Origin: Clostridiales bacterium 38-18
GTDB taxonomy: Bacteria; Bacillota; Clostridia; Peptostreptococcales; Acidaminobacteraceae
Direction: 5' to 3'
Assembly (NCBI GenBank): GCA_001897605.1
Contig: MKTL01000001.1
Location: forward strand, 620,001-684,000
DNA length: 64,000 nucleotides
Under the pieces are notes generated by a model that saw only the letters and a program-made list of their open reading frames with translations, made no database searches and was not told the origin of the DNA. Below, piece by piece: positions 1-64,000 of this stretch; within the stretch, counting starts at the first letter, position 1; each line of letters begins with the position of its first letter. Both the position numbers and the translations under genes were made by a program.

Positions 1-382
1 TCAAAGTTGAGTTTGTTGCAACCTCTTCTGTTATTGCTGAGGATTCGGATGTTGAAGTGTAAAATGTAAGATTTCGCCCCCAATAATTATAGTCTGTACT
101 CGCCCCAATGTTAGGTAAATGGATGAATATAATCGGAATCAATAGAAATAACCAGTATATCTTTCTTTTGGACTTAGGTGACTTAAAGGCTGATATGATT
201 GAGGTTATCCCCCAAATGCTTGAAACCATCATCGAAAAAATTAAATAAGGTAGTGTTTTTGGTGCCACTAGCTTAAGATAGTTCCCTGATAATATACTGT
301 ATAAAATAGACAAGGTAAAAACGATAAAAGTAATCCCTTCGAGGAGATATGTGAGACTGAACTGTTTTCTTTGCAATAACAT
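1..382 (-). CDS. YcgQ-like membrane protein (TIGR03943/DUF1980 family), N-terminal part
   Basis: Partial gene: it starts at 382 and runs off the left edge of the window, leaving about 127 residues. The ATG at 382-380 follows AAAGGAGAT on the minus strand. The visible part has about three hydrophobic segments (residues 12-33, 45-63 and 75-90), then an extracytoplasmic stretch beginning LPNIGAS. The layout of short membrane helices followed by a soluble part, and its position 14 bases behind a YcgR-type permease gene, match the YcgQ/TIGR03943 family, which is normally paired with that permease. Function is unknown; metal or small-molecule handling has been proposed for such pairs. The family call rests on context and topology, because the conserved C-terminal part is outside the window. 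Confidence 0.6.
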   Translation of the reverse strand, partial: MLLQRKQFSLTYLLEGITFIVFTLSILYSILSGNYLKLVAPKTLPYLIFSMMVSSIWGITSIISAFKSPKSKRKIYWLFLLIPIIFIHLPNIGASTDYNYWGRNLTFYTSTSESSAITEEVATNSTL

Positions 383-396
383 GATAGTATCTCCTT

Positions 397-1920
397 TTAT
401 ATTATTTGCGAAACAGCAAAAGCAATCAATAGAACGGCAAAAACGGCTACTGCGATAGTTATAGTCAACTTTATGATGAATTTTTTGTTAAAGGCTGCGG
501 ATAACATAGCGACGTTCTTGATATCCATCATAGGTCCGAAAACTAGGAAGGCAAGAAGTGCACTTCTCGGTACCGAATACTGAAAGCTTTGAGCAACAAG
601 CGCATCTGATGAAGAGCATAGAGATAACAAGAAGGCAAGTAGAATACCACCAATAATGTATATGGGTTCAAATAATAGGGTGGAACCATCAAAAGTAAAA
701 TTTGGTAATACACTTTGGATAATTGCAGAGATAAATATACCGAAGACTAAATAACGAGAGACATCAAGAAACTCAGACTTTGAGTGATGAATTACCGCCA
801 TAATAGGTTGTTTGTTTTTTTTCTTAACAACCGATAAGCTATCTAGGATGATTGTAGGTGTCGTTTCTTGTTTTATTATTTCGTTGGTTATTTCAGTACT
901 TGGCTTAAAATGAAAGTATAAGCTCGTTACTAAAGCGACTATAACTCCTAGCAGAACTCTTTCAATTACAAAACGCCAATTTCCGCCGAAGGCATAGTAT
1001 GTAGAAAAGATAATGACGGGATTAATTACTGGTGATACTGTAAGGAAAGTAATTGCCGCAGGCAAAGGTACTCCCTTTTTGATTAAGCTTTTAAAAACAG
1101 GAACAGATGCACAATCACACACCGGTAAAAAAAAGCCTGTAATGATTGCTACTAGAGCACCCTTGCCAATTGACTTTGGAAAATGGGACTCAACCCAATC
1201 AGAGCTAACATAAACCTGGATCAATGAAGATAAAATTACACCAAGCATTAAAAATGGGAATGCCTGCAGAAAAACACCTAAGAAGAGTTGAATCACTTTC
1301 ATAATATAAGGGAATACAGTCTCATAGCTTGGTAGAAGAAGACCTAAAAATAGTATGGTGACTAAAATGCCGATAGGCTTAAGCGAGCGATCCTTATTGG
1401 AATCGTTATTCTCATTTAGAATGGTTTGCCAAGATCGTACATCGTTAAGAAATTCAATATTTAAGTTAGGATAATTAAATGTGAGCCATAATTTTATTAG
1501 GTTGAAGCTCAATAGATCTGGTTTATTTTTTTCGACTAAAAGTAAATTGGCATTTTCTAGAATGATTGAATTAGATTGTCGGTTTTGTTTAATAAAGTGG
1601 ATGCTATTACTAAAATAAAAAGTATTTATGTCTATTTTGTGTGATTTAGAGAGTTGATGCAATTCTTGGCTTAAGTGCTTAAAATGACAATTCTGACTAC
1701 AATGAAATACAAAGTGAGTAATGCTTCTATTGTTCCGATGTTCAGCTATAATATCAGCGCCTCTTACATTGCTAATTAAAGTTGAACCAGAAGTATTAGT
1801 ATCTTCCTTTTCAAATTGAAAATGCTTGATGGTATTTGAAGGCACTGAGGCATTTAAGTCATTTAAAAAAGAACTGATTTTGATTTTTTCTGGATTATAT
1901 ATAATTAAGAATTTAAGCAT
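397..1920 (-). CDS. YcgR-type permease (DUF318/ArsP_1 family) with a soluble N-terminal extension
   Basis: The protein has 507 residues. Residues about 185-507 form a polytopic membrane protein with the two internally similar blocks of the permease family: the first carries the CDCASVPVF cysteine motif and a TVSPVINPVI motif, the second carries LCSSSDALVAQSF and FGPMMDIKN. These motifs are typical of YraQ/YcgR/ArsP permeases, which export or move metalloids or other small solutes. Residues 1-185 are an extra soluble domain that I cannot assign with certainty; it looks like an alpha/beta fold with no Walker A motif. It is followed, 14 bases on, by the YcgQ-like gene, so the two form an operon. 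The start is the ATG at 1920; no strong ribosome-binding site is obvious before it. Confidence 0.75.
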   Translation of the reverse strand: MLKFLIIYNPEKIKISSFLNDLNASVPSNTIKHFQFEKEDTNTSGSTLISNVRGADIIAEHRNNRSITHFVFHCSQNCHFKHLSQELHQLSKSHKIDINTFYFSNSIHFIKQNRQSNSIILENANLLLVEKNKPDLLSFNLIKLWLTFNYPNLNIEFLNDVRSWQTILNENNDSNKDRSLKPIGILVTILFLGLLLPSYETVFPYIMKVIQLFLGVFLQAFPFLMLGVILSSLIQVYVSSDWVESHFPKSIGKGALVAIITGFFLPVCDCASVPVFKSLIKKGVPLPAAITFLTVSPVINPVIIFSTYYAFGGNWRFVIERVLLGVIVALVTSLYFHFKPSTEITNEIIKQETTPTIILDSLSVVKKKNKQPIMAVIHHSKSEFLDVSRYLVFGIFISAIIQSVLPNFTFDGSTLLFEPIYIIGGILLAFLLSLCSSSDALVAQSFQYSVPRSALLAFLVFGPMMDIKNVAMLSAAFNKKFIIKLTITIAVAVFAVLLIAFAVSQII

Positions 1921-2063
1921 ATGCGTATCCTCGAGATTGTTTGCAAACGCGAATTATTTGCATGTAATTGATTATATAGATTATATCATTTCACGTCAAT
2001 TGAAAATATTTTATGGAACCAAATGCGCTAGGCTACCGTCTAAAAAATAAGGGAGGTGTCTTT

Positions 2064-2813
2064 ATGAAAAAGGTCTTAATAATTAGTATAATGATGATAT
2101 TGCTATTAGCAGGTTGTGCTAATAATAATGTTGATACAACAGACAAGTTACCAGAGGCAAGTGAGGTATTAGTGGGGACTATTGTTGATATCAATGATGC
2201 GTCTATACTATTAGCTACTGAAGCAATAGGTCTAGTGTTTGTGAATTCAAATAATAAAATATATAGCTCTGACATGCAGCTAGAGGATGCTTCAATATTG
2301 AAAGTCGGAAATGAAATTGAAGTTGGGTATTCTGGCGTTGTATTAGAAAGCTACCCTCAGCAGCTACCAGAAGTTGATTATGTGAAGCAGATTTTATCTG
2401 ATACAAATTATTTACCTTTACTCTTCCAAGTAATGGACGATCTTTATCACACGGATGAAGGTTTAAATAGCGATATTAGCTATTTTGCTGTAGATACATC
2501 TAATTTAACGATGCTAAGCGAATGGGAGAAAGAGGGTCTGGTTTATGCGCTAGGGACAAAATATGCGCTTACAGGTATTCAAGGAACTTTTGACGAACTG
2601 GTAGATCAAGGCTATATCGATGGTGATGCCCTGTATTTTGAAGAAGGCATTCTATTTAGATTTGACATTAAAACAACAACAGCGAAAACCGTCAAGTTTG
2701 ATATAGAAAAATGGCGAGGCGGTTTAGGTGCCTACTTTTTTATCGACTGTGAAGCTGAGCAGGACCAAGAAGGCGTTTGGCAATATAAAATTGGATCAGA
2801 AGCAATTTCGTAG
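2064..2813 (+). CDS. Secreted lipoprotein with DUF3221-like N-terminal domain
   Basis: Lipoprotein of 249 residues. The reading frame is open upstream, but the start is the ATG at 2064 because GGGAGGTG lies just before it at 2051-2058 and it begins a clean type II signal peptide with lipobox LLAGC (cysteine at about residue 19). Residues about 35-105 resemble the small beta-barrel DUF3221 domain (GTIVDINDASILLATE). Residues about 125-249 form a second domain ending in a KWRGGLGAYFFIDC block and IGSEAIS; I recall similar tails in secreted proteins of Clostridia with no known function. It should be anchored on the outer face of the membrane. It stands alone, with a terminator directly after. 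Confidence 0.7.
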   Translation: MKKVLIISIMMILLLAGCANNNVDTTDKLPEASEVLVGTIVDINDASILLATEAIGLVFVNSNNKIYSSDMQLEDASILKVGNEIEVGYSGVVLESYPQQLPEVDYVKQILSDTNYLPLLFQVMDDLYHTDEGLNSDISYFAVDTSNLTMLSEWEKEGLVYALGTKYALTGIQGTFDELVDQGYIDGDALYFEEGILFRFDIKTTTAKTVKFDIEKWRGGLGAYFFIDCEAEQDQEGVWQYKIGSEAIS

Positions 2814-2848
2814 TTTTAATTCTTACACATTAAACTGTAAATAAAAAT

Positions 2849-2887
2849 AAAAGCTGTAGGGTCGGTTATAGACTTTACAGCTTTTTT
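2849..2887 (+). terminator. Rho-independent terminator after the lipoprotein gene
   Basis: Inverted repeat AAAAGCTGTA / TACAGCTTTT around an 18-base loop, followed by a T-run. It separates the lipoprotein gene from the psu promoter. Confidence 0.85.
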
Positions 2888-2932
2888 GGTAGGAACAATG
2901 AAAACAATAAAACAACATTTTAAGAAACTATA

Positions 2933-2961
2933 TTGACAAAGAAATTAAAAAGTAATATGAT
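2933..2961 (+). promoter_or_regulatory. Sigma-A promoter of the psu operon
   Basis: The -35 box TTGACA (2933-2938) is separated by 17 bases from the -10 box TATGAT (2956-2961), nearly consensus. Transcription would start near 2968, inside the direct repeat described next. Confidence 0.75.
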
Positions 2962-2962
2962 T

Positions 2963-2994
2963 AAATAAACAAATGATTATCAAATAAACAAATG
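2963..2994 (+). repeat. Direct repeat, candidate operator of the psu operon
   Basis: The 13-base word AAATAAACAAATG occurs twice (2963-2975 and 2982-2994), 19 bases apart start to start, immediately downstream of the -10 box and just ahead of the psuK ribosome-binding site. The second copy extends into AAACAAATGTTT, which is partly palindromic. A repressor bound here would block initiation. The natural candidate is the HTH domain of the next gene (autoregulation); that link is inference. Confidence 0.6.
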
Positions 2995-3011
2995 TTTACT
3001 CGGAGGTGTAA

Positions 3012-4103
3012 ATGACCAATAGAGAACAGGAAATTTTACTTATTCTAAGAGACAATCCTTTAATTTCTCAAAATGAACTGGCAGATCAACTGGGGATAAC
3101 GCGGTCATCTGCAGCGGTTCATATCACGAACTTGATGAAAAAGGGGTATATTTTAGGAAAAGGATACATCGTAAGAGATGATGCTTATGTCTGTGTCATT
3201 GGTGGTTCTAATATTGACATTCAAGGCGTCCCAGTCAATCAGTTGATCTTCCATGATTCTAATATCGGCGTCGTCAAGCACGCGCTTGGTGGCGTAGGAA
3301 GAAACATCGCTGAAAATATGACGCGCTTAGGATTAAAGACAAAGCTAATCAGTATCATTGGCGATGATCTTTATGGACAAAAGATACTTGAAGAAGCACG
3401 TCAAATTGGAATGGATATGCAGGATACATTGGTACTAAAAGGAGAGCAGACCTCCACGTACTTATCTATTTTAGATGAGACAAAGGACATGGCAGTTGCA
3501 ATTTCTTTTATGGACATTTGTGACCGCATGACGGTTGATTATATTAAAAGCAAGCGCCACATTATAGAAAATGCAAAATTCTGCGTAATCGATACCAATC
3601 TATCACCAGAAGTGCTCAAATATATTTTAACCACATTCACAGAGCAAAGGTTTTTACTAGATACCGTATCGACTGCAAAGGCACTGAAGATCAAGGATGT
3701 TATAGGCTATTGTCATACGATAAAACCCAATTTGATCGAAGCACAATCTTTGAGCGGGATCTCCGGTGATGGAGAAGCGGATCTTAAGAAAATGACCAAT
3801 TATTTTCATGAGTTAGGTGTAAAACACGTCTATATCAGCATGGGGAAAAAGGGTGTATTTGTCAGTGATGGTAATGTCCAAAGCATGTTAGTACCACCGA
3901 GCGTTGAAGTGGTTAATGCAACTGGTGCTGGAGATGCTTTTCTAGCAGGTATTGCACTTGCCTATTCAAAGGACTTAGATTTAATTACTACTGCAAAGTG
4001 GGGAATGGCGGCATCTTTTATCGCTCTTGAGCATGAAGCGACGATAAACCCAACCATTTCAGAACAAAGGGTTATGGAAATTATTGAAACTAAGTTCGCA
4101 TAA
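3012..4103 (+). CDS. psuK: Pseudouridine kinase with N-terminal winged-helix domain
   Basis: The protein has 363 residues. Residues 1-55 are a MarR/Lrp-like winged helix (NELADQLGITRSSAAVHITNL). Residues 60-363 are a PfkB sugar-kinase domain with the two family signatures: GGVGRNIAENMTRLG near residue 93 and the catalytic anion hole NATGAGDAFLAG near residue 305, whose Asp is the catalytic base. Kinases with this HTH-PfkB layout that sit beside psuG phosphorylate pseudouridine to pseudouridine 5'-phosphate. The ATG at 3012 follows CGGAGGTG. psuG lies 134 bases downstream on the same strand. The HTH domain suggests the enzyme also controls its own operon. Assignment as psuK rather than another PfkB kinase rests mainly on the neighbour. 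Confidence 0.85.
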   Translation: MTNREQEILLILRDNPLISQNELADQLGITRSSAAVHITNLMKKGYILGKGYIVRDDAYVCVIGGSNIDIQGVPVNQLIFHDSNIGVVKHALGGVGRNIAENMTRLGLKTKLISIIGDDLYGQKILEEARQIGMDMQDTLVLKGEQTSTYLSILDETKDMAVAISFMDICDRMTVDYIKSKRHIIENAKFCVIDTNLSPEVLKYILTTFTEQRFLLDTVSTAKALKIKDVIGYCHTIKPNLIEAQSLSGISGDGEADLKKMTNYFHELGVKHVYISMGKKGVFVSDGNVQSMLVPPSVEVVNATGAGDAFLAGIALAYSKDLDLITTAKWGMAASFIALEHEATINPTISEQRVMEIIETKFA

Positions 4104-4237
4104 GAATCATTTAAGTAAAGTTATATAACAAAATCGGTATAAAAATTAAAGTCACTTAAAGCAATTGTATTTTCAGAGAAATTAAGAGCTGTTTGAGAGT
4201 GATTAAATCTATATAGATGTATTTAGGAGGATTAAAA

Positions 4238-5161
4238 ATGTTTAGAAAATATCTTGATATCAAACCAGAAGTTGCAAAAGCATTGGCTGAAGGAAAAGCG
4301 GTTGTTGCTTTAGAATCGACTATTATCTCACACGGAATGCCATATCCACAAAATGTAAAGACGGCACTTGAAGTTGAATCGATTGTACGTGAAAACGGTG
4401 CAATTCCTGCTACTATAGCTATCTTAGGTGGTAGACTTAAAGTAGGTTTAACGGAAGATGAAATTGAGTATTTAGGTAAGGCGAAGAACGTTATTAAAAC
4501 ATCTAGAAGAGACATACCTTTCATCGTAGCTAAAGGTGTGGATGGTGCGACAACCGTTGCATCAACTATGATTTTGGCAGCACTTGCAGGCGTTAAGGTG
4601 TTTGCTACTGGTGGTATCGGTGGCGTTCATAGAGGCGCACAGGAAACTTATGATGTTTCTGCTGACCTTCAAGAATTAGCACAAACGAATGTTGCAGTAG
4701 TATGTGCAGGTGCTAAATCCATCTTAGATATCGGTTTAACCTTAGAATATTTAGAAACACATGGCGTACCTGTAGTAGGTTACCAAACTGAAGAGTTGCC
4801 AGCATTTTATACAAGAAAAAGCGGTTTTGGCGTCGATTACAGAATCGATTCACCTGTTGAACTCGCTACAGCATTAAAAGCAAAATGGGATTTAGGCTTA
4901 CAAGGCGGTATGGTTGTTGCAAACCCAATTCCTGAAGCATATGCGATGGATTATGATGTGATCACAGAAGCGATTAATTCAGCGGTTAAAGAAGCCGAAG
5001 AAAAAGGCATCAAAGGAAAAGAATCGACACCTTTCTTGCTTGCAAAAGTAAAAGAATTAACTGCTGGAACGAGCTTAGACGCAAATATTCAGCTTGTATA
5101 TAACAACGCAAAAGTTGCGGCTCAGTTAGCTGTCGAGTACCAAACACTTCAAAATAAATAA
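4238..5161 (+). CDS. psuG: Pseudouridine-5'-phosphate glycosidase
   Basis: Enzyme of 307 residues that splits pseudouridine 5'-phosphate to uracil and ribose 5-phosphate, releasing the C-glycosidic base of degraded tRNA and rRNA. Family motifs are plain: [17 protein letters not shown] near residue 25, the conserved region around SRRDIPF with GATTVASTM near residue 100, [13 protein letters not shown] near residue 127, and NPIPEAYAM near residue 230. Length is normal for the family. The frame opens earlier, but the ATG at 4238 is chosen because TAGGAGG (4224-4230) sits seven bases before it. It works with the psuK product directly upstream; a terminator follows. Confidence 0.95.
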
Positions 5162-5214
5162 TAAATCATCCTTGTTTTGCAGAATAGAATTTTAATTAAC
5201 GATTTTATTGTTTT

Positions 5215-5264
5215 AAAATCCTACCTTAAGTGGCTTGTACCCCGCTTGAGGTGGGATTTTTATA
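5215..5264 (+). terminator. Rho-independent terminator after psuG
   Basis: Long inverted repeat (5215-5230 with 5245-5260; core CCTACCTTAAG / CTTGAGGTGGG), ending in a T-rich tail. It closes the psu operon. Confidence 0.85.
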
Positions 5265-5320
5265 TTTATAAAAATTCATTTGTATTAATTATATGGACTT
5301 GTTTTCGTAGTTTTTATCGG

Positions 5321-5349
5321 TTGAAAAATTACCTTTAAAAATATATGAT
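5321..5349 (+). promoter_or_regulatory. Promoter of the ribokinase-like gene
   Basis: TTGAAA (5321-5326), 17-base spacer, TATGAT (5344-5349), ahead of the kinase gene at 5393. It makes that gene independent of the psu operon. Confidence 0.65.
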
Positions 5350-5392
5350 TGTATAAATAATATAAACTATTTAGATTTGTAAGGAGTAGACG

Positions 5393-6277
5393 ATGAAAAA
5401 AGCACTTGTCATTGGGAGTTTAAACATGGATTTGGTAACTCGAGTGAATATGACGCCTAGAATAGGTGAAACTGTATCTGGAGCAGGTCTTATGATGAAT
5501 CCAGGAGGGAAAGGTGCAAATCAAGCAGTTGCACTAGGTAAACTTGGTGTGAATGTAAAAATGATTGGCTGTTTAGGCAATGATGAATATGGTAGTCAAT
5601 TGAAAGAAAACTTAAAAAAAATGAATGTAGTGGATGGGACATTTACAATTAACGAGTGTCCAACAGGCATTGCTTTTATTATGGTAAATGAGTCGTCAGA
5701 TAATTCGATAGTTGTTATAGAAGGTGCAAATGGGAAGCTGACACCAGAAATGGTTCAAATAGAATGGTTTGATGGTATTTCCTATTTGGTGACACAGCAA
5801 GAGGTACCGATGGCAACTTTAAAGAAAGCAATGCAGATTGCTAAAAAATTAAATATAATGACAATCCATAATCCAGCGCCTATCAATACGGAAAGCTTGG
5901 AACTCTTAAAGTATGTTGATCTACTAGTTCTTAATGAAACTGAGTTTGCCGAACTAACTGGAAAAGAATATGAAGGTGAAGAATCAATTAAATGGGGTTA
6001 TGATAGACTTGGTATACAACAGTTATTGCTCACGCTTGGGAGTAAAGGTGCTATTTATTTTGATGGTTCTCATGTTATTACTGTACCCTCAATAAAAGTA
6101 ACAGCTGTGGACACAACTGCTGCAGGCGATAGTTATATTGCTGGTATTGTGCACCATTTGATACAAGGGCTTGATATGGCAGCCTCAATGGAATTTGCAA
6201 CTAAAGTTGCTGCAAAAACAGTTACAAGAATGGGTGCGCAGTCATCATTACCTTATATTCACGAAATAGAAGAGTAA
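5393..6277 (+). CDS. rbsK: Ribokinase-like PfkB sugar kinase
   Basis: PfkB kinase of 294 residues, a normal ribokinase length. It starts with the sugar-binding strand GSLNMDLV, then the substrate motif NPGGKGANQAVALGKLG near residue 38, PTGIAFIMV near residue 90, and the C-terminal signature DTTAAGDSYIAGI near residue 240, with Asp as catalytic base. Ribokinases usually read DTTGAGD at this signature; here the first Gly is Ala, a small change. The likely reaction is D-ribose plus ATP to ribose 5-phosphate. It follows the psu genes but has its own promoter, and no ribose transporter is nearby, so the substrate could be another pentose or a nucleoside. The ATG follows AAGGAGTAGACG. Confidence 0.75.
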   Translation: MKKALVIGSLNMDLVTRVNMTPRIGETVSGAGLMMNPGGKGANQAVALGKLGVNVKMIGCLGNDEYGSQLKENLKKMNVVDGTFTINECPTGIAFIMVNESSDNSIVVIEGANGKLTPEMVQIEWFDGISYLVTQQEVPMATLKKAMQIAKKLNIMTIHNPAPINTESLELLKYVDLLVLNETEFAELTGKEYEGEESIKWGYDRLGIQQLLLTLGSKGAIYFDGSHVITVPSIKVTAVDTTAAGDSYIAGIVHHLIQGLDMAASMEFATKVAAKTVTRMGAQSSLPYIHEIEE

Positions 6278-6282
6278 TAATT

Positions 6283-6954
6283 TTAGTCTATCATTTCATC
6301 TCTTAGCTGCTTTAAAAATGCGTCATTTTTCACGATATAGTTGCGTCCCTCTTTCTCTAAAACACCTTTAACGACAAAATCCTGTAATGTGAATAAAAGG
6401 TGTCTGTAGCTGACGTTTAGAAACTCTGCAACTTCTGTATGCATCTCGTTATAGACGCCTTCTGATGCACTAATTAATATAAAAGCTGCAAATCGATTTT
6501 CAAATGGGTAAGCATAGCTTTTGGCTAAGGTTTCAGAACGATTACGAGCCTTCTCAGCAAGGATTCTCGAAAGATTTCTGAGAAAAATTGTATCGTTGAG
6601 TAAAAGGGATTTGCAAGTCGCTAGTGGCAATGCCAAACAAGTGATATCTTCCATTGCGGTAACCCCTTTTGCAAATGGTTCTACTTCTAAAAGGCTCATT
6701 TCACCTAAAAAACAAGGTGCCTCAGCAAATAAGACCAGAGTGCGTTGACCATTTTTATGCGTCATATAAACCTTGGCTTTACCTTTCACCATGTAGTAAA
6801 GATAAGGAAAGGGTTCTCCCTCTTGACTGAGTGATTCTTTTTTCTGAAAAGTATGGATTTCTACATAGGGTAAAAGTTCTTTTGAAAAAATCGTATTAAA
6901 GTGATGGATCTCACAGAGTCTTTCAACGTGATTTTTTTGAGTACTTATAAGCAT
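6283..6954 (-). CDS. Crp/Fnr-family transcriptional regulator
   Basis: Regulator of 223 residues. Residues about 20-120 are a cyclic-nucleotide-binding-like beta barrel (GEPFPYLYYMVKGKAKVYM, then GEMSLLEVEPF). Residues about 150-223 form the winged helix (EVAEFLNVSYRHLLFTLQDFV). I see no N-terminal cysteine cluster, so it is not a classic Fe-S FNR; the effector is unknown. The frame opens at 6972, but the ATG at 6954 follows AGGAGG and is the better start. The recognition part is a YeiL-like arrangement. It is divergent from an MFS transporter, with a palindrome between the two, which suggests it controls that transporter. Confidence 0.8.
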   Translation of the reverse strand: MLISTQKNHVERLCEIHHFNTIFSKELLPYVEIHTFQKKESLSQEGEPFPYLYYMVKGKAKVYMTHKNGQRTLVLFAEAPCFLGEMSLLEVEPFAKGVTAMEDITCLALPLATCKSLLLNDTIFLRNLSRILAEKARNRSETLAKSYAYPFENRFAAFILISASEGVYNEMHTEVAEFLNVSYRHLLFTLQDFVVKGVLEKEGRNYIVKNDAFLKQLRDEMID

Positions 6955-7012
6955 AAAGCCTCCTAAACGCATAAAGTATGCTATATCTCATATTCTAACA
7001 CACAAAAAGACG

Positions 7013-7026
7013 TTATACTTGTATAA
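7013..7026. promoter_or_regulatory. Palindrome between divergent crp-like and MFS genes, candidate operator
   Basis: TTATAC-TT-GTATAA is an inverted repeat with perfect 6-base arms, located 42 bases before the MFS start and about 58 bases before the regulator start. It is a natural binding site for a dimeric regulator such as the adjacent Crp/Fnr protein. It also contains promoter-like TATAAA, so it may simply be a -10 region. Confidence 0.4.
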
Positions 7027-7067
7027 AATAGATAAAACCTAACACTATCGAGAAAGCAGGCATCTGA

Positions 7068-8318
7068 ATGACATCAGCAAACAAAGGGTTAAATAAAACG
7101 AATAATAAGTTAAGGCTAAACAAAGTCGATTTTCTTACAATCGCCATTCAAATGTTTTATTGGATGCTATTTTGCTCAGTGTATGGCTATGCGACATACT
7201 ATATGAAGCAGTCTGGTCATTCCAGTGGCAGTATTGGACTAATCGTCGCTGCTGGAAGCATTATCTCCGTCATGATTCAGCCATGGCTGGGCACTTTATC
7301 TGATAAAGGTGGCGTAAAGCGATTAAAGGAGATCATACTGATCGTCCTTGGGATGGGTGCTGTATTAATGCTAGGCGTGACGGTTTTACAGTCCTCATTA
7401 TTGATCATTACAGTCCTTTATATTTTTACAATATCACTACTATTATCCTTACAGCCTTTGATTAACTCGTATGTAATAGCGGCACTAGCAATTGATGGCA
7501 ATCTTAACTTCGGCATCACACGTGCATTTGGTTCCATGTCTTTTGCAATTCAATCCAGTATATTGGGCACATTAGTAGGACTATTTTCCAAGCAAATGGT
7601 GCCACTAAATGCTATGATTTATTTTATTATTACTGGACTTTCAATTGTGTTTTTACCTGTTAGAGCACAGTCCATACATGAAACTGAAGAGGAAATGAAA
7701 ATAGATCAAGGTGCCATCGCATTTTTAAAGCGATACAGTGGCTTTACTTTGATTCTGTTAGGGGTTTCACTGATTTATGCATTTCATACCATCTGTAATG
7801 TCTATCTCATCCAAATTATTCAAAATGTAAATGGAAATGAGATGCAATTCGGTCGTGCGATGACGGTTGCTGCACTCTCAGAGTTACCGACAATGCTAGG
7901 ATTTGGACTTTTATTGAAGCGATTTAAGAGTGGGACCTTGTTCATGGTATCAGGTGTTTTCTTTGTTATGAAAAGTATCTTATTTTTAACTGCGACAAGT
8001 GTTCAAATGATTTATATGGCTCAATTGATGCAGATCGTCTCCTTCGCATTATATGTACCAGCATCTGTCTCTTATATTCATGACAGAATGCAAAGTAGGG
8101 ACAAAGTAAAGGGACAGAGCTATCTGATTGCGTCTACGACATTTGGCGGTGTCATAGCCAGTATAGGTGGCGGCGTCATCATTGAACTATTCAGTGTAAA
8201 AGCAATGCTGATGGGTGGTTTGATTTTAGCATTGACAGGAGCGGCATTGTTAATATTCGGCATTCTAAAAGATTCTTCAAAAAAAACCTTGAAATTCTCA
8301 CCATCTGAGGTAAAATAG
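7068..8318 (+). CDS. MFS transporter (LacY/nucleoside-symporter-like MFS_1)
   Basis: Polytopic membrane protein of 416 residues with about 12 predicted helices and a polar N-terminus of 25 residues. The loop between helices 2 and 3 carries the MFS signature in the form GTLSDKGGVKR (near residue 80). The early YGYATYYMKQSGHSSGSIG segment resembles the LacY/NupG-like branch of sugar and nucleoside symporters. The substrate cannot be read from sequence. It is divergent from a Crp/Fnr-type regulator and sits near pseudouridine and ribose kinases, so a nucleoside or sugar is a reasonable guess but only that. The ATG at 7068 has only a weak AGCAGG upstream. Confidence 0.75.
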   Translation: MTSANKGLNKTNNKLRLNKVDFLTIAIQMFYWMLFCSVYGYATYYMKQSGHSSGSIGLIVAAGSIISVMIQPWLGTLSDKGGVKRLKEIILIVLGMGAVLMLGVTVLQSSLLIITVLYIFTISLLLSLQPLINSYVIAALAIDGNLNFGITRAFGSMSFAIQSSILGTLVGLFSKQMVPLNAMIYFIITGLSIVFLPVRAQSIHETEEEMKIDQGAIAFLKRYSGFTLILLGVSLIYAFHTICNVYLIQIIQNVNGNEMQFGRAMTVAALSELPTMLGFGLLLKRFKSGTLFMVSGVFFVMKSILFLTATSVQMIYMAQLMQIVSFALYVPASVSYIHDRMQSRDKVKGQSYLIASTTFGGVIASIGGGVIIELFSVKAMLMGGLILALTGAALLIFGILKDSSKKTLKFSPSEVK

Positions 8319-8361
8319 TACTAACATTATGCGTTGATCAAAGCTAAGGATTAAACTAGTT

Positions 8362-8543
8362 GATAGAGAACTGATGGTTGGTGGAAATCAGTATCTGGTG
8401 ATCCGTTCCACTTTGGGAGCAATCGGCGATGAGTCGAAGGGTATGCCCTTTATAGCTGACAATGAGATGGCACTTCGGTGCAATTTGGGTGGCAACGCGG
8501 AATCTTCCGTCCCATATACGATGGGATAGGAGGATTTTTTTTT
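8362..8543 (+). promoter_or_regulatory. T-box leader of serS, serine specific
   Basis: Stem I region begins near GATAGAGAACTGATGG and contains GGTGGAAATCAGT. The candidate specifier codon is TCC (serine) at about 8407-8409, just before the CTTTGGGAGC element. The T-box sequence TGGGTGGCAACGCGG (8486-8500), which pairs with the uncharged tRNA 3' end, is exact. A terminator follows: AATCTTCCGTCCCAT / ATGGGATAGGAGGATT (8501-8536) and a run of T. Uncharged tRNA-Ser should favour antitermination and raise SerS. Confidence 0.92.
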
Positions 8544-8581
8544 CTTAAACCATCGATCAATCATTCGATAGGAGGAAAGAG

Positions 8582-9862
8582 ATGCTAGATATTAAATTAA
8601 TTAGAACCAATCCTGAGTTGGTAAAAGAAAACATCAAAAAGAAATTTCAAGATCAAAAGCTGGTATTGGTTGACGAGGTAATTGCGCTTGATACTGAGTT
8701 TAGAGCTGCAAAAACCAGAGCAGATGAACTTCGTGGTCAAAGAAATGCAATCAGTAAAGAAATCGGTGGCTACATGGCCAAAGGCATGAAAGAAGAAGCT
8801 GAAAAGACGAAGGAAAAAGTGGCTGCTATTGGTAAAGAGTTAGCGGATTTAGAAATAAGAGAAGCTGAGCTTGAAGTGTTGATTAAAGATAGAATGCTCG
8901 TCATTCCAAACATCATAGATGATTCAGTACCTATTGGTAAGGACGATTCAGAAAATGTTGAGGTTCAAAAATATGGCGAACCAGTTGTTCCAAATTTTGA
9001 AGTACCATATCACGTTGAAATTATGGAAAAGCTTAAAGGGATCGATTTAGAGAGCGCAAGAAAAACCAGCGGTAATGGCTTCTATTATTTAAGAGGCGAT
9101 ATCGCAAGATTACACTCTGGGATACTTTCTTATGCGAGAGATTTCATGATCGATCGTGGTTTTGAGTATTATATTCCGCCGTTTATGATTCGTTCTGAAG
9201 TTGTTACTGGGGTAATGAGCTTTACTGAAATGGAAAACATGATGTATAAAATCGAGGGTGAGGATCTTTATCTAATCGGTACCAGTGAACACTCTATGAT
9301 TGGTAAGTTCATCGATACATTAATGGAAGAGGAAGAGCTACCACAAGCATTAACCAGCTATTCACCTTGCTTTAGAAAAGAAGTTGGCGCGCACGGTATT
9401 GAAGAACGCGGTGTTTATAGAATTCACCAGTTTGAAAAACAAGAGATGGTAGTGGTGTGTCAGCCTGAAGAAAGTCCAATGTGGTTTGATAAGCTTTATA
9501 ACAATACAATCGACTTCTTTAGATCACTAGATATTCCAGTAAGAGCACTTGAATGCTGTTCTGGAGATTTAGCGGATCTAAAAGTTAAAAGCATCGACGT
9601 AGAAGCTTGGTCACCAAGACAACAAAAGTATTTTGAGGTAGGAAGCTGCTCAAACTTAGGTGATGCTCAGGCGAGAAGACTTGGCATTAGAGTGAGAAAT
9701 AAAGAGCAAGGCAATTACTTTGCACATACGCTCAACAATACAGTTGTAGCACCACCTAGAATGCTGATAGCGTTCTTAGAAAATAATTTAAGAGAAGACG
9801 GTAGTATCTATATTCCAGAACCGCTTCGTATGTACGTTGGTGGAAAAGAATATTTAAAATAA
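8582..9862 (+). CDS. serS: Serine--tRNA ligase
   Basis: Class II aminoacyl-tRNA synthetase of 426 residues that charges tRNA-Ser (and tRNA-Sec where present). Residues 1-105 are the long antiparallel coiled-coil arm that contacts the tRNA variable arm (MLDIKLIRTNPELVKENI opening). The catalytic core carries class II motif 2 in SPCFRKEVGAHG...RVYRIHQFEKQEM-like order (near residues 262-295, here as GVYRIHQFEKQE) and motif 3 NNTVVAPPRMLIAFLENN near residue 385. Length is standard. The ATG follows AGGAGGAAAGAG. It is governed by the T-box leader directly upstream and closed by a strong terminator, so it is a single-gene unit. Confidence 0.97.
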   Translation: MLDIKLIRTNPELVKENIKKKFQDQKLVLVDEVIALDTEFRAAKTRADELRGQRNAISKEIGGYMAKGMKEEAEKTKEKVAAIGKELADLEIREAELEVLIKDRMLVIPNIIDDSVPIGKDDSENVEVQKYGEPVVPNFEVPYHVEIMEKLKGIDLESARKTSGNGFYYLRGDIARLHSGILSYARDFMIDRGFEYYIPPFMIRSEVVTGVMSFTEMENMMYKIEGEDLYLIGTSEHSMIGKFIDTLMEEEELPQALTSYSPCFRKEVGAHGIEERGVYRIHQFEKQEMVVVCQPEESPMWFDKLYNNTIDFFRSLDIPVRALECCSGDLADLKVKSIDVEAWSPRQQKYFEVGSCSNLGDAQARRLGIRVRNKEQGNYFAHTLNNTVVAPPRMLIAFLENNLREDGSIYIPEPLRMYVGGKEYLK

Positions 9863-9936
9863 GTTGTGAATCAAATCGAATTATGCGTCTATGAACACAT
9901 AACGGGTAAATCGACTGTGATATTATGTACGATAAT

Positions 9937-9984
9937 AAAAAGGTGTGATAGTTTCTCAACTAGAGAATTATCGCACCTTTTTTG
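9937..9984. terminator. Terminator between serS and the convergent tetR gene
   Basis: Long hairpin AAAAGGTGTGATAGTTTCTC / GAGAATTATCGCACCTTTT with a short loop and T-runs at both ends, so it can serve both strands. Confidence 0.85.
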
Positions 9985-10013
9985 TTATTTTGATTTTACA
10001 AATATCATTTGAT

Positions 10014-10664
10014 TTATTTCTGCGAATGATTTTCATCACTAAAAGCTTTATTGCTTAGACCATGCTCAAAGAGATTCATAAATTTATTCAATAAATCCAT
10101 AATTTTTTCCTCCCAATCAGCATCATTAAAGTCAATTTCTGTTTCTACTAGTTGAGCGCTAGTATTGAAAATGAATTTAGCAGCGAAATCCACATCGATG
10201 TTCGATCGAACTTCACCCCTTTTAATTGCATTTGTTAAAAGCATTTTATAGATATCGTGCGCCTGACCCTGGTTTTCATGTACGAGCTCCTGATAAAATC
10301 CATTGCTTGGATCCTTTATAAGACGTTTACTGATTTGCATCATTTGTGGATTCTCACCAGCAAAAAGTAACGCAGATAAACTCATTTCTCTAATCACATC
10401 AAAGAACCCATGCTCAAATGGATTTTGCATAACTGGAGTGATGTATTCCAGTTTCTTTTGAATCATTAGGTTTAGGATATATTTATAGAGATCCTTTTTA
10501 TCGTCAAAGTACTGGTAAAAGCTCCCCTTAGAAATACCAGTAGCTTTAACAATTTGATTGATACTCGCTTGGTCATAGTTGTTATTTTCAAATTCAGTAA
10601 AGGCAGCATCCAAGATAAGCCTTCGTTTTTCCTCATTAAGATTGAAAAAAGTATCTTTAGGCAT
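10014..10664 (-). CDS. TetR/AcrR-family transcriptional regulator
   Basis: Regulator of 216 residues. The N-terminal 60 residues hold the TetR helix-turn-helix (RLILDAAFTEFENNNYDQASI... with ATGISKGSFYQYFDDKKDLY near residue 45). The C-terminal ligand domain is typical in length and unassigned. It starts one base after the stop of the upstream acyltransferase gene, and its ribosome-binding site AAAGGAG lies within that gene's end, so the two are co-transcribed. It probably represses this operon and perhaps others; no ligand can be inferred. Confidence 0.85.
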   Translation of the reverse strand: MPKDTFFNLNEEKRRLILDAAFTEFENNNYDQASINQIVKATGISKGSFYQYFDDKKDLYKYILNLMIQKKLEYITPVMQNPFEHGFFDVIREMSLSALLFAGENPQMMQISKRLIKDPSNGFYQELVHENQGQAHDIYKMLLTNAIKRGEVRSNIDVDFAAKFIFNTSAQLVETEIDFNDADWEEKIMDLLNKFMNLFEHGLSNKAFSDENHSQK

Positions 10665-10665
10665 T

Positions 10666-11700
10666 TTATACTCCTTTTCCTTTTCGAGAATTAAGCCACA
10701 GTGACATTGGAATTAAGAGAATGAGTATCATCGAAAAATTAATAATGGCTCTAACGCTAATTGACAATATACCTATGCGATTAAGTATATATTCAGACCC
10801 GATAATGACCAAGGGATGAGCATAGTAAATAAATTCTGTACTTTCACTGTACAATGATAAGCGACGCTCTAGCTTAAATTCCCTTATTGAGATGGCATTT
10901 ACGGTCATATGTCGATCCAGCGATTCGAAAAACACAAATAATACTAAAATTGCAGAAAGGCTAAGATCAACATAAATCAATGAACTTACAATGCTTGGCA
11001 AGTTAAACCAGCCATTTTGATAATTCAAATAGACCAACGCATTTAAAATACCGATGAGTCCAAAGAATGCGCCTGAGAGAACAGGTGGGATCTGTTCAAA
11101 TGCAATCTTGCTATACCAATCTCTTAGTAACATACCAAAGGCAAAGTAGCTTAGATAGGTAATGAAAATACGATCTCTATGTTCAAAGGGAACCTTTATT
11201 AGTAATAACTGAATCGCTAATAGTATAACAAACAGCTTTGTCGTTCCAAGCTTAGAATTGATATAATGAAACAATGGATATAAAATGTAAAGTTGAATTA
11301 AAATAACCATAAAATAGAGGTGATAGATAAAGCTTCCCCAAAGTAGGCCATCAATAATAAACCTTAAATTAATCGGATAATATCCTAATTTAACATATAT
11401 CAGATAGTATCCAATCGACCATAAAATATAAGGGCCAACAAGCTTTGGTAATCTTTTTTTATAAAAATGAAGGAGTTGGATTTTTTTATCGCTATAAATA
11501 TGATGTAAAAGAAAACCACTAATAAAAAGAAAAATTGGAACTGCGGGTTTAGAGAGCTGGTTAATAAATAAAAACAAATATTGCTGTGCGCTGTTTGGAC
11601 TAAGTGCCACAACAGGTGTCGCTGTAACATGTATCAGAACGACAAATAAGCAAGCCATTATTCTCATGTAGTGAATGGTATTAAAATTTTTTCGGGTCAT
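10666..11700 (-). CDS. Membrane acyltransferase, family 3 (OafA/IcaC-like)
   Basis: Integral membrane protein of 344 residues with about 10 hydrophobic helices. It opens with the acyltransferase-3 signature: MRIMACLFVVLIHV, whose conserved His lies near residue 24, and then FLFISGFLLHHIY near residue 55. Members move acetyl or other acyl groups onto extracellular sugars, cell-wall polymers or lipids. The acceptor is unknown. The ATG at 11700 follows TAGGAGGCAAA. It is co-transcribed with the tetR gene that follows with a one-base gap. Confidence 0.8.
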   Translation of the reverse strand: MTRKNFNTIHYMRIMACLFVVLIHVTATPVVALSPNSAQQYLFLFINQLSKPAVPIFLFISGFLLHHIYSDKKIQLLHFYKKRLPKLVGPYILWSIGYYLIYVKLGYYPINLRFIIDGLLWGSFIYHLYFMVILIQLYILYPLFHYINSKLGTTKLFVILLAIQLLLIKVPFEHRDRIFITYLSYFAFGMLLRDWYSKIAFEQIPPVLSGAFFGLIGILNALVYLNYQNGWFNLPSIVSSLIYVDLSLSAILVLFVFFESLDRHMTVNAISIREFKLERRLSLYSESTEFIYYAHPLVIIGSEYILNRIGILSISVRAIINFSMILILLIPMSLWLNSRKGKGV

Positions 11701-11795
11701 TTTGCCTCCTAATTTGTATTCAACTTATTATATCAACAGTATTTAAGGCTATCAAGCACATTCCAGATAACAAATTATGTGAATAGAAATAATAC

Positions 11796-11824
11796 TTGTT
11801 CAAGGTTTTATAAAGCAGTATAAT
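11796..11824 (+). promoter_or_regulatory. Promoter of tRNA-Leu
   Basis: TTGTTC (11796-11801), 17 bases, TATAAT (11819-11824). The predicted start is a few bases before the tRNA at 11839. Confidence 0.7.
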
Positions 11825-11838
11825 GAAAGCAGCTTCAT

Positions 11839-11923
11839 GCGAGCATGCTGGAATGGCAGACAGGTACGACTCAGAATCGTATGGTTAACAGCCGTGTGGG
11901 TTCAAGTCCCATTGCTCGCACCA
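11839..11923 (+). tRNA. tRNA-Leu, anticodon CAG
   Basis: An 85-base gene with acceptor stem GCGAGCA / TGCTCGC, anticodon stem TACGA / TCGTA and loop CTCAGAA, giving anticodon CAG at 11872-11874 (codon CUG). It has a long variable arm as expected for leucine, a TTCAAGT T-loop, discriminator A and an encoded CCA end. It is an isolated tRNA with its own promoter and a terminator downstream. Confidence 0.95.
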
Positions 11924-11943
11924 TGATCATCTATATTCACAAG

Positions 11944-11980
11944 GAGTAATGCAACTATTTGTAGCATTGCTTTTTTTATT
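11944..11980 (+). terminator. Terminator after tRNA-Leu
   Basis: AGTAATGC / GCATTGCT hairpin with an 11-base loop, then seven T. Its 3' arm overlaps the -35 box of the next promoter. Confidence 0.75.
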
Positions 11981-11995
11981 TTAATTGGATAGAAT
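11967..11995 (+). promoter_or_regulatory. Promoter of the YcaQ-like gene
   Basis: TTGCTT (11967-11972), 17 bases, TAGAAT (11990-11995). The SOS box begins about ten bases downstream of the -10 box. Confidence 0.55.
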
Positions 11996-12004
11996 ATAAA
12001 GAAA

Positions 12005-12018
12005 AGAACGAATGTTCG
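12005..12018. promoter_or_regulatory. LexA/DinR-type SOS box upstream of the YcaQ-like gene
   Basis: AGAACGAATGTTCG contains the exact core GAAC-N4-GTTC. The Bacillus LexA consensus is CGAAC-RNRY-GTTYC; here the RNRY centre reads GAAT, which fits, and only the outer bases differ. It lies between the predicted transcription start and the ribosome-binding site of a DNA repair gene, an ideal place for repression. Confidence 0.75.
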
Positions 12019-12031
12019 AATTGAGGTGGTT

Positions 12032-13201
12032 ATGATAACGATAAGTCAATTAGAGGCTAAGAAGTTTTTACTCAAAAAGCACTTTCTATTCGGTAAAAAA
12101 ACACTAAATAGTAAAGCGGATATCTTAAGCTTTATTAAGCAAGTTGGCTGCCTACAGTACGATCCAATTGATGTTTGTGGTAAAAATGCGGAGTTGATTT
12201 TGCAATCGAGAATTTTAAATTTTAACAAAAGTGATTTGTATGAGATGATCTATCAAGACCGTGTGTTGGTGGATTATTTTGATAAGAATTTAGCGATCTT
12301 TCCCATTGAGGATTGGCCTTTTTTTGCGCGTGAACGTGCACTTTACAGCGAAAGGGGTCGAAGTAGAGATGAAATAGATAAGGTTTGTTCAGAAATCATT
12401 GAAACGATTGATCAGGAAGGACCTAAATCTTCTTCTGAGCTTGAGTATGCGCATAAAGTAGATTGGTATTGGGGGCATACTAAGCTGTCGAGAGCTGCGT
12501 TAGAACTGCTGTATTTTAAAGGTGACCTTGGGATTCATAGCAAGAAAGGCACAATAAAAAAATATGATTTAATGAGCAAGCTCTATCCGGTAGAGATCAT
12601 TTCTAAAGCTGATCCATTTCCCGATTTGATCGATCATCTTTGCTGGCGCGTTTTACGGCGAATTGGTGCAGTGGGGATGCTTTGGAATAAGCCATCAGAT
12701 GCTTGGCTAAATCTACGAGAATTAAAAGCAGCTCAAAGAAAAGAAGTGTTTGAGCGATTAGAAAATGAAGAAAAAATCTTAAAAGTACAAGTCGAAGCAA
12801 TTAAAGAGCCATTTTATATTTTAAGCTCAGATTTAGCGCTTTTGAATTCGGTTTTAGGTTTGAATGAGAAAAGCGAACGCGTTGAGTTTCTGGCGCCACT
12901 TGACAATTTTTTATGGGATCGAAAACTAATTGAGGCAATATTCGGTTATAAATATAAGTGGGAAATTTATACACCTGAGGTACAAAGAGAATTTGGTTAT
13001 TATGTACTTCCAATTCTATACCGACATGATTTGGTCGGGAGAATCGAGATGGTGTGTGTCAGAAAAGAAAAGAAGCTAGTTGTTAAAAACATATGGTATG
13101 AATCTAGCTTCAAACCGACAAAGGGGTTTCAAACTCAGCTTGGAAAAAGTCTTGCAGCCTTTATGACTTTTAATGCCTGTGAGAGCATAGAAATAAATTA
13201 A
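12032..13201 (+). CDS. YcaQ-like DNA glycosylase (winged-helix HTH_42 family)
   Basis: The protein has 389 residues, the usual length of the HTH_42 family, whose characterised members (E. coli YcaQ, Streptomyces AlkZ) are glycosylases that unhook DNA interstrand crosslinks and remove bulky alkylated bases. The catalytic region of these enzymes has a Q/D-x-Q/D motif; here residues 44-50 read LQYDPID, giving Q-Y-D, the YcaQ-like form. LAPLDNFLWDRKLIEAIFGY near residue 290 is a second family block. The frame allows a GTG at 12026, but the ATG at 12032 has better spacing from GAGGTGG. The SOS box in its promoter supports a damage-induced repair role. Substrate is inferred from family. Confidence 0.82.
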   Translation: MITISQLEAKKFLLKKHFLFGKKTLNSKADILSFIKQVGCLQYDPIDVCGKNAELILQSRILNFNKSDLYEMIYQDRVLVDYFDKNLAIFPIEDWPFFARERALYSERGRSRDEIDKVCSEIIETIDQEGPKSSSELEYAHKVDWYWGHTKLSRAALELLYFKGDLGIHSKKGTIKKYDLMSKLYPVEIISKADPFPDLIDHLCWRVLRRIGAVGMLWNKPSDAWLNLRELKAAQRKEVFERLENEEKILKVQVEAIKEPFYILSSDLALLNSVLGLNEKSERVEFLAPLDNFLWDRKLIEAIFGYKYKWEIYTPEVQREFGYYVLPILYRHDLVGRIEMVCVRKEKKLVVKNIWYESSFKPTKGFQTQLGKSLAAFMTFNACESIEIN

Positions 13202-13278
13202 ATTTTACGATTACTTAGTCGCTTTTTAATTTTGATGTGATAAAATGAGTAATAATAATTAATGGATTGGAGAATGCG

Positions 13279-13641
13279 ATGCGATTAATCGTTGCAGATG
13301 ATTCTGCATTTGTGAGAAATATCATACAAAAATCACTTTCAACTTCGTTGCCTGAGGCTGAAATTGTTCTTTGTACAAATGGTAAAGAAGCGCTTGATGC
13401 TTATGTTGCAAACCCTTCTGATTGGGTAGTTACCGACCTTTTGATGCCTGAGATGACAGGGCAGGAGTTAATCTCAAAATTGTACGAAATCACTGAAAGT
13501 CCCAAAGTAATCGTTATTTCTGCGGACGTACAAAAGGGTACTAAGGATGAACTCGATACATTAGGCGTTCAAAATTTTATCAATAAACCACTTAATGCGG
13601 ATAAGCTGGAGGCTTTAAAAACAGTTATTATAGGAAGTTGA
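13279..13641 (+). CDS. Single-domain response regulator (CheY-like receiver)
   Basis: Stand-alone receiver domain of 120 residues with no output domain. The acidic pair is in VADDSAF (residues 5-6), the phospho-acceptor Asp is in VVTDLLMPEM (near residue 53), Ser near residue 81 is in VISADV and Lys near residue 103 is in INKPL. A TTG at 13267 is possible, but the ATG at 13279 sits six bases after GGAG and is preferred. Nine bases on begins a CheC-like gene, then a PAS-GGDEF gene overlapping it, so the receiver is probably the input or the dephosphorylation target in a three-gene signalling operon. Confidence 0.88.
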   Translation: MRLIVADDSAFVRNIIQKSLSTSLPEAEIVLCTNGKEALDAYVANPSDWVVTDLLMPEMTGQELISKLYEITESPKVIVISADVQKGTKDELDTLGVQNFINKPLNADKLEALKTVIIGS

Positions 13642-13650
13642 GGTGATGAG

Positions 13651-14277
13651 ATGCTCGATGAGATGCAGAGAGATTTATTAAAAGAATATGTAAATGTCTT
13701 TATTGGGCAGGCGGCAAGTATGCTTTCTGAAATGGCAAATCAACGTGTGCTTCTTACCGTTCCTGAAGTAGACATCATCAATATGTCTGACGACACAATG
13801 GACTTGGCGAGACCACTGTTTAATCATGGGCATATCATTAGCTCTTCTATGAAGTTTGGCAATGACTTTTCAGGACGCGCACTGTTAATTTTCCCCGCTC
13901 AAAAAGCAAAGCTTTTAGTGGACGCATGTATGGGGATGGAGATGTCAGACTATGCAGAAGAGAGCTATGAGCTGATTGACACGGATTTTGATGTTCTTAA
14001 GGAAATTAGCAATGTCATTTTAAATTCAGTTATAGGTGAGTTTTCAAATCTGATCGGTACCACGGTAGAGTTTTCTATCCCAGATATCGAAGTGTTATTT
14101 GTTTCGCAAGATGAGCAGAAAATGTATCTGAAGAATGACGTTTATATGATGATGCTCTATACCAGTTTTGAATTAGCGGAGGCTCAGGTTGAAGGTGTAA
14201 TTATCGTTGCACTTGGACTGACTTCTTTGAATAAACTGTTAGATAAAATCAGTGAAGAAATCGGTGATGCACTATGA
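13651..14277 (+). CDS. CheC/CheX-family phosphatase-like protein
   Basis: Cytoplasmic protein of 208 residues. CheC proteins dephosphorylate CheY-type receivers through helices carrying a D/S-x3-E-x2-N-x3-N motif. One clear copy is present near residue 115 (DVLKEISNVILN: Asp, Glu, Asn, Asn). The N-terminal helix (LLKEYVNVFIG) keeps Glu and the first Asn but has Gly in place of the second Asn, so that site looks degenerate. It lies between a lone receiver and a diguanylate cyclase and overlaps the latter by four bases (ATGA). It probably acts on the receiver upstream. Confidence 0.75.
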   Translation: MLDEMQRDLLKEYVNVFIGQAASMLSEMANQRVLLTVPEVDIINMSDDTMDLARPLFNHGHIISSSMKFGNDFSGRALLIFPAQKAKLLVDACMGMEMSDYAEESYELIDTDFDVLKEISNVILNSVIGEFSNLIGTTVEFSIPDIEVLFVSQDEQKMYLKNDVYMMMLYTSFELAEAQVEGVIIVALGLTSLNKLLDKISEEIGDAL

Positions 14278-15239
14278 ATAACTTCTTTTATGATGTGATG
14301 GACAAGTTGAATGTCGGCATCATTTTACTTGACTCAAATTCAAAAATAGTATATTGGAATCGGTGGATGATTCAGAAGACGGATTTGAAAATGGAAACGG
14401 TCTTTAACTGTCCGATAGAAGAAGTTGCACCGAAGTTTCTGCGTCCAAAATACCAGAAGATTTTACAGTCCGTTAGAGAAACTGGACATGGAAGGTTCTT
14501 AGCGGGAGCGGTTCACGGTAGTTTTTTCGTTGATATTGAAAACGATCAAAGTACAATTATACAACAAAATCTTCAAATAGAACGATCGTTGAATGGTTAT
14601 GTATTAATTCAGGTTGAAGATTATACAGGCTATTATCAAAAAGTACAAAAGATGAAAACTTTCATCACACAACTTGAAAAAGAAAATGATCAGATTAAAA
14701 TAAATGAAGAAAACAGTCGAAAAATGGCGATGCAGGATGTCCTTACGGGACTTCCGAATCGACTTTTCCTGATGAATCAGCTGAGAAATAAGCTTGAGAA
14801 TGCGGTACTTGAAGATGAAAAAGAGCGTGTTGCAATTTTCTTTATTGATTTAGACAATCTTAAAGCGGTGAATGACAGTCATGGACATAGAAGTGGTGAT
14901 GCTATTTTAATGGAGATGGCCAAACGGCTTAAACATGCTATAAGAGGTCGAGATACAGTTGCAAGGTTATCGGGTGATGAATTTATCATCGTAATGGAAG
15001 GGCTACTAGACAATAAAGATATTAAAAGGCTTGCAGGACATATTCTCGATCAATTTATAGAACCATTTAATGTCGACGGTATTGAGCATGAAGTAACTTG
15101 TTCAATGGGCATCAGCGTTTTTCCTGACGATGGGAAAGAAGTTGAAGAGCTACTCGATAAGGCAGACCAAGCTTTGTATTCGATCAAACATTCAGGTAAA
15201 GCGGGTTTTGCATTTTATAATCGTTCTCTTGAAGAATAA
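14274..15239 (+). CDS. PAS-GGDEF diguanylate cyclase
   Basis: Soluble protein of 321 residues. Residues about 5-125 are a PAS domain (NVGIILLDSNSKIVYWNRWM). A short coiled coil (125-155) leads to a GGDEF domain (155-315) opening with DVLTGLPNRLF. The active-site motif is SGDEF, a variant common in active enzymes, and RGRD exactly five residues before it is an intact product-inhibition I-site. It should make c-di-GMP from two GTP. The start overlaps the cheC-like stop, so output is probably tied to the receiver and CheC pair. It is a plausible source of the ligand for the riboswitch at 39.2 kb, although any cyclase in the genome could be. Confidence 0.88.
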   Translation: MNNFFYDVMDKLNVGIILLDSNSKIVYWNRWMIQKTDLKMETVFNCPIEEVAPKFLRPKYQKILQSVRETGHGRFLAGAVHGSFFVDIENDQSTIIQQNLQIERSLNGYVLIQVEDYTGYYQKVQKMKTFITQLEKENDQIKINEENSRKMAMQDVLTGLPNRLFLMNQLRNKLENAVLEDEKERVAIFFIDLDNLKAVNDSHGHRSGDAILMEMAKRLKHAIRGRDTVARLSGDEFIIVMEGLLDNKDIKRLAGHILDQFIEPFNVDGIEHEVTCSMGISVFPDDGKEVEELLDKADQALYSIKHSGKAGFAFYNRSLEE

Positions 15240-15310
15240 AGCGGTAAAGGAGAGCTCTTATGGCATTACCGGAGTTTGAGAACGTAGCTGAATAAAAGAA
15301 ATATATGATA

Positions 15311-15352
15311 TTAGAGCCTTAGAACAATGTAACTGATGTTTTGAGGCTTTAA
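15311..15352 (+). terminator. Possible terminator after the GGDEF operon
   Basis: Imperfect hairpin AGAGCCTTAGAACA / TGTTTTGAGGCTTT; the T-tract is short, so confidence is low. The rest of the 240-base gap holds a TATAAT at 15423-15428 upstream of the peptidase but no clear -35 box. Confidence 0.4.
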
Positions 15353-15479
15353 TTTATGAATTCGCTCTCTATCTAAGTCTTGCAAACGAAATTGTCATAA
15401 AAATAAAATTATACGACTGTCCTATAATATGATAAACTAATTATAGATAGTTAGATAAGTTTCAAATTTAGGAGGCTAT

Positions 15480-17174
15480 ATGACATTTAAAGAGTTTAAA
15501 TACGAACGTCCGGATATGGCGGCAATGAAAGCGTCATTTGAAAATCTTTTAATTGAATTCAACAAAGCAGATACAGCAGAGATACAAATCAAAGTGATTC
15601 ATGAGATAAACAAACTCAGAAATCACATGGAATCGATGGCACAGCTGGTGTCGGTTCGTCATACGATTGATACAGAGGATGCATTTTACGATGCGGAGAA
15701 TGATTTTATCGATGAAGCAACGCCGCTCTATCAAGAAATGGTCAATCAATATTATCAAGCGATGAATGCTTCTAAGTTTAAGCCTGAGTTGATAGAAGCT
15801 TTTGGTGAACACATTTTTAATATCATCGAGGTACAGCTTAAAACCTTCCATCCTGATATTATTGAAGATCTTAAAGAAGAAAATATGTTGATGTCGAAGT
15901 ACACTAAGCTGCGTACCTCTGCTAAAATCCCGTTTGATGGAAAAGAACTCAATTTGGCGCAAATGGTACCGTATTACGAGTCGAAAGACCGTCACATAAG
16001 AAAAGCAGCTGAAGAAGCTGCTACAAAGTTCTTTGAAGAAAATGAGGCTGCTTTTGACGATCTCTATCAAGACCTCGTTACAGTACGTCATCGTATTGCT
16101 AGAAAGCTTGGCTTCGAAAACTTTACACCACTTGCTTATATGAGATTATCTAGAACTGACTACGATGAAAATATGGTTGCAGCTTACAGAAAGCAAGTTC
16201 TAGAAGAGCTTGTACCGCTTGCATCTGAACTCAGAGCAAAGCAAGCGGATCGCCTTGGAGTAGATGAGCTGAAATACTATGATGAACATTTGTCCTTTAT
16301 GACTGGAAATGCAAACCCAAAAGGAGATGCAGAGTGGATCATCGAAAATGGGAAGAAGATGTATGAAGCGTTATCGCCTGAAACGGGTGAGTTTATTAAT
16401 TTTATGCTTGATACTGAGCTGATGGATCTTGAAGCGAAAAAGGGCAAAGCTGGTGGTGGTTACTGTACTTATATCAGCGATTACAGAGCACCATTTATCT
16501 TCTCAAACTTCAATGGTACCTCTGGTGATATCGATGTTTTGACACATGAGGCGGGACATGCTTTCCAGGTTTTCCGTTCGAGAGATCATGAGCTTCCAGA
16601 GTATCAATTCCCAACGCTTGAAGCCTGTGAAATACATTCGATGAGTATGGAGTTTTTAACCTACCCTTGGATGGAAAGCTTCTTTAAGGAAGATGTTGAA
16701 AAATATAAGTTCAATCATGTGAGTGGTTCTTTGCTATTTATTCCATACGGGGTACTCGTTGACGAATTCCAACATTTTGTTTATGGTAATCCGGAAATAA
16801 CGCCAGCTGAGCGTAAAGCAAAATGGCGATCATTAGAAAAGAAATATCTACCGAACAAAATCTATGAAAATAATGACTTCCTAGAAAGAGGTGGATTCTG
16901 GTTCAGACAAGGTCACATCTTTAGCGATCCTTTTTATTACATCGACTACACATTGGCTCAGGTTTGTGCTTTCCAATTTTATCTCAAATCATTAGAAAAT
17001 AGAGAAAAGGCTTGGTCTGATTATTTACATCTTTGTGATTTAGGTGGTAGCTTGCCTTTTACCAAACTTCTCGTAGAAGCTGGACTGGATAGCCCATTTG
17101 AAGCGGGCTCTATTAAAAAAGTGATCCCAGCATTAAGAGCCGAATTAGGAAAAATAGACGACTCAAAATTTTAG
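15480..17174 (+). CDS. M3-family oligoendopeptidase (PepF-like)
   Basis: Cytoplasmic zinc peptidase of 564 residues that trims oligopeptides. The catalytic HEAGHAF motif (HExxH) is near residue 355, with the third zinc ligand Glu in LEACEIHSMSMEF about 28 residues on, as in M3 enzymes. The length matches the PepF/M3 subfamily found in Firmicutes. The ATG at 15480 follows TAGGAGGCTAT. It is a single-gene unit, followed by the glycine riboswitch region. Peptide use is consistent with an amino-acid-degrading anaerobe, but that link is only suggestive. Confidence 0.92.
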   Translation: MTFKEFKYERPDMAAMKASFENLLIEFNKADTAEIQIKVIHEINKLRNHMESMAQLVSVRHTIDTEDAFYDAENDFIDEATPLYQEMVNQYYQAMNASKFKPELIEAFGEHIFNIIEVQLKTFHPDIIEDLKEENMLMSKYTKLRTSAKIPFDGKELNLAQMVPYYESKDRHIRKAAEEAATKFFEENEAAFDDLYQDLVTVRHRIARKLGFENFTPLAYMRLSRTDYDENMVAAYRKQVLEELVPLASELRAKQADRLGVDELKYYDEHLSFMTGNANPKGDAEWIIENGKKMYEALSPETGEFINFMLDTELMDLEAKKGKAGGGYCTYISDYRAPFIFSNFNGTSGDIDVLTHEAGHAFQVFRSRDHELPEYQFPTLEACEIHSMSMEFLTYPWMESFFKEDVEKYKFNHVSGSLLFIPYGVLVDEFQHFVYGNPEITPAERKAKWRSLEKKYLPNKIYENNDFLERGGFWFRQGHIFSDPFYYIDYTLAQVCAFQFYLKSLENREKAWSDYLHLCDLGGSLPFTKLLVEAGLDSPFEAGSIKKVIPALRAELGKIDDSKF

Positions 17175-17231
17175 TGATAAAAAATATTGATAAAAGTTAA
17201 AAAAATATTGCAATACCCTTGAAAAAATCAG

Positions 17232-17260
17232 TTGAAAAAGCTTGTCGTTTCGCATAAAAT
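17232..17260 (+). promoter_or_regulatory. Promoter of the glycine riboswitch and gcv operon
   Basis: TTGAAA (17232-17237), 17 bases, TAAAAT (17255-17260), about 45 bases before the first aptamer. Confidence 0.6.
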
Positions 17261-17305
17261 GAAGTAGACAAGAAAGACAATCCTATATTGTACCAAGTGA
17301 TGATA

Positions 17306-17478
17306 ATGCGAGATATCGAAAGATAGCCGAAGGAGCAATGTTTATGTTTGCCGACATAACAGAATCTCTCAGGCAAAAGTAGTGTTATCTGATGGAACTC
17401 TGGAGAGCCCTTTAAGTAGGCACCGAAGGCGTAAAGGCAAAGTTATACTTTGCGAAAACTCTCAGGTAAAAATACAGA
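17306..17478 (+). promoter_or_regulatory. Tandem glycine riboswitch
   Basis: Two glycine aptamers in series. The first (about 17306-17407) has GATAGCCGAAGGAGCAA and CTCTCAGGCAAAAG. The second (about 17408-17478) has GGCACCGAAGGCG...AAAGGCAAAG-type core and ACTCTCAGGTAAAAATA. This is the classic gcvT leader of Firmicutes, where glycine binding switches the operon on. The 412-base gap before gcvT is accounted for by this element, its promoter and the terminator. Confidence 0.95.
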
Positions 17479-17527
17479 GGTATATAATGGCGGCTAGCAT
17501 TGCTATACCATTGTATACCTCTTTTTT
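17476..17527 (+). terminator. Riboswitch-controlled terminator before gcvT
   Basis: AGAGGTATATAATGG / CCATTGTATACCTCT stem around a 17-base loop, then a T-run. Its 5' arm abuts the end of aptamer 2 (ACAGAGG), so ligand binding can compete with its formation. Confidence 0.85.
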
Positions 17528-17586
17528 CATTTCTACTTTAAACAGGCGAATTGGCGAAAATGATTATTAAATGAGGAGGTTGCATT

Positions 17587-18690
17587 ATGGATTCAGTTAA
17601 AAAAACAGCCCTCTACGACGAACACGTAGCAGCAGGCGGCAAAATTATAGATTTTGCTGGTTGGGCTTTACCAGTTCAGTACGAAGGGATCATTGAAGAA
17701 CACGAGGCAGTAAGAAATGCTGCTGGTATGTTTGATGTGTCACACATGGGTGAAGTAGAAGTTACAGGTAAAGGTGCTTTTGCTTTTGTTCAGAACTTAG
17801 TGACAAATGATGTTGCAACTTTAGAGGACAACCAAATTCTTTACGCTATGATGTGCTATGAGCACGGTGGTGTTGTAGATGACCTCTTAGTGTACAAGTT
17901 TAATGATGAACATTTCTATTTAGTAATCAATGCAAGCAATGTTGAGAAAGACTTTGCTTGGATGCAAGAACAGTCAAAAGGTTTTGACATCAGTTTGGTC
18001 AACCTATCATCAGAAGTATCTGAAATCGCACTTCAAGGTCCAAATGCACAAGAAATTCTTCAAAAAATTGCAGATGTAGACTTAACAAGCATTAAGTTCT
18101 TCTACTGCAATAGAAATGTGACGATTGAAGGCGTTAAATGCTTAGTTTCAAGAACTGGTTATACAGGTGAAGATGGTTTTGAAATCTATGCAGATCATGA
18201 AGGCATCGTTAAGGTATGGCAAAAATTACTTGAGGTTGGCAAAGCGCTTGGTCTTAAACCAGCAGGTTTAGGCTGTAGAGATACACTTAGATTTGAAGCG
18301 ACTTTACCACTTTATGGTCATGAAATTGATCAAAACATTACACCACTTGAGGCTGGCTTAGGTTTCTTTGTTAAACTTGGCACTGATAACTTTATCGGTA
18401 AAGAAGCTTTGGTGGCACAAAAAGAAAACGGATTACCAAGAAAAACGATTGGACTTGAAATGGTGAAGGGTATTCCACGTCAAGGCTATGAGGTACTTGC
18501 AGGAGATGAAGTGATCGGCGTTATTACGACGGGTTACATGTCACCTACACTTAAAAAGAACATCGCTTTAGCACTTGTAGATGCGAAGTATGGTGAAATG
18601 GGCTCTGAGCTTCAGGTTAGAGTTCGCAAAAACCTTTTCCCTGCAACCGTAGTAAGCAAACGTTTCTACCAAAAGAATTACAAAAAATAA
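17587..18690 (+). CDS. gcvT: Glycine cleavage system T protein (aminomethyltransferase)
   Basis: Enzyme of 367 residues that takes the aminomethyl group from lipoyl H protein onto tetrahydrofolate, releasing ammonia and methylene-THF. Family landmarks are FDVSHMGEVEVTG near residue 50, ALQGPNAQEIL near residue 143, RTGYTGEDGFEIY near residue 193 and GLGCRDTLRFEATLPLYGHE near residue 225. Length is standard. The ATG at 17587 follows GAGGAGGTTGCATT. It is the first gene of the gcv operon and is directly behind the glycine riboswitch. Confidence 0.97.
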   Translation: MDSVKKTALYDEHVAAGGKIIDFAGWALPVQYEGIIEEHEAVRNAAGMFDVSHMGEVEVTGKGAFAFVQNLVTNDVATLEDNQILYAMMCYEHGGVVDDLLVYKFNDEHFYLVINASNVEKDFAWMQEQSKGFDISLVNLSSEVSEIALQGPNAQEILQKIADVDLTSIKFFYCNRNVTIEGVKCLVSRTGYTGEDGFEIYADHEGIVKVWQKLLEVGKALGLKPAGLGCRDTLRFEATLPLYGHEIDQNITPLEAGLGFFVKLGTDNFIGKEALVAQKENGLPRKTIGLEMVKGIPRQGYEVLAGDEVIGVITTGYMSPTLKKNIALALVDAKYGEMGSELQVRVRKNLFPATVVSKRFYQKNYKK

Positions 18691-18736
18691 TCGGTTTTTG
18701 GTTAGTATAAAAATTATGTTTTATGCCAAAAAACAG

Positions 18737-18764
18737 TTGGTGCAGTTTAAATTTGAGGTATACT
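18737..18764 (+). promoter_or_regulatory. Possible internal promoter before gcvH
   Basis: The 126-base gcvT-gcvH gap contains TTGGTG (18737-18742), 16 bases, TATACT (18759-18764), followed by a small hairpin GGGC-AATT-GGCCC-like sequence near 18774-18786. It may give riboswitch-independent expression; the evidence is modest. Confidence 0.35.
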
Positions 18765-18816
18765 GATTTTAAGGGCAATTGGCCCTAAAATATATGATCA
18801 TCAGGAGGGTATTAAA

Positions 18817-19200
18817 ATGAAAGTTGTAAGCGGATTATATTATACAAAAGACCATGAGTGGGTTAAAGTGGATGGCAACGAAGCATTAGTTGGTATCACA
18901 GATTTTGCACAACATCAATTAGGTGCAATCGTATATGTAGAATTACCAGAAGTTGACGCTGAAATCGATGGCGAAGATAGCTTTGGTACTATTGAATCTG
19001 TAAAAGCAGCTTCAGATATGTTAATGCCTGTTACAGGAACAATAGTTGAAGTAAATGAAGAATTAGAAAGCGATCCTTCTTTAGTCAACTCTGATCCTTA
19101 TGAAACTTGGATTATGAAAATCAGCATTTCTAATCCTGCTGATTTAGATGAGTTAATGAACGCGGAAGAGTACGAAGCATTTTGTAACGAGGAGGCATAG
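18817..19200 (+). CDS. gcvH: Glycine cleavage system H protein
   Basis: Lipoyl carrier of 127 residues that shuttles the aminomethyl intermediate between P, T and L proteins. The lipoyl-attachment lysine lies in GTIESVKAASDML near residue 63. Opening residues YTKDHEWVKV and the acidic C-terminus are typical. The ATG follows AGGAGGGTATTAAA. The next gene begins one base after the stop. Confidence 0.97.
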   Translation: MKVVSGLYYTKDHEWVKVDGNEALVGITDFAQHQLGAIVYVELPEVDAEIDGEDSFGTIESVKAASDMLMPVTGTIVEVNEELESDPSLVNSDPYETWIMKISISNPADLDELMNAEEYEAFCNEEA

Positions 19201-19201
19201 A

Positions 19202-20548
19202 ATGTTTCCATATATCCCAAATACTGATCAAGATGTCAAAAAGATGCTTGAAGTACTTGGCATAGACTCGATCGATAGACTTTTCGACGATATTCCAGAA
19301 GCAATCAAACTTGGCAGAAGACTTGATCTCGATGGCCCTTTATCTGAAATAGAGGTAACTAAAAGAATTAAAAGTATTGCTAATAAAAATATAGGAACAG
19401 ATGAGCTTGTCTGCTTTAGAGGTGCTGGTGCATATGACCATTCAGTCCCTTCAATCATCCATCATCTCGTTTCAAGATCAGAATTCTATACAGCTTATAC
19501 ACCTTATCAACCAGAAATTAGCCAAGGAACGCTTCAAGCGATCTTTGAATATCAAACGATGATCGCTAATATCACTGGACTTGATGTTTCAAATGCATCT
19601 ATGTATGATGGTGCATCTGCTACTGCAGAAGCGGCTATGCTTGCAGCTGCAAATCAAAAAGGCGATACAGTTGTCATCTCTGAAACGGTTCATCCACACA
19701 CTAGAGAAGTTGTAAAAACCTATATGCGTTTTTATGGCACTAAGGTAGTGGAAGTGCCAGCTAAAGACGGTGTGACTGATATTGAAGCGCTTAAAGCTGC
19801 AGTAAATGCAGATACAGTTGGCGTTATTATTCAAACACCTAACTTCTTTGGTAACATCGAAGATTGTACTGAAGCTGTAGAAGTAACGCATGCAAACAAA
19901 GCATTATTTATCATGAACGTAGATCCTATTTCTCTTGGCTTCTTAAAAACGCCAGGTGAATACGGTGCTGATATTGCAGTTGGCGAAGGTCAAGTTTTAG
20001 GTAACGGACTTAACTTTGGTGGTCCATACCTAGGATTTATGGCAGCTTCAACGAAGCAAATGAGAAAACTACCTGGCCGTATTGTAGGTCAAACGGTTGA
20101 TCTAGATGGCAAGCGTGCTTTCACATTGACACTTCAAGCACGTGAACAACATATCAGACGTGATAAAGCGACTTCAAATATTTGTTCGAACCAAGCGCTT
20201 AATGCACTTTGTGCAACTATCTATTTGGGTGCTCTTGGTAAAGAAGGTCTTGCAGAAGTTGCAAAAGAGTCGGCTAAAAAGGCTTATTATGCTTATAACA
20301 AGCTTGTTGCAACTGGCAAATTTAGACCAGTCTATAATCAACCATTCTTCAGAGAATTTGTTCTTGAGACAGATAAAAACGTAGATGTATTAAACGATGA
20401 GCTTGCTTCAAGAGGCTTCTTAGGTGGATACAATATCGGCAAAGACTATGCAACCGATAAAAACCTCATCATGTTCTGCGTCACTGAAAAACGCACAATC
20501 GAAGAAATCGATTGTCTCGTAAAAGCAATGGAGGAAATCACATGGTAA
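19202..20548 (+). CDS. gcvPA: Glycine dehydrogenase (decarboxylating) subunit 1
   Basis: The protein has 448 residues, the N-terminal half of the P protein in its two-gene bacterial form. It opens with [15 protein letters not shown] and carries [15 protein letters not shown] near residue 77, [14 protein letters not shown] near residue 99 and [19 protein letters not shown] near residue 262, all typical of GcvPA. The pyridoxal-phosphate lysine is in the partner subunit. It overlaps gcvPB by seven bases, suggesting coupled translation and equal amounts of both subunits. Confidence 0.97.
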
Positions 20549-21996
20549 ACTACGATCAACTTATATTTGAAATTTCAAAAGAAGGTAGACGCGCTTACAA
20601 ATTGCCTACCTGTAAAGTTGACAGTGTGAATCTTGATGATTTAATTCCTGCAGCTTTACGCAGACAAGAAGAAATCGTACTTCCAGAAATAAGCGAGCCG
20701 CAACTGGTGAGACACTATACTAGACTTTCTAATAAGAACTTTGGTGTAGATACAGGTTTTTATCCACTTGGCTCATGTACAATGAAGTACAACCCAAAAA
20801 TCAATGAGGATATGGCAGCATTACCTAAATTTGCTTCACTTCATCCACAACAAGATGAAAAGCAAGTTCAAGGTGCTTTAGAACTCATGTATGACCTCTC
20901 AGGCAAGCTTGCTGAAATCGGTGGTATGGATGCATTTTCACTCCAACCTGCAGCAGGTGCTCAGGGTGAGTTAGCTGGTCTTATGATCATTAAAGCTTAC
21001 CATGAAAAAAGAGGCGATTTAAAAAGAACGAAAATTATCGTTCCTGATTCAGCACATGGTACGAACCCTGCGAGTGCAAACGTCGCTGGCTTTGATATCG
21101 TAGAAATCAAATCGACAAGAGATGGCGCAATTGATATTGAAAATCTCAAAGCGGTATTAAGTGATGAGATTGCAGGCCTAATGTTAACGAATCCAAGTAC
21201 GCTTGGTTTATTTGAGAAAAACATCGTTGAAATTGCAAGGCTGGTTCATGAAGCTGGCGGACTTTTATACTACGATGGCGCTAACCTAAATGCGATTATG
21301 GGTCAAACAAGACCTGGCGACATGGGCTTTGACGTTGTTCACTACAACTTACACAAAACCTTTACGACACCTCACGGTGGCGGTGGCCCAGGTTCTGGTC
21401 CAGTAGGCGTTAAAAAACATTTAGAAGCATTCTTGCCTTATCCAGTGGTGAGTAAAAATGAAGAAGCTTACTTCTTAGATTACAATCGTCCTGATTCTAT
21501 CGGTAAAGTAAAGGCGTTCTTCGGCAACTTCGGTATCCTAGTAAGAGCATACACTTATATTCTTACGATGGGTGCAGAGGGCTTAAAACGTGCATCTGAG
21601 ATGGCCGTTTTAAATGCGAACTATATTCAAGAAAAACTAAAAGGTCATTATACTTTACCAGTTGATACGATTTGTAAACACGAATTTGTACTTGCTGGTT
21701 TAGGTAATGAGTTAAGTACGTGCAGTACTTTAGATGTGGCTAAGAGATTACTAGATCATGGGTATCATCCACCTACAATCTACTTCCCACTCATCGTTCC
21801 AAATGCAATAATGATTGAACCGACTGAGTCTGAAAGTCTTGAAACACTTGATTCTTTCATCGACGTCATGATTCAAATCAGTAAGGAAGCTGATGAGAAT
21901 CCGGATCTGCTTCACAATGCACCTACGACGACGCCTATTAGACGTGTTGACGAGGTACTTGCAGCAAGAACACCGGTTCTTAAGTGGCAAAAGTAA
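20542..21996 (+). CDS. gcvPB: Glycine dehydrogenase (decarboxylating) subunit 2
   Basis: Catalytic half of the P protein, 484 residues. The PLP lysine is in [20 protein letters not shown] near residue 272; [11 protein letters not shown] near residue 83 and [12 protein letters not shown] near residue 170 are further signatures. It decarboxylates glycine and loads the aminomethyl group on GcvH. The frame opens earlier inside gcvPA, but the ATG at 20542 is chosen because GGAGGAAATCAC precedes it and the N-terminus then matches the family. lpdA follows after 16 bases. Confidence 0.97.
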
Positions 21997-22012
21997 TCTT
22001 TAGGAGGCAGTA

Positions 22013-23419
22013 ATGCAAAAGAGTATCATCGTAATAGGTGGCGGACCGGGCGGTTATGTTGCCGCAATCAGAGGTGCTCAACTTGGAGCAAAAGTCACAT
22101 TGATAGAAAGACATAAAATCGGCGGGACGTGTCTAAATTACGGTTGTATTCCAACTAAGACACTGTACAAAAATGCTGAATTACTTCACACTTTAAAGCA
22201 CATCGAAGATTTCGGTATTAAAGTGGATCAATATAGCATCGATGTTGATAAAATTCAAAGCAGAAAAGACGAAGTGGTGAACACGCTAGTCGGTGGTATC
22301 GAGCAAGTTGTGAGAGCAAATGGCGTAGAAATCATAGACGGTTCTGCAAGTTTTATCGACAATAAAACAGTAAAAGTTGTAAAGGCTGACGGAGAAACAG
22401 TAGAAATCAGTGGTGATGATATCATCATCGCCACTGGTTCAACTTCTGCAATTCCACCATTTGAAGGTGTAAAACTGCCTGGTGTCATCACGAGTAAAGA
22501 GCTTTTAGAATTTACCGAAGTACCAGATAAGTTGGTTATCATCGGTGGCGGTGTTATCAGTATGGAGTTTGCAGGCATATTTGCGGCTCTTGGCTCTGAA
22601 GTATCAGTCGTCATCAGAAGTGATAAATTCCTTAAAGAAGTAGATTCTGAAATTACAAAACGATTTGGTGCAATGCTAAAGAAAAAAGGCATTGAGCTTT
22701 ACAAATCTGTTGAAAACATGGCGATCGTACAAACTGAAAATGGTCTTGCTGTAACGGGTACAACTAAGAAAGGTGAAGTTTCTTTCCCTGCTGACAAGGT
22801 ACTTCTTTCAACTGGTAGAGTGCCTGTTTATAAAGATTTAAATCTTGAAGCGATTGGTGTTGAAACCTCTAGAGCAGGTATCGTAGTCGATAAACATTCC
22901 TTTAAAACAAATGTGGATCACGTTTATGCAATTGGTGATGTAAATGGCATTATCATGTTAGCGCATGCAGCTTCTCATCAAGGGATTGCTGCAGTAGAAC
23001 ACATTATGGGAATTGAACATCATGGCAATCACGATGCGATTCCAAACTGTATTTTCGTATTCCCAGAAATCGCAGGTGTTGGTATTACAGAAGATGAAGC
23101 GATTGAAAAAGGGCTTGAAATTAAGAAAAGTAAATTTATGTTCGGTGCAAATGGTAAAGCACTTTCGATTGGCGAACCAGATGGTTTTATTAAAGTAATT
23201 TCAGACATGAACGATGTCGTTTTAGGTGTTCATATTATGGGTCCACACGCTTCAGACTTAATCGCTGAAGGGACACTTGCGGTTGCAAATAGAATGACAG
23301 TTGATCAAATCGCAAACACAGTACATGCGCATCCGACACTCGCTGAATCTTTTGCTGAAGCAACTCTAGGTCTTAAAGGTGAAGCGATTCATATGGCACC
23401 ACCAAAATCTAAAAAATAG
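22013..23419 (+). CDS. lpdA: Dihydrolipoyl dehydrogenase (glycine cleavage L protein)
   Basis: FAD-dependent disulfide reductase of 468 residues that reoxidises the dihydrolipoyl group of GcvH with NAD. The FAD-binding GGGPGGYVAAI is at residue 8, the redox-active disulfide is in GGTCLNYGCIPTK near residue 42, and the second Rossmann motif IGGGVISMEFAG is near residue 178. The C-terminal HAHPTLAE near residue 443 supplies the catalytic His-Glu pair. The ATG follows TAGGAGGCAGTA. Its place inside the gcv operon points to service of glycine cleavage rather than a ketoacid dehydrogenase. Confidence 0.96.
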   Translation: MQKSIIVIGGGPGGYVAAIRGAQLGAKVTLIERHKIGGTCLNYGCIPTKTLYKNAELLHTLKHIEDFGIKVDQYSIDVDKIQSRKDEVVNTLVGGIEQVVRANGVEIIDGSASFIDNKTVKVVKADGETVEISGDDIIIATGSTSAIPPFEGVKLPGVITSKELLEFTEVPDKLVIIGGGVISMEFAGIFAALGSEVSVVIRSDKFLKEVDSEITKRFGAMLKKKGIELYKSVENMAIVQTENGLAVTGTTKKGEVSFPADKVLLSTGRVPVYKDLNLEAIGVETSRAGIVVDKHSFKTNVDHVYAIGDVNGIIMLAHAASHQGIAAVEHIMGIEHHGNHDAIPNCIFVFPEIAGVGITEDEAIEKGLEIKKSKFMFGANGKALSIGEPDGFIKVISDMNDVVLGVHIMGPHASDLIAEGTLAVANRMTVDQIANTVHAHPTLAESFAEATLGLKGEAIHMAPPKSKK

Positions 23420-23470
23420 TGTTATCCCTCGAAAGAGGACCCTATGAATATGATGATTGAGGAGAAAATG

Positions 23471-24706
23471 ATGAATTTTGATTTAATTAAGAAAAATGAT
23501 CCAGAGCTTTATGAATCAATGGAACTTGAGTTAAATAGACAGTCAAACAACATCGAATTAATCGCATCAGAGAACTTTACAAGCTTAACTGTAATGCAAG
23601 CGATGGGTTCTCATCTTACTAACAAATACGCTGAAGGTTATCCTCATAAGAGATATTACGGTGGCTGTGAGTATGTAGACATCAGTGAAGATTTGGCTAG
23701 AGACAGAATGAAAGCTTTATTTGGTGCTGAACACGCAAACGTTCAACCGCACTCAGGCTCACAGGCTAATATGGGTGTTTATATGGCAGTTCTTGAGCCA
23801 GGTGCTAAAATTCTTGGTATGAACTTATCAGATGGTGGTCACTTAACACATGGTAGTCCAGTTAACTTCTCAGGAAAACTTTATAACTTTATATCATATG
23901 GTGTAAATGAAGATGGTTTTATCGACTACGAAGCACTTCGTGCACAGGCTGTAGCTGAAAAACCTCAAATGATTGTAGCAGGTGCTTCTGCATACTCTAG
24001 AACGATTGACTTCGCAACCATCAGAGAAATCTGTGATGAAATTGGTGCACTTATGATGGTCGATATGGCGCACATCGCAGGTCTTGTAGCCGCTGGTCTT
24101 CATCCAAGCCCTGTGCCTTATGCAGATTTCGTAACAACGACAACTCATAAGACACTTCGTGGTCCAAGAGGCGGCGCGATCCTTTGTAAAGAACAATATG
24201 CAAAAGAGATCGACAAAGCGATTTTCCCTGGTATTCAAGGTGGTCCGCTTATGCATATCATTGCTGCTAAAGCAGTTTGTTTTAAAGAAGCGATGTCAGA
24301 AGAGTTTAAAGCATATCAAAAACAAGTGGTTGAAAACGCACATACGCTTGCTGAAGCACTTCATAACAAAGGCTTCAAAATCGTATCTGGTGGTACAGAT
24401 AATCACTTGATGCTCTTAGATTTAAGAAATAAAAACATCACTGGTAAAGAAGCTGAAAAACTACTTGATAGCATCGGTATTACAACCAATAAAAATACCG
24501 TTCCTAACGAAACGGCAAGTCCTTTTGTTACAAGTGGTATCCGTATTGGAACGCCAGCATCTACTACTAGAGGCTTTGGCAAAGAAGAAATGCTAGAAAT
24601 TGCAGATATTATCAGCTGGACGATAGAAAATCGTGAAGCAGACTTAGACCCTGCAAGAGCTAGAGTAAAAGCACTTTGTGATAAATTCCCTTTATATAGG
24701 GATTAA
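23471..24706 (+). CDS. glyA: Serine hydroxymethyltransferase
   Basis: PLP enzyme of 411 residues that interconverts serine and glycine with tetrahydrofolate. Signatures are [11 protein letters not shown] near residue 24, YYGGCEYVD near residue 54 and the PLP lysine in [14 protein letters not shown] near residue 225. In-frame ATGs occur at 23444, 23468 and 23471; 23471 is preferred because GAGGAG is six bases upstream and MNFDLIKK matches family N-termini. As the last gene of the gcv operon it uses the methylene-THF made by GcvT, so two glycine can give serine, or the reverse. A terminator follows. Confidence 0.96.
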
Positions 24707-24750
24707 TCAATAACGTGTCGAGCACAACCTCGACACTTCCGACCCCACTG

Positions 24751-24785
24751 AAAAGCGGCTCTTCATTTGAAGGGCCGTTTTTCTT
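24751..24785 (+). terminator. Terminator of the gcv operon
   Basis: AAAGCGGCTCTTC / GAAGGGCCGTTTTT hairpin with an ATTT loop and a T-run. Confidence 0.85.
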
Positions 24786-24872
24786 GTCAAAATGACAATT
24801 GAAGCGTAATATATTATTCGGTACATGAGTTTGTGTGAAAATAAAATTGGAATTAATTTGAGTAGGAGAAGT

Positions 24873-25967
24873 ATGGTAAAAGTTATAAGAGATAAAGTAG
24901 CCGAAGAAGTGGTTTTAGTGATAGCGCTTCTAATTTCAGTGGTGACATCATTTTTTGTTAAACCCAGCTTAAGTGCAATAGACTTAAATGTTCTTTTAGC
25001 ACTGTTTAACTTAATGCTGCTGAGTTTGGCTTTTGAAAAATATCAAGTGCTAGATTACATGTCTTTAAAACTTATAAAAAAAGGTAAGAATTTGAGGAGA
25101 ATTGGTGCAATCCTGATTTCGGTATCTGCTGTGCTGGGAATGTTGATTACGAATGACGTTGCACTTCTTACGGTCGTTCCTCTAACTTTAATCTTAAGCA
25201 ATAGGGCAAATTTCGATCCGTTTAAAGTCATCGTACTAGAAACAGCGGCAGCCAATATAGGGAGTAGCTTAACGCCCTTTGGAAATCCTCAAAACCTCTA
25301 CTTGTTTAATTTCTTTAATCTCAAATTTATAGATTTTGTGCAGATGACGGCTCCTTTTGTATTGGTGGGGATGGTACTACTTTATTTTGTGAACTTAGGT
25401 CAAAGTAAAAATCATATCGATATACAAATAAAAGACATTATTTTGAAGGACAAAAAGAAAATCACATATTATCTATTCTTATTTGTAATTGTCATTTTAG
25501 CGATCTTAAACTATATGGACTTGAAAGTGATTACAGCTATTTGTATGATTAGCTTTTTGTTATTAGATCGCAAGCTATTTAAAAAAGTGGATTATTTTTT
25601 ATTACTAACATTTGTTTGTTTCTTTATTGCAGTTGATAATTTCACTAGAATAGAGAGCATCAAAGTATTTTTGAATTCTCTACTATCAACAGATAGAAAT
25701 ACATTTTTTGTATCAATTGGATTATCTCAGATTATAAGCAATGTACCAACCGCAATTCTACTGAGCAGCTTTACAGAATTTAAAAAAGCATTGATAATTG
25801 GCGTTAATGTTGGGGGTGTTGGAACGATGGTAGCGTCATTGGCAAACCTGATTTCATTTAAGCTTTACACGAAAAAATACAAGAGTTCAAGATATAAGAG
25901 ATATTTTTATTCACTGAATATAATCGTTTTGATTCTCTTGATGATATTTGTAATGTTCTTTTATTAA
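24873..25967 (+). CDS. ArsB/NhaD-superfamily ion or anion permease
   Basis: Polytopic membrane protein of 364 residues with about ten helices. The two hallmark segments of the ion-transporter superfamily are present: TNDVALLTVVPLTL near residue 92 and ANIGSSLTPFGNPQNLYL near residue 127; a second copy-like region ISNVPTAILLSSF lies near residue 290. Relatives include arsenite (ArsB), Na+/H+ (NhaD) and dicarboxylate (SLC13) carriers, so the substrate is open; no ars genes are nearby. The frame opens at 24825, but the ATG at 24873 follows TAGGAGAAGT. Its 3' end overlaps the convergent LysE gene by four bases. Confidence 0.75.
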   Translation: MVKVIRDKVAEEVVLVIALLISVVTSFFVKPSLSAIDLNVLLALFNLMLLSLAFEKYQVLDYMSLKLIKKGKNLRRIGAILISVSAVLGMLITNDVALLTVVPLTLILSNRANFDPFKVIVLETAAANIGSSLTPFGNPQNLYLFNFFNLKFIDFVQMTAPFVLVGMVLLYFVNLGQSKNHIDIQIKDIILKDKKKITYYLFLFVIVILAILNYMDLKVITAICMISFLLLDRKLFKKVDYFLLLTFVCFFIAVDNFTRIESIKVFLNSLLSTDRNTFFVSIGLSQIISNVPTAILLSSFTEFKKALIIGVNVGGVGTMVASLANLISFKLYTKKYKSSRYKRYFYSLNIIVLILLMIFVMFFY

Positions 25968-26545
25968 AACAACGAAAGAGCACAATAAGCGAGCAGGAGG
26001 GCCATTACTACGTTGATAGGTTTGTAGTAGTTGGCCATAAACCGTTGAAAGAGTGAGCCAAATAATGCCCAACTGCTCGTTGATAAAAAGCTTACAAACG
26101 CCAAGCATATTGAAAATAAAATAAGGACGATCTTGCTTTCATAGTAAGGAATGATAAAAGTTGAAACCGTTGTAATGCTATAGAGTATGGCTTTGGGATT
26201 GATAAATTGTAATAAAACGCCTGATCTAAATCCTGTAGGTCGACTAATTTCATTATTTGAAGTTAGGGGTTTGGATTTGAGGGTTTTATAGGCTAGCCAC
26301 AAAATATAGGCAGCACCAATCCAAGTTACAATCCCTTTAAAAGTTGGGAGGTAATTGTATAAGGTTACCGCAAATAGATTGGAAAGGATCAAAATTGTAA
26401 AAAAACCAACTGCAACACCGGTATTAAAGGCTAGACTTTTTTTAAACCCATGATGCGTTGCATTGGTCATCGCCATAATATTATTGGGACCGGGCGTAAA
26501 AGAAGTGATAAAAACATAGGATACAAATGCGATAATGTTTGGCAA
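25964..26545 (-). CDS. LysE/RhtB-family amino acid exporter
   Basis: Membrane protein of 193 residues with about six helices and the family N-terminal signature ITSFTPGPNNIMAMTNA (residues 13-29), followed by GFRSGVLLQFINPKAILY near residue 107. Such proteins export amino acids or related metabolites. The best start is TTG at 26545, seven bases after AGGAGG on the minus strand; an upstream in-frame ATG lacks a site. It is divergent from a cupin regulator, a common pairing for LysE exporters, so that regulator probably controls it. Confidence 0.85.
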   Translation of the reverse strand: MPNIIAFVSYVFITSFTPGPNNIMAMTNATHHGFKKSLAFNTGVAVGFFTILILSNLFAVTLYNYLPTFKGIVTWIGAAYILWLAYKTLKSKPLTSNNEISRPTGFRSGVLLQFINPKAILYSITTVSTFIIPYYESKIVLILFSICLAFVSFLSTSSWALFGSLFQRFMANYYKPINVVMALLLAYCALSLF

Positions 26546-26572
26546 GGGATTACCTCCTGTTTTATTATATGG

Positions 26573-26635
26573 TATAATGCACATATAGGACAATATAACG
26601 AATGGTTAATATAATAATACATATCGTGCAGTATA
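26573..26635. promoter_or_regulatory. Inverted repeat between lysE and the cupin regulator
   Basis: TATAATGCACATAT (26573-26586) and ATATCGTGCAGTATA (26621-26635) are near-inverse copies about 34 bases apart in the divergent intergenic region. The arms also contain TATAAT, so they overlap likely -10 boxes. Candidate operator for the adjacent regulator. Confidence 0.45.
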
Positions 26636-26662
26636 ATGTCAATTGGTATTTTGGAGGCTATT

Positions 26663-27220
26663 TTGGATAAAATGAATGCAATTATCTCAGAAAATCTTAA
26701 AAGATTAAGAGAGGAAAGAGGATTAAGTCTTGAAAATACAGCAAAACTGACTGGTGTAAGTAAAAGTATGATCGGTCAGATTGAACGAAGTGAAGTAAAT
26801 CCAACTATTTCAACCATATGGAAGATAGCAAATGGCTTTAAGATTTCGTTCACTGAACTGATAACAAGGCCCAAAGCGAGTGTAGAATATGTCAATCGAA
26901 GTGAAATAGAACCATTATTTGAGGATGAAGGTAGATTTCGAAACTACGCATTAACGCCATTCGATGCGGAAAGACGTTTTGAAATCTACTCAACTGATCT
27001 GGACCCAGCTGCAAATTTGGAGTCTGAGCCACATCAAAAGGGAACAGAAGAATTTGTTATAGTGAATACGGGAGAATTAACGGTAACCATAAATCATCAG
27101 AAGTTTACGGTCAAAAAAAATGACTCTATAAGATATAAAGCAGATGTAATCCATCGCTATCAGAATCTATCGTCTGAAGTCTGTTCGTTTACAATGATTA
27201 TTTATTATCCTGAGCATTAA
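26663..27220 (+). CDS. XRE-family regulator with C-terminal cupin domain
   Basis: Regulator of 185 residues. Residues about 8-65 are a lambda-repressor-type helix-turn-helix (NLKRLREERGLSLENTAKLTGVSKSM). Residues about 110-183 are a cupin barrel (GTEEFVIVNTGELTVTIN; NDSIRYKADVIHRYQNL) for a small ligand. The TTG at 26663 lies five bases after GGAGG; an ATG at 26672 is a less well placed alternative. It is divergent from a LysE exporter; regulators of this kind often control amino acid metabolism or export, which fits here. Confidence 0.85.
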   Translation: MDKMNAIISENLKRLREERGLSLENTAKLTGVSKSMIGQIERSEVNPTISTIWKIANGFKISFTELITRPKASVEYVNRSEIEPLFEDEGRFRNYALTPFDAERRFEIYSTDLDPAANLESEPHQKGTEEFVIVNTGELTVTINHQKFTVKKNDSIRYKADVIHRYQNLSSEVCSFTMIIYYPEH

Positions 27221-27381
27221 CGTTTTTGATACTTTTAATTTCCCAATTAGTACCTTATAGTAGTTTGAATTTAAAGACTCAAATTAAAACAATCAGTCAT
27301 TTTTAATATGGGTTTAATTGATAATTAAGATTTGAAGCCTATATTGAATATGAGAGTAAAAAAACGATAATGAGGTGCATT

Positions 27382-28287
27382 ATGGTAGGTTGGATATTAT
27401 GGGGATCAAGCTTTATGTTACTGGCAACCTTTATGGGGATCTTTTACGGATATGGGAAGCCCAGTCGTGGAAAAATATTAGGAATTAGGTTATCAGAAGC
27501 TTATTTTGAAGAGGATGCGGTTAAAGAAGTTATTACAAAATACAAAATAAAAAATCGAGCGTGGTTTTGGATTTCGTTTGTATCAATGTTTGGTATGATC
27601 TATAAAACGCCATATTTTTCGATTACTTTCTCAATATTTATGGGTTGGACGCTGTTTACTATCATAGGAAAGCTATGGATTTCTGGGAGTGCATATGAGC
27701 AGCTTAAAGTCGTCAAAAAGGAAATGGGCTGGTATAACAAAAGCCTAGATTTCGAAGAGGATTGTTGGTATGGCGGACAATTTTATAGCAATCCTGAATC
27801 GGATAAATTTTGGGTTAAAAGTAGCTCGGGCTTACAATCTGGAAACATAACCTTTAATCTTTCCAATAAAAAGGCGAGATGGACATTGTTGATTATTTTG
27901 ATTGTAACTGTAATAATCATTTTTCCATTATGGGGAAGTGTAATTTTGGAAGATGTAACGGAGCCTGTAATTAAGCTAGATCAGCAATACCTAAGTATAC
28001 ATGCTGTATTTTCAAAGACTAGTATAGAAATATCAGCCATTAATAATATTGAAATCGTCGAGCGTCCAACAAATGGTAGTAAAATAAATGGTTCAGCAAC
28101 TGAAAGATATGCCAGAGGAAAGTTTTATTATAACCCATATGGTAATTGTAAGGTCTACTTATTCAAATCCTCTGATATCGCAATATTGATTGAAGCCACA
28201 GATGAGGTTCCAATCTTGATTAACAAAAAGACGAATGATGAAACGATGCAACTATTTGAAAGAATTGTACAGAAAGTGAACGAATAA
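27382..28287 (+). CDS. Membrane protein with DUF5808-like and PH-like regions
   Basis: Protein of 301 residues with hydrophobic segments near residues 3-22, 57-75, 77-96 and 170-190. After the third helix comes a motif EEDCWYGGQFYSNPESDKFW near residue 130, similar to the DUF5808 signature found in small membrane proteins of Gram-positive bacteria. The C-terminal 100 residues after the last helix are mainly beta and could be a bacterial PH-like domain. Function is unknown. The ATG at 27382 is preferred to one at 27370 because GAGG lies six bases before it. Confidence 0.6.
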   Translation: MVGWILWGSSFMLLATFMGIFYGYGKPSRGKILGIRLSEAYFEEDAVKEVITKYKIKNRAWFWISFVSMFGMIYKTPYFSITFSIFMGWTLFTIIGKLWISGSAYEQLKVVKKEMGWYNKSLDFEEDCWYGGQFYSNPESDKFWVKSSSGLQSGNITFNLSNKKARWTLLIILIVTVIIIFPLWGSVILEDVTEPVIKLDQQYLSIHAVFSKTSIEISAINNIEIVERPTNGSKINGSATERYARGKFYYNPYGNCKVYLFKSSDIAILIEATDEVPILINKKTNDETMQLFERIVQKVNE

Positions 28288-28360
28288 TTGGCGTTATTCA
28301 ATTTTGACACTGTTTTTTTGTAATTTCATAAAATAAATATGAACATTATACAAAAAAAAC

Positions 28361-28390
28361 TTGATTTTATCTGCCTTTAATGGGTAAAAT
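28361..28390 (+). promoter_or_regulatory. Promoter of the histidine phosphatase gene
   Basis: TTGATT (28361-28366), 18 bases, TAAAAT (28385-28390). Confidence 0.5.
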
Positions 28391-28416
28391 ATAAGAAATA
28401 TTTCCCGGAGGCAAGT

Positions 28417-29079
28417 ATGAAAGTTTATTTAGTAAGACATGGAGAACCGAGCTATACGCCATGCACGCAACGTCATTTAAAAGGACAGGGAAGAGATTTA
28501 GCTGCTCTAAACGATGACGGGATTAATCAGATTTTAACTACGACAATGCCTCTATTAATTGGTAATGACGCACAAATTATTCTGACATCACCTTATACCA
28601 GAGCTTTACAGTCGGCTTCAATAATAGCAGCAAAAACAGGATTGATTACAAAATCAGTTCATGATTTACATGAATGGATTCCCGATTTGACCTTTAACTA
28701 TACCTCTTACAAGGAGCTTAAAGCTATTTACCAACACTTTTATGAGCATAAGGGTATAAAGGATGAAATTGCATTAAGAGACGAGTATGCGGTTTGGGAG
28801 GACATTGAAACCTTTAGAGACCGCGTCAATTCTGCCTTGCTACCTTATTATGGGCTATATTCAAGTGTGATTGTTGTCGCACATGGAATGGTCATTCAAT
28901 CACTCTGTGGTAGACATATTGGCTACGGCGAGGTTTTTCAGATGGAGTTTCATCCTGATATGAAATTCCCTGAATGGCAATTTACTGCACCGAAGATTGA
29001 AACACACGATTTGAAGATTTCATATCATGAATCGTTGCTTAAAAATAAGGCAGATATTTTAGATGAGCAAACAAAGTAA
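28417..29079 (+). CDS. Histidine phosphatase family protein
   Basis: Cytoplasmic protein of 220 residues. The catalytic VRHGEP motif at residues 6-11 contains the phosphohistidine, TSPYTRALQSA near residue 54 supplies the second basic residue, and VVAHGMVIQSLCG near residue 152 holds the second catalytic His. The family removes phosphate from metabolites or proteins; the substrate cannot be told. The ATG follows CCGGAGGCAAGT. A strong bidirectional terminator separates it from the convergent pump operon. Confidence 0.85.
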   Translation: MKVYLVRHGEPSYTPCTQRHLKGQGRDLAALNDDGINQILTTTMPLLIGNDAQIILTSPYTRALQSASIIAAKTGLITKSVHDLHEWIPDLTFNYTSYKELKAIYQHFYEHKGIKDEIALRDEYAVWEDIETFRDRVNSALLPYYGLYSSVIVVAHGMVIQSLCGRHIGYGEVFQMEFHPDMKFPEWQFTAPKIETHDLKISYHESLLKNKADILDEQTK

Positions 29080-29130
29080 CAAAGCACTTATGAAATAAGG
29101 ATATCATATTTGGATTGCCAACTAGCATAA

Positions 29131-29164
29131 AATAAGAGGGTGCACGTATGCGCCCTCTTAATTA
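29131..29164. terminator. Bidirectional terminator between phosphatase and nqr operon
   Basis: AATAAGAGGGTGCA / TGCGCCCTCTTAATT with a four-base loop and AT-rich flanks on both sides. Confidence 0.85.
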
Positions 29165-29165
29165 T

Positions 29166-30266
29166 TTATTCAAATTTATCGTAGTAGATGTGTTCCTCTG
29201 GCATTCCTTTGGCTCCAAGAATCGGGATAACGGAGTCGATCATCACTGGACTGCCACAAAGATATGCTTCTGAGTTTGAAGCGTTAGTTAGGTACTTTTC
29301 TAGCATATCGGTAACACGTCCAACCTCACCAGTCCAATTGTCCTTTTCTGAAGGTCGAGACAAGCAAGCGACCAGCTTAAAGTTAGGCATATCTTTTTCA
29401 AGCTCAGCCAGGGTATCCATTTCAAAGAGGTCTTCTGAAGTTCTTGCACCAAAGAAGAAGGTTACCTTACGATCTATTTTATTCGAGCGCATATACTTTA
29501 AAATGGACATTATTGGCGCCATTCCAGTTCCAATAGCAACCATAACCATTTCCCTGTCGTTGTCCTGATAGAAAAAGTCACCATAAGGACCGACGACTGT
29601 AAGCTTCATACTAGGCTTTAGGAAGTTGTGGACATAGGTGGTTGCTTTTCCTTCCTTAACATACCCAATATATAGTTCAACCGCTTTTGTATCAACCGGT
29701 GAGGAAGCAATCGAATAAGCGCGATAGACTTCTTCGTCGCTACCCTTATATTTTGGCGCTAATATCTGAACATATTGACCTGCTTTAAAAGTGATCTCTT
29801 CTGCTTCAGGAAGTCCAAGTCTTAAATGTTTGATGGTTGGCGTGACATCCTTTATGAATTCAACATGATAATCATATTGCTTAACACTAAATAATTCTTC
29901 AGGAATTTGAATTTGCATGTCATTTCTAACCTTACATTGACAGGACAGCCTTACGCCTTCTTCTCTTTCCTTAGGGGTAACATACCCTAATTCAGTGGCG
30001 AGAATTTCACCACCGCCTTCAGTAACTGTAACCTTACAGTAGCCACAGCTACCTTTGCCACCACATGCAGACGGAATGAAGATCTTTTGTTCAATCAATG
30101 CAGAAAGCAAAGTGTCGCCACCCTCTACAGTCAATTCCTTAGATTTGTTAATTACAATCTTTTTTTCACCATAGTTGGCAATGGTTTTATTCGCAATTGA
30201 TAATAACAACGCGAGGAGTCCAGTTATGCCACTTATGGTTAAGACCGTTACACCAATCGTTTCCAT
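29166..30266 (-). CDS. nqrF: Na+-translocating reductase, NqrF-type NADH dehydrogenase subunit
   Basis: Subunit of 366 residues, somewhat shorter than usual NqrF (about 405). Residue order: an N-terminal membrane anchor (5-27), a plant-type [2Fe-2S] ferredoxin domain (35-125) with ligands in CGGKGSCGYC and a fourth cysteine in SCQC, an FAD domain (130-235) with YRAYSIASSP, and an NADH domain (240-366) with GTGMAPIMSIL and a C-terminal aromatic end. It passes electrons from NADH into the membrane core. It is the last gene of the operon, nine bases after nqrE. Its presence distinguishes this operon from a standard Rnf cluster. Confidence 0.9.
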   Translation of the reverse strand: METIGVTVLTISGITGLLALLLSIANKTIANYGEKKIVINKSKELTVEGGDTLLSALIEQKIFIPSACGGKGSCGYCKVTVTEGGGEILATELGYVTPKEREEGVRLSCQCKVRNDMQIQIPEELFSVKQYDYHVEFIKDVTPTIKHLRLGLPEAEEITFKAGQYVQILAPKYKGSDEEVYRAYSIASSPVDTKAVELYIGYVKEGKATTYVHNFLKPSMKLTVVGPYGDFFYQDNDREMVMVAIGTGMAPIMSILKYMRSNKIDRKVTFFFGARTSEDLFEMDTLAELEKDMPNFKLVACLSRPSEKDNWTGEVGRVTDMLEKYLTNASNSEAYLCGSPVMIDSVIPILGAKGMPEEHIYYDKFE

Positions 30267-30275
30267 AATTGCCTC

Positions 30276-30866
30276 CTATTGAATTTGTACGATACCTGAA
30301 AATCCCAAAAATGCTAGTGCCATTATTCCAGTTATGATAAGTGTAATACCTGCGCCTTCAAGGCCTTTAGGGATTTTAGCACCCATAATTTTCTTGCGAA
30401 TGCCTGCCATAGCAACGATGGCAAGGGTCCAACCAAGTCCAGAGCCTACGCCAAAAGCGAACGACTGAATCAAGTTGTATTCTCTGATGATCATAAACAA
30501 TGAAACCCCTAGAATCGCGCAGTTAACTGTAATTAGAGGAAGAAAGATGCCCAAGGAGTAATATAAGGATTCAAAGTATCTTTCGATAATCATTTCGACC
30601 AGTTGTACAAAAGCTGCAATAACAATAATGAAAACAATAAATCTTAAATATTCAAGTCCAAGTGGGACCAAGATTGTGTAATAAACAATGTAGTTTAATA
30701 CTGAAGTCGTAGCAAGTACAAAGGTAACCGCCTGACCCAAGCTAAGTGAAGTCTTAATTTCGCTTGATACCGCTATAAATGAACACATACCAAGGAAGTT
30801 AGATAAAATCATGTTGTTTGTAAATATGGATGCAAAAAAGATAACGAGTGGATGGATTTCAATCAT
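30276..30866 (-). CDS. nqrE: Na+-translocating reductase, NqrE/RnfA-type membrane subunit
   Basis: Six-helix membrane protein of 196 residues. The two half-membrane cysteines that ligate an intramembrane [2Fe-2S] cluster with NqrD are present, in LGMCSFIAVS near residue 28 and TVNCAILGVS near residue 113. The sequence LGLEYLRFIVFIIVIAAFVQLVEM is typical. NqrE and NqrD are inverted-topology homologues. The start overlaps the nqrD stop by four bases. Confidence 0.9.
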   Translation of the reverse strand: MIEIHPLVIFFASIFTNNMILSNFLGMCSFIAVSSEIKTSLSLGQAVTFVLATTSVLNYIVYYTILVPLGLEYLRFIVFIIVIAAFVQLVEMIIERYFESLYYSLGIFLPLITVNCAILGVSLFMIIREYNLIQSFAFGVGSGLGWTLAIVAMAGIRKKIMGAKIPKGLEGAGITLIITGIMALAFLGFSGIVQIQ

Positions 30867-31483
30867 GCTTTAGCACCTCCTTTTTGTTCTTCTTCTTTAG
30901 GGAAAAGTCTAGCGGTTACCCAAATGACGATACCAATCATAAAGAATGCACCAGGAGGCATAATCATTAGTGTCCAATTGACCCAGCTTTCAGGCATGAT
31001 TTGAATTCCGAAAAGGGTCCCAAATCCAAGGAGCTCTCTGACAAATGCAACTGACATAAGTACGAGGGTATAACCTAAACCCATGATTAAGCCATCGAAA
31101 AATGAGATGAATGGCTTGTTGTTTTGAGCAAAAGCTTCAGCGCGTCCCATGATGATACAGTTTGTGATAATCAATCCAACATAAGGGCCAAGCGCCTTTG
31201 ACATATCAGGCATATAGGCTTTTAGAAAGATATCGAGGATAATAACGTATGCTGATATGATTAGGGTTTGCACCATCATACGAATATGCTTTGGCGTGAA
31301 TACTCTAATTAACGAAACTGTAAAGCTTGAAAATGCGGTTACAAACATTAAGCCGACGCCCATAATAAAGGAGTTGGAAAGCAAATTCGTAACAGCAAGT
31401 GAGGAACAAATTCCTAATATTTGTCTAAAAACAGGATTGTCTTTATAAATACCGGCTTTTAATACTCGGATGACTTCCTTCAT
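30863..31483 (-). CDS. nqrD: Na+-translocating reductase, NqrD/RnfE-type membrane subunit
   Basis: Membrane protein of 206 residues. Cysteines in ILGICSSLAVT near residue 26 and ITNCIIMGRAEAFA near residue 108 match the cluster ligands of the family. FDGLIMGLGYTLVLMSVAFVRELLG near residue 127 is a further signature. Length equals that of RnfE/NqrD. It overlaps nqrC and nqrE by four bases each, indicating tight translational coupling. Confidence 0.9.
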   Translation of the reverse strand: MKEVIRVLKAGIYKDNPVFRQILGICSSLAVTNLLSNSFIMGVGLMFVTAFSSFTVSLIRVFTPKHIRMMVQTLIISAYVIILDIFLKAYMPDMSKALGPYVGLIITNCIIMGRAEAFAQNNKPFISFFDGLIMGLGYTLVLMSVAFVRELLGFGTLFGIQIMPESWVNWTLMIMPPGAFFMIGIVIWVTARLFPKEEEQKGGAKA

Positions 31484-32082
31484 AGATTAGCCTCCTTTGC
31501 AAAGCTTAGGGTTTCAGTTACAAATGTATTAACCATTTTTCTTACGGAATCGGTTGTTAAGGTTGCGCCTGTTATGCCGTCTATATTACCACCATCAGCA
31601 GGCTTTAATACGATTGTTTGGGTTTCAGAAAGAGAGATGCCTCTAAATTGCTCTTTAAACCAGCTTTCCTCGATCCGACCACCAAGACCTGGAGTTTCTG
31701 AGTGTGATATGAAGTCAATCCCTAAGATCTTTGTAAAGTCACTATCAAAGGCGATGTAGCCAGTTATGGTGCCCCAAAGTCCAGTACCTGAAAATTTAAA
31801 CGCATAGCCCTTCAGACCATTGGCATCACCATACTCATAATAGGTTTTATCGTTAAAAGATTTTTCATTTATGTTTTCATTAAAAGCTGACTCGACTTCT
31901 GCATCGATCTCAGAAACTGGAAGATCAACCACATACAAGATGGAGCGTTTCACTCGAAGTGCCTCTTGCTTTGCAATTATATCGGAGCTACTTTCATTAA
32001 TAAAAGCGAGAACGGCAGTATAGATAACCGTAATAGCAATCATAAACAATACTGGATAAACAATTTGTTTTTTCTTAGCCAT
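31480..32082 (-). CDS. nqrC: Na+-translocating reductase, NqrC/RnfG-type FMN subunit
   Basis: Protein of 200 residues with one N-terminal membrane helix (8-30) and an extracytoplasmic domain. The covalent FMN site is in DGITGATLTTDSV near residue 172; the second Thr of TGAT is the expected flavinylation site. HSETPGLGGRIEESWFKEQF near residue 137 is typical. Length is that of RnfG rather than the longer NqrC. A flavin transferase (ApbE) is needed for its modification but is not encoded in this window. Confidence 0.9.
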   Translation of the reverse strand: MAKKKQIVYPVLFMIAITVIYTAVLAFINESSSDIIAKQEALRVKRSILYVVDLPVSEIDAEVESAFNENINEKSFNDKTYYEYGDANGLKGYAFKFSGTGLWGTITGYIAFDSDFTKILGIDFISHSETPGLGGRIEESWFKEQFRGISLSETQTIVLKPADGGNIDGITGATLTTDSVRKMVNTFVTETLSFAKEANL

Positions 32083-33055
32083 TGCTTACCTCCTTATTGA
32101 GTTTTGCTTTTTTTGTTTTTTTGATGCTATTGACAGCTTCGTCTAGGATTGGTGCGAAGGTGTTACCAATTAGGATTGCAAACATAATACCACCTGCAAA
32201 CAAGGCAAAGCTTCTAATTATGACGGTTATTATGCCGATTAGTAAGCCGTAAACGATTCTACCTTCAAATGTTTTAGGTGATGAAATTGGATCAGTTGCC
32301 ATAAAAACTGCACCAAATAATAGCCCACCAGAGAACAAGCCATATAATGGGTTTAAAACCTGATCAAAGCCTGCAAAGAAAAAGATGCTGCTCATAGCTA
32401 AGAATCCGAGAATTACAGAAAAAATAGTTTCCTTTGCAGCTGTTTTTGTAATAATTAGGTAGATAGCGGCGAGAATAATTAGGACCGCGCTCGTTTCACC
32501 TATTGATCCTGCAATATTACCAAATATCAGCTTTAAAATAGGAAGCTCATCACCAGATGCTCTGTAGATAAGCATTGGCGTTGATTGTGTGACGGCATCT
32601 ATATTTTCTCCTAAATAGGTAGTAAATCCACCTAAAACACCACTGACGGGCTTTGTCCAGTGAAGCGTTAAAAATTCAGGGAAGTTGACATAGATAAATG
32701 CTCGACCAACCAATGCTGGATTAAAAGGATTCTTACCGAAACCGCCAAATACCATTTTTCCAAAGAGTACCCCAAAAATAATTCCTATGATAGCAATCCA
32801 ATAGGGTGTGCTCGGTGGGAGCGTAAGTGTAAATAAAATATTTGTTACCAAAACTGCCTCTGTTATTTTCTTTGTTGTCTTTCGGACAAAAACCCATTCG
32901 GTTAAACACCCGAAAAAGGAGACGACTAAAAGTAAGGTTAACACTCTAAGTCCAAAGAAATAAATACCAGCTAAAACAAGAGGTATTAATGCGTATACAA
33001 CTTTTCTCATCATCATTTGCTTCATAAATTTTATGTTTTTAAGCGAAAGATTCAA
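32075..33055 (-). CDS. nqrB: Na+-translocating reductase, NqrB/RnfD-type membrane subunit
   Basis: Polytopic membrane protein of 326 residues, closer to RnfD in length than to NqrB (over 400). Signatures are FGGFGKNPFNPALVGRAFIY near residue 105, the flavin site DAVTQSTPMLIY near residue 163 with Thr as probable FMN anchor, and FMATDPISSPKT near residue 260. It is the first gene of the operon; upstream lie 220 bases of AT-rich DNA and then a divergent secreted-protein gene. No nqrA or rnfC precedes it. Alternative name: rnfD. Confidence 0.85.
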   Translation of the reverse strand: MNLSLKNIKFMKQMMMRKVVYALIPLVLAGIYFFGLRVLTLLLVVSFFGCLTEWVFVRKTTKKITEAVLVTNILFTLTLPPSTPYWIAIIGIIFGVLFGKMVFGGFGKNPFNPALVGRAFIYVNFPEFLTLHWTKPVSGVLGGFTTYLGENIDAVTQSTPMLIYRASGDELPILKLIFGNIAGSIGETSAVLIILAAIYLIITKTAAKETIFSVILGFLAMSSIFFFAGFDQVLNPLYGLFSGGLLFGAVFMATDPISSPKTFEGRIVYGLLIGIITVIIRSFALFAGGIMFAILIGNTFAPILDEAVNSIKKTKKAKLNKEVSNG

Positions 33056-33278
33056 GATGGTTCCCTCCTATAAAGATTATGACATTAGAATAAGGTATTA
33101 CTGTAGTTCTTTTATATCCAAAAGTTATAGTGATATATCAAAAAATATTAAAAAAGTTCATTAAAATATTTCAAAAAGATTACAAATGAAAAATTCTACT
33201 AAATTTGTCACCTAAAATAATAATTCAATCCGTATATTATAGCGAAGGTCGATCAAAAGATACAAAGGAGAGTGCAAA

Positions 33279-34991
33279 ATGAAAAAGAATCTAAAACCGA
33301 TGGTTATGATTTTGATGGCTTTGGTGCTAGTTATTTCACAAGTTTCTGTGGTAACGTATGCTGATAACAACGGAAGAGGTAACAGCTTTAAAACTGACAC
33401 CGATAAGTCTCAAATCAAAGAGAAAGATAAGTTCGAATATAGAAATCAAATAACAGAAGAAACAAAAGCAGAGCTTAGAGAAAGACTTAAACTAATGGTT
33501 AGCTTAGGTGATGGTAATTGGTTAGGATTACCAGATGGATTGGCTAAAAAAGGTTACTTGAATTATGGATTATCAAAAAGATATTCAAAAGGGAATTTCC
33601 CTTATGGATTGGCTAAAAGAATTAAAGATTTTAGATATGGTGACTATAATTCAGAGCAGAGCTTGGAAACTTTAAAAGCATTAATATCAAGTGCAAAAAC
33701 TAAACTGTCTTCAGAAAATACAAAAGTATATTTAGCTGGCTCGAAGGAGAAATTGCAGCTCGCAGTTACGAGTGCAGAGGCATTTGTCACAAGCTATAAT
33801 AGCTCAAAATCTTATTCTATTAAAACGGAATATAACAAGCTATTAAGTGCAATAAAACTCTTTGATAACAGTGAAATTGTATCAGGGGCATATCTAGATA
33901 ACCTAAAAGTCTTATACAATGATTTGTTGATCTACAAGGCGAATTATTATTCTAAATTAACGTCGGTAAAGCAAGTTGCTTTGGACAATTTAATTGCTGA
34001 AATCAACAATTATATTAAAGTCTCATCCCCTTCGGTATTAACACTTGGAATCTATAATGATTTATTAGTAAAAGCGGAGGCATATAAAGATCAATTAGAC
34101 CAGTTGAAGGGTTTGATTGACTCGGCAGAGACACTGCTATATGTTAATCCAGAGGTAACGCCTCTCGTGTTTAAGCAGGTAGAGGGCATTTTACCAGGAA
34201 ACTATCTCACTGGATCAAATTTAACCTTGCAGGCGGCGATAACGGCGTCAAAGGCGTTTGTTTCAAGCTACTCTAATCAAACGGTTGCAACTATTGAAAA
34301 TGAATATTATAAGCTTTGGTCCGCAATGGAAGTGTTTAAGAATAATATTGTTTTAGGCCAAGATGATTTAACTACGCTTGCATCAGTAAAAATTGAGCTT
34401 CAAGCCTACTATGAAACCTACTATGTCGAAGGTACAAATCCATTAACGGCATTGGTTGCATTAATCAATGATATACAAACCTATTTAGATAAAACAAATC
34501 CATTAACACAAGCAAAATTAAACTATTTTCTTGATGCGTCAAAGGTCTATATTAAAGATTTATATGATGCAGTCAAACTTGAATTACAGGCTCAAATCAA
34601 CATGTCAAATACACTATTAACAGATGTTAATTACATCAATACTGGTGTAACTAGAACTGACCTACAAGCAAAAGTTACCGCTGCAACCCTCTATTTAAAT
34701 GGGACAACCCATAAATACAATGAGTTGAAGACCTATATCAGTGAGCTTGATTCTCTAAACACAGCTTTTATAACCGCTGGTGTTCAGGCATTAATCAATC
34801 AAGCGAACACATTACTAGCAGACGGTAAAACCTATGGTGATACAGAACGTACAGCATTAGCTCTTAAAGTAACGACAGTGCAGGCTTATTTAAGTGGTGG
34901 CAGTGTTCAAGTTGCTCAGCTAAAAACGTATGTCGTAGAGCTCAATACGGCCATCAAGGCATTTGTTGACTCTGAAGTCGTTCAACCATAG
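33279..34991 (+). CDS. Secreted protein with FIVAR-like helical repeats
   Basis: Protein of 570 residues. A signal peptide (1-29, cut after VTYA) precedes a basic linker with repeated GLAKK/GLSKR/GLAKR motifs (residues 82-112). From about residue 125 to the end are several helical units of about 70-80 residues of the form L-x-A-x(3)-A-x(3)-L ... Y-x-x-L-x-x-A-I-x-F, similar to FIVAR repeats of Gram-positive surface proteins. No LPXTG, SLH or transmembrane anchor is visible, so it is probably released or held by charge. Divergent from the nqr operon. Function is unknown. Confidence 0.6.
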   Translation: MKKNLKPMVMILMALVLVISQVSVVTYADNNGRGNSFKTDTDKSQIKEKDKFEYRNQITEETKAELRERLKLMVSLGDGNWLGLPDGLAKKGYLNYGLSKRYSKGNFPYGLAKRIKDFRYGDYNSEQSLETLKALISSAKTKLSSENTKVYLAGSKEKLQLAVTSAEAFVTSYNSSKSYSIKTEYNKLLSAIKLFDNSEIVSGAYLDNLKVLYNDLLIYKANYYSKLTSVKQVALDNLIAEINNYIKVSSPSVLTLGIYNDLLVKAEAYKDQLDQLKGLIDSAETLLYVNPEVTPLVFKQVEGILPGNYLTGSNLTLQAAITASKAFVSSYSNQTVATIENEYYKLWSAMEVFKNNIVLGQDDLTTLASVKIELQAYYETYYVEGTNPLTALVALINDIQTYLDKTNPLTQAKLNYFLDASKVYIKDLYDAVKLELQAQINMSNTLLTDVNYINTGVTRTDLQAKVTAATLYLNGTTHKYNELKTYISELDSLNTAFITAGVQALINQANTLLADGKTYGDTERTALALKVTTVQAYLSGGSVQVAQLKTYVVELNTAIKAFVDSEVVQP

Positions 34992-35017
34992 TCAATTAGC
35001 CCCATTTCTATTCTATA

Positions 35018-35064
35018 CAAAGTGGTCCCCAATCGAAAGAAAGGGGGCCATTTTGCTTTTTTTT
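35018..35064 (+). terminator. Terminator after the secreted repeat protein
   Basis: CAAAGTGGTCCCC / GGGGGCCATTTTG stem with a 12-base loop and eight T. Confidence 0.85.
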
Positions 35065-35188
35065 AATTGCGCGAATTGTTGACAATATTTAACTAGTTTC
35101 TAATTTCTTTTAGTTGTCTTTATGTTATAATATTCCAAGGATATAAAAGGTAAAATGAGGAAATAAATGAGGGCAGTAGGGGGTAAAA

Positions 35189-35971
35189 ATGAAGGTTGCA
35201 ATAGTAGGTGCTGGTGCTGGTGGCAGCAAGTTAATCGAATTATTTAACGACATAGATGAGATAGACGTCGTTTCTGTAATCGATAAAAATTTACAATCTC
35301 CAGGTATAGAACTCGCAAGAAAGCATAATATTCATTATTCTACAGAAATCAAAGATATTGATTCTAGAGTGGATATGATTGTTGAAGCGACAGGTAATCA
35401 CAAGGTCTATGAAATGGTCCACTCACTTTTTGGTTCGAATAAGAAAATTATTGAATCAGATGTGGCTCAAATGATGATGTTTATCGTCGATAAACAGATT
35501 GATATGAGGAAAAGACTTAATTTTCAATTAGATGAGATTAATAAAACCAGTTCAAAATTGCATTCGGAGATGAACAAGATCGTTAATATCACTGTAGAAT
35601 TAAATCAGATCAATAAAGATCTAGCTGCTTCGGCAGAGCAGTCGAATCAGTTCATTGAGAAAACTGATGAAATGACAAGAGCAGTTAATAAGATCACGCA
35701 GCAGATTAAAATTCTTGGCTTAAATGCAAATATTGAAGCTGCTAGAGCTGGTGAACATGGTCGTGGCTTCTCAGTCGTCGCAACTGAGGTACAGAAGATG
35801 TCAGACTCTACTAGCGAATTTGCAACGCAAATATCGGATCTGCTGAAGTCGTTAAAGCTAGAAAATGAGAGAATTTCATTAGAAATTAACAAACTAGATG
35901 GAATCTCAGGAAATCAAAAATCGATCACCAATCAAGCAAAAAACATAGTTGATGAGCTGAAAAATATCTAG
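35189..35971 (+). CDS. Soluble chemoreceptor: NAD(P)-binding Rossmann domain fused to MCP signalling domain
   Basis: Protein of 260 residues without any membrane segment. Residues 1-100 look like a dinucleotide-binding fold: VAIVGAGAGGSKLIE with the Gly-rich loop, an acidic residue after strand 2 (VSVIDKN), and a VDMIVEATGNHKV segment like that of aspartate or homoserine dehydrogenases. Residues about 105-260 are an antiparallel coiled coil with the MCP hairpin tip (NANIEAARAGEHGRGFSVVATEV near residues 178-200, read in two parts). It is short for an MCP. It would report on a dinucleotide or a metabolite inside the cell to a CheA/CheW array. The ATG follows AGGGGGTAAAA. Single gene, terminator downstream. 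Confidence 0.82.
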   Translation: MKVAIVGAGAGGSKLIELFNDIDEIDVVSVIDKNLQSPGIELARKHNIHYSTEIKDIDSRVDMIVEATGNHKVYEMVHSLFGSNKKIIESDVAQMMMFIVDKQIDMRKRLNFQLDEINKTSSKLHSEMNKIVNITVELNQINKDLAASAEQSNQFIEKTDEMTRAVNKITQQIKILGLNANIEAARAGEHGRGFSVVATEVQKMSDSTSEFATQISDLLKSLKLENERISLEINKLDGISGNQKSITNQAKNIVDELKNI

Positions 35972-35978
35972 AATTTTG

Positions 35979-36015
35979 AAGGAAAGTGGGCCTCGCAGTC
36001 GCTTTCCTTTTTCTT
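35979..36015 (+). terminator. Terminator after the chemoreceptor gene
   Basis: AAGGAAAG / CTTTCCTT hairpin with a 15-base loop, followed by TTTTC. Confidence 0.7.
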
Positions 36016-36209
36016 TTATTGTGCGAAGTGATGTCCGAAAATGGTATATAGTATTTTGCTAAAATTGCAATTTACATTGTAATTATTTACTAAAAAAATT
36101 GAAAGCGCATGTTCAGTATTATAAAATAAAAAAGAATCAGATTAGTTAGCTTTTGTGAAAGCTTGCTATGCGCATAATATAATCTAATAATCAGAGGTGT
36201 AAAAGGTAG

Positions 36210-37202
36210 ATGAGAAATTTCTTGGATAAGATCAAATTAGGGAGACAGGCGACATTGTTTGATTCTTATTTATACATTTTAAAAGGTTTTTTAAGCATAT
36301 TGACAGGATATATCCTTTTTCACAATCACGAAATTATTGGAAAGGATATGATTTCTCTTTTGTTTGGTATGATGTTGACCTTGGAGCCAATTAACATCAT
36401 AGGCATAAAAAGTGGGTTAGATCAGATAAAGGCAAGTATACTGGGCGGTGTTGTAACCGCTATATTAGTCAGTTTATTTGGTGTAAATGCATTGACGATA
36501 CCAATGGGCGTAGCAGCAACCATGTATATTTCTCTTAAATTCAATTGGCGATTTGTTTCTCCGGTTGCAATTTTTACTGCAATCTATATGACTCAATATA
36601 TTCAGCTAGATCCCCTTGGTATACCGAGTATGATGATTACGCTAAGGTTGAGATTGCTTGCTTTGGGAAGTGGCATCGCAATTGCAATATTATATAATTA
36701 TCTTTTTTCAAAATTTTTCTATAACAATATGCTGAGAAAAAGATTGGTCTATATTGTTGAGAGCCTAAGAACCTACCTTAATACTTATATTTCTCATGAA
36801 AACGATGGCGAAATGACCTCTCTAAAAAAGGATATTACTGGGTTGTTTGGAGACATCGATTTGGTGATTGGTCAAATTGGAGACTATAATAAAATTGATA
36901 CTGAAAAGATTCCGTATGATCATTACCGCTGTGCATTACAAGAGCTGAGAGACTTCACGCATTATACGCTTGATGTAATCATGTATAGGATGCGCCATGA
37001 TAAAGGGGTTGCAGATTTGTCAATTCTAGAAACGTTAGTAAACCTACTCTCAGAAATACAGACGGTGGTTGAAACAAAAAAAAGTGATACTACAAAATTG
37101 AATGAAATTATCCAAAATGTCGAATCACTAGATTTATCGAATGAGAGCTATTTAAATGAATTAAGATTAACTTGTGTGAATGCTGCGAAGTGCTTTTTAT
37201 AA
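36210..37202 (+). CDS. FUSC/aromatic acid exporter-like membrane protein
   Basis: Protein of 330 residues. The first 170 residues hold about six hydrophobic segments (including LGGVVTAILVSLFGVNALTI near residue 77); the rest is a soluble, helix-rich tail. This half-membrane, half-cytoplasmic layout and the N-terminal sequence resemble the ArAE_1/FUSC family of putative aromatic acid exporters, but the similarity is loose. Its stop overlaps the convergent coiled-coil gene by six bases. The start at 36210 follows CAGAGGTGTAAAAGGTAG. Confidence 0.55.
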   Translation: MRNFLDKIKLGRQATLFDSYLYILKGFLSILTGYILFHNHEIIGKDMISLLFGMMLTLEPINIIGIKSGLDQIKASILGGVVTAILVSLFGVNALTIPMGVAATMYISLKFNWRFVSPVAIFTAIYMTQYIQLDPLGIPSMMITLRLRLLALGSGIAIAILYNYLFSKFFYNNMLRKRLVYIVESLRTYLNTYISHENDGEMTSLKKDITGLFGDIDLVIGQIGDYNKIDTEKIPYDHYRCALQELRDFTHYTLDVIMYRMRHDKGVADLSILETLVNLLSEIQTVVETKKSDTTKLNEIIQNVESLDLSNESYLNELRLTCVNAAKCFL

Positions 37203-38123
37203 CGATAAAAGCACTTCATTTCTTTTTTGAATAATTTCATCAATTTTAATCTGAGTCTCATCTCTAAGCTTTACAAGCTCGTGCAAAATAGCTTCTGCAC
37301 GTTCATGGTTTTCAGAAATGGTCTCATAAGCCCGATCGATTTCCTCCTGTATGGTCAAATCATTTAGAACATTGACAAAGAAGGTTTCGAAGGCCTTTGA
37401 GAGTGAACTAACCTGGATATCACTTAGGTTGAAATAATGCCTTAAATCTAACAGCTCTCGGCCTAATAGCATGGCTTTATGGCTAGAATCCTTAATGTAC
37501 TGGCTTGCACGATTAATACAATCCTCTTTGACTGAAACTGGGATTAAGCCGCCACCTAATTTGTCAAAAACGCCCCAGTTCATCGCGGGGATTAAATCCT
37601 CTCTGGCATTGGTTAAACTGGTGATTAGTTTTTTACATGCGACGATCGCTTCGTCTAACTCTTTTTGCTTTCCTTGGAAAAAACGGAGTTCACTTTCTAG
37701 AGAGTCTATTTGAGAAACACCTAATGATAAAGCCCATGCACGTTTAATGTTAAGCAAGGTTTCGTATTCCTGCTCAACGCTAACATTATTGGCAAGGTGA
37801 TCAGTGATGGATTTGATTTCGGCGCCAGCAAGTGCCATTTTTTCAATTAAAGAGTTGTATTTGTATTCCGCAATTTTCATCTCGCGGTATTCTTGATCAC
37901 GCATACTTTCATAATGCTCAGAGAAGAGCGTAACAAGTTGTTTTTCTGAAAGTTTTTCAATTCTTTTATAATCGTAGGTTTCCTTTTTTAGCTGTGACTG
38001 AAGACGGATTTCTTCTTGAGCCATTTGAGCTAATTCTTCAGCTATGTGCTTGCGTTTTGCTTTTAAATAATCCCTAAAAGCAACTTCCTTAGATAACTCG
38101 TCCAAACGACCAAATGATTCCAT
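37197..38123 (-). CDS. Hypothetical coiled-coil cytoplasmic protein
   Basis: Protein of 308 residues, soluble and highly charged, with long heptad-rich helices at about residues 1-115, 140-170 and 255-308. A compact middle part (170-235) contains MNWGVFDKLGGGLIPVSVKEDCINRA. I do not recognise the family. The ATG at 38123 follows AGGAGGCTGT, so it is clearly expressed. It is single, lies just upstream of and divergent from the prepilin peptidase, and overlaps the convergent FUSC-like gene. A scaffold or chaperone role could be guessed but is not supported. Confidence 0.55.
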   Translation of the reverse strand: MESFGRLDELSKEVAFRDYLKAKRKHIAEELAQMAQEEIRLQSQLKKETYDYKRIEKLSEKQLVTLFSEHYESMRDQEYREMKIAEYKYNSLIEKMALAGAEIKSITDHLANNVSVEQEYETLLNIKRAWALSLGVSQIDSLESELRFFQGKQKELDEAIVACKKLITSLTNAREDLIPAMNWGVFDKLGGGLIPVSVKEDCINRASQYIKDSSHKAMLLGRELLDLRHYFNLSDIQVSSLSKAFETFFVNVLNDLTIQEEIDRAYETISENHERAEAILHELVKLRDETQIKIDEIIQKRNEVLLSL

Positions 38124-38287
38124 ACAGCCTCCTACCGCTTGTATTACTATAAGCTATTATACCCAAAAGCTAGGCGAAAATTTATTAAAAAAGAATTAAT
38201 TCAAAAATCCTTTAAACCAGTTGTACCAGAGGTTTATTTAATGTAATCTTATATTACATTGAAAATATATATCGAAAGGATTTATTC

Positions 38288-39082
38288 ATGTGGCTAGACT
38301 ATTTTATTATATATGGCTTGGTGTTTGTTCTTGGTATTACAATAGGGTCATTCTTAAATGTGTGCATCTATAGGATTCCTGAAAAAATGAGCATTATCAA
38401 GCCAAGATCGAGATGTGGCTCTTGTGGACACACTTTGACAGCTTGGGAGTTAATCCCAATTTTTAGCTGGCTAATCCTAAAGGGAAAATGTCACAACTGT
38501 AATTCGACCATATCTGTGCGTTATCCTTTGGTAGAGCTACTTGAAGGGCTTATATTTTTGCTCGTATTTCATAAATTTGGCGTTTCGGTTTTAACATTAG
38601 TATTTTGGTTGTTTTTTGCCATAATGACAGCTGTGTTCTTTATTGATTTAGATCATAAAATTATTCCGAACAAGGTTGTCATCTTTGCCACAATAGTTGG
38701 GTTTATACCGGTTGGTCTTCACTATACTATGGGCTATGATTTCTATAGTGATGGTTTACTAGAGCCTTTAAAAAGTGCGCTAATTCCAAGTGGTGTCATG
38801 TTAATTATAGCGCTACTTTCGGTTGTTTTATTTAGAAAAGTTGGCATTGGCATGGGTGACGTAAAGGTCTATATACCAATAGGTCTTTTCATAGGCTGGC
38901 GGCTTTCACTCCTGAGTATATGGCTGGCATTCTTTCTAGGTGGTACTTTTGGCGTGCTGTGGATTGTCGTTTTCAGAAAAAGTAAAAACGCTTATATTCC
39001 CTTCGCGCCATTCATCGTAATTGGGACTTTAGTCTCGGTTCTTTTAGGAGAATCCATCTTGAAGTTTATTTTAGTTAGATAA
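38288..39082 (+). CDS. pilD: Prepilin peptidase / N-methyltransferase
   Basis: Bifunctional aspartic protease of 264 residues in the membrane that cleaves prepilin leaders and methylates the new N-terminus. The N-terminal methylase domain has GSFLNVCIYRIP near residue 20 and two CxxC pairs (CGSCGH and CHNC, residues 38-64) for zinc. The protease Asp residues lie in FIDLDHKIIPN near residue 118 and GMGDVK near residue 196. The ATG follows GAAAGGATTTATTC. It precedes the pilus operon but is separated by a promoter and riboswitch. It serves the pilins encoded from 43.5 kb. Confidence 0.93.
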   Translation: MWLDYFIIYGLVFVLGITIGSFLNVCIYRIPEKMSIIKPRSRCGSCGHTLTAWELIPIFSWLILKGKCHNCNSTISVRYPLVELLEGLIFLLVFHKFGVSVLTLVFWLFFAIMTAVFFIDLDHKIIPNKVVIFATIVGFIPVGLHYTMGYDFYSDGLLEPLKSALIPSGVMLIIALLSVVLFRKVGIGMGDVKVYIPIGLFIGWRLSLLSIWLAFFLGGTFGVLWIVVFRKSKNAYIPFAPFIVIGTLVSVLLGESILKFILVR

Positions 39083-39166
39083 AGAATGTCCCAATACCTT
39101 AAAATTAAATGCTTATATGTTGTGTAAAACTTGCATTAAAATAAGGTAAAAGACCTATATATGCCA

Positions 39167-39195
39167 TTTACATTATGTTAAATGTGCGTTATAAT
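39167..39195 (+). promoter_or_regulatory. Promoter of the type IV pilus operon
   Basis: TTTACA (39167-39172), exactly 17 bases, TATAAT (39190-39195). Start predicted near 39202, directly before the riboswitch aptamer. Confidence 0.8.
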
Positions 39196-39205
39196 TATTC
39201 TATTA

Positions 39206-39280
39206 TCTTGGCAAACTGCTTGAAAGAGTAGGACGCAAAGTTTGAAGTCTAAGGCACTAGCTATGACCGTTCAACTGCAG
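39206..39280 (+). promoter_or_regulatory. Class I cyclic-di-GMP (GEMM) riboswitch
   Basis: The element has the class I core in order: TTGGCAAACTGC, a GAAA tetraloop stem (CTTGAAAGAG), then AGGACGCAAAG, the tetraloop receptor, then the second stem closing with GCTATGACCGTTCAACTGC. Alignment by eye with the Vibrio Vc2 aptamer (GGGCAAACC... GGGACGCAAAGCC) is good. Its 3' end overlaps a terminator arm, so binding must influence termination. It controls the pilB operon beginning at 39482. The remainder of the 399-base gap shows only small hairpins. Confidence 0.9.
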
Positions 39281-39307
39281 TATTTTCTACTGCAGTTTTT
39301 TTATTTT
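39273..39307 (+). terminator. Terminator in the c-di-GMP riboswitch expression platform
   Basis: AACTGCAGTA / TACTGCAGTT stem with a five-base loop, then seven T, an A and more T. The 5' arm overlaps the aptamer's closing strand (CAACTGC), so ligand-stabilised closing of the aptamer could prevent the terminator (an ON switch). The direction is inferred, not shown. Confidence 0.85.
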
Positions 39308-39481
39308 TAACAATTGTTAATTATATTAACAAAGAGATTAGGCATGTATTATTATAAATGCTTTGTCAATGACAAAGCTGATAAGGGTATAAACAATTGG
39401 TAAAGGATAAGATATGCTGTTTTTGAAAGGCATTTCTAATCCTCATGCATACAAATAAATTACAAGATATGGGGAAATGAA

Positions 39482-41197
39482 ATGATTAGGCATAAAATGA
39501 GATTAGGAGATATACTTGTCGCAAACAACATCATAGGTGAAGACCAGCTCTTTAAAGCTCTTGATCTACAAAAGGGTTCTGGCCAAAAATTGGGTTCGAT
39601 ATTAATAACGCAAGGTTGGATCACTGAAGAGCAGTTATTTAGAGTTTTAGAGGAGCAGTTTCAAATTCCTTATATTGACATTAATAATGTGTACATCGAT
39701 AACAAAGTGCCTAAGCTGATAAGTGAATCATTGGCTCGAAAACATATGGCTATTCCTATCCGATTGGACAAAAATCGTTTAACGGTTGCAATGGCAGATC
39801 CATTGGATATGATTGCCAAAGATGATATTAGAATTATCACTGGAATGGAGCTAGACATTGTAATCAGTGCTCAGCAAGATATCAGTCGCGCCATTAATCG
39901 ATATTATGATGCCTCTGAACGTGCAGAGCGTGCAGTTGAAGAATATACCAATCAAACGGGCCTTTCAGATAATGAAACCGAAGAGGAGGATGCGGATGTC
40001 ATTAATTCTCCGATGGTGCGCTTGGTCAATACTATAATATCGCAAGCTGTAAGAAGTCGCGCGAGTGACATTCACATTGAGCCTTTTGAAAAACAGGTGA
40101 GAATTAGATATCGAGTTGATGGTGAGCTACGCGAGGTTATGACCCCTGCGAAATCAACACATTCGGCAATTGTTACTCGTATAAAAATAATGGGTAAGCT
40201 CAATATTTCTGAAAAGAGATTGCCTCAAGATGGTCGTGTAGAGACTATAATTGAAGGCTTACCAATAGATATGCGTATTTCCGTATTACCCACTGTATAT
40301 GGTGAAAAAATTGTAATCCGTTTACTCGACCGTTCAAGTCTTGTGGTCAGTAAGGATGAATTGGGTTTTAGTGAACATAATTTAGAGCTACTCAACAAAA
40401 TAATGAAAGTACCAGAAGGCATTATTCTGGTTACTGGACCAACAGGAAGTGGTAAAACCACGACGTTATACTCGCTTCTAAAAGAGCTGAATAAGGAAAC
40501 AAAAAACATTATAACCATTGAGGATCCAGTCGAATACCGTCTTGAAGGCATCAATCAGGTTCAAGTCAATGTTAAAGCAGGATTAACCTTTGCAAGTGGT
40601 TTGAGATCAATTTTAAGGCAGGATCCTGACATTGTTATGGTAGGAGAGATAAGAGATATTGAAACTGCCGAAATTGCAGTTAGAGCAGCTATTACAGGGC
40701 ATATTGTTTTGTCTACAATTCACACCAACGATACAACAAGCACGATTTCTCGTCTTGAGGATATGGGGATAGAAAACTATCTTGTAAGCTCGTCTGCGGT
40801 AGGGATAATCGCTCAAAGGTTGGTTAAGAAAGTATGTTTAAAGTGTAAGACAACCTATCAAGCGACAAATGAAGAACTGAGTATACTCGGTCTACCACAG
40901 GAAAACACAGTTGAACTCGTTAAAGGAGCTGGTTGTAACTCTTGCAACCACACAGGTTATTCAGGGCGAACGGCTATTCACGAAGTACTTGTTCTCGATA
41001 GAGAAATAAGAGGTATGATTACTACCGGTAAAACTACAGATGAAATCAAGCAGCGTGCCATTTTAAAGGGGATGACGACTTTAAATGAAACCTGTAAGTC
41101 GTTGGTTAAAAATGGTATTACCACAATAGATGAAATGTTAAGAATGACATTTAGTGTAGACGAAGATTCCAATGGTGTAAAAATCAGTGAAGAATAA
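39482..41197 (+). CDS. pilB: Type IV pilus extension ATPase PilB
   Basis: Cytoplasmic hexameric ATPase of 571 residues that powers pilin polymerisation. Residues 1-150 are a GSPII_E N-terminal domain (MRLGDILVANNIIGEDQL). The ATPase core has ASDIHIEPF near residue 197, Walker A GPTGSGKTTTL near residue 320, the Asp box, Walker B near residue 385 and a His box STIHTNDTTST. A tetracysteine zinc site (CLKC ... CNSC) lies near residues 450-485. The ATG follows GGGGAAATGAA. It is the first gene of the pil operon and directly subject to the riboswitch. Confidence 0.95.
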   Translation: MIRHKMRLGDILVANNIIGEDQLFKALDLQKGSGQKLGSILITQGWITEEQLFRVLEEQFQIPYIDINNVYIDNKVPKLISESLARKHMAIPIRLDKNRLTVAMADPLDMIAKDDIRIITGMELDIVISAQQDISRAINRYYDASERAERAVEEYTNQTGLSDNETEEEDADVINSPMVRLVNTIISQAVRSRASDIHIEPFEKQVRIRYRVDGELREVMTPAKSTHSAIVTRIKIMGKLNISEKRLPQDGRVETIIEGLPIDMRISVLPTVYGEKIVIRLLDRSSLVVSKDELGFSEHNLELLNKIMKVPEGIILVTGPTGSGKTTTLYSLLKELNKETKNIITIEDPVEYRLEGINQVQVNVKAGLTFASGLRSILRQDPDIVMVGEIRDIETAEIAVRAAITGHIVLSTIHTNDTTSTISRLEDMGIENYLVSSSAVGIIAQRLVKKVCLKCKTTYQATNEELSILGLPQENTVELVKGAGCNSCNHTGYSGRTAIHEVLVLDREIRGMITTGKTTDEIKQRAILKGMTTLNETCKSLVKNGITTIDEMLRMTFSVDEDSNGVKISEE

Positions 41198-41217
41198 AAC
41201 TTTTTCAGGGGGAGATC

Positions 41218-42276
41218 ATGGAAATCCTAGAGCTATTAAAAGTAGCAATTGATTCAGGCGCTTCGGATGTTCACATAACCGTCGCATCACCGCCAGTCAT
41301 GAGAGTTAACGGGAAATTAATTCGAATGAGTGAGCATAAGCTTTTACCTGATGAATCTCAAAAAATTATACGATCGATTATGACTGAAGAGCAAATTCTT
41401 GAATTTGAACGAAGGGGCGAGTTGGATTTTTCATACTCGTATCCAAGCTTAGGGAGATTCCGTGTGAATGTCTATAAGCAAAGAGGGAGTACAAGTATGG
41501 CGCTTCGTGTTGTAGCGTTGACGATTCCAACTATGGATGCATTGAGGTTACCAGAAATTCTTAAGGAGCTGGCGATAAAGCAAAGGGGCTTGATTTTGGT
41601 AACTGGTCCTACAGGTAGTGGTAAGTCAACGACGCTTGCTTCGATGCTCGATTTTATGAATCATCATAGAAACGATCATATTATGACCATTGAAGACCCC
41701 ATAGAATATCTACACAAGCACGATCTAAGTATAATCAATCAAAGAGAAATAGGACACGATTCACATAGCTTTGCAAATGCACTTAGGGCAGCTCTTAGAC
41801 AGGATCCAGATGTTATCTTAGTTGGTGAGATGCGAGATCTCGAAACCATTTCAACTGCAATCACGGCAGCAGAAACAGGTCACTTAGTATTATCAACACT
41901 GCATACGATAGGTGCTGCAAAAACTGTGGATAGAATTATAGACGTTTTTCCACCTCACCAGCAGCAACAGATTAGGGTTCAGCTGGCATCCGTTTTAGAG
42001 GCTGTCATTTCACAACAAATTCTACCGAAGTCTGATGGCTCTGGTAGAGTGGCTGCATTTGAGATTATGATTGCCAATACGGCTATACGAAATCTCATAA
42101 GAGAGGGTAAAACCCATCAGATGCAAACTGTTATACAAACAGGTTCTGGACAAGGAATGGTTACAATGGACGCTTCATTATTGGAGCTGTATAGAAAAAG
42201 AGTTATTGATCAGGCAACACTTCGCAAGTATTCAGTGGACACTGATGCAGTTATGAAGCAAATTGGATATTTGTAG
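41218..42276 (+). CDS. pilT: Type IV pilus retraction ATPase PilT (first copy)
   Basis: Retraction motor of 352 residues. It opens with LLKVAIDSGASDVHITVASPP, has Walker A GPTGSGKSTTL near residue 132, Walker B RQDPDVILVGEMRD near residue 198, HTIGAAKTVDRIIDVFPPHQQ near residue 228 and the retraction signature AIRNLIREGKTHQ near residue 290. It starts 20 bases after pilB with AGGGGGAGATC as binding site. A second, similar gene lies at 48.9 kb in the same operon. Confidence 0.93.
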   Translation: MEILELLKVAIDSGASDVHITVASPPVMRVNGKLIRMSEHKLLPDESQKIIRSIMTEEQILEFERRGELDFSYSYPSLGRFRVNVYKQRGSTSMALRVVALTIPTMDALRLPEILKELAIKQRGLILVTGPTGSGKSTTLASMLDFMNHHRNDHIMTIEDPIEYLHKHDLSIINQREIGHDSHSFANALRAALRQDPDVILVGEMRDLETISTAITAAETGHLVLSTLHTIGAAKTVDRIIDVFPPHQQQQIRVQLASVLEAVISQQILPKSDGSGRVAAFEIMIANTAIRNLIREGKTHQMQTVIQTGSGQGMVTMDASLLELYRKRVIDQATLRKYSVDTDAVMKQIGYL

Positions 42277-42293
42277 AAAGATGGGGGTGAAGT

Positions 42294-43514
42294 ATGGTCC
42301 AGGTATATAGATGCAAGGAAATTGATCTAAGAGGTCGAGTGGTTGAAACGGTATACCGTGGCGAAAGTAAAAACGAAATCGTCGGCTTGATAAGATCTAA
42401 GGGACACCGGCCAGTTTCTATAAATGTCGAGATTGAAAAGGGACAAGATATTTCCCAAATTGAATTGTTTCAAAAACGAGTTAAAGTCAATGACATAGCG
42501 ATTTTTTGTAAGCAGATGCACACGATGTTAAATGCAGGGATGCCACTTTTAACGTCCCTTGATGTCTTAGGCGCACAGACTGAAAACGTAAGACTCGCTA
42601 AAGCAATCAAGCAAATGGCGACACAGGTTCAAAAGGGAGATGTATTATCGGTTGCAATGAATCAGCACCATAAGATATTTCCAGAGCTACTTGTAAGTAT
42701 GGTTGAGGCTGGCGAATTAACGGGTAATTTGGACAATGTACTTTTAAAAATGTCAGAGCATTACACAAAAGAAAATAAGATAAATTCAAAGGTAAAAAGT
42801 GCCATGATGTATCCGATGATACTAAGTATCTTGGTAGTAGTGGTTGTCGTATTTATGTTGACTTTCGTTCTTCCAACCTTCGTGGGCATGTTTGAATCGC
42901 AAAATGTTCAGTTGCCTTTACCGACGCGGATATTACTTGGAATTAGTGGTGCACTTAGAACTTACTGGTATTTGTTTGCGGGTGGGTTGGCAATTTTGAT
43001 CGTTACTTTTAATCGACTGGGAAAATCAACTGAGGGCAGAAGGTTTATGGATCGTGTTAAGCTGAGGATTCCCGTCCTTAAAACTTCGATAGCCAAGATT
43101 GCGACCTCTAGATTTACTCGAACCCTTTCAACGCTCCTTGCAAGTGGTATTCCGATCATACAGGCACTTGAAACCTCAGCACAGGTTACGGGGAATCAAG
43201 TGGTGATCGATGGCATCGCAATTGTTTCGGAGGATATTAAAAAAGGGATTGTGCTAAGCACTTTGCTTAAAAAAGTCGGCGTTTTTCCACCTATGGTGAT
43301 TTCGATGGTCAGTATCGGAGAAGAGTCCGGTGCACTTGAAGAAATGCTTGGGAAGACAGCAGATTACTACGATGAAGAGCTTGATGCAGCCATCGCAAGG
43401 ATGATAGGTGTTCTAGAGCCTATGATGATCGTCGTCATGGCACTGATAATTGGTTTTATCGTTATCTCTATGATTCTGCCACTGTTCGATATGTATTCGA
43501 GCATACAGATGTAG
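42294..43514 (+). CDS. pilC: Type IV pilus inner-membrane platform protein PilC
   Basis: Membrane protein of 406 residues with two GSPII_F domains, each ending in membrane helices (residues 70-200 and 270-400). Signatures are DIAIFCKQMHTMLNAGMPLLTSL near residue 65, VSMVEAGELTGNLDNVL near residue 138, and the C-terminal copy VSMVSIGEESGALEEML near residue 340. It anchors the assembly ATPases PilB and PilT to the pilus base. The ATG follows GGGGGTGAAGT. Confidence 0.94.
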   Translation: MVQVYRCKEIDLRGRVVETVYRGESKNEIVGLIRSKGHRPVSINVEIEKGQDISQIELFQKRVKVNDIAIFCKQMHTMLNAGMPLLTSLDVLGAQTENVRLAKAIKQMATQVQKGDVLSVAMNQHHKIFPELLVSMVEAGELTGNLDNVLLKMSEHYTKENKINSKVKSAMMYPMILSILVVVVVVFMLTFVLPTFVGMFESQNVQLPLPTRILLGISGALRTYWYLFAGGLAILIVTFNRLGKSTEGRRFMDRVKLRIPVLKTSIAKIATSRFTRTLSTLLASGIPIIQALETSAQVTGNQVVIDGIAIVSEDIKKGIVLSTLLKKVGVFPPMVISMVSIGEESGALEEMLGKTADYYDEELDAAIARMIGVLEPMMIVVMALIIGFIVISMILPLFDMYSSIQM

Positions 43515-43567
43515 GATAATGTAAAATATAAATTATAACTTAGAGAAAAGTTAAGGAGGAAAAAAAC

Positions 43568-43945
43568 ATGATGAAAGCGTTAAAGAAAAAACGTGCAAAA
43601 GGCTTCACATTAATCGAGTTAATCGTAGTTATCGCTATTTTGGGGATTTTAGCTGCGATTGCAATTCCAAGGTTTGCGAACGTTACGACTGATGCAGTTA
43701 AAGCAACTCATAATGCTAACGTAGCAACACTCGAATCTGCGGCAAATTTGTATATTGCAAATGTTGGAACAACCGCAGCAAACGGAAAAACTGGTACAGA
43801 TATCGTCACAGCTGGTTTTCTAAAAGAACTACCAAAAATTCCCAAAGGTCTTGTTATTGGATCAACAACATATGATGGTACTACAACTTATTCTATAACA
43901 ATTGGTGCGAACGGAGCTGTTACTGTTACACCTGCAGCACAATAG
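43568..43945 (+). CDS. pilA: Major type IV pilin PilA
   Basis: Prepilin of 125 residues. The leader is 12 residues, basic, ending in KG; cleavage gives mature Phe1 with FTLIELIVVIAILGILAAIA, including Glu5, the standard type IVa N-terminus. The globular part is small (about 75 residues), Thr and Ala rich, with no cysteine pair. It has the strongest ribosome-binding site in the operon (AAGGAGGA), and a stable UUCG hairpin follows it, both consistent with the major pilin. The prepilin peptidase encoded at 38.3 kb should process it. Confidence 0.93.
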   Translation: MMKALKKKRAKGFTLIELIVVIAILGILAAIAIPRFANVTTDAVKATHNANVATLESAANLYIANVGTTAANGKTGTDIVTAGFLKELPKIPKGLVIGSTTYDGTTTYSITIGANGAVTVTPAAQ

Positions 43946-43949
43946 ATTT

Positions 43950-43965
43950 ACTGCCTTCGGGCAGT
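43950..43965 (+). repeat. UUCG hairpin directly after pilA
   Basis: ACTGCC-TTCG-GGCAGT, a six-pair stem with a UUCG tetraloop five bases after the pilA stop and no T-run. It may protect or define the 3' end of a processed pilA message or slow transcription into the minor-pilin genes. Confidence 0.6.
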
Positions 43966-43997
43966 ATACATAATTTGTTTATTGCTTGGAGGTAACA

Positions 43998-44468
43998 ATG
44001 CAATTTAAAAAAATAAACAAGTCAAATGAAAGAGGAGTTGCTTTAGTATGGGTTTTGGCATTGCTATCAATTATGACAGTATTTGTCTTGTCTATGACTT
44101 TTATCTCCAGACAAGATATCCTAGAAACCCACCTCCATGAAGAACGATTAAAAACATATTATATTGCCTTAGCTGGCGTAGACCTAGGCTACGCCTCGCT
44201 AATGGCGAATTACAGTGGTGAACCCTATATTAATCAGTTTTTAGACAATCCAAACAAATCGGTCACGGACACCATAGACATTATGTCTGGGGGAACAAAA
44301 CAAGGTGAGGCAGTAGTAACCTTGGATAGCGTGACAGTAGAATCTAAACGCTGGATACGAGTCCAAGCAGTTGGCACCTTAGTTGATGGCACACAATCGG
44401 TGACTTCCTCTTTGCGTATCAACCCAGATAACACAGAGCATACCATAAGAGAGGGATTTACACCTTAG
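43998..44468 (+). CDS. PilX-like minor pilin-associated protein
   Basis: Protein of 156 residues. The N-terminus NERGVALVWVLALLSIMTVFVL (read in two parts) is like the PilX_N segment: a short basic leader with an RG junction and a long helix without the usual Glu5. In other systems PilX/GspK-like subunits lack Glu5 and sit at the pilus tip or start assembly. The rest is a small soluble domain. The start is the ATG at 43998 behind TTGGAGGTAAC. Its place between the major pilin and two large modular pilins fits a priming or tip role. Confidence 0.7.
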   Translation: MQFKKINKSNERGVALVWVLALLSIMTVFVLSMTFISRQDILETHLHEERLKTYYIALAGVDLGYASLMANYSGEPYINQFLDNPNKSVTDTIDIMSGGTKQGEAVVTLDSVTVESKRWIRVQAVGTLVDGTQSVTSSLRINPDNTEHTIREGFTP

Positions 44469-44481
44469 AAAGGAGTCGGCT

Positions 44482-45927
44482 ATGAAAGCAAGAGTAAAAG
44501 GCTTTACATTAATTGAATTAATCATCGTTATAGCTCTTCTTTCCAGTGTAATTTTCCTTAGCACAAGTATGATTAGGCTCTCAACGGTTGCTCACGAAAA
44601 AACCGTTGATGAATATGAAATCAATACCACCATTCGATTGGCATCACAAAAGGCTAATGAACTGATTAGGTACTCAAAAGCAGTATTTGCAGTAACGAGT
44701 GATTATATATCAGATGTAAATCGAATGGATCCAGGCTGGAACTATTATGCGGTTTCGGCAGATAAACGTAGAATTGTAGAGTATGTTTATGATTCTGTAG
44801 CCGCTACGCATGTAGAGCGTGTTTTGGTCGATGAAAGTCCAAACGTCGAATACGAAATCGTGTTTTCTAAAGACACCTCAACGGGTAATGATAATATGCT
44901 TAAATTTCAAATCGTAGGCTACGTTACTTCAGTAAATGGCTCTGGTGACTCTGTGAGAACAGGTCAGAAAATCATGTTCGAATCAGAGGTTGAAGCTCAA
45001 AACTCTTTGCAGGTAGTGGATAAGGGAACACCTTTATCGCCTTCTGTAGCACTCGCCTATAGAAATGATAGCTCTGCACAAGGAACTGGTAGAACACAGG
45101 TCGCTACGATTACGCTTGTTCTCGATGTATCTGGTAGTATGGACAACAGCCTAAATGGTATATCCAGACTTAATCGTGTAAAAAATGCGTTGTTAGGCTA
45201 TACAAAAAGTGATGGAACAGTTGTTGAAGGTATCGTAAATACGTTCGCACGTGAAAATAACATCGAGCTATGTATCGTTCCCTTTTCTCAAACTGCGAAT
45301 TATCCAGCACCAAGCAGCTATTCAAACACCGAACACCCATTTTACAATGCTGAAGAGGATCTGAGCACGATCACCACCTTGGTTCAAAATCTGAGAACCT
45401 ATGGCAATACAAATACTGGAGATGGATTAAGAAGAGCCTATTACAGATTGATTGATTTTAATCCTGTTAACGAAGGCTACAATCTGGAAACCGAAAAATA
45501 CGAATATATGATTGTTTTAGTCGATGGCGAGACAAATCAGTCCTCTTGGACTGGATATGGTTATTATGATTGGTGGAATATTTTTAATCCATATCGCTTT
45601 TCTTACAGCTCTCAATACACTGGAAGAGGCGGAATATACTCTGATATTGTATACGATGAGGTAACGAGAACTTATCCATATAATCGTTCTAATAGCACTT
45701 ATATCAATACAATTGGTAGCTTAATAAGAGCCGAAAATGTAGGCGCATACGTAATTGGTTTTGCAAATGACGTAACTACTGAAATTACAAATATTGGTAC
45801 TGCAATAAATGCTGAGCATGTGTATGGCTATAATGACGATTTTGATCTAGATGAGGTATTTGATAATATTGCGCAAGACATTATGGCTGAAATCTGGCTT
45901 GTAACTGGGCCACAGATTATGAATTAG
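44482..45927 (+). CDS. Modular minor pilin with von Willebrand factor A domain
   Basis: Protein of 481 residues. It starts as a type IV prepilin: basic leader MKARVKG, then FTLIELIIVIALLSSVIFLS with Glu5. Residues about 30-190 are the pilin-like part. Residues about 205-475 are a vWA domain with a complete metal-ion-dependent adhesion site: LDVSGSMD near residue 212 (DxSxS), TNTGDGLRRAY near residue 313 (Thr), and VLVDGETNQ near residue 350 (Asp). Such a domain binds ligands through a divalent cation. In Streptococcus sanguinis a comparable vWA pilin (PilB) is known as a pilus adhesin. It is probably displayed at the tip. Confidence 0.88.
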   Translation: MKARVKGFTLIELIIVIALLSSVIFLSTSMIRLSTVAHEKTVDEYEINTTIRLASQKANELIRYSKAVFAVTSDYISDVNRMDPGWNYYAVSADKRRIVEYVYDSVAATHVERVLVDESPNVEYEIVFSKDTSTGNDNMLKFQIVGYVTSVNGSGDSVRTGQKIMFESEVEAQNSLQVVDKGTPLSPSVALAYRNDSSAQGTGRTQVATITLVLDVSGSMDNSLNGISRLNRVKNALLGYTKSDGTVVEGIVNTFARENNIELCIVPFSQTANYPAPSSYSNTEHPFYNAEEDLSTITTLVQNLRTYGNTNTGDGLRRAYYRLIDFNPVNEGYNLETEKYEYMIVLVDGETNQSSWTGYGYYDWWNIFNPYRFSYSSQYTGRGGIYSDIVYDEVTRTYPYNRSNSTYINTIGSLIRAENVGAYVIGFANDVTTEITNIGTAINAEHVYGYNDDFDLDEVFDNIAQDIMAEIWLVTGPQIMN

Positions 45928-45936
45928 GAGTCCTAT

Positions 45937-48855
45937 ATGAGAAGGAAATCGAGTGGATTTACATTAATAGAAATTATTGTCGCAATCGGGTTGATTGGGA
46001 TTATTTCTGCTGGATTTTTAGGGGCGATTAGCAATAATTATCAGTTCTTATTTGAAACAAAATCAATTACTGAAAAAGCTTTTTTAGCTCAAAAAGATAT
46101 GGAAATAGAAATAGATGCTGCTAAAACTGCAATTGCATCAGTTGGCCATGGGGGACTGACTCTGAATACAATGAGCTTATTTGACGGGGTAACTGTGAGC
46201 TACTATGCCCTTGAAAATACACTTGATGGCAATACCTTCTATACTTATATTTCAGACCAAAGGCTACCTTCTATTGAGAAACTAGAAGTTTCTAACGTAG
46301 CAATCTTACCCAAATTCAATTCTATAACGACAAAGTATCTATATCCAGTTGCTGAATCTAACCTAAAAGGAACCTATATAAATGATCCAACAACGATTAG
46401 TGACCTTATGGTCAATTTGTTTAGCTGGTATGTCTCAAAACCGGGATTTAATATTCCCGTTCCAAAAGGAAATTCTAGTTCATTTTACTATTTAAACGAT
46501 ATGCCTGAGATAGAAGTAACCGGAAGATATCCAATTTTTCCAAATGATTTTTATTTAATTGCAACTGAGACGACCGATAGCTTACCAGACTTAACTGGAT
46601 ATGGTGGAAGACAGCTGTTACTTACAGTTACACCAGCAGCTAAATCTGGAAAAATTGGTAATCCGGGTATGAGCAGTCCAGTTCATATTAATGGGCTACC
46701 TGATATCAGCAGTCTTGTATTACACCTAGATGCTTCCTATGTGGACCCGTATAATAGCACAGAGGTTTTGAGTTCGACCAACCGATTGGCACTTAGATGG
46801 TATGATTTGGATTCTAATACAGGTCTAACCGCACCTACAGAGTACGCAGTACCAACCTCTACAGCGAAAAGACCCCTATTAAAGGATACTGACGTAACGG
46901 TTTCCTTTGATTCTAGATTTATGGAATTTACGGCTTCAAAGGATATGCAGATTGCTTCACAAGGTACCAATGGTCAAACGCTTACTTACTATGCTATCGC
47001 AAGAGGACGAGATTCTGGGCGCGATGAACTGATTTTCACCAATGGCTCCTACACCGCTCGGATGGTTGAAGATGTGAATAATAATTTGCAGGCAGATGGT
47101 TGGTATTTGGTAACTGGAAGCTATTTATCAAATAGCAACACCTTCACATTTGGCAATGATAACATCGATATTGCAGAAATTGCTTTCTTTAACGGTAGCG
47201 TTGATGATTCTGCGATTACAGACTACTTTAAGCTAAAATACATCCCTGTAGATTCTGATGCAACAATCGTTAATTTATATGATCAAACCGATGAAGTGTT
47301 TGTTGGAGAAGCCTATACCTTACCGAGTGCAGTGATGGCTGAGATGTCTGTTGGTAGTGATAAGCTTGTTCGTGTAACCTGGAGCGATACTGTAAATACA
47401 AGCACGGCTGGTGTTGTCACAGTTACGGGGACTTCAATAGATGATCCTTCGAAAACGATGACACTTACTGTGACTGTGAAGCCAATTGTTTATGCAACAG
47501 ATGTTAATTTGTCGAGCACCTCAGTGAATCTACTATTAAATCAAACGACGACGCTTACTGCAGAGGTTGTTCCTTCAAATGCGAACGATACCACAATTGT
47601 TTGGTCATCAAGTAATTCGAGTGTTGCTTCTGTATCAGAGGGCTTAATAACTGCTAATGCTTTAGGAACTGCAGTAATTACCGCTACCTCGGGTGATGGT
47701 CATGCCTCCAAAAGCTGTACTGTAACCGTTACAAGTGTCTATAATTGGCCATCAGGTGAAGTGCTTCATCTAGATGCTTCATTCAATACGACTGTGACAG
47801 GAACCACGGTTACCTCTTGGAATAATATCGCCTCGAGTTACAACAATTTTACTCAAGTAAGCTCTAGTGGCCCTCAGCTTGTTGCAAATGGCTTAAATGG
47901 TTTTTCAACCTTAAGGTTTAATGGTTCAAAGTATTTAAGACTTGCGTCACAGTGGTTAACTGCCTCATCAGGGAGCGATGTGAATTTTTTCAATGATAGT
48001 GCGTCCACACCTTATACTGTGTTTATAGTTGCGAAATCTGCCACAACTTCCAATTCAAACGAAGCGTTTTTCAGTAAAGCGACAGGATACGATACTAATG
48101 CAACTTATTACGTCGGATCTAGAAACCGTGTAATTGTTGAAAGATTAAGGGGTGCAACAAATATTACAACGATCAGCAGCAACAATTTCAACCTAATCAG
48201 ATCGTCTTGGAATAATTCAGCAGCCTCACTCAGTATAAATGGGACTCCATTTTCACCGGTTAACACGGGTTCAAGAACAAATCAAACTAATTTCATTACA
48301 ATTGGTGCTGCGGATTCCGGCAGTTCAAACCTATTAAATGGAGATATAGCAGAAATTTATGTGTTTAATAGAGCGCTTACTGGTTCTGAAATTACAACAG
48401 TTGAAGATTATCTTAACGCAAAATGGTTCAATACCTATGGCATAGATTGGCAGTTCACCTCCAGTAATAACAACTGGACTTTTGCAAATGATCTCACAAA
48501 TCAAACCCTTAGCAATGGAACGATTACTGGTACAATCGTTGGCGCAGACCCTTCAATGGTTTCTGCGACTAACTTAAATGTAAATCTATCAAACAATCGA
48601 CACATTCTTATACGAATGAAAAATAACACATCGAGTACGCAGGCACAGATTTATTTCGCAACCAACAGTAGTGCAAGTTTTGATGAAAATAAAGTTGTAA
48701 ATTTTACAATTAAACCAAACAGCGAATACTGTGAGTACCTGATTGATATGTCTGCGAACATCAACTGGACAGGAACGCTAAGGCAACTAAGGTTAGATCC
48801 GTCAATTGGAGCAACAGGAACATTTTCAGTAGATTATATCCGTGTACTGCAATAA
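45937..48855 (+). CDS. Giant modular minor pilin with LamG/ConA-like, Ig-like and carbohydrate-binding-like domains
   Basis: Protein of 972 residues, very large for a pilin. The leader MRRKSSG is followed by FTLIEIIVAIGLIGIISAGF with Glu5. Then: pilin-like region (about 30-255), LamG/ConA-like domain 1 (about 258-435, opening LVLHLDASY), an Ig-like domain (about 437-517), a Big_2 Ig-like domain (about 518-600, VPSNANDTTIVWSSSNSS), LamG/ConA-like domain 2 (about 605-830, opening VLHLDASFN), and a beta-rich tail (about 832-972, with LIRMKNN and SVDYIRV) found in surface glycan-binding proteins. It looks like a tip adhesin for polysaccharides. Boundaries are by eye. Confidence 0.85.
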   Translation: MRRKSSGFTLIEIIVAIGLIGIISAGFLGAISNNYQFLFETKSITEKAFLAQKDMEIEIDAAKTAIASVGHGGLTLNTMSLFDGVTVSYYALENTLDGNTFYTYISDQRLPSIEKLEVSNVAILPKFNSITTKYLYPVAESNLKGTYINDPTTISDLMVNLFSWYVSKPGFNIPVPKGNSSSFYYLNDMPEIEVTGRYPIFPNDFYLIATETTDSLPDLTGYGGRQLLLTVTPAAKSGKIGNPGMSSPVHINGLPDISSLVLHLDASYVDPYNSTEVLSSTNRLALRWYDLDSNTGLTAPTEYAVPTSTAKRPLLKDTDVTVSFDSRFMEFTASKDMQIASQGTNGQTLTYYAIARGRDSGRDELIFTNGSYTARMVEDVNNNLQADGWYLVTGSYLSNSNTFTFGNDNIDIAEIAFFNGSVDDSAITDYFKLKYIPVDSDATIVNLYDQTDEVFVGEAYTLPSAVMAEMSVGSDKLVRVTWSDTVNTSTAGVVTVTGTSIDDPSKTMTLTVTVKPIVYATDVNLSSTSVNLLLNQTTTLTAEVVPSNANDTTIVWSSSNSSVASVSEGLITANALGTAVITATSGDGHASKSCTVTVTSVYNWPSGEVLHLDASFNTTVTGTTVTSWNNIASSYNNFTQVSSSGPQLVANGLNGFSTLRFNGSKYLRLASQWLTASSGSDVNFFNDSASTPYTVFIVAKSATTSNSNEAFFSKATGYDTNATYYVGSRNRVIVERLRGATNITTISSNNFNLIRSSWNNSAASLSINGTPFSPVNTGSRTNQTNFITIGAADSGSSNLLNGDIAEIYVFNRALTGSEITTVEDYLNAKWFNTYGIDWQFTSSNNNWTFANDLTNQTLSNGTITGTIVGADPSMVSATNLNVNLSNNRHILIRMKNNTSSTQAQIYFATNSSASFDENKVVNFTIKPNSEYCEYLIDMSANINWTGTLRQLRLDPSIGATGTFSVDYIRVLQ

Positions 48856-48872
48856 CTTTAAGAAGGTATAAT

Positions 48873-49925
48873 ATGACAATTAATGAAATTTTAAGTTCAG
48901 CAGTGAAGAATAACGCCTCTGACATACACCTTGCGGTAGGAAATTCACCAATTATAAGAGTAGATGGAATTTTAAAGGAGCTAGAGCACAGAATGCTTCA
49001 AAGTGAGGACACCATTTCCTATGCTCGTGAAATTCTAACCAATGCACAGTACAACGCATTGATGAAGGAAGGGCAGGTCGATTTTGCTTACAGAATTCCA
49101 AATCAAAATGTTTTTAGAGTAAATTGCTTTAGATATAGCGATCAAATTGGACTTGCATGTCGTGTTATTAGTGAGTCTATCCCTACTGCAAAAGAGCTTG
49201 AATTACCTGACTCAGTAGAAAAGGTGTCTGATTTTAACGCGGGATTAGTACTGGTGACTGGTCCAACAGGGTGCGGTAAATCTACTACGATTGCTTCTAT
49301 TATCGATGCAATCAATAAGAAAAAAAATTGTCATATCTTAACCATTGAAGATCCAATTGAGTATATTCATAAAAATCAAAACTGTATTATAACTCAAAGA
49401 GAGGTCGGTCGAGATTGTAATAATTTCAGTGAAGCGTTAAGGGCGGGACTAAGACAAGATCCTGATGTAATCATGGTTGGTGAAATGAGAGATTTAGAAA
49501 CCATTTCAACAGCACTTACTGCGGCTGAAACTGGTCATCTTGTTCTTGCGACTCTGCATACCAGAAACGCATATCAAACGATTGAGCGGATAATTGACGT
49601 TTTCCCTGGTGCACATCAGCAACAGATCAGGGTGCAGCTAGCGACGTCGCTAGTTGCAGTATTTTCTCAACGACTTCTGCCAAGAAAAAAGGGGAATGGT
49701 AGAATTGCAGCGGTTGAGAGTTTAATAGTGACACCCGCTATCCGAAATTTGATTCGTGAAAACAAAGTCCATCAATTATATTCATTCATACAAACTGGTC
49801 AAAAATCTGGGATGCAGACAATGGATGATTACTTAGTGGGTCTTTATAGAAATAAAACGATTGATAGGGATACGCTACTTGAACATGTAACAGAGAGAGA
49901 AACGATAATAAAAGTAATTGGTTAA
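48873..49925 (+). CDS. pilT: PilT-like ATPase (second copy)
   Basis: ATPase of 350 residues, clearly paralogous to the first pilT product. ASDIHLAVGNSPIIRVDG at the start, Walker A GPTGCGKSTTI near residue 130 (Cys in place of Ser), Walker B RQDPDVIMVGEMRD near residue 196, HTRNAYQTIERIIDVFPGAHQQ near residue 228 and AIRNLIRENKVHQL near residue 290 are all present. It may be a second retraction motor with different kinetics (PilU-like role). It lies between the modular pilins and pilM. Binding site AAGAAGGTATAAT is moderate. Confidence 0.88.
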   Translation: MTINEILSSAVKNNASDIHLAVGNSPIIRVDGILKELEHRMLQSEDTISYAREILTNAQYNALMKEGQVDFAYRIPNQNVFRVNCFRYSDQIGLACRVISESIPTAKELELPDSVEKVSDFNAGLVLVTGPTGCGKSTTIASIIDAINKKKNCHILTIEDPIEYIHKNQNCIITQREVGRDCNNFSEALRAGLRQDPDVIMVGEMRDLETISTALTAAETGHLVLATLHTRNAYQTIERIIDVFPGAHQQQIRVQLATSLVAVFSQRLLPRKKGNGRIAAVESLIVTPAIRNLIRENKVHQLYSFIQTGQKSGMQTMDDYLVGLYRNKTIDRDTLLEHVTERETIIKVIG

Positions 49926-49935
49926 GGGGGATGCA

Positions 49936-51021
49936 ATGAAGAAGAAAATTCAGAAGGTCAAAACCAACTTATTATCATTGGATATTGGAAGCGACAGCAT
50001 TAAAATTGCAACAGGTCAGTTCAATGGTGATAAATTAAAGATCAATAATTTGATAAAAGTACCAGTCAATTCAGGAATTATTGAAAATGGAAGAATCGTT
50101 GATGAAAGTGCGTTCAAATCCATACTTCAAAGTACTTTAAGAGAAGCCAAAATAAAACAAAAAGAAGTCGTCGTTACCTGTGAATGTCAAGATATCATAA
50201 AGCGTGAGCTTTCGGTACAGAAGGTGGATGACGCAGATCAAATGGAATTGATTACTTACGAGGTTGGTCAATATTTACCTATAGATATTGACGCTTATGT
50301 CCTTCAATATAAAATTTTAAATGAATTTGAAGAAAATGATGTCCAAAAGGTGAGGGTTTTGCTTGGGGCGATGCCTAAAGAGATTGTCAAATCTATCTTT
50401 GATTTGTTAATAGATTGTGGATTGACGCCTAAATATTTAGACATGCACAGCAATTCACTAGATAAATTCATTAATCTGGTTTTTGATTCAATGACACTTT
50501 CTAAAACACTCGCTTTTATTGATTTTGGACATGATTTAATTGATATTACGCTCTTTGAAAAGGGTGAATATAAGTTCAACCGTTTATTGAAGCTTGGCTT
50601 ATCAGAATTTGATAGAATACTGCAAGAGCATTATGGTATTGACGCAGTAGAAGCGGAGCAAAGAAAGAAAAAAACCAGCATCACTGCGCTGGTGGGGGCT
50701 GTTGAGAAAGAAGACTTTATTGCAACTGATGACAAAGGGGTTTTGATTTCAGAAACTGCAGGCTATTTCAATGAATGTGGAAACGAAATTGAAAAAGTAT
50801 TTAAGTATTACACAAGTAGAAGTGGGGACAATCGAATTGATAATATTTATGTCTATGGTGGCGGAGCAAGTGCGAAGGATATGATCAATTTTTTACGAGA
50901 TCGATTTGAAACGCCAACAGAAATTATCAGTCATTTGGGAATGATAGAGGTAAATACAAAAAATGCAGTAAGTGAATTGCCAATATTTATTAATGCGGTT
51001 GGCGCACTTATTCGCAAGTAG
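49936..51021 (+). CDS. pilM: Type IV pilus assembly protein PilM
   Basis: Actin-like cytoplasmic protein of 361 residues. The nucleotide-binding phosphate loop is LLSLDIGSDSIKIATG at residues 11-26; later ATPase-fold segments include FIDFGHDLIDITLFEKGEY near residue 195 and IYVYGGGASAKDM near residue 305. PilM binds the cytoplasmic N-terminus of PilN and links it to the motor. The frame opens at 49918, but the ATG at 49936 follows AAGGGGGATGC. It overlaps no gene but begins 10 bases after the pilT stop. Confidence 0.9.
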   Translation: MKKKIQKVKTNLLSLDIGSDSIKIATGQFNGDKLKINNLIKVPVNSGIIENGRIVDESAFKSILQSTLREAKIKQKEVVVTCECQDIIKRELSVQKVDDADQMELITYEVGQYLPIDIDAYVLQYKILNEFEENDVQKVRVLLGAMPKEIVKSIFDLLIDCGLTPKYLDMHSNSLDKFINLVFDSMTLSKTLAFIDFGHDLIDITLFEKGEYKFNRLLKLGLSEFDRILQEHYGIDAVEAEQRKKKTSITALVGAVEKEDFIATDDKGVLISETAGYFNECGNEIEKVFKYYTSRSGDNRIDNIYVYGGGASAKDMINFLRDRFETPTEIISHLGMIEVNTKNAVSELPIFINAVGALIRK

Positions 51022-51032
51022 GGGGGAACTAG

Positions 51033-51593
51033 ATGAGAGATTTTAACTATTTTGATCCTTATCTCAACGTTCAGGTCAAGAAAAACACAGGAATGATTAT
51101 AATCGTTGTCTTAGCAGCACTGATGCTGGTTTTGATGATTTATTATCAGATTTTATTAGTTCAAAAAGAAAGCTCTCTCACCACAGATATTGCAGAAATC
51201 GAAAGCTATATTCAATCAGCAGAAATCAGTAAAAAATTGAATGATGTTGATATTAAGGGGAAGCAATTAGAAAATTTACAAACTCTTTTGGGTGAAGTAT
51301 CAACCTTAAACGTTCAACTAGATGCGAGTAGTAGGATTGATGACATGCTAATAGAACAAATCAATGCGCAATTGCCTCAAGGGGCATTTTTGACAGAGAT
51401 GAATCTATCAAGTAATTTGATTTCTATTAAGGGCTATTCAACTGAATATCAAACAATTGCTCAATTTGCTTATAACCTAAGACAAAGCGATGGACAATAT
51501 GACGTTTTGATTCCTTCGATTATAGAGAATAATGGGAATTATGAATTCTTAATTAATATAACCTTGGGAACGGAGGTGTCAAATGCGAATTAG
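51033..51593 (+). CDS. pilN: Type IV pilus alignment protein PilN
   Basis: Bitopic membrane protein of 186 residues: a cytoplasmic N-terminus (DFNYFDPYLNVQVKK) where PilM binds, one helix (21-43), a coiled coil (50-100) and an extracytoplasmic domain (105-186). The short N-terminal FxPY-like segment replaces the usual INLLP motif. It overlaps pilO by 11 bases, so the two are co-translated and probably dimerise. Confidence 0.82.
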   Translation: MRDFNYFDPYLNVQVKKNTGMIIIVVLAALMLVLMIYYQILLVQKESSLTTDIAEIESYIQSAEISKKLNDVDIKGKQLENLQTLLGEVSTLNVQLDASSRIDDMLIEQINAQLPQGAFLTEMNLSSNLISIKGYSTEYQTIAQFAYNLRQSDGQYDVLIPSIIENNGNYEFLINITLGTEVSNAN

Positions 51594-52782
51594 TAAAAGA
51601 GATAGACTGTTATTGATCGTATTGGCCTTTGTAGCGGCATTTGCGCTTTATTATTTTCTTCTCATGCATCCCAAAGAAGAATCAATTAGTAATCTAGAAA
51701 CCTCATTCAGTCAATGGGAGTCCATGAAGTCAGACGTCGATGCGAAGCTTACCTCTGAGAAAATATTGGATAAAAATATTGAGGATTTAAAAGATCAGAT
51801 TCGTTCAGCTTCACTTCCATTATATGAAGAAATTACGCAGGAAGAGATTGTAGCATTGCTCTCTAGATTTGCCGAAGGTTCATTTCTAAATATCTCCGAA
51901 ATGCAGTCATCACCGAATCTTAGTACAAGTGAAGGTATTATGAGATACCAAACAACGTTAAGCTTTAAAGGCAATTATGATGATCTATTAGGCTATATTA
52001 GAACGATCAGAAATAATGATAAGCATATTATTTTGAACAGTGTAATAATTACCAATAATTTACAAGACGAGTTAACTGGTAAAATGGTACTTGAGTTTAA
52101 TGCCATTACGAACGCTAAAGAGTATATAAGTGAAAGTGAAAAATTAGTCTCTAAGGAGTTAAACACACGCGATGTATTAATGGGACCTTTTTTACCATAT
52201 GAATCATTTGTAATCAATGAAGCGCCTGGAACAACAGATACTGTTAACCCAGAATATCCTCAGTATCCAGATACCACAGACGAGCTGAATTATGAGGATT
52301 ATAACCCTAAGACACAAATATATAGCTTTGAAGAGGGGGATTTCTTCTTTGTAGCAAATAGCGAGGACATTCAGGGCGGATTGACAAGAAGTAAAACCAA
52401 AATTTCTGATGGGTATTCAGCAGAAATGAGCTTTGACTTCATGGCTTCAAGGCCATATAGTGAGGCAAACTTAGTATTTGATCAAAATAAAGTAATGCTG
52501 ACAAAGCAAGTGGACACAATTGGATTATGGGTTTATGCATACGAGGCATCGAATCATAAATTAGGAGTAGTCATTTTAGACTCAAAAGGTAAAGAATTTA
52601 GGGTTGAACTTGCAAATGCAGTTGACTGGACACAATGGAACGAACTAGAAGTACAAATGCCAGTAGAGATTACTTATCCTTGTATGATTCAAAGAATTTA
52701 TGTTGAAGGTATTGGCTACGATCAGAAATTAACCGGAAAATATCTTATGGATCAACTTGAAGTCTCTTATCCAGTAAACTGA
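51583..52782 (+). CDS. pilO: PilO-like alignment protein with C-terminal beta-sandwich extension
   Basis: Protein of 399 residues, about twice the usual PilO. Residues 1-190 are PilO-like: a membrane helix (9-28), coiled coil (30-70) and an alpha/beta domain (LPLYEEITQEEIVALLSRFA near residue 85). Residues about 195-240 are a Pro/Thr-rich linker (NPEYPQYPDTTDE). Residues about 243-399 are an added beta-rich domain opening YSFEEGDFFFV, with DTIGLWVYAYEA and GKYLMDQLEVSYPVN, which resembles carbohydrate-binding jelly rolls. In a Gram-positive cell this would face the wall. The start overlaps pilN. Confidence 0.82.
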   Translation: MRISKRDRLLLIVLAFVAAFALYYFLLMHPKEESISNLETSFSQWESMKSDVDAKLTSEKILDKNIEDLKDQIRSASLPLYEEITQEEIVALLSRFAEGSFLNISEMQSSPNLSTSEGIMRYQTTLSFKGNYDDLLGYIRTIRNNDKHIILNSVIITNNLQDELTGKMVLEFNAITNAKEYISESEKLVSKELNTRDVLMGPFLPYESFVINEAPGTTDTVNPEYPQYPDTTDELNYEDYNPKTQIYSFEEGDFFFVANSEDIQGGLTRSKTKISDGYSAEMSFDFMASRPYSEANLVFDQNKVMLTKQVDTIGLWVYAYEASNHKLGVVILDSKGKEFRVELANAVDWTQWNELEVQMPVEITYPCMIQRIYVEGIGYDQKLTGKYLMDQLEVSYPVN

Positions 52783-52792
52783 AGGGGGAAGT

Positions 52793-54340
52793 ATGAAAAC
52801 AAATAGAATAAACATTTTTAAACCTAGAAAGATACTAATTTTGTTTTTAGTATTAGTGATGTGCTTTCCTATGGCAAGCTCAGCCGAATCACCTTCTGAG
52901 GCGACATTGAGAGAAGCAAACGAACAAGGAACCGCTATGGGAACCTTAGATGGAGATTTAGCGGGAAGAGCAGATCGGAATGCAAATAAGACAAGTAGTT
53001 ATTCACTTGCTATGCCAAAAGACACAGATATAGTTACAAGGTATGCACTCAATAAGGATAGCTCAACTTATCAAAATTACTTTATTTCAGCTTATAGAGC
53101 CGCGTTTGAAATCGCATACAACTCTGGCTATCGAGCTGTTAACTTAGAAGAGTATGCAGCACCCTTTGAAGATGGCTATGCTCATGGTAAAGAGGCTGGT
53201 ACAGTACAGGGACAATTGTCAGCAATGGTGGATTTTGTACAGAGCAGATCAAACAATTGGTTACGAACTTATAATGAATTTATCTCAAAAGGTAGTTTGA
53301 CATCAAGATATTTTCTCGATCGAGAGTCGAGCGCCTATAAGGGATACTTTTCTTCTGGTTATAGAGAAGCTTTTAAAAATAGCTATATAGAAACTTTTCA
53401 AGTAAAGAATCTTGAAACTGAAATTAGGAACAAAAATGCTAGAATCATTTCGATGCTTGAAGACACTCTTTATTTTGATGAAGAATATGTTCATTTTACC
53501 TCAGGTGTTGCTGAAAGCGAGATAAGAACGCCAATGTCTCTATATTTTCCTGCAGCTACGGTTTATGAACCTACCTATTTTGCTACTTTTAAAACGCAAA
53601 ATACTTTCAATTTTAAAAATACAAAATATACACCCGTGAGCAGCAAATATACAGTCTCGATATTGAATAATTCTGGAAGCGTATATTTACGTAATCCTAT
53701 AACCCTAACCTTTGAATATTATGGCTCTGAAAAAGCAGGAATTTATCAATGGATAGATAATCAATGGGAATATAAGTATACAACCTTAACAGACAATTCT
53801 CTTTCAATTCAAATTCCAGCAGGTTATTATAATGGTGGCGAATATGAAATATTTATTGATGAGGACTTTAAGAACATTGCTGATATTTCCTTTAATTGGG
53901 CTTATAAAGAAATATACACTCTTGCTAGGAGAAGCGTTATAAGTGATAACCAGTTATTTTCACCAGGTGCTTATATTACTCGTGCTGAATTATCGGATTT
54001 GATTTATAAAACCATGAGCATAAGCGATCCTTTAAAATTGAGTCCACCAACGATTAAGGATAGTGCAAGTTTAGGAAGTTATAAAGCAGCAATTGAGTAT
54101 ACAGTTGGTAAAAGATATTTTTCATTAGATGCCAATAGCAATTTTAATCCTTCTGGTTCAGTCACCTACAAGGATGTGGAAAACATGTTAAGTCGAATGT
54201 TTTTAAGAGATATTAAATGGCGTGAGGTTGGAAATAAAATGCTAACTGAGAAATTTACGAAATCGGTAGGCTTGACGGATATAAATGCTAAAATCACTAA
54301 AGCTGAAGCCGTATATATGTTAATTTACTTTTTTAAATAA
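52793..54340 (+). CDS. Secreted S-layer-homology (SLH) protein of the pilus operon
   Basis: Protein of 515 residues. A signal peptide (1-32) precedes two tandem repeats of about 75-80 residues (about 75-115 and 165-200) recognised by RYALNKDSSTYQNYFISAYR and RYFLDRESSAYKGYFSSGYR, with Gly-rich stretches between. A middle beta-rich part (about 225-360) follows. Residues about 365-515 are SLH-like: FNWAYKEIYTLARRSVISDN, then ITRAELSDLIYKTM, with a second unit ending TKAEAVYMLIYFFK. SLH domains bind pyruvylated wall polymers, so it should sit in the envelope and could form the passage or anchor for the pilus. A strong terminator follows. Confidence 0.75.
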   Translation: MKTNRINIFKPRKILILFLVLVMCFPMASSAESPSEATLREANEQGTAMGTLDGDLAGRADRNANKTSSYSLAMPKDTDIVTRYALNKDSSTYQNYFISAYRAAFEIAYNSGYRAVNLEEYAAPFEDGYAHGKEAGTVQGQLSAMVDFVQSRSNNWLRTYNEFISKGSLTSRYFLDRESSAYKGYFSSGYREAFKNSYIETFQVKNLETEIRNKNARIISMLEDTLYFDEEYVHFTSGVAESEIRTPMSLYFPAATVYEPTYFATFKTQNTFNFKNTKYTPVSSKYTVSILNNSGSVYLRNPITLTFEYYGSEKAGIYQWIDNQWEYKYTTLTDNSLSIQIPAGYYNGGEYEIFIDEDFKNIADISFNWAYKEIYTLARRSVISDNQLFSPGAYITRAELSDLIYKTMSISDPLKLSPPTIKDSASLGSYKAAIEYTVGKRYFSLDANSNFNPSGSVTYKDVENMLSRMFLRDIKWREVGNKMLTEKFTKSVGLTDINAKITKAEAVYMLIYFFK

Positions 54341-54349
54341 TTAGTATTT

Positions 54350-54383
54350 AAATAAGAGGTAAGTGCAATCTTACCTCTTATTT
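54350..54383 (+). terminator. Terminator at the end of the pil operon
   Basis: Perfect 14-base inverted repeat AAATAAGAGGTAAG / CTTACCTCTTATTT with a six-base loop; the T-run is short but supplied by the stem. Confidence 0.85.
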
Positions 54384-54425
54384 GCTAAAATGGAAAAATA
54401 AAATAATCCTATTATAAGGGGATCT

Positions 54426-55082
54426 ATGAGCTTATTATTGAAGTTTTTAGTTGTTTTTATCTTCTTTTTGGTCTATACAATATGTGCGATACTTATAACA
54501 AATAGAAATATTGATGACGAGTATAAGCTATCTAAAAAAGACAGGATGATTTTGATTACATTAGGGATATTGGTTTTTTTAATAACCTACTTTACAAATA
54601 CAAAATTGATTTACTCTTCATTTGCATTTTATTGGTTAATACTTATTGCCTTTTTGGATCATAGAAGTCATTCGATTTATCACTGGATGCTTTTAGTTTC
54701 ATTTGTCATTAATTTGGTGATCGGTTTCACATATAACTATGCTATACCCACTATGTTTGTAGGATTTGGAATAGGTTTTTTATTGTATCTTGCAATATAT
54801 GTCATCGCGTTAATATCCTACAAAAGAGAAGTCTTCGGCTTTGGTGACGTAATGCTTATGGGGAGCTTGGGTCTGCTTTTGGGAATCAAGGGGACTCTAA
54901 TTACAAGTATTCTAACTTTTTATGTAGCGATATTAGGGATTGCAATTTTATACCTTCGCAATAGAAATATAAACAAAAAAACTGAAGTCGCATTTGCACC
55001 CTATATGATACTGTCCGCAATATTAGTAGCATTATTTGAACATCAAATCATTGAATTGTATCGAAGCATTTTTATGATATAA
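54426..55082 (+). CDS. Short A24-family prepilin peptidase-like protein
   Basis: Membrane protein of 218 residues with about seven helices. It keeps the protease signature FGFGDVMLMG (GxGD, near residue 139) and a probable first Asp in IAFLDHRSHSIYHW near residue 78, but lacks the N-terminal methylase domain and its CxxC pairs. Second copies of this kind occur near competence or Tad systems; here a full-length peptidase lies 16 kb upstream, so this one may serve specific minor pilins or be redundant. It starts 43 bases after the operon terminator and leads into the HD-GYP gene. Confidence 0.75.
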   Translation: MSLLLKFLVVFIFFLVYTICAILITNRNIDDEYKLSKKDRMILITLGILVFLITYFTNTKLIYSSFAFYWLILIAFLDHRSHSIYHWMLLVSFVINLVIGFTYNYAIPTMFVGFGIGFLLYLAIYVIALISYKREVFGFGDVMLMGSLGLLLGIKGTLITSILTFYVAILGIAILYLRNRNINKKTEVAFAPYMILSAILVALFEHQIIELYRSIFMI

Positions 55083-55110
55083 TGACTATATTAAGTCATT
55101 GGAGGTTCTC

Positions 55111-56175
55111 TTGAGATTAAAGAGTTTAGAAAAAGCAGAAATTGGTGACATATTAGGTAAACCAGTATACGATGACAAATGCCAGTTGTTACTTGCAAAA
55201 GACGTGAAATTATCACTTACCTATATAGATCGATTAAAAAAAGCAAATATACAGTGTGTCTATATTGATGATGAATTATCCGAGGGATTAGAATCTGAAA
55301 TGCTTGTTCCTGACGAACTTAAAATCAGATCAGTATCTGCAGTGAAAAACGTATTTAAAGATCTATCAGAGAGAAAAGGCAGCAACTATAACATCAAGAG
55401 CATAGATACAATAAAAAATGTGGTCGATGAAATGATGAAAATTATATACGATAACCCATCTACCTTATATCAAATGACAGAGCTCATGGGTACAGACATG
55501 TATACCTATAATCATTCTGCTGAGGTTGCAGTTTTGTCGATGCTTGTGGCAAAAAGCATGAAATTAAGTGACACCTTTATTCAAAAAATTGGCGTTGGCG
55601 CCATGCTACATGACTTAGGTAAAATGCAAATTCCTGGTGAAATACTTAATAAGGTAGCTAAATTAGAGCTTGAGGAAGAGCGCATGATGAAAGAGCATGT
55701 TCAGTATGGGTACGATATGCTAAAAGATAATGATTTTATTTCACCAATCTCAAGACAAATCGTTTTATTACATCATGAAAAACTAAACGGCTCTGGGTAT
55801 CCTTATCGTCTTTCTGGTGAACAGATTCCTATACATGTTCGTATTGTCACTATGTGTGATATTTTTAATGCAATCTCTTCAAATCGCGCCTATAAATCGA
55901 GACTTAATGCGGACGAAGCACTTGAAATCATAAGAACTGAGGCGGTATATGAATTGGATAGAGATATCTACTATCACCTTCTCAAGGTTGTGAATATCTA
56001 TCCAGTCGGCACAATCGTACAATTGTCAAATGGTGAATTTGGGATTGTCGTTAAGGAAAATCATGAAGCACAGACAAGACCAGTAGTTCAAATCATTAGA
56101 GATAAAAAGCGCGCAGAAACTGTGGACTTAATGGATTATCTGACAGTCTTTATCAGTAAAACGATAGAATTGTAA
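55111..56175 (+). CDS. HD-GYP c-di-GMP phosphodiesterase
   Basis: Soluble protein of 354 residues. Residues 1-110 are an unassigned N-terminal domain; residues about 125-310 are an HD-GYP domain with HSAEVAVLS, HDLGK near residue 169, LLHHEKLNGSGYP near residue 227 (the GYP motif) and MCDIFNAISSNRAYK near residue 255. It should hydrolyse c-di-GMP. The frame allows TTG at 55099, but the TTG at 55111 is five bases after GGAGG and is the better start. It is 28 bases after the peptidase gene and 14 bases before the PAS gene, so it belongs to the downstream end of the pilus locus. Confidence 0.9.
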   Translation: MRLKSLEKAEIGDILGKPVYDDKCQLLLAKDVKLSLTYIDRLKKANIQCVYIDDELSEGLESEMLVPDELKIRSVSAVKNVFKDLSERKGSNYNIKSIDTIKNVVDEMMKIIYDNPSTLYQMTELMGTDMYTYNHSAEVAVLSMLVAKSMKLSDTFIQKIGVGAMLHDLGKMQIPGEILNKVAKLELEEERMMKEHVQYGYDMLKDNDFISPISRQIVLLHHEKLNGSGYPYRLSGEQIPIHVRIVTMCDIFNAISSNRAYKSRLNADEALEIIRTEAVYELDRDIYYHLLKVVNIYPVGTIVQLSNGEFGIVVKENHEAQTRPVVQIIRDKKRAETVDLMDYLTVFISKTIEL

Positions 56176-56189
56176 CTACTGAGGTGCAT

Positions 56190-58982
56190 ATGGCTATATT
56201 CGTTTTCTTTATCAATTTAACGATATCAATTTATATTCTATTTAGGCTATCTTATCGAGCATTTAAAGAAAAGTATGAAAGCAATTTGATGCTTATAATC
56301 ATTCTTGTCTTTAATGTGCTTTATGATCTTAATAGACTTGGAAAAGATAACGTAAACATTGATTGGATGAGCGAAGTGGCCATTTTTTTATTTTTACTCT
56401 ACTTTTTAACCAGAGTTTTAACCGAAAAGACGAACCCATCAGGGTATATTAGAAGCTTTATAGATGTAAAAACCTTATTTGATTCTGAAATTGTATCGAA
56501 ACTTGATGAAGGCATCGCATTAATTAAAAACGATACAATGGAAGTGCTGTATTCTAATGAACGCTTTAAGGCTTGGTTTGGAGATGAAAAAGAGATTGTT
56601 CCAATAGAAGAGGTTATAAGACTAATATTGAGAGGTCAATTCGATTTCGAGCTTGTAGATGCAGAGAACCATAAGGTTAATTTAAACGGAAGAATTGTAA
56701 ATTATGGCACAAAATTTGCACTGATATATTTTCAGAATAAGTCAGAAGTAGAATACTGGCGGGCTCAAATAGAGCATTTAACCTCAGATTTGTATCATAA
56801 CTGGAACCATTCAGAAAAAATTATAATCATTCGTAACAAACAAGGTGTAATTACCTTTGCAAATCAGTCTGCTGCAGATTTTTTGCATAAATCCATCTCC
56901 CAAATAATCGGGGTTTCACTTTCAGGTATTTACAATTTAGCAGAAGAAGCGGCAATACATCTACAAATTCAAGAGAAATTAATAAATAGAGAAGCTGAGT
57001 TTTATAAAGGGATAATTCAATATACCTACGCAATGAGGACGACAGGCTATCTTCAGATAGAGGAGCAACTGATTCATCTAGAGGACAGGGAAGTTTTACT
57101 AACCTCAGGAAGCATTAAAACAGAGAAATACTTTTTAGACCTATTGCAAAGTGCCTATCAGATCATACATCAAAAGGGAATTGTCTCACCTCATTCAACT
57201 TACGTTGTTGCTGACTTAATTCATTATGACCTATTGTTTAAAGAGAGATTTATACATGTCATGAACACACCCATTCATTCTTTAAATATGTTTATTGGTG
57301 GCTTAACACATCAGGATCGAATTTACTTTGAGCACATAATTGAAAGTCCTCAGTTTTTTCAACAAAAAATAATTTGCTACAACGAGGTCTTTAACTTTTG
57401 GGTGGAAGAATGTATATTTACCGAAAGTGGTCACTTATCTGGTATCGCGATGAAGTATATGAACTCTGAGGTTATTTCAGATAGTCAATCCATTATTGGA
57501 CCAATGATTCTCAATCATGTTAAAGAAGGAATTCTGATTGTAAACAGCTTTGGCTTTATAGAATACGCAAATGAAATGATTCAAAGACTTTTAGAGTATG
57601 ATAATAATATGATTGGCATGAATTATATAGAGCTAAGCGAAGAATTGACGCATGACTCATTCAAACGGAATATGGAAATGACCAAGCAACATCAGTCGCT
57701 ACATTTTGAACGTGTTTATAATACCATGTATGGAGACTCAGTCCCAATTGAAGTTGTTGCAATGAATTTTGTACACCACTCTGAGGACAAGCTTTTATTG
57801 TTATTACGAGATGTTTCAGAAAAGTTCAACTATAAAAGAAAACTGGTTGATTCGCAGTCAAAATATGCGCTTATGTTTGAAGCGGTACAAGACAGCATCA
57901 TTGAAATTGTACTTCCTAGTAAAACAGTGAATCTCTATCGTGAGTTTGACCTTGAAAAAGGGATTGTAGGAATTGAAATCTCATTTTTACAGTGGCTTAA
58001 TTCTGTATATTTCGCAGATCAGGCAGTAGTTTATGAAGCGATAGACGTCATAACTGCGGAGAAGAGTAGAAACTTTCAATTTGAATTTAGACAGTATAAA
58101 AAGGGTGTGTTAGAATGGTATTTCGCTCAAGGAAAGTATATATCCACATCAGAGGGGGCTTCCGTGAGCTTATCGCTTCGAAACATAACGGATCTAAAAA
58201 ATACGGAACTTAAACTAGATGAGACCATTTCGATTCTACATGAAATTGAAGAGATAACAAGGTTCGCCTATTGCACTTACGATTCTAGTACCAATAGCTT
58301 TGAGATATCATCTAACATCGTTAGTTGGTTAAAGCAAGATACAAACCGTTATAATAACACTAACGAAGGCGCAATAAAATGGCATTATGATGAAATGCTT
58401 AAACAATTATACCCTCTAGATCTAGATTATTTTGAAGACAAATTCTCAAAATTAGTATTAAAGAGTGAGCCATTTGATGTCATTATTAGGTTTCACAATC
58501 ATGGTAAAATAATATTAACTCAAGTCTATCTTGAACCTATTTTACATTTAGATCAGATTATTGGAGCCAAAGGCTTTATTCGCGATGTAACTGAAAACGC
58601 ATCTTTACAGCAAGGGTACGACGAGCTTAAAAGCTTGGTTCAAAAAATGCTTGATAAAACAGAAGTCGCCTATGTGGTCGTCAGAGGAAACGGTCAGATT
58701 TTATATTGTAACCAAAGAGCTTTGGATTATCTTGAAAGTACAAGCGAAGCTCTACAGAGCAGTATGGATCTAGTAGCATGTTTAAAGTCCAAATATCATA
58801 CGAACAGCTTGCTGACGCTTGAGCAAATCATTAATATCAATGGACCACTATTTGAGCAGCCAGTGACTGAAGCTCTGTATAATAAAGATAATTCAATCGC
58901 ATTCAGATTAGAGGTTATTCAAATTCACAATTCAGATCAACATTTGGTAGGTAAAATTGTTTCAATTTCATTGCCTAAATAA
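56190..58982 (+). CDS. Membrane multi-PAS sensor protein without catalytic output
   Basis: Protein of 930 residues. Three hydrophobic segments (about 1-20, 28-48 and 58-75) precede a long cytoplasmic part with at least five PAS-like units near residues 207, 443, 553, 685 and 820, for example VITFANQSAADFLHKS, FIEYANEMIQRLLEYD and QILYCNQRALDYLEST. I see no histidine kinase, GGDEF, EAL or MCP domain at the end. It may act by protein contact, perhaps on the HD-GYP protein encoded just upstream. The ATG at 56190 is preferred over GTG at 56184 because GAGG lies five bases before it. A terminator follows. Confidence 0.75.
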   Translation: MAIFVFFINLTISIYILFRLSYRAFKEKYESNLMLIIILVFNVLYDLNRLGKDNVNIDWMSEVAIFLFLLYFLTRVLTEKTNPSGYIRSFIDVKTLFDSEIVSKLDEGIALIKNDTMEVLYSNERFKAWFGDEKEIVPIEEVIRLILRGQFDFELVDAENHKVNLNGRIVNYGTKFALIYFQNKSEVEYWRAQIEHLTSDLYHNWNHSEKIIIIRNKQGVITFANQSAADFLHKSISQIIGVSLSGIYNLAEEAAIHLQIQEKLINREAEFYKGIIQYTYAMRTTGYLQIEEQLIHLEDREVLLTSGSIKTEKYFLDLLQSAYQIIHQKGIVSPHSTYVVADLIHYDLLFKERFIHVMNTPIHSLNMFIGGLTHQDRIYFEHIIESPQFFQQKIICYNEVFNFWVEECIFTESGHLSGIAMKYMNSEVISDSQSIIGPMILNHVKEGILIVNSFGFIEYANEMIQRLLEYDNNMIGMNYIELSEELTHDSFKRNMEMTKQHQSLHFERVYNTMYGDSVPIEVVAMNFVHHSEDKLLLLLRDVSEKFNYKRKLVDSQSKYALMFEAVQDSIIEIVLPSKTVNLYREFDLEKGIVGIEISFLQWLNSVYFADQAVVYEAIDVITAEKSRNFQFEFRQYKKGVLEWYFAQGKYISTSEGASVSLSLRNITDLKNTELKLDETISILHEIEEITRFAYCTYDSSTNSFEISSNIVSWLKQDTNRYNNTNEGAIKWHYDEMLKQLYPLDLDYFEDKFSKLVLKSEPFDVIIRFHNHGKIILTQVYLEPILHLDQIIGAKGFIRDVTENASLQQGYDELKSLVQKMLDKTEVAYVVVRGNGQILYCNQRALDYLESTSEALQSSMDLVACLKSKYHTNSLLTLEQIININGPLFEQPVTEALYNKDNSIAFRLEVIQIHNSDQHLVGKIVSISLPK

Positions 58983-58990
58983 CAGATTGT

Positions 58991-59023
58991 AAAACCCTAT
59001 AGGTAGTTCTCCTATAGGGTTTT
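58991..59023. terminator. Bidirectional terminator shared by the PAS and MFS genes
   Basis: AAAACCCTATAGG / CCTATAGGGTTTT, perfect 13-base arms, 7-base loop. The right arm contains the last codons of the convergent MFS gene. Confidence 0.9.
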
Positions 59024-60304
59024 GTTTTTATTGCGTACAATCCGAATACTAGTAACTAAGAACGAAAAACAACCTAAAAATCGAAAACCACCGGTTATAC
59101 ATAAAGCGGTTTGAATACTGGATTGATCCATAATCCAAACACCGATTAAAGGGGTAACGGTTGCTGATATGGCAATAATCGTGTTATAGAAGGCGATAAC
59201 AGTTGTTCTGTTTTCATTTGGAGTAGTTTCTAGTAATAAGTTGAATAAGACCAAAGTTGTACCTGTAATTGAAAAACCAATTAAAAGATTGAATAGAACG
59301 AGCATACTAAGTGATTTACTCAAAACATACAGAAATGGGGTAATGCTCATACCAAAGGTTGCGATAAATGCAGCTAGCGGATAACCAAATCGATCTGCAA
59401 ACTTAGCCCATAAGGTTGCAGTTGTTATTGATGCCACCCCACTGGCAATAGAAATCGCGCTTAACCATGCTTCGTTTGCACCCAAATACTGAATCGTGTA
59501 AAGGTTGAATAGCGGCCATCCCATTTGCCATCCAAAATAAAAGAGAACGGATGAAATAAGAAAACTTCTATAAGGAACATGAGTTAAAGTATGTGACATT
59601 GCAAATTTTAATGAAGAAAATGTATCCTTTAGGACAGATGATTTGTTTCTTGCTTTGGAAGAGAGATTATAGCTGTCACAAGAGGAAGTATCAAATTTTT
59701 TATAGGTATACACCTCCCAAAGTCCAAATACAAATGAAAGAACAAAGAAAACCTGATAAAGAGCAATGATTGTGTGGTTAGATTTCGGAAAGGTTAATAG
59801 AAACCCTGATAAAAAAGTGACAAATAGTCTAAATAGATCAGCGTATTTGTTTCTTAGACTCATAGCAATCCCACGGTTACGAGGTGAAAATAAATCACCA
59901 ATGCTGGATTGATACCCCATTGTATAAATAGAACCTGGCAAATTCATTATTGCAACTAAAATCACAAAAAGCCAAGCTTTATTCGGTATATCGAATAATG
60001 GAAGCGCAGCCATCATTAAAAAGAATAATTTATGAACCAGCATGAGAGTCGCGGTAGATTTTATCTTGTTACCGAGTGCATCTATAAAAAGAGCCCCTGG
60101 AATTAACGCAAACAGGCTAATAAAGGCAGGTAAGGAATTTAGTGATGCAATTGCATAAGCATTTGCACCAAGTCGTTCCGCAAATTTTGCAAAATAAGGA
60201 TTAACAAGATTGGTTGAAATTGCTAAAGCAATTCCATTATAAATATTAAACCGAATATTAGGTTCAAAATCTAGCTTAAATGAGTTTCTGAGCTTCGTTA
60301 ACAT
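59012..60304 (-). CDS. MFS transporter
   Basis: Polytopic protein of 430 residues with about 12 helices. The motif between helices 2 and 3 reads GALFIDALGNKIKS; the mid-region GYQSSIGDLFSPRNRGIAMSLR (near residue 128) and AKFADRFGYPLA (near residue 300) support the major facilitator fold. The substrate is unknown. The ATG at 60304 follows GAGGTGCATTC on the minus strand. It is a single gene ending in a shared terminator. Confidence 0.75.
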   Translation of the reverse strand: MLTKLRNSFKLDFEPNIRFNIYNGIALAISTNLVNPYFAKFAERLGANAYAIASLNSLPAFISLFALIPGALFIDALGNKIKSTATLMLVHKLFFLMMAALPLFDIPNKAWLFVILVAIMNLPGSIYTMGYQSSIGDLFSPRNRGIAMSLRNKYADLFRLFVTFLSGFLLTFPKSNHTIIALYQVFFVLSFVFGLWEVYTYKKFDTSSCDSYNLSSKARNKSSVLKDTFSSLKFAMSHTLTHVPYRSFLISSVLFYFGWQMGWPLFNLYTIQYLGANEAWLSAISIASGVASITTATLWAKFADRFGYPLAAFIATFGMSITPFLYVLSKSLSMLVLFNLLIGFSITGTTLVLFNLLLETTPNENRTTVIAFYNTIIAISATVTPLIGVWIMDQSSIQTALCITGGFRFLGCFSFLVTSIRIVRNKNKTL

Positions 60305-60389
60305 GAATGCACCTCAGGCGGAAAAATATGTCTTCAAACTAATTATAAAGCAGTAAATATAAATCGAATAGATAGTAAATATTAAGATA

Positions 60390-60418
60390 TTGACAAAATG
60401 GAAAATAATGGATAATAT
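60390..60418 (+). promoter_or_regulatory. Promoter of ssb
   Basis: TTGACA (60390-60395), 17 bases, TAATAT (60413-60418). Confidence 0.6.
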
Positions 60419-60452
60419 AATAATGTAAAAATATACCATTTAAGGAGGTTCC

Positions 60453-60836
60453 ATGAATCAAGTTAGTTTAGTAGGGAGATTGGTACAAACACCTGAGTTG
60501 AAAACACTTCAAGATGGCAATTGCGTAACTAAGTTTAACATTGCAATTGATCGTTACTATGCGGTTTCACAAAAGGAAGAAAAAAAATCTGAAGGAAAGG
60601 CAACTGCGGATTTTCCTAGAGTTATAGTATGGGGAAAGCAAGCTGAAAATTGCTGTAAATATCTATTGAAAGGCGCAATGGTAAGTGTCGCTGGTAGAGT
60701 GGCAACCTCAACCTATGAAAACACGGAGGGTGAAAACGTCTATTTGACAGAAATCATTGGTGAGAGAGTTCATTTTTTAGAAAATTCTAGCTCAGAATTT
60801 CGAAGAAATACAGATAATAATAGCGTTGAAGCATAA
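60453..60836 (+). CDS. ssb: Single-stranded DNA-binding protein
   Basis: OB-fold protein of 127 residues: MNQVSLVGRLVQTPELKTL at the start, then FNIAIDRYY, DFPRVIVWGKQAENCCKYLLKGAMVSV-type strand order (read in parts) and a final GERVHFLEN. It is shorter than the main SSB of most bacteria and lacks the acidic DDDIPF-type tip that recruits partner proteins, ending NNSVEA. It is therefore more likely an accessory SSB, for example for competence or plasmid-like processes, than the replication SSB. The ATG follows AAGGAGGTTCC. Confidence 0.85.
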   Translation: MNQVSLVGRLVQTPELKTLQDGNCVTKFNIAIDRYYAVSQKEEKKSEGKATADFPRVIVWGKQAENCCKYLLKGAMVSVAGRVATSTYENTEGENVYLTEIIGERVHFLENSSSEFRRNTDNNSVEA

Positions 60837-60966
60837 TTCGATAAATTGAAATAAAATAATATGAAATATTGCCACAATTGTTAAAATAGTATAAATATTA
60901 AACTGGCATTTTATGTCGTTAAATATTATAATTATTTTGTAAAGAAAAATTGACTAAGGTGGCTAA

Positions 60967-62019
60967 ATGGCGAAGTTAAGTGTTTCAGAGATAATTCCAG
61001 GCATGATTTTGTTAGATGACGTATTTGATGAAAGCGGCATATTACTAATTGGAAATGGCACAGATTTAACTCCAAACCACATTGACTTTCTAAAACGTAA
61101 AATGGTGACAGAGGTTAATGTTAAGCGGATTGACGGTGAAGCTGAAGTAAAAGTAATTACGCGTCCAGTGGTTGAAGCTACTGATGTAGAAGAAAAATAC
61201 AAGTCAACAGTCGTAAAATTTAAAACCATTTATAATGAGTTCAGATTAGGACGTGTGCCCGTTTATCAAGAAATTGATGATGCTCTAGAACCTTTATATG
61301 AAGCAATTTTAAGCGACGATCATTTTACACGTAAAATGTGGCAAATACATGCCTATGATGATTATACATTTGATCACTCAGTTAGAGTGTCTATGATTTC
61401 TGGTTTACTTGCAAAATGGTGTGGTTTAGACTATTCAAAAATTAAAGAGGCTGCATTAGCTGGCTTGCTACATGATATTGGTAAATGTAATATTCCTGAT
61501 CAAATCCTCAACAAACCTTCAGCCTTAACGGTTGAGGAATTTAAAGTTATGAAAACGCATGCAATTTTAGGGTATATCCTAATAAAAGATATTCCAAACA
61601 TTTCTTATGATGTTTTACAAGGTGTTATGCAACATCATGAGCGTGTGGATGGTTCAGGCTATCCAAACGGCTTAAAGGGAAATGAAATTAATTATTTGGC
61701 AAAAATTGTAGCTGTTGCAGACGTATACTGTGCGATGACGCAGGATAGAGTCTATAAAAAGGCAATGCATCCTTTTGAAGCAATGAGCTTTATTTTGGAA
61801 AAGTGCCATAGCTCTTTAGATTTTTCTATGTCTAAATCCTTCTTATCTAACATCTCTCACTTTTATATTGGTCATTTGGTAATTCTCAATAATGGCTTAT
61901 CCGGTGAGATTATAATGACTTATAAAGATGATCCAGCACGGCCTTTGGTCAGAGTTGGAGAGGACTACTATGATTTAAGAAGACATATTGATATGGAAAT
62001 TGTATCAATGGTTGATTAG
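60967..62019 (+). CDS. HD-GYP c-di-GMP phosphodiesterase (second)
   Basis: Soluble protein of 350 residues, a paralogue of the HD-GYP product encoded at 55.1 kb with the same layout: N-terminal domain (1-115), HD-GYP domain (about 125-310) with HSVRVSMIS, HDIGK near residue 170, MQHHERVDGSGYP near residue 220 and VADVYCAMTQDRVYK, then a C-terminal beta domain with GHLVILNNGLSGEI. It should degrade c-di-GMP. The ATG follows AAGGTGGCTAA. Stand-alone, with a strong terminator after it. Confidence 0.9.
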   Translation: MAKLSVSEIIPGMILLDDVFDESGILLIGNGTDLTPNHIDFLKRKMVTEVNVKRIDGEAEVKVITRPVVEATDVEEKYKSTVVKFKTIYNEFRLGRVPVYQEIDDALEPLYEAILSDDHFTRKMWQIHAYDDYTFDHSVRVSMISGLLAKWCGLDYSKIKEAALAGLLHDIGKCNIPDQILNKPSALTVEEFKVMKTHAILGYILIKDIPNISYDVLQGVMQHHERVDGSGYPNGLKGNEINYLAKIVAVADVYCAMTQDRVYKKAMHPFEAMSFILEKCHSSLDFSMSKSFLSNISHFYIGHLVILNNGLSGEIIMTYKDDPARPLVRVGEDYYDLRRHIDMEIVSMVD

Positions 62020-62025
62020 TAATTG

Positions 62026-62061
62026 CGCTTATGTTGAATTCATTCACATAAGCGTTTTTTT
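62026..62061 (+). terminator. Terminator after the second HD-GYP gene
   Basis: CGCTTATGT / ACATAAGCG stem, 11-base loop, run of seven T. Confidence 0.88.
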
Positions 62062-62074
62062 ATATAAAACAAAA

Positions 62075-62088
62075 GGAACGTGTGTTCT
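62075..62088. promoter_or_regulatory. LexA/DinR-type SOS box upstream of the topoisomerase gene
   Basis: GGAACGTGTGTTCT holds the exact core GAAC-N4-GTTC with centre GTGT, matching RNRY. It lies 12 bases upstream of the predicted -35 box of the next gene. Confidence 0.7.
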
Positions 62089-62099
62089 GTCGAAAAACC

Positions 62100-62129
62100 T
62101 TGCAAACTACTTATATATTTTGATATGAT
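62100..62129 (+). promoter_or_regulatory. Promoter of the topoisomerase gene
   Basis: TTGCAA (62100-62105), 18 bases, TATGAT (62124-62129). Confidence 0.55.
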
Positions 62130-62171
62130 ATAGGTTGATAGATAATCAAAGACTTTTTAAAGAGGTGGCAA

Positions 62172-64000
62172 ATGAGCAAAACCAGTTACAACAACGAGAG
62201 TATCACAGCCCTTAAAGGAGCAGATCGAGTTAGAAAAAGACCATCTGTTATTTTTGGGTCTGATGGATTAGAAGGATGTCAACACTCTTTTTTCGAGATT
62301 CTGTCAAATTCAATAGATGAAGCACGCGGTGGCTATGGAAAAGAAATCACTGTTATTAGACATAAGGATTTATCAATATCTGTAATTGACCAAGCTAGGG
62401 GGATCCCAGTTGATTATAATCCGAAGGAAGATAAATATAACTGGGAGCTGGTATTTACTGAGCTTTATGCAGGGGGAAAATACAATAACAATGAGTCATC
62501 AGTATATGAGTTCAGTCTAGGACTTAATGGACTTGGTTTGTGTGCGACTCAATATAGCTCTGAATATATGGATGTAATCATTCACAGAGATGGATATGAA
62601 TATGAACTTCATTTTAAAAAAGGTGAAATTGCAGAAAATGGATACAATAGAATAGAAAAGAAATATAAAGTGACAGGCTCTAATATTAGATGGCGTCCTG
62701 ATTTGGAAGTGTTTAAGGATATTGAGATTCCCTTAGAATATTTTCAAGATGTAATGAAAAAGCAATCTATCGTCAATCCAGGAATTAACTTTATCCTAAG
62801 AGATGAAATATCTGAAATGGCTTTTGAATATCGATATGAAAGAGGTATTCAGGACTATATTGAGGAGCTCAGTGAAGAAAAGCACTTTACCGATGTTGTG
62901 TATTTTGAGGATGAAGGAAAAGGTAGAGACCGTGAAGATATGCCTGATTATAAAGTAAAAGCTCAGCTTGCTTTTGCGTTTAATAATGAGGTGAATGTTC
63001 TCGAATATTTCCATAATTCAAGTTTTTTAGAACATGGCGGCTCACCTGACAAAGCAGTTAAAAATGCCTTTGTTTATGAGTTAGACAAATTTATCAAGCA
63101 GTTAAATAAATATACAAAGAATGAAAAGAAGATTTCTTTTGTGGATATTCAAGACAGTCTTGTACTTGTATCCACAAGCTTTTCAACTATAACAAGCTAT
63201 GAAAATCAAACGAAGAAATCTATAACTAATAAATTTGTACAAGACTTTATGACTGAAATGATTAAAAAGAATCTGGAAATCTACTTTATTGAAAATAAAG
63301 AGCATGCTGAAAAAATTGTAGATCAAGTATTGATAAATAAGAGATCAAGAGAAAAAGCAGAAACTACAAGGTTGAATTTAAAGAAGACCTTGAGCTCAAA
63401 AATCGACGTTACGAACAGAGTAAAGAAGTTTGTCGATTGTAGAACTAAGGACACTGGTCGAAGAGAAGTGTATATCTTAGAAGGAGACTCTGCACTTGGC
63501 TCCTGTAAATTGGCTAGAGACAGTGAGTTTCAAGCACTTATGCCAATTAGAGGTAAAATTTTAAATTGCTTAAAGGCCGATTATGAAAAGATTTTTCAGT
63601 CTGAAATTATCATTGATTTAATAAAAGTACTTGGCTGTGGTGTTGAAATAAAAACAAGACATAACAAAGATTTAGATACCTTCAATTATGAAAATCTAAA
63701 GTGGGACAAGGTAATCATTTGTACCGATGCAGATGTTGATGGCTATCATATTAGAACCCATATCCTAACAATGATTTATAGACTTATTCCAACTTTGATT
63801 GATCGTGGGAATGTTTATATTGCTGAATCTCCTTTGTTTGAAATATCGCATGAGGGAAAAACATTTTTTGCGTACAATGAAAAAGAAAAAAATGATTACC
63901 TTAAGAAGCTGGGAAATAAAAAGTATACAATTCAACGATCAAAAGGACTAGGTGAGAATGATCCGGATATGATGTGGCATACCACGATGTGTCCTGATTC
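62172..64000 (+). CDS. Type IIA DNA topoisomerase subunit B (ParE/GyrB-like, divergent), 5' part
   Basis: Partial gene: starts at the ATG at 62172 after AGAGGTGGCAA and is still open at the right edge (about 609 residues seen). The GHKL ATPase domain has EILSNSIDEARGG near residue 42, with the Mg-binding Asn. The usual DNGRGIPV is DQARGIPV, and the usual GGLHGVG lid is LGLNGLG, so it is clearly divergent. The toprim domain keeps EGDSALGSCKLARD near residue 440 (GyrB: EGDSAGG) and DADVDGYHIR near residue 519. It should pair with a ParC/GyrA-like subunit, probably encoded next outside the window. The SOS box upstream is noted separately. Confidence 0.88.
   Translation, partial: MSKTSYNNESITALKGADRVRKRPSVIFGSDGLEGCQHSFFEILSNSIDEARGGYGKEITVIRHKDLSISVIDQARGIPVDYNPKEDKYNWELVFTELYAGGKYNNNESSVYEFSLGLNGLGLCATQYSSEYMDVIIHRDGYEYELHFKKGEIAENGYNRIEKKYKVTGSNIRWRPDLEVFKDIEIPLEYFQDVMKKQSIVNPGINFILRDEISEMAFEYRYERGIQDYIEELSEEKHFTDVVYFEDEGKGRDREDMPDYKVKAQLAFAFNNEVNVLEYFHNSSFLEHGGSPDKAVKNAFVYELDKFIKQLNKYTKNEKKISFVDIQDSLVLVSTSFSTITSYENQTKKSITNKFVQDFMTEMIKKNLEIYFIENKEHAEKIVDQVLINKRSREKAETTRLNLKKTLSSKIDVTNRVKKFVDCRTKDTGRREVYILEGDSALGSCKLARDSEFQALMPIRGKILNCLKADYEKIFQSEIIIDLIKVLGCGVEIKTRHNKDLDTFNYENLKWDKVIICTDADVDGYHIRTHILTMIYRLIPTLIDRGNVYIAESPLFEISHEGKTFFAYNEKEKNDYLKKLGNKKYTIQRSKGLGENDPDMMWHTTMCPD

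Follow-up and report, generated by a model that had tools for sequence, protein, structure and literature searches.

Energy taxis is usually explained by flavin or heme held in PAS or globin domains, and Aer of Escherichia coli is a receptor with a membrane anchor. The receptor described here resembles Aer in its proposed role only, the relay of the cell's redox state to CheA. Aer works with FAD bound in a PAS domain (PMC9668731). Closer in build are YfmS of Bacillus subtilis and a receptor of Thermotoga maritima (3g67), which like our protein are cytoplasmic and have a short hairpin; the rods align, but nothing else does, and the head of our protein instead matches dehydrogenases. A Rossmann domain that senses the NAD(H) state and is coupled to an output domain is known from Rex, which has an N-terminal winged-helix DNA-binding half. 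Rex gives a weak profile match to the bkdR-type relatives of our head domain (E = 0.0078), but the two Rossmann domains resemble each other only remotely, the output here is an MCP, and none of the 23 Pfam matches of our protein at E ≤ 1 is to a DNA-binding family, its Rossmann domain starting at residue 1. The GFO/IDH/MocA enzymes and the CoA-acylating acetaldehyde dehydrogenases share the Rossmann fold and the NAD loop, whereas our protein lacks their catalytic domain; MocA enzymes carry an EKP motif with the catalytic Lys, and residues 88–90 of our protein read I-E-S at that place. Finally, the BkdR-type sigma-54 activators of bacilli begin with the same N-terminal module, in the same predicted order of strands and helices, and continue as PAS-PAS-AAA-HTH; our protein lacks the sigma-54 AAA and HTH domains and shares the module only.

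The gene lies on the forward strand at 35189–35971 of a 64,000-nucleotide stretch of the genome of Clostridiales bacterium 38-18 (the window), and encodes, from an ATG start, a 260-residue protein with the N terminus MKVAIVGAGAGG. Open reading frame, Pfam and AlphaFold analyses identify it as a soluble chemoreceptor made of a Rossmann half and an MCP half. The initial annotation had described an N-terminal Rossmann domain with a GxGxxG-type loop and a VEATGNHKV block, a short MCP signalling hairpin behind it, no membrane segment and a missing dehydrogenase catalytic half, and each of these observations was confirmed. Pfam analysis of the whole protein revealed the GFO_IDH_MocA NAD-binding Rossmann family over residues 1–88 (26.2 bits, cut-off 24) and MCPsignal over residues 156–253 (E = 1.8e-19; 70.7 bits, cut-off 34.6), while residues 1–106 alone, the input module (35189–35506, +), scored 28.6 bits for GFO_IDH_MocA (cut-off 24) and 26.3 bits for DapB_N (cut-off 25.6). 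The alignment places the dinucleotide loop, GAGAGG, at residues 7–12 (35207–35224, +), and VEATGNHKV corresponds to residues 65–73. No C-terminal catalytic or substrate domain of a dehydrogenase was detected by Pfam at E ≤ 1, and no transmembrane segment was found, the highest 19-residue Kyte-Doolittle mean being 1.13. A neurotoxin chain returned by the PDB search (E = 0.63) was a chance match. Upstream of the receptor gene, the promoter scan gave no promoter-like site on the forward strand; it returned 10 promoter-like sites versus 5.5 expected (sd 2.1). An inverted repeat, AAGGAAAG/CTTTCCTT, with a 15-nt loop and a T-rich tail lies 3' of the gene (35979–36009, +) and is a possible terminator, the terminator scan itself reporting none.

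An AlphaFold model of the protein, built with an alignment of 18 rows, has a mean pLDDT of 89.8 and a pTM of only 0.47, so that the placement of the head relative to the rod is unsure. The Rossmann fold, whose absence from a model would have counted against the initial annotation, is present, with strands at residues 2–6, 26–31, 49–51, 63–66 and 86–88 and helices between them. Superposition of the head on the NAD-bound dehydrogenase GenD2 gave a Z score of 13.2 (91 residues, rmsd 1.8), and solved structures of acylating acetaldehyde dehydrogenases were also matched. After strand 5, a helix begins at residue 90 and in the model runs unbroken into the MCP rod (its start, 35456–35506, +), spanning residues 90–259 and remaining unbroken at the tip by DSSP. 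Residues 107–260 form the MCP antiparallel hairpin (35507–35968, +), with the signalling tip, ILGLNANIEAARAGEHGRGFSVVATEVQ, at residues 175–202 (35711–35794, +). Residues 104–260 of the model superpose on residues 115–271 of YfmS with a Z score of 13.5 (rmsd 0.9 over 157 residues), a value of about 13 being within reach of long helices by their arrangement alone, and the rod also matches the T. maritima soluble chemoreceptor (3g67). Unrelated long coiled coils (Smc) score Z 11–12 on the rod, 1–2 Z units below the chemoreceptors, and the MCP identity of the rod is therefore taken from the sequence match and not from Z.

A search for the same pair of domains was proposed in the initial annotation. 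The Rossmann half was searched in 61 genomes and found in 19 of them at E ≤ 1e-4 (20 matches, the window's own included). Eighteen of the 20 matches, again with that of the window, were read over their whole length and can be aligned in the Rossmann half as well as in the MCP half (alignment A1), which rules out a chance fusion or a misassembly. The two left out are a fragment in genome G040, with an internal stop in the match, and the second gene of genome G037, which escaped the motif filter. Invariant among the 18 members are G7, G9, G11, G12, D32, A43, T68, G69, V73, I87, S90 and A93, together with the MCP tip ILGxNAxIEAARAGE. Pfam has no dedicated family for the module: at E ≤ 0.001 the 18 members matched DapB_N (15), GFO_IDH_MocA (11), NAD_binding_3 (9) and Semialdhyde_dh (9), and whereas the window domain passes two curated cut-offs (GFO_IDH_MocA and DapB_N), other scanned members often pass none. 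Such scattered dehydrogenase-type matches, often below cut-off, could be the reason why the module has escaped notice.

The initial annotation had treated the fusion as a single oddity, and in this it was too narrow, since the module proved widespread. At 1e-10, a profile made from A1 (106 residues) found matches in 109 of 398 genomes sampled from the window's phylum; in a second phylum, that of genome G476 and probably Pseudomonadota, 91 of 299 genomes matched. In the phylum to which an Anaerolineales record belongs, 151 genomes gave no match at 1e-10, in a search run without a positive control. Likewise, the 35 loci L142–L176 themselves contained no A1 match at 1e-5, and of 25 genomes reached via 26 of these loci two matched at 1e-6, both with stand-alone modules. 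Genes were then read individually. From the window's phylum these were 112 genes with 102 distinct modules, comprising 49 partly picked for differing length, the 18 of A1 and 45 named loci, which are among the matches listed in the genome scan and are not a census; the titles of the 45 we take to be Bacillota groups throughout. From the second phylum, 26 distinct genes were read, again partly picked by length. The suspicion that the A1 profile merely catches dehydrogenases was dismissed, since a catalytic half was present in the read sequence of none of 49 and none of 26 genes.

Among the 128 distinct modules read, 124 are fused in front of a signalling output, three stand alone and one is a fragment. 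Five types of output were found, namely soluble MCPs, sigma-54 activators, histidine kinases, diguanylate cyclases and one HD-GYP protein. The 102 modules, with outputs called from sequence motifs and lengths and a few corrected by hand, comprise 75 MCPs, 25 sigma-54 activators, one HD-GYP protein and one unassigned frame of 140 residues. The MCPs divide into 61 short soluble forms, five very short forms and nine with an extra region of about 230 residues between head and rod; judged by length, the sigma-54 activators have one PAS-sized insert in 11 cases (one cut by a contig end), two in 13 and none in one. The HD-GYP member, PAS-GAF-PAS-HD-GYP in its make-up, has a divergent module in front (L083:4737–6869, +). 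The 26 genes of the second phylum encode 14 GGDEF proteins, five histidine kinases, four very short MCPs and three stand-alone modules; one of the kinases, followed to its C terminus, has receivers and a GGDEF domain as well. Pfam analysis of nine representatives agrees with the assignment of outputs. The nine MCPs with the additional region are L077, L078, L079, L080, L082, L096, L113, L115 and L118, and in L077 this region gave no firm Pfam match. The stand-alone modules, of about 130 residues and with no fused output, are L177, L178 and L197, in the other phylum. On the module tree, which rests on few columns and has many open forks, eight output changes account for seven groups (minimum six), and four changes were counted among MCP, sigma-54 and HD-GYP forms. 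Frequent swapping of outputs is not supported by this tree, on which outputs cluster.

Across this range the loop is strongly conserved. G7 and G9 are present in all 102 modules, G11 in 99 and G12 in 101; residue 32 (35282–35284, +), at the end of strand 2, is D in 100 and E in two; and after strand 4 (35390–35395, +) T68 occurs in 102 and G69 in 101. The corresponding counts in the 26 modules of the second phylum are 26 (G7), 25 (G9), 20 (G11), 24 (G12), 26 (D32), 23 (T68) and 22 (G69). Position 90 is variable, with S in 58, A in 24 and G in 18 of the 102 and G in 17 of the other 26, and position 89 of the 102 is D in 53, E in 22 and P in nine. The module is defined by GxGxGG, D or E after strand 2, TG after strand 4, an end after strand 5 and a place N-terminal to the output, all of which are found in the window protein. 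These counts bear on the idea that the Rossmann domain senses no ligand and serves the rod as a head for dimerisation or localisation, for which the loss of the catalytic half, the existence of a stand-alone form of about 130 residues and the variability of the sequence outside the loop could be cited. A mere scaffold would need neither the loop glycines nor D32, yet both are kept over two phyla and five output types, and we consider a scaffold role improbable.

Which dinucleotide the module would bind is suggested by the same residues. In a Rossmann fold, an acidic residue after strand 2 usually indicates a preference for NAD(H) over NADP(H), and D32 in the module sequence thus favours NAD(H). 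NADP(H), FAD, CoA and further nucleotides are likewise ligands of GxGxxG folds, and the module resembles enzymes weakly, with its matches scattered across several Pfam families. The solved sequences nearest to the module profile are NAD-dependent acylating acetaldehyde dehydrogenases (E = 1.3e-5). These are CoA-acylating enzymes, which speaks for an alternative in which the module senses some other ligand: an acyl-CoA or CoA, a nucleotide sugar, or a metabolite beside a permanently held NAD, which would make the receptor one for metabolite taxis and not redox taxis. Weak matches to CoA_binding and PglD_N point the same way, as do the acyl-CoA genes ptb and buk near bkdR-type members. Against this stand the NAD-type signature of the module, made up of GxGxxG and the acidic side chain that follows strand 2, and the gene contexts of the activator forms.

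The sigma-54 form of two-PAS length is represented by 14 loci with 13 distinct modules, and Pfam identified two PAS stretches in L136, the one member of this length that was scanned. Near the 14 loci lie genes for a Glu/Leu-type dehydrogenase (13 loci), Spo0A (11), phosphate butyryltransferase (10) and butyrate kinase (9); NCBIfam analysis of representatives placed ptb, buk and Spo0A above cut-off and the dehydrogenase, scanned in two, below it. A module gene near ptb, the dehydrogenase and buk is an arrangement that we take to be that of bkdR in B. subtilis. BkdR of Bacillus thuringiensis controls the adjoining isoleucine/valine operon and is described with two PAS domains, no Rossmann domain being mentioned in the available text of these papers (PMC4428206, PMC3734008). 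The modelled head of the bkdR-type protein of Metabacillus (L136; pLDDT 91.9) shows strands and helices in the same order as the window protein and matches mostly NAD(P) enzymes in structure comparison. Activators of one-PAS length lie directly upstream of sdhCAB-type genes in L116, L117, L120 and L132, which carry Desulfosporosinus titles, and upstream of a fumarate hydratase subunit gene in one Pelotomaculum locus; in a scan of one of the sdh loci, SdhA and SdhB scored above cut-off and SdhC just below it (95.9 against 96). Because the activator forms adjoin at least two pathways (ptb/buk, and sdh with fumarate hydratase), a common cofactor fits better than any one metabolite, and a ligand other than NAD(H) appears unlikely, although of the alternatives it is the one to be taken most seriously.

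The neighbourhood of the window gene offers a different candidate for the origin of the signal. At 29166–33055 (−), nqrF, nqrE/rnfA, nqrD/rnfE, nqrC/rnfG and nqrB/rnfD follow in a row, and none of these five scanned genes is nqrA, rnfB or rnfC; on its gene content the set is Nqr-like with an NqrF input. Between this operon and the receptor gene lies a single gene (33279–34991, +) for a 570-residue protein with a signal-peptide-like start by eye, which matched no NCBIfam family at 1e-5; three relatives have a homologue of it close to their receptor gene. Over 19 loci (the window and 18 regions), an nqr-type operon lies near the module gene in nine and a hemerythrin gene in five, and an aldo/keto reductase-like gene adjoins it in six. 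The domain might therefore report on a protein partner, such as a nearby redox enzyme (Nqr or the aldo/keto reductase), but all nine nqr-type loci belong to one family of relatives and other lineages have other neighbours; for the MCP class, Syntrophomonadaceae-type loci have spmB/rluB-type genes (named by eye). Moreover, over the 61 genomes the co-occurrence of NqrF with the module is not beyond chance (13/19 with the module vs 22/42 without, p = 0.28). Since NqrF does not track the module, the proximity of nqr genes is taken as synteny within one family, NAD sensing by way of the neighbouring nqr operon was rejected, and a protein partner as the source of the signal is very improbable.

CheA behaves differently from NqrF. 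It is encoded in all 19 genomes with the module (G040 included) vs 23 of 42 without it (42/61 overall; Fisher p = 2e-4, uncorrected for kinship), and the window genome itself gave two CheA matches over cut-off. FliG is present in all 19 module genomes and in 46 of the 61. Because CheA co-occurs with the module and NqrF does not, the link of the module to chemotaxis is supported and that to Nqr is not. The arm of the window protein that follows the tip glutamate E183 is 77 residues long; of seven further MCP frames that were read in the same genome, five have an arm of 161–162 residues. A methylation consensus has no match in the window protein and is present in 11 of 64 short family members. 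Given the short C-arm and the lack of a consensus match, the window receptor probably works without adaptation by methylation. The same genome encodes a second short MCP on contig C16 (L002, a 281-residue frame), the N-terminal part of which is different by eye.

Taken as a whole, the window gene probably encodes a cytoplasmic chemoreceptor whose free-standing Rossmann input would bind a dinucleotide, most likely NAD(H), and which belongs to a large set of proteins with this N-terminal module. In the mechanism we propose, the GxGxGG loop would hold the ligand, D32 would take its adenosine ribose, and the nicotinamide end would come near the turns after strand 4 (TG) and strand 5 (S90/A93). A switch between NAD+ and NADH, or between an occupied and an empty site, may then shift the helix that starts at residue 90, and this shift would pass into the N-arm of the MCP rod and on to the CheA/CheW tip with no HAMP or membrane step; no HAMP domain would be needed, as the helix runs directly into the rod. 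The ligand, the redox readout, the movement of the helix and the direction of the CheA response are all inferred. Both models, those of the window protein and the bkdR-type head, predict a helix behind strand 5, and for the other classes it was judged from sequence. The next Pfam domain begins 106–131 residues from the module start in 11 of 14 fused representatives (L045, L064, L081, L091, L116, L123, L136, L181, L189, L196 and L203), whereas in L077, L083 and L190 a longer stretch without a firm domain follows the module; direct transmission through the helix does not cover long-stretch members such as L077 and L190. The initial annotation was thus correct in what it observed and plausible, if too narrow, in its interpretation.

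No account of this Rossmann input domain was found in the accessible text of the open-licence literature searched. Term searches of the available main text of a review of cyclic di-GMP sensing (PMC8846402) and of one on flavin redox sensing (PMC12540587) did not return the word "Rossmann", and the available part of a survey of sigma-54 activators in Clostridiales lists PAS, GAF, ACT, CBS, V4R and other domains and no Rossmann domain (PMC6615313). From its sequence, the window protein is a soluble chemoreceptor whose input module, probably a binder of NAD(H), is found again in other signalling proteins and is uncatalogued as far as searched. There is about an even chance that the module is a general-purpose pyridine-nucleotide input domain, used in the manner of PAS and GAF domains across chemotaxis, sigma-54, phosphorelay and cyclic di-GMP outputs. 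A protein that reads NAD(H) directly at the chemotaxis array would tie motility to a central redox currency, and a general input domain of this kind, if real, would put motility, gene expression and lifestyle under the influence of a single pool of cofactor. Since the module also stands at the front of bkdR-type activators, diguanylate cyclases and histidine kinases, the outcome of a single binding assay would bear on many regulators that lack an explanation, and B. subtilis, with its BkdR, is a ready genetic system for the module.
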